Shown here: piece by piece, positions 1 through 11,998 of the stretch
How the letters are laid out: each line of letters begins with the position of its first letter
Position numbering within the stretch: position 1 is the first letter of the stretch
NCBI GenBank assembly: GCA_002686955.1
Contig: NYZA01000195.1
Span: 1-11,998 of the forward strand
DNA length: 11,998 nt
Source: Gemmatimonadota bacterium
GTDB taxonomy: Bacteria > GCA-2686955
Reading direction: 5' to 3'
The notes under the pieces: generated by a model
What the model saw: only the letters and a program-made list of their open reading frames with translations
What the model was told of the DNA's origin: nothing
Databases searched by the model: none
Program-made: the position numbers and the translations under genes

Positions 1-401
1 CAGCGGCGCAGCAGGATCGGAGATGCGTTGTGCAGATCGTGCAGGCTCACGCCCGCGGTGGCCTCGGCGATCGCCAGGAGCCGCTCGGAGAGATCGACGG
101 AGAGCGCTGCATCGGATGTCGGGATGGTGGCGATCGACCGCGGGCCGAGCTCCGGGTCGAAGATCCGCACCCCCGCCCAGTCGCAGGCGACCGCGACGCG
201 CCCCGCGTCGGCCGCGAGATCGCGCACGATTCCATCGATCTGTATGCGGATCGGCTCGCGGCCGAGATTCCCGGCTACGACCGTGTGGCCACCACCGCCG
301 ACGACGAGATCGCCGCACCAGGTCACGCGCGTACATTCCCACGACGATGCCGTCTGCGCCGCGAGAACGAGCGTTGCCGCAAGTCCGATCGATGTTGTCA
401 T
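1..401 (-). CDS. Exported LVIVD-like beta-propeller protein, N-terminal part (runs off left edge)
   Basis: This is the first 133 codons of a gene read leftward with no stop before the window edge. The protein opens with a signal peptide: MTTS, then a hydrophobic stretch (IGLAATLVLAA) and a likely cleavage site near QTASS-W, so it should be exported. The mature part shows short repeats of the kind 'GRVAVACDWAGVRIFDPE' and 'ERLLAIAEATAGVSLHDL', each a strand pair ending in a hydrophobic-D motif. These resemble the LVIVD repeats of secreted bacterial propellers, which usually carry many copies, so most of the gene lies outside. The ATG overlaps the stop of the upstream beta-helix gene (ATGA), and a purine-rich GGGAGAGGTGAG sits directly before it, so the two are probably translationally coupled. 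Binding partner and substrate cannot be inferred. The reading frame is certain; the family assignment is moderate. Confidence 0.72.
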   Translation of the reverse strand, partial: MTTSIGLAATLVLAAQTASSWECTRVTWCGDLVVGGGGHTVVAGNLGREPIRIQIDGIVRDLAADAGRVAVACDWAGVRIFDPELGPRSIATIPTSDAALSVDLSERLLAIAEATAGVSLHDLHNASPILLRR

Positions 402-3196
402 CTCACCTCTCCCGCATCATCGGCTGCGATGAGCAACCACTCGTCGTTGTCCGGTCCGCCGTATGCCCCCATGTCGCCCCGAACTCCGTTCGGCACGTTC
501 GGCGGCCACCAGGGATGCCGGTCGTAGATCTCGTCCTCGACCTCGGGATCGCCCGCGTCGATCGCGGGTGAGCCGGGGCCGAGAAGGTAGTCGAGTCCCC
601 CGTAGGATAGGAAAACCGGATCGCCGTCGATGTTGCCGTCTCCCTGCCACCCTCCCTCGACCAGGCTGTAGCTCACCTTCACCGAGTAGAAGGGCTCAGG
701 GCCGATTTCGGGACCTTCGTTTCCCCAGACGATGCTGTTGATCACCCGCGCGTAGCCGCCGCCCGGCGGCACAGAGATCCCGGCGCCGACCTCGGCCCGG
801 TTGCCCGTGATCGTGACGCCGTCGACCTCGGTGGTGTTTACGGCGGAGCGCAGGCCCCCGCCGCTATCCGCCGAGTTGCCGATGAGGAGTGTGCGTGCGA
901 TCTCTCCTCCGTCGAGGTACACTCCTCCGCCTCCGAGCGTGGCGACGTTGTTTCGTACGATGCAGTGACGAATGGTGCAGCCGGAACCGTAGATCCCACC
1001 GGCGTCGAGCGATGCGCGGCTCGCCGTGATGATGCATCGATCGATCTCAGCGATTCCAGTCCTCAGTCCACCGCCGGTCCGCGCTCTGTTGCCGAGGAAC
1101 TCGCAATCTCGGATCGTCGAGATCGACGCGTCCCGATAGCCGCCCCCGTCCTTGCCCGCGCGGTTTCCGATGAAGCGGCAGGCTTCAACCTCGAGCCTGT
1201 ACCCGGAGGCGCCCCCTCCGTTTCGGTCCGCCGAGTTCCGGAGGAAGACACAATCTTCTAGACGCAGATCGATTTCATCGGAATGAAGCCAGAGACCCCC
1301 TCCATCCAGCGAAGCATGGTTGCGATCGAAAAGGGTCCGGCTGATGATCGGCGTGCCGCCGCTCCCCCCGATTCCCCCGCCCGATCCGCTGCTGCGGTTG
1401 CCTACGATCGCGCAGCGAACGATCCTCGGCGAGGCGTTGGGCCGGCAAGCGATGCCGCCGCCTTCTTCTCCCGCGCCTCCGGTGATCGTCAGACCTTCAA
1501 CCCGAGGGTGTCTCCCTCCGGTGTCTTCGGCTTCGATCACCGGCCCCTCGCCCCGCGCATCGATCACGGTCGCGGCGATCACCGTCGGATCGAAAGGCGC
1601 GGTACCGGTCAGAACGACCTCTCGGTCGCTCAGCTGCAGACCCGATTCGGTGTAGGTTCCGGGCGCGACCAAAACGGTGTCTCCATCGCAAAGATCGGCC
1701 GACAGCGCCTCTTCGATCGTGCCGACATCTTCCGGCACCCGGATCGTGTGCATCCCGATGCGGGCATCACAGCCCAGCCCCCGGGCGCCCATATCGCTGC
1801 CGCTCTCACCGCTTCCCAGACAGGGGGATGCCGGCGCCAGCGTCAAGCTCCCGATCTCACCGCAGCCGCTCTCGCAGAAGAGGGGGTAGCTGTCGATATT
1901 GCCCTCGCCCGGCCAGCCCCCGTGGATGTCGCTGTACGATGCGAACACCTCTTCCCTTTCGCCTGCGATCGCTTCGGAGCCGTTCCCCCAAACGATGGAA
2001 CTCGTGATTTCAGTCCGTGAATACCCGTAGTTGTAGACGCGGTAGAATGCGGCTCCATTGTAGGTGCCGAAGTTAGCCACGACGGTGCAGTGATCGACGA
2101 ACGCGTCGGCGACAGCTTCGCAGTGGATCGCTCCGCCACGTGTTCCGGAGTTCTCCGTGAAAAGGCTGTAGTCGAGCCGGATCTCCTGACCTCCTTGGTA
2201 GATGCCTCCGCCGCTGCCGCCGGCCGTATTTCGCTCTATCGAGCAGTGGCTCATAGTCTGGGATCCGCTGCCGTAGTACCCCCCGCCATCATCTTCCGCC
2301 GTGTTGTCGGCGAGTCGACACCGGACGGCGCTGCCGGAGACGCCGTAGAGTCCGCCGCCACGCCACGCGGAGTTGCCCGAGATTTCACACTCCATGAGCG
2401 CGGCCGTTGACGCGGAGGGGTCTCCGCCGATCCCACCCCCGCGCTCGGCCCGATTGCCGCGAATTCGACAGCGCTCGAGCGTCAGAGAAGACCATTGGGT
2501 AGCGGAAACACCGCCGCCTCTATAATCCGCCACGTTCGACTCCACCACGCAGCCGATCAGCTCCGCGTTCGATTCCCAGAACGTGCCTACGCCACCCCCG
2601 CTCCAGGCCCGATTGTCGCGAATTCCGCAGTTGCGAATCGATGCCGACGACCAGTCGCAGAGGATTCCCCCCCCGTCCTCTTCCGCGGAGTTTCTTTCGA
2701 TGCGACATTTTTCGATGGTCGGCGCCGCGAGAAAACAGGAGATGCCACCACCATGCCCAAGTGATCGATTGTCGCGAATAAAGCAGCGACGGATCGTCGG
2801 CCCGGTGTCGGGACGGCAAGTTATCCCTCCTCCGCGCGACTCGGTTCCGATCTCTCCCAGGCCTCCGGTGACGGTCAAGCCGTCGAGCACGCTCGTCGTG
2901 TCTTCGAAGCTGTGAAAGAGAAAGACCGTTCCGCGTTCGCGGCCGTCGACGACCGTGGAGGCCACGACCGCCGGGTCGTCCGGCGCCGATCCGGTGACGA
3001 GGATCGCCCGCCCATCGAAGGCGATCTCATGCTCGGCATAGGTCCCGGGCAGGACCAGGACGGTGTCCCCGTCGACCGAAACGTCGATCGCTCCTTGAAT
3101 CGCGGGGAAGTCGGTCGGGACGGTGTGGACCGCGGCGCAGCAGTTCGCCGCCAGCGCCGCGGCCGCCGTCGTCGCTCCCAGGATCGATCGGCTCAT
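398..3196 (-). CDS. Secreted right-handed parallel beta-helix protein with Pmp-like GGGI rungs, tandemly duplicated
   Basis: A 932-residue exported protein. Residues 1-22 form a signal peptide (MSRS, then an Ala-rich core ending near CAA). It has two homologous halves. Each opens with a pectin-lyase-type cap: 'VPTDFPAIQGAID...DGDTVLVLPGTY' at about 26-52 and 'VPEDVGTIEEAL...DGDTVLVAPGTY' at about 487-515. Each continues with rungs of about 22-29 residues carrying C-x-[IF]-x-x-N-x-A...GGG[IVLY], about 11 in the first half and 10 in the second. Each closes with 'SIVWGN', 'YS..(H/E)GGW.G(E/D)GNID..P(V/L)F' and a 'SP' segment. The end, 'GSPAIDAGDP...GDMGAYGGP', is typical of this family. The rungs resemble chlamydial Pmp repeats, but no autotransporter barrel, LPXTG or obvious sorting tail is present. 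The likely role is surface or extracellular binding, possibly of polysaccharide; no catalytic residues are recognisable. The ATG at 3196 is preceded by a GAAGGGG ribosome site and directly by the signal peptide. Confidence 0.88.
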   Translation of the reverse strand: MSRSILGATTAAAALAANCCAAVHTVPTDFPAIQGAIDVSVDGDTVLVLPGTYAEHEIAFDGRAILVTGSAPDDPAVVASTVVDGRERGTVFLFHSFEDTTSVLDGLTVTGGLGEIGTESRGGGITCRPDTGPTIRRCFIRDNRSLGHGGGISCFLAAPTIEKCRIERNSAEEDGGGILCDWSSASIRNCGIRDNRAWSGGGVGTFWESNAELIGCVVESNVADYRGGGVSATQWSSLTLERCRIRGNRAERGGGIGGDPSASTAALMECEISGNSAWRGGGLYGVSGSAVRCRLADNTAEDDGGGYYGSGSQTMSHCSIERNTAGGSGGGIYQGGQEIRLDYSLFTENSGTRGGAIHCEAVADAFVDHCTVVANFGTYNGAAFYRVYNYGYSRTEITSSIVWGNGSEAIAGEREEVFASYSDIHGGWPGEGNIDSYPLFCESGCGEIGSLTLAPASPCLGSGESGSDMGARGLGCDARIGMHTIRVPEDVGTIEEALSADLCDGDTVLVAPGTYTESGLQLSDREVVLTGTAPFDPTVIAATVIDARGEGPVIEAEDTGGRHPRVEGLTITGGAGEEGGGIACRPNASPRIVRCAIVGNRSSGSGGGIGGSGGTPIISRTLFDRNHASLDGGGLWLHSDEIDLRLEDCVFLRNSADRNGGGASGYRLEVEACRFIGNRAGKDGGGYRDASISTIRDCEFLGNRARTGGGLRTGIAEIDRCIITASRASLDAGGIYGSGCTIRHCIVRNNVATLGGGGVYLDGGEIARTLLIGNSADSGGGLRSAVNTTEVDGVTITGNRAEVGAGISVPPGGGYARVINSIVWGNEGPEIGPEPFYSVKVSYSLVEGGWQGDGNIDGDPVFLSYGGLDYLLGPGSPAIDAGDPEVEDEIYDRHPWWPPNVPNGVRGDMGAYGGPDNDEWLLIAADDAGEVR
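402..413 (-). promoter_or_regulatory. Ribosome binding site of the LVIVD-like gene, inside the end of the beta-helix gene
   Basis: Read on the minus strand the bases are GGGAGAGGTGAG immediately before the ATG, with GGGAG about 7 bases upstream. The site lies within the last codons of the preceding gene. It fixes the start at 401 and supports translational coupling through the ATGA overlap. Confidence 0.6.
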
Positions 3197-3508
3197 GAGG
3201 CCCCTTCGTTCGCCGCGATATCCTCTTGGGGTCCGCTAGCATCGCGAACCTCGCCTTTTCGCGCTCTGCTCGCTTCAAGTGTAACATACTCCTCCCCGCC
3301 GCATCGAAGAGGCACAGGCCCTGATGACCGACCGCCGGAGTCCCATTCTTCCGCAGAATCCCGGACAGACGAAGAGCCGCGTCGGGTCTATGCTCTCATG
3401 AGTTTGTCTATCTCCGAAGATCGGCATGGCCCGCGAAAGTGTAGGCAGCCGAGCGTTGCCGCCTGGCCCGAGAGACCGGCCGGCGAGGGACTGAATCACG
3501 GGGCGACA
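3197..3508. other. Divergent intergenic region, no gene recognised
   Basis: About 310 bases separate the leftward beta-helix gene from the rightward kinase and should hold both promoters. The only AT-richer island is around 3275-3290 (AAGTGTAACATACT). It could supply a -10 element in either direction (TAACAT rightward, TATGTT leftward), but I find no matching -35 box at normal spacing. An in-frame ATG at 3398 would extend the kinase, but the added residues do not look like protein and no ribosome site precedes it. No RNA gene, repeat or terminator is seen. Confidence 0.5.
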
Positions 3509-4366
3509 ATGCACTTCTGTCAGGTCGAAGATGTGAGCGCAACCCCATGCATGGACCGAGGTGCGGGCGGAGACGAGTCGGCGGCGGAACTTGCTGCTCT
3601 TGTGGCGGCATTGCCCGACGCACTGATCTCGGCCATGCCGAGTGGGCGCATTCGCAGCTGGAACCCGGCCGCGGAGCGGATGTTCGGCTATCGGGCGGAG
3701 GAGGTCATCGGGCAGCCCCTTGCGCTCCTCATGCTCGACGAGCTGCGAGCGGAGGGCCGGGAGATCCTCGCCCGCATGCTCGACGGCGAGCAGGTGGCGG
3801 AGTACGAGACCGAGCGATTGACCAAGGACGGGCGTCGAATCCCAGTGCGAATCGATCTGGCTCCGATCCTCTCATCCGGCGGCGCTCTGCTCGGCAGCTC
3901 AGGAATCGTTCACGATCTTTCGGGGGTACGGCAAGCGAGGCGAAAGGCCCGCCTGCGCACCGCCAGTTTCAGATCGATCATCGAAGCCGCTCCCGTCGCG
4001 ATATGGGAAGAAGATCTGACGAATCTCAAGGCCGCTCTGGACCGCTTGGTGCCGATCCACGGCCCCGCCCTGGCGAGCCATCTCGAGAACCACCCCGAGG
4101 TCTTGAGGGAGCTGATCGAATCGGTCCGGATCCTCGATGTCAATCCCCGGGCGCTCCGGATGCATGGGGCCGGCAGCAAGGAGGAGCTGCTCGCCGGGCT
4201 CGATCGGGTATATCTGCCCGAGACGATCCCGTCCTTTCGCGAAAACTGTCTCGCCCTCGCACGAGGCGAGACACTGTTCGAGAACGAGACGGTTTACGGC
4301 AGACTCGATGGGGAAGCGATCGAGGTTCGGGTTATCTGCAACATTCCGGGCAATCCTCCCGACTAA
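3509..4366 (+). CDS. PAS-PAS sensor half of a histidine kinase, cut off by an in-frame stop
   Basis: A 285-residue sensory half. PAS 1 spans about residues 28-140 (ALPDALISAMPSGRIRSWNPAAERMFGY, then the KDGR strand and a GIVHDLS end). PAS 2 spans about 150-285 and is the variant starting 'PVAIWEEDL' with a helical insert before 'VRILDVNPRAL'. The frame ends in TAA after 'GNPPD', just short of the last PAS strand. After the stop the same frame continues SRAVVIVDDIGALRRA, exactly the missing strand and linker, then after a TAG reaches the HisKA domain. This is therefore the front of one kinase gene, not a complete protein. No transmembrane segment is visible, so the sensor would be cytoplasmic. 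The chosen ATG follows a weak GGGG site; GTG 3533 and ATG 3551 are alternatives. The PAS ligand is unknown. If translated alone it would be a PAS-only protein without output. Confidence 0.72.
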   Translation: MHFCQVEDVSATPCMDRGAGGDESAAELAALVAALPDALISAMPSGRIRSWNPAAERMFGYRAEEVIGQPLALLMLDELRAEGREILARMLDGEQVAEYETERLTKDGRRIPVRIDLAPILSSGGALLGSSGIVHDLSGVRQARRKARLRTASFRSIIEAAPVAIWEEDLTNLKAALDRLVPIHGPALASHLENHPEVLRELIESVRILDVNPRALRMHGAGSKEELLAGLDRVYLPETIPSFRENCLALARGETLFENETVYGRLDGEAIEVRVICNIPGNPPD

Positions 4367-4423
4367 TCACGTGCCGTCGTGATCGTCGACGATATCGGTG
4401 CGCTCAGGCGGGCCGGTATCTAG
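4364..4423 (+). pseudogene. Double in-frame stop breaking the PAS-kinase gene
   Basis: The frame of the PAS half runs without shift into the kinase half but contains TAA at 4364 and TAG at 4421. The 18 codons between them read SRAVVIVDDIGALRRAGI, which matches the end of a PAS domain and its linker. The codons after the TAG, LQRRAFALTRSNAELEQF, match the coiled linker leading into HisKA. No base has been gained or lost. Together with the two flanking pieces this is one kinase frame spanning 3509-5143. Whether it is a pseudogene, a sequencing or assembly error, or read through in the cell cannot be told from the sequence. Confidence 0.75.
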
Positions 4424-4444
4424 CTGCAGCGCCGCGCCTTCGCA

Positions 4445-5143
4445 TTGACTCGCTCCAACGCCGAGTTGGAGCAGTTCGCCTACTCCGCCTCGCACGACCT
4501 GCAAGAGCCGCTCGCGGTCGTGGCCCGATTCGCCGAGTTGATCCAATCCAGATATGGTGACACTTTGGAGGGCAAGGCCGGCTCATGGCTCGGCTTCATC
4601 GTCGGCGAGACACGGCGAATGCAAGAGATGATCGACAGCTTGCTACAGCTTTCGCGGGTCTCGACCCAGCCACCTCGTTTCGAAGTGGTCGATCTGAGCT
4701 CTCTGGTGGATGAAGCGATAATGCAGCTCGAAGAAGAGATCGAGGCCTGCGGTGCCGAGGTGCGTCGAGACGAGCTCCCCACCTTGAAAGGTGACCGCGC
4801 GCTCCTGGGGAGCCTCTTCGCGAATCTTATCGCCAACGCCATCAAGTTTCGGGGCCACGACGCGCCACGCATCCACATTTCGGCCTCGTTCGACGACGAC
4901 GGTGTTTGCGCGTGCAGCGTGAGCGATAACGGAATCGGCATCGATCCGCGTTTCGCCGAGCGGGCTTTCGAGCCCTTCAAACGTCTCAACCGCCTCGAGG
5001 ACTACCCCGGATCGGGAATCGGTCTGGCACTGTGCAAGAGCGTGGTCGAGCTCCACGAGGGGCGGATCTGGGTCGAATCGGTCGAGGGACAGGGCGCCCG
5101 ATTCCACTTCACCTTGCCTCGCGATTCGGAGGGGAGGCGGTGA
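4445..5143 (+). CDS. Histidine kinase catalytic half (HisKA + HATPase), detached from its sensor by stops
   Basis: This half carries an intact kinase core. The H-box 'SHDLQEPL' has the phospho-accepting His at residue 17, counted from TTG. The N-box is 'NLIANAIKF' (Asn 131), the G1 box 'DNGIGID' (161-167), the F-box 'FEPFKRL' and the G2 box 'GSGIGLALCK' (about 189-198). The 'ASHDLQEPL' type is the soluble family often paired with Rcp1-like single-domain regulators, and such a regulator follows immediately (GTGA overlap). The reading frame is open from 4424, but the only candidate start before the H-box is the TTG at 4445, with no ribosome site in front. Independent translation of a working kinase therefore looks poor. 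All catalytic motifs remain undamaged, so the breakage is recent, the protein is rescued by readthrough, or the stops are sequence errors. The predicted reaction is ATP-dependent autophosphorylation and transfer to the neighbouring receiver. Confidence 0.72.
   Translation: MTRSNAELEQFAYSASHDLQEPLAVVARFAELIQSRYGDTLEGKAGSWLGFIVGETRRMQEMIDSLLQLSRVSTQPPRFEVVDLSSLVDEAIMQLEEEIEACGAEVRRDELPTLKGDRALLGSLFANLIANAIKFRGHDAPRIHISASFDDDGVCACSVSDNGIGIDPRFAERAFEPFKRLNRLEDYPGSGIGLALCKSVVELHEGRIWVESVEGQGARFHFTLPRDSEGRR
5128..5137 (+). promoter_or_regulatory. Strong ribosome binding site for the response regulator
   Basis: GGAGGGGAGG lies in the last codons of the kinase; its GGAGG core is 7 bases before the GTG at 5140. 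It selects this GTG as the start, and the GTGA overlap suggests coupled translation with the kinase. Confidence 0.65.
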
Positions 5144-5613
5144 GCGGCGACACGAGCCGTGATCCGCTGGCGGTCCTCCTGGTCGAAGATCACCCCGCCG
5201 AGGTCGAGCTGATCGGGGATATCGCGCGGCGCTGTGCCGTCTCCGTTCGGCTGCAGGTCGCGAGTGACGGAGAGGAAGCGCTGGCCCAGCTTGCCGATAT
5301 CGGCGATTCCGATGCACCCGATCTCGTCGTGCTCGATCTGAACCTGCCCCGGATGGATGGGCGCGAGCTGTTGGAGCGACTGCAGGCCGATCGGGCGCTG
5401 CGCTCGATTCCGGTGGTCGTGTTCTCCTCTTCCAGTGCCGCGGACGACGTTCAGAGCGCCTATGGGGCCGGAGCCAGCTTCTACCTGGTCAAGCCTCGAA
5501 CGCTCGCCGATTTCACCGCCGAAGTGGAGCGCCTCTTCGAGTTCTGGAGCGGCGCGGTTCTTTCGCCTCGGCCGGAGCTGCCGATCGCCCCGAGGCGTCC
5601 CACCCTCCGCTAG
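5140..5613 (+). CDS. Rcp1/CheY-like single-domain response regulator
   Basis: A 157-residue receiver domain with no DNA-binding or enzymatic output. The acidic pair is Glu16-Asp17 (LLVEDHP), the phospho-accepting Asp66 sits in 'VVLDLNLPRMDG', the Ser/Thr switch is at about Ser96 (VVVFSSSS), the aromatic switch is Tyr115, and the conserved Lys118 is in 'YLVKP'. All residues needed for phosphorylation are present. 'VED.PAEVELI', 'LPRMDGRELL' and 'SAYGAGASFYLVKP' are typical of the Rcp1 type, which receives phosphate from 'SHDLQEPL' kinases like the one encoded immediately upstream and acts through protein-protein contact. The last ~22 residues, rich in Pro and Arg, extend beyond the fold. The GTG start overlaps the kinase stop and has a strong GGAGG site, so translation may depend on ribosomes reaching the kinase end. 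If the kinase is dead, this regulator is an orphan. Confidence 0.88.
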   Translation: MSGDTSRDPLAVLLVEDHPAEVELIGDIARRCAVSVRLQVASDGEEALAQLADIGDSDAPDLVVLDLNLPRMDGRELLERLQADRALRSIPVVVFSSSSAADDVQSAYGAGASFYLVKPRTLADFTAEVERLFEFWSGAVLSPRPELPIAPRRPTLR

Positions 5614-5690
5614 AGATCCGGGTTAGGGTGGCAGAGCCGGTTATCCCTCTCTCCGCCCGTTGCGGCGAAAGCCCCAGAAAGCGAGACGCC

Positions 5691-8669
5691 ATGCCCAGAC
5701 CGATCGTGTCCAAACACGCCAAGACCAGATTCGTCACAGGCCTGATCACGCTCTCCTCTGTGAGCGCCTGGTCGCTCGCCCCGGCCGCCGACCTTGCCCT
5801 GCCGAACCACCGCCGGGTCGAGATCCGGGCGAATACTTTCACGGGCAACCTGCAGGAGCGATCCGCCCTCGCCGTAGATCGCTCCGGGAAACTCCTCGCG
5901 GTCTGGGCCAGCCGCCGACAAGAGGCGGGCACTTACGGCGTCTTCGCGCAGCGATTCGATCCTCTCGGCCGACCCCTCGGAACCGAAATCCACGTCAACC
6001 AGTTCCTCCCCAGCGCCCAGAGCTTCCCCGCTTCGGCCTTCGACCCGGAGGGCAGTGCCTGGATCGTCTGGCAATCGGCGGCGCAAGACGGCAGCGGGTC
6101 GGGCGTGTATCTGAGGCGCTTCGGCCTCGTCGATGGCGTCTTCGGGCCGCTGGGCGAGGAGCAGCTCGTCAACATCACCACCGCGGGCGACCAGTTTCAG
6201 CCGAGTGTGCTCTGCGGCCGGGGGGGCGGTGCGCTGGTCGCGTGGTCTTCGGTGAACGATCGATCGGAGACCCGCATCGTCGCGCGTCTGTACCGGTCCG
6301 ACGGATCGCCGGCTAGCGGTGAGCTTCAGCTGAGCGCCGAATCCGCTCGGGGCCGGGATCACCTGCCCTCGATCGCCCACGCCGGGGGAGGAGAGGGCTT
6401 CCTCGTTGCCTGGGCCCACACCACGCCCGATCACCATCCCGGCGCCATCATCGGCCGCTTCGTCGAGCCGGGGACGGGACCGAGCGGGGAGCCCTTCCCT
6501 ATCAGCGACCCCCTCGATACGCGCGAGCAGATCGAGCCCAGCATCGCGGGCGGCCCCAGGGGTGAGCTGGTTTGCGCGTGGATGCGCTCGCGCGAAGCGG
6601 CCGATGGCTACGATATCGTCGCTCGTCGGATCGGTGCCGCAGGGGAGGCGATCGGCGCGCCCTTCGTGGTGGCCGACCAGGCGAACGGGTGGCGGAGCGG
6701 TGTGGCGATCGCCATGGCCGAGGACGGTCGGTTTGCCATCTCGTACAACGAAGACGGCACCAAGGAACAGCACACCCATCGCCATCGACCCGTGACGCCT
6801 TCGACCCTCTTCGCTCGACTCTACGATCGCTCGGCGAATCCCCAGGGCGAGGCGTTTCGCGTGAATCGCGACGGCGAGGGCAGGCATGCACACCCCGCCG
6901 CTTCGAACGCCGCGCGCTCCGTCTGGAGCGCCCAAGATCAGCTTGCCTTCGTCTGGGACGGCCATGTCGGCGGTGATCGGTCCGGAACCGGCCTGACACT
7001 CTTCACGCCCGAGAGCCTGCGCGCGCCCGATCCGCCCGAGACGGAGCCGCGCGCGGCGGCTGTGGAGACGCAGGGAAGAGACCTGAAAACGGCGCCCGAT
7101 TTCGATCCGGATTGGATCGCCCAACCCTCCGCGCAAGACCTCGACGCCGCGGGACCGGACTTCGGCTTCATGGCCTTTCAGACCACCGGTTGGCAGCCTC
7201 CAGACCCCGATTGCGCGGCTGGCGCCGGCCACATCGTCTCGGTCGTCAATATGACCCTTCGGGTGCACACCAAGGAGGGCACGCTGGTATCGGACGAGCT
7301 CTTGGAGGACTTTTTCGCGGCTACGAGCGGCGGCGATTTCCTCTTCGATCCGGTCGCTCTCCACGACCACCATGCGGATCGTTTCGTGATCGCCACCGCG
7401 GATCATCAGGGCAGTCAGGATGGACTGAATGTCGCGGTTTCGCGGTCGAACGATCCGGCCGACGGTTGGCACAAATACTATTTCGACACCGACGCGATCG
7501 GCGATTTCATCGATTTCGAAAATCTCGGCGTCGGCGTCGATGCGTACTACATTACGGCCGACTACTTCGGATCCTGGCGAAATGTGATTCACATCCTGGA
7601 GAAGACCCCGATGTTGAGCGGGGATCCAGTCACGCTTCGCCATCACCGAACCGCGAATACTGCTCTCTCATTGGGGGCGGTCAAATCGTACGATCCCGCC
7701 GCGCCGGCCCAGTATTTCGCCTCGTCCTGGATCTCGTCGACCAAGATCAGGGTCTACGCTCTGCGCGATCCCCTGGGGAGTCCGATCGTCGATTCGTACG
7801 ATGTAACGGTTCCCTTCTTCACCAATCCGCCCGATGCTACCCAGAAGGGGTCGTCCAACAAGGTGTCCACAATAGATGACAGAATCAAGAACGGGGTCTA
7901 TCGGGCAGGATCGCTCTGGCTGACACACAGCATCGGCGAGAACAGCACCGCGCGCGTCCGCTGGTACGAGATCGCTATGAACGGTTGGCCGGTCAGCGAA
8001 GGCAATCCCGCTCTCGAGCAAAGCGGCACGTTGAACTTCGGAAGCGGGGAGCACAACTGGTTCCCCGACGTTAGCGTGAGCGATGACGGCGATGCGATCA
8101 TAACCTGCAGCCGATCGTCATCGAACGACTATCCCTACATCGCTCGTGCCGGGCGAAAATCGTACGACGCGTCCTCCACTTTCCGGCATTCGGTCCGCTT
8201 GAAAGAGAGCGATGGTCCGACCACCAGCGACCGTTGGGGTGACTACAGCGGAAACGACGAAGATCCGATCGATCCCGGTGTGGTTTGGAGTCACGCGATC
8301 TATAACACGACCGGATCGAACTGGCGCACCTGGGTCGCCAGGGTGGACACCGATAATCTGATGGTTCTCGACGACCCCGGTCCCCTGACGCGGGGAGCTA
8401 ACGCGACGATCACACTGCGGGGGGCCAAGGCTTCGGGCACCATCCATGTCGCTTACAGCCTGAGCGGCCCGGGAGAGACCGATGTTCCGCAACTGGACGC
8501 GACGCTCGATCTTGCCGACGCGGAATCGGCGGGCTCGACCGCCGCGGCGCCGGACGGCAGCGTCACATTTGGCGCCTTCGTGCCTGCTTCCGCGCCGGTG
8601 GGCCCCATCTATATCCAGGTTATCGAACAGAACAACACCTCGAATCTGATCGCGACGACCATAGAGTAG
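5691..8669 (+). CDS. Large exported beta-propeller-rich protein of unknown function
   Basis: A 992-residue protein with a signal peptide (basic MPRPIVSKHAKTR, hydrophobic VTGLITLSSVSAWSL, likely cleavage after APA). A GTG at 5628 would add 21 residues ahead of it, so the ATG at 5691 is preferred. Residues about 44-440 hold roughly seven repeats of 50-60 residues: hydrophobic-AW at the strand core, 'v.ARrf...G.p.G..f.v' at the end, often closing in VN (TEIHVN, EEQLVN, EAFRVN). This suggests a seven-bladed propeller. About 440-490 is a Pro/Ala/Asp-rich linker. About 490-890 is a second region with 'FLFDPVALHDHHADRFVIA', 'VAVSRSNDPADGWHKY' and 'WGDYSGNDEDPIDPGVVW'. It resembles propeller-like domains of uncharacterised secreted proteins. 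About 895-992 is a beta-rich Ig-like tail. No catalytic motif, anchor or secretion tag is recognised. It lies 77 bases after the regulator and 20 before the kinase remnant, in the same orientation. The likely location is extracellular or periplasmic. Confidence 0.85.
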   Translation: MPRPIVSKHAKTRFVTGLITLSSVSAWSLAPAADLALPNHRRVEIRANTFTGNLQERSALAVDRSGKLLAVWASRRQEAGTYGVFAQRFDPLGRPLGTEIHVNQFLPSAQSFPASAFDPEGSAWIVWQSAAQDGSGSGVYLRRFGLVDGVFGPLGEEQLVNITTAGDQFQPSVLCGRGGGALVAWSSVNDRSETRIVARLYRSDGSPASGELQLSAESARGRDHLPSIAHAGGGEGFLVAWAHTTPDHHPGAIIGRFVEPGTGPSGEPFPISDPLDTREQIEPSIAGGPRGELVCAWMRSREAADGYDIVARRIGAAGEAIGAPFVVADQANGWRSGVAIAMAEDGRFAISYNEDGTKEQHTHRHRPVTPSTLFARLYDRSANPQGEAFRVNRDGEGRHAHPAASNAARSVWSAQDQLAFVWDGHVGGDRSGTGLTLFTPESLRAPDPPETEPRAAAVETQGRDLKTAPDFDPDWIAQPSAQDLDAAGPDFGFMAFQTTGWQPPDPDCAAGAGHIVSVVNMTLRVHTKEGTLVSDELLEDFFAATSGGDFLFDPVALHDHHADRFVIATADHQGSQDGLNVAVSRSNDPADGWHKYYFDTDAIGDFIDFENLGVGVDAYYITADYFGSWRNVIHILEKTPMLSGDPVTLRHHRTANTALSLGAVKSYDPAAPAQYFASSWISSTKIRVYALRDPLGSPIVDSYDVTVPFFTNPPDATQKGSSNKVSTIDDRIKNGVYRAGSLWLTHSIGENSTARVRWYEIAMNGWPVSEGNPALEQSGTLNFGSGEHNWFPDVSVSDDGDAIITCSRSSSNDYPYIARAGRKSYDASSTFRHSVRLKESDGPTTSDRWGDYSGNDEDPIDPGVVWSHAIYNTTGSNWRTWVARVDTDNLMVLDDPGPLTRGANATITLRGAKASGTIHVAYSLSGPGETDVPQLDATLDLADAESAGSTAAAPDGSVTFGAFVPASAPVGPIYIQVIEQNNTSNLIATTIE

Positions 8670-8689
8670 TCGGAGGTTCGAGCCGGAGC

Positions 8690-9226
8690 GTGCAACAGGC
8701 TACGAGGCGAGACGCCACGAGCGACCCGAAGGAAGAGCGGCGGCTCGGGCGGGTGCGCGAGACGCACCTCGAACAGCTCTTCGACACCATGCACGAGGGA
8801 TTCGTGCTGGCCGAGGTCATCGTCGACGACGCTGGAAACCCGAGCGATCGGCGCTATCTCGACGTCAATCCGACCTTCGAGAGACTGGTGGGCAAGAGCC
8901 GCGACGAGGTGATCAATCGCACCGTAAGGGAGGACTTCCCCGAGGTCGACGCCACATTCGACATTCTCGCATCGCCGCAACCCAGCGGTCGCTTCACGCT
9001 GCTCTTCGTCGATGTCAGTGCGCGGGTCGAGGCGGAGCGAGAGCGGCTCGAGGCGGAACGGCGGGTACAGCCTGCTCAGCGGGTCGAGAGCCTCGGCGTC
9101 CTCGCCGGAGGCATCGTCCACGATTTCAACAATCTGCTGGTCGGTGTGCTCGGTTTCGCCGGCTTCTTGTAGAAGCCCTACAGGCGGCGGCAGTTGGCCG
9201 CCGAGCTCAAGGCGGTGTTGGGCTAG
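8690..9226 (+). pseudogene. Remnant of a PAS hybrid histidine kinase with internal deletions and a TAG
   Basis: The frame from GTG 8690 gives 160 residues to a TAG at 9170. Residues about 27-87 are the front of a PAS domain (LEQLFDTMHEGFVLAEVI, YLDVNPTFERLVG). The usual middle, some 30 residues, is missing: 'EDFPEVD' joins directly to the PAS end 'TFDILASPQPSGRFTLLFVDVSAR'. A linker and a good H-box follow (SLGVLAGGIVHDFNNLLVGVLG, His144). The sequence then jumps to 'FAGFL-stop-KPYRRRQLAAELKAVLG', ending in TAG at 9224. In hybrid kinases 'GFLQKPYR...L...VL' is the very end of the receiver domain. The whole HATPase domain and nearly all of the receiver are therefore gone, and the remaining parts are in one frame apart from the TAG, which sits where Gln is common. 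The start is uncertain, since GGAG lies too close to the GTG. Without an ATPase it cannot autophosphorylate. Confidence 0.78.
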
Positions 9227-9267
9227 GATCGGGCCGCGCGACCGAAATCACCCGCCGGCGGCGGACC

Positions 9268-10947
9268 ATGAAGCCCGATCGAAGCCCTTTCATACTTGCG
9301 GTTCTTCTGCTCCTTTGGGGAACCCACGCCGATTCCGCACTCGGCGTCGAGATCTCGTTCGAGGAGCCCTTCGCCGATCGTGATCCGATCGACGCGGCCG
9401 TAGCCGCGCTTTCTCCCTCCGCCCCCGCCGACACCATCGCCGCCCGCCTTCTGTCGGCGCTGCTCGCGCTCGGGCACGGCGAAGCGGAGGTCGCTGTCGC
9501 GCGGGACGACTCGTTCCAGCGGGCGCGCCTGAGGCCCGGTCCTATCTGGCGCCTCGGCGAGATCCGTTTCGTGGGCTCGCGCCTCTTCGAGGAATCGGAG
9601 CTTGTCGGACGGCTCGATCTGCGGCCCGGGCGACCTTTCGAGACCGGCGCCGTGGCGCGCGATCTCTCCCGCCTACTCGAGAGTTGGGGGCGACGGGGAC
9701 ATATCTTCGCCCGCTTCAAGCTCCGCCCGCGTCGCGTGGCGGACGGGCGGGTCGATCTCACCGTTGTCGTCGACGATGGGCCGCTGGTTCATCTGGGTGA
9801 GCTGAGGGCACGGGGCAACGAGACCACCGGAATCCGGACCCTGGAGCGGGCATCCGGCCTGCGCCCCGGTCGGGTGCTCGACCGGCGAGTCTTCGACCGA
9901 TCGGCGGAGCGCTTGCGCCGCCTGGGCTACTTCAGCGAGGTGCGCGGACCGGTGCTCACTCGGGGAGCGGCGGCCGACCTCGTCGATGCCGAGCTCGCGC
10001 TCGTCGAGGCCCCGACGCATTCCGCCGAGGGAGTGCTCGGCTACGCGCCGGCCGAAGAGGGGGGTGAGGATCAGCTCACCGGCTATCTCGAGCTCTCGCT
10101 GCACAACCTCTTCGGCACCGGAAGAGAGCTCGACCTGAGCTGGGAGCGGGTACGCGCCGAGGAGCTCACACTTCAGGTCCAGTGGCGGGAGCGCTGGGTC
10201 TTCGGCTCCGACGCTTCGCTGCTCGCGAGCTTCGCGCAGGTGGTCCAGGACTCGACATTCCTGGAGGATATGGTCGGCGTGGAGATCGCCTACCCGATCG
10301 GCTGGGGTTTCGATGGATCGCTCCGCTTTCGGCGTGAGCGCGTGGTCCCCGGGCGCCGGCGTGACCGACTCGCGCCCGCCCGCAGCAGTACGAGCAGCGC
10401 CGGGATAGGACTGACGCGAGACGGGCGGGACGCTCCCTGGAATCCACGGCGAGGAGTCTTGCTCGTGTCGGCCCTCGATCTTGGACGCCGCGGCAGTGAA
10501 GCCATGATCCGCGGGCGTGGGCTGGTGGAGCTGAGTCTCCCTTTGGCAAGTCGTCAGTCGTGGTTCGCCGGTCTGGATCTCATGGCGTTGGAGCCCCCGC
10601 CGGGACCGGTTCAGCTCCCCGATCTATTCCGAGTGGGCGGATCGGGCTCCCTTCGCGGCCAGCGCGAGGACGAGCTCCGGGTGCTCCGGGGTGGCATCGC
10701 AACCGGTGAGCTACGCTTCCACACCGGTGGGATGTCGAGGGTGGCGCTCTTCGTCGATGCCGCCTATCTACGGCGCGCCGAAGCCGCCGCGCAAGGAGCG
10801 CGCTTGGTGTGGCGCTCGCACGTGGGCTACGGTCTCGGCCTTCGGATCGGCTCCCGCGCCGGCTTGCTCGGCATCGATTACGGAGTAGGCGCTGGGGACT
10901 CTCCGATGAACGGCAAGATCCACCTAAGCATCCAGAATCTTTTCTAA
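9268..10947 (+). CDS. Omp85-superfamily outer-membrane protein (POTRA domains + BamA/TamA-like barrel)
   Basis: A 559-residue protein. Residues 1-26 are a signal peptide (MKPDR, core FILAVLLLLWG, cleavage around DSALG). Periplasmic POTRA-like domains follow: a degenerate one at about 28-92, one at about 95-172 (LGEIRFVGSRLF...GRPFETGAVARDLSRLLE...GHIFARF...VDLTVVVDDGP) and one at about 173-248 (LGELRARGNETT...LRRLGYFSEV). The rest, about 250-559, is a 16-strand-type beta-barrel with the 'NLFGTGREL' first-strand motif, 'TRDGRDAPWNPRRG' and the family-defining 'FRVGGSGSLRGQ' lid motif (about 454-465). It ends in 'LSIQNLF', a C-terminal Phe signal for outer-membrane assembly. Omp85 proteins insert or translocate proteins across the outer membrane. 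With two or three POTRAs it is shorter than housekeeping BamA (five) and nearer TamA-like or accessory members. ATG 9268 is preceded by a weak GGCGGA. The UbiA gene starts 12 bases downstream. Confidence 0.88.
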   Translation: MKPDRSPFILAVLLLLWGTHADSALGVEISFEEPFADRDPIDAAVAALSPSAPADTIAARLLSALLALGHGEAEVAVARDDSFQRARLRPGPIWRLGEIRFVGSRLFEESELVGRLDLRPGRPFETGAVARDLSRLLESWGRRGHIFARFKLRPRRVADGRVDLTVVVDDGPLVHLGELRARGNETTGIRTLERASGLRPGRVLDRRVFDRSAERLRRLGYFSEVRGPVLTRGAAADLVDAELALVEAPTHSAEGVLGYAPAEEGGEDQLTGYLELSLHNLFGTGRELDLSWERVRAEELTLQVQWRERWVFGSDASLLASFAQVVQDSTFLEDMVGVEIAYPIGWGFDGSLRFRRERVVPGRRRDRLAPARSSTSSAGIGLTRDGRDAPWNPRRGVLLVSALDLGRRGSEAMIRGRGLVELSLPLASRQSWFAGLDLMALEPPPGPVQLPDLFRVGGSGSLRGQREDELRVLRGGIATGELRFHTGGMSRVALFVDAAYLRRAEAAAQGARLVWRSHVGYGLGLRIGSRAGLLGIDYGVGAGDSPMNGKIHLSIQNLF

Positions 10948-10959
10948 AAGCTCGCGCCC

Positions 10960-11781
10960 ATGCTCTCTTCGCTCTTGGAGCTGACCCGCCCGATCAACTG
11001 TGCCATCACCGCGGTGGCGGTGGCGCTCGGGGCGTTGCTGGCCGGGGGCGATATCGCCTTCTCGGCTTGGGTTCTGGCGATGGCCTCGGCCGCGCTCGTG
11101 GCGGCGTCCGGGAACATCTTCAACGATGTGATCGATCTCGAGATCGATCGGCTGAACCGCCCGGATCGTCCATTGCCGAACGGCCGGGTAGGCAGAGGCG
11201 CGGCCACGGTCCTCGGCGCTCTCGCCGGCGCGCTGGGAGCTGCTTGTGCCTACTGGATCGGTCCCGTCCATCTGACTCTGTCGCTCTGCGTGCTGGTGGC
11301 GCTGGTGGTGTATGACCGTTGGCTCAAAGGGGTCGCCGTCGTGGGCAACCTTGTCGTGAGCGGGGCGGCGGCTCTTGCCCTCCCATACGGGGGGCTCCTC
11401 GGCGACGCATGGTCGGAAACCCTGGTGCCATCGATCTTCGCCTTTTGTCTGCACATGGCACGAGAGATCATCAAGGATGTCGAGGACATGGATGGCGATC
11501 GTCTGGTCGGAGCGAGGACGCTTCCGGTTCGAGTCGGTCGCTACCGGTCCCTTTCCGTCGCGATCTACTGGCTTTTCGCGCTCGTCGTATTGACGCCGCT
11601 ACCACACCTGCTCGGCTGGTACGGACTGGCCTATATGAGACTCGTCATCCTCCTCGATGCCGCGTGTATCGCGATCATGATCTCTCTGCATCGCAATCCA
11701 TTTCGAGGGGGACTCTCGCGGGCATCGAACGGTTTGAAGGGACTGATGCTCTTGGGAATCCTCGCGGTCTATCTGGGTTGA
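10960..11781 (+). CDS. UbiA-family prenyltransferase, most like digeranylgeranylglyceryl-phosphate synthase
   Basis: A 273-residue, almost entirely hydrophobic membrane protein with about eight or nine helices, the normal size for UbiA enzymes. Both Asp-rich motifs that bind the Mg-prenyl diphosphate are intact: N55-D56-x2-D59-x3-D63 in 'NDVIDLEIDRLNRPDRPLPNG', and D173-x2-D176-x3-D180 in 'KDVEDMDGDRLVGARTLPV'. The N-terminus 'LTRPINCAITAVAVALGALLAG', the 'NRPDRPLPNG' loop and 'YDRWLKGVAVVGNLVVS' resemble the archaeal-type enzyme that adds the second geranylgeranyl chain to geranylgeranylglyceryl phosphate. Related members transfer prenyl or phytyl chains to quinone, chlorophyll or heme precursors. 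The specific substrate is an inference; UbiA membership is secure. The gene follows the Omp85 gene after 12 bases and probably shares its transcript. No clear ribosome site is visible before the ATG, but the start begins the first helix region correctly. Confidence 0.85.
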   Translation: MLSSLLELTRPINCAITAVAVALGALLAGGDIAFSAWVLAMASAALVAASGNIFNDVIDLEIDRLNRPDRPLPNGRVGRGAATVLGALAGALGAACAYWIGPVHLTLSLCVLVALVVYDRWLKGVAVVGNLVVSGAAALALPYGGLLGDAWSETLVPSIFAFCLHMAREIIKDVEDMDGDRLVGARTLPVRVGRYRSLSVAIYWLFALVVLTPLPHLLGWYGLAYMRLVILLDAACIAIMISLHRNPFRGGLSRASNGLKGLMLLGILAVYLG

Positions 11782-11998
11782 GCGTTCTTGTAGGTCTTCG
11801 TGCAGGATATAGCCCCGATAATTAGCTTCTATTACCGCCCGCTCTCCCGTAAAGGCTACTCTTATAGAAGGCGTGCCACGCACGCGGGGCGGTCAGAACT
11901 CAGTTAGGGTCCGCGCAAGAATAACTTGTCATTTGGCATCCCATCTGCGCCACATCTCCGGCCGATCGGCGAGCCCCGAAATCCTCGAAATAGCCCGA
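11782..11998. other. Non-coding tail after the UbiA gene
   Basis: The last 217 bases are visibly less GC-rich up to about 11950. They show no reading frame with protein-like composition on either strand, and no tRNA or other RNA fold that I recognise. The region may hold the 3' end of the operon transcript and a promoter for a gene beyond the edge. TTGTCA near 11926 is a possible -35 without a clear -10 partner. Confidence 0.45.
11871..11885 (+). terminator. Short GC hairpin, possible weak terminator
   Basis: GCGTGC and GCACGC pair as a perfect 6-bp stem around a 3-base CAC loop, about 90 bases after the UbiA stop. No T tract follows, so it does not qualify as a standard intrinsic terminator; it may be chance. 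Confidence 0.2.

Follow-up and report, generated by a model that had tools for sequence, protein, structure and literature searches.

Histidine kinases divided between separate proteins are known from CheA3-CheA4 of Rhodobacter sphaeroides (PMC3591291) and from Hik36-Hik43 of Synechocystis (PMC7656254), both of which are CheA-type systems in which each protein carries whole domains. In-frame stop codons have been reported to be widespread in bacterial genes, many of which nevertheless keep a dN/dS below 1, and a large survey suspected many such stops to be artefacts (PMC7918605). Bacterial pseudogenes that arise by nonsense substitution carry premature in-frame stops in place of sense codons, within a frame that can still be recognised. 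The histidine kinase gene described here, interrupted by two in-frame stops, resembles these pseudogenes and, like them, has a degraded neighbour. It differs from typical examples in that its frame is still unshifted and its kinase motifs are all intact, which points to an early stage.

If both of its halves were made, the gene would resemble CheA3-CheA4 and Hik36-Hik43 in having kinase functions on separate reading frames; however, its PAS fold is cut and there is no good second start. Like the surveyed genes under purifying selection, it is interrupted in frame although the coding frame itself is conserved, but those genes have one stop whereas this one has two, whose conservation is seen in no relative. 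The closest counterpart is a PAS-HisKA-HATPase_c kinase (L128) with the same domain order, an SHDLQEPL H-box, the N, G1, F and G2 boxes and an overlapping response regulator, from which the present gene differs by its two stops. We conclude that a PAS-PAS-histidine kinase gene has probably been inactivated by two point nonsense mutations, making it a fairly young pseudogene with an intact response regulator gene adjoining it. It is most likely an ordinary, fairly recently inactivated gene, not a new type of split sensor or a case of recoding.

Results

The window, that is, the whole stretch of DNA analysed, is an entire contig (C195) of 11,998 bases from a 4.28-Mb assembly of 270 contigs that is 84.5% complete. 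On the forward strand, the frame that runs from ATG 3509 to the TGA at 5141-5143 has 544 codons before its final stop. Exactly two of these are stops, a TAA at 4364-4366 and a TAG at 4421-4423, in one unshifted frame as an earlier note on this DNA had described. In the same stretch there are 14 and 4 stops in the other two forward frames, and 5 in one of the reverse frames. Read through, the frame encodes a PAS-PAS-HisKA-HATPase_c protein whose PAS, HisKA and HATPase_c domains match above the Pfam cut-offs, and these domains, together with the stop counts of the other frames, clearly mark 3509-5143 as a coding frame. Its N-terminal part (3509-4363) holds PAS1 (approximately residues 27-138) and PAS2 (from approximately residue 150), the latter as far as the TAA, as supported by Pfam PAS_9 and PAS matches, the relatives of PAS2 and the predicted fold. 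The 18 codons between the stops (4367-4420; SRAVVIVDDIGALRRAGI) correspond to the last PAS2 strand, the conserved Asp-Ile of a D-I-T motif, in which D295 is nearly invariant among relatives, and the start of the signalling helix, in agreement with the expectation of a PAS end and linker. The kinase part (4424-5143) consists of HisKA and HATPase_c, and its H-box, N, G1, F and G2 boxes (SASHDLQEPL, NLIANAIKF, DNGIGID, FEPFKRL and GSGIGLAL) are all read in frame, so that the motifs said to be intact are indeed so.

The terminal TGA of the kinase overlaps the next gene, an intact single-domain response regulator on the same strand (5140-5613; Pfam Response_reg, 3.7e-21) that starts with GTG at 5140, the two genes sharing GTGA. 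Translational coupling had been proposed for the two genes, but the response regulator has a strong Shine-Dalgarno sequence of its own (duplex of -10.6 kcal/mol).

The structure of the read-through frame was predicted from 33 aligned sequences with a mean pLDDT of 86.6. The model matched ordinary PAS and histidine kinase structures in Foldseek, and the nearest PDB kinase domain by sequence was that of the bacteriophytochrome RpBphP2 (8f71). In the predicted fold, the TAA takes the place of residue 286, in the loop between strands 270-278 and 289-295, and so precedes the final strand of PAS2. The TAG takes that of residue 305, within the helix 297-349 that leads to the H-box. The break does not therefore fall exactly between sensor and kinase, as had been suggested: the first stop lies inside the PAS2 fold and the second in the helix ahead of the His that is phosphorylated, so that the two halves do not each hold a complete set of domains.

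Relatives of the PAS2 domain were found in 26 of 386 genomes, 25 of them other than the present one, with no stop inside any match; relatives that share this PAS2, or the kinase domain, run without interruption. The best architectural match, L128, carries PAS2, a D-I-S linker, SNRELQQFAYIASHDLQEPL and HATPase_c in one frame, the end of which is overlapped by a response regulator gene. At the column of the first stop, L128 and another relative, L107, have Tyr, and several others have Trp or Tyr in the column or adjoining it. At the second, Glu occurs more often than any other residue (27 of 96 aligned matches). The alignment of homologues called for by the earlier note thus places sense residues at both sites. 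Among the PAS2 matches from the 386 genomes searched, no relative shares either stop, and no relative was found to be split at this point. By sequence logic, a Tyr and a Glu codon each become a stop by one base change; two would be needed if the ancestral codon at the first stop was Trp. Given these aromatic and Glu columns, both stops look like point nonsense mutations.

A start for the kinase half was sought ahead of the H-box. The near candidates are a TTG at 4445, which has no Shine-Dalgarno sequence (+1.2 kcal/mol), and a CTG at 4424, whose duplex of -6.3 kcal/mol is within the background, since 10% of random positions reach -6.7 kcal/mol; the second kinase of the window (see below), like the response regulator, has a far stronger value (-10.2 kcal/mol). 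Both candidates are weak and unconvincing as a start site for the second half, which bears out the view that no good start precedes the H-box. TAA, TAG and TGA each end other genes within the window, and no suppressor tRNA was found among the 21 tRNA genes of the assembly, an incomplete set; there is thus no sign of a reassigned stop, nor, within that set, of a suppressor tRNA.

Internal stops are absent from all 45 HATPase_c matches of the assembly. Among 64 receiver matches only one has an internal stop, a weak match at a contig edge, and none above the cut-off does. This weak match (G000:C82:95-211, reverse strand), with an internal TAG, is possibly another broken regulator gene. An alternative genetic code was rejected on these counts and on the use of all three stops as terminators by other genes of the window. 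A duplicate or mis-joined copy was likewise rejected, as a search of the genome against itself gave one full copy and a 73-base stretch, 73% identical, of a paralogue.

Decay of the interrupted gene is slight. All its kinase motifs are retained, its HATPase_c domain scores 96.5 bits (rank 12 of 45 in the genome, in the upper third), its codon-position GC is normal and it contains no frameshift. The number of conserved kinase columns in which it differs, 13 of 85, is intermediate: the 75th percentile of its relatives is 7, and a paralogue of the same genome on contig C37 differs in 20. About 3% of random substitutions in the gene would create a stop, and a modest number of neutral substitutions could account for two nonsense changes in the absence of a frameshift. 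Two random stops would fall within 57 nt of each other in this gene with a probability of about 0.07; their proximity, which had been called unusual, is only mildly so.

A second, more degraded hybrid kinase gene (8690-9229, forward strand) begins approximately 3.5 kb downstream of the interrupted one. Its PAS domain is about 30 residues shorter than those of its relatives. Its HDFNN H-box continues, without a change of frame, into the final ~20 residues of a receiver domain, KPYRRRQLAAELKAVLG, and a TAG (9170-9172) stands at the join. On contig C54 lies an intact paralogue with a matching H-box region (64% identity), an HATPase_c domain and GFIQKPYSSKKLAELIRGVL at its end. The second kinase has therefore lost the HATPase_c domain and the greater part of the receiver by deletion, although its strong Shine-Dalgarno sequence is kept. 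The earlier note had seen no decay elsewhere; this gene, gutted and with a TAG of its own, contradicts that. Every lesion of the second kinase keeps the frame.

Discussion

The uninterrupted relatives, the sense residues at both columns, the missing good start and the degraded neighbouring kinase make recent inactivation the best supported of the explanations offered for the two stops. Translation from ATG 3509 would end at TAA 4364 and yield a product of approximately 285 residues without the last PAS2 strand, the signalling helix, the phosphorylated His and the ATPase domain; with PAS2 incomplete and both H-box and HATPase_c missing, this product is devoid of parts essential to the function of the family. 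The TAG 57 bases further on would be a second hit without further cost, the part behind the TAA being already untranslated. This account supposes that the TAA came first and the TAG second, that the base calls are right and the stops fixed in the population, and that the kinase part is presumably not made. The simplest account is that of a kinase gene at an early stage of decay. With so little decay, a gene still in function, or an error in the sequence, would give nearly the same picture.

The main rival is an error of the consensus or assembly, or a mixture of strains, such that the dominant strain would have sense codons and an intact gene. The apparent origin of the sequence in a metagenome assembly, the lack of other damage to the frame and the suspicion of artefacts among in-frame stops in the large survey cited above would all suit this explanation. 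However, a consensus is unlikely to contain two independent substitution errors, 57 bases apart, that each create a stop, and the assembly has no second copy of the region that could have been mixed in. Moreover, the absence of interruptions from its HATPase_c matches and from its receiver matches above the cut-off indicates that errors are not general. We regard this explanation as unlikely. Still less probable is low-level readthrough of both stops, yielding a little full-length kinase and using the stops to lower expression. The motifs intact downstream of the stops and the many stop-containing genes with dN/dS below 1 would fit it, but two stops in series would multiply the loss, the stops are shared by no relative, and no suppressor was seen in the incomplete tRNA set. 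The first stop is, besides, a TAA followed by T, an efficient context for termination.

A functional split system, in which sensor and kinase fragments would be made separately and cooperate in trans, has precedents in CheA3-CheA4 and Hik36-Hik43 and would agree with the good preservation of both halves. Against it, the TAA cuts PAS2 before its last strand, the TAG lies inside the helix bearing the His, the kinase half has no convincing start, no relative is split at this place, and the known cases, being CheA-type, are divided between other domains. We consider it very improbable, slightly more so even than readthrough, and the functional two-protein arrangement once envisaged for this locus is disfavoured accordingly by the cut PAS fold and by the lack of a relative split there. 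More broadly, it appears as improbable as readthrough that the gene is by nature a split or read-through kinase whose serial stops throttle or uncouple the PAS sensor while the response regulator is fully expressed. What weighs against splitting and readthrough alike is where the stops lie, the lack of a good start and the failure of any relative to share the stops.

Taken as a young pseudogene, the interrupted kinase would represent a loss of signalling genes in a poorly sampled lineage, with two kinase genes damaged within 12 kb and the other kinases apparently intact. For annotation, it implies that 3509-5143 should be treated as one broken gene and not as a short sensor followed by a short kinase. 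Were the stops conserved and translated through, stop-regulated kinases could be studied in this gene; nothing found points there.

Genomic context

In the only other genome of the phylum among those searched (the sister genome G001), neither the PAS2 domain nor the kinase locus has an ortholog. Downstream of the second kinase, the contig carries an Omp85/POTRA gene and, after it, one for a UbiA prenyltransferase (9268-11781, forward strand). The Omp85-UbiA order is common to the sister genome, where the pair (L153, L152) lies on two contigs overlapping by 145 bases (C564, C97) and shows 58% and 66% identity; the upstream content differs. The kinase, the response regulator, the second kinase and a gene for a 1013-aa protein are absent beside the pair in that genome, and the absence of the two kinases and the regulator fits a dispensable segment. 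The 1013-aa protein, probably secreted and without a Pfam match at E 0.1, is encoded at 5628-8669 on the forward strand, between the response regulator and the second kinase. Upstream of the interrupted kinase, the reverse strand encodes a 932-aa right-handed beta-helix protein with Chlam_PMP-type repeats (398-3196).
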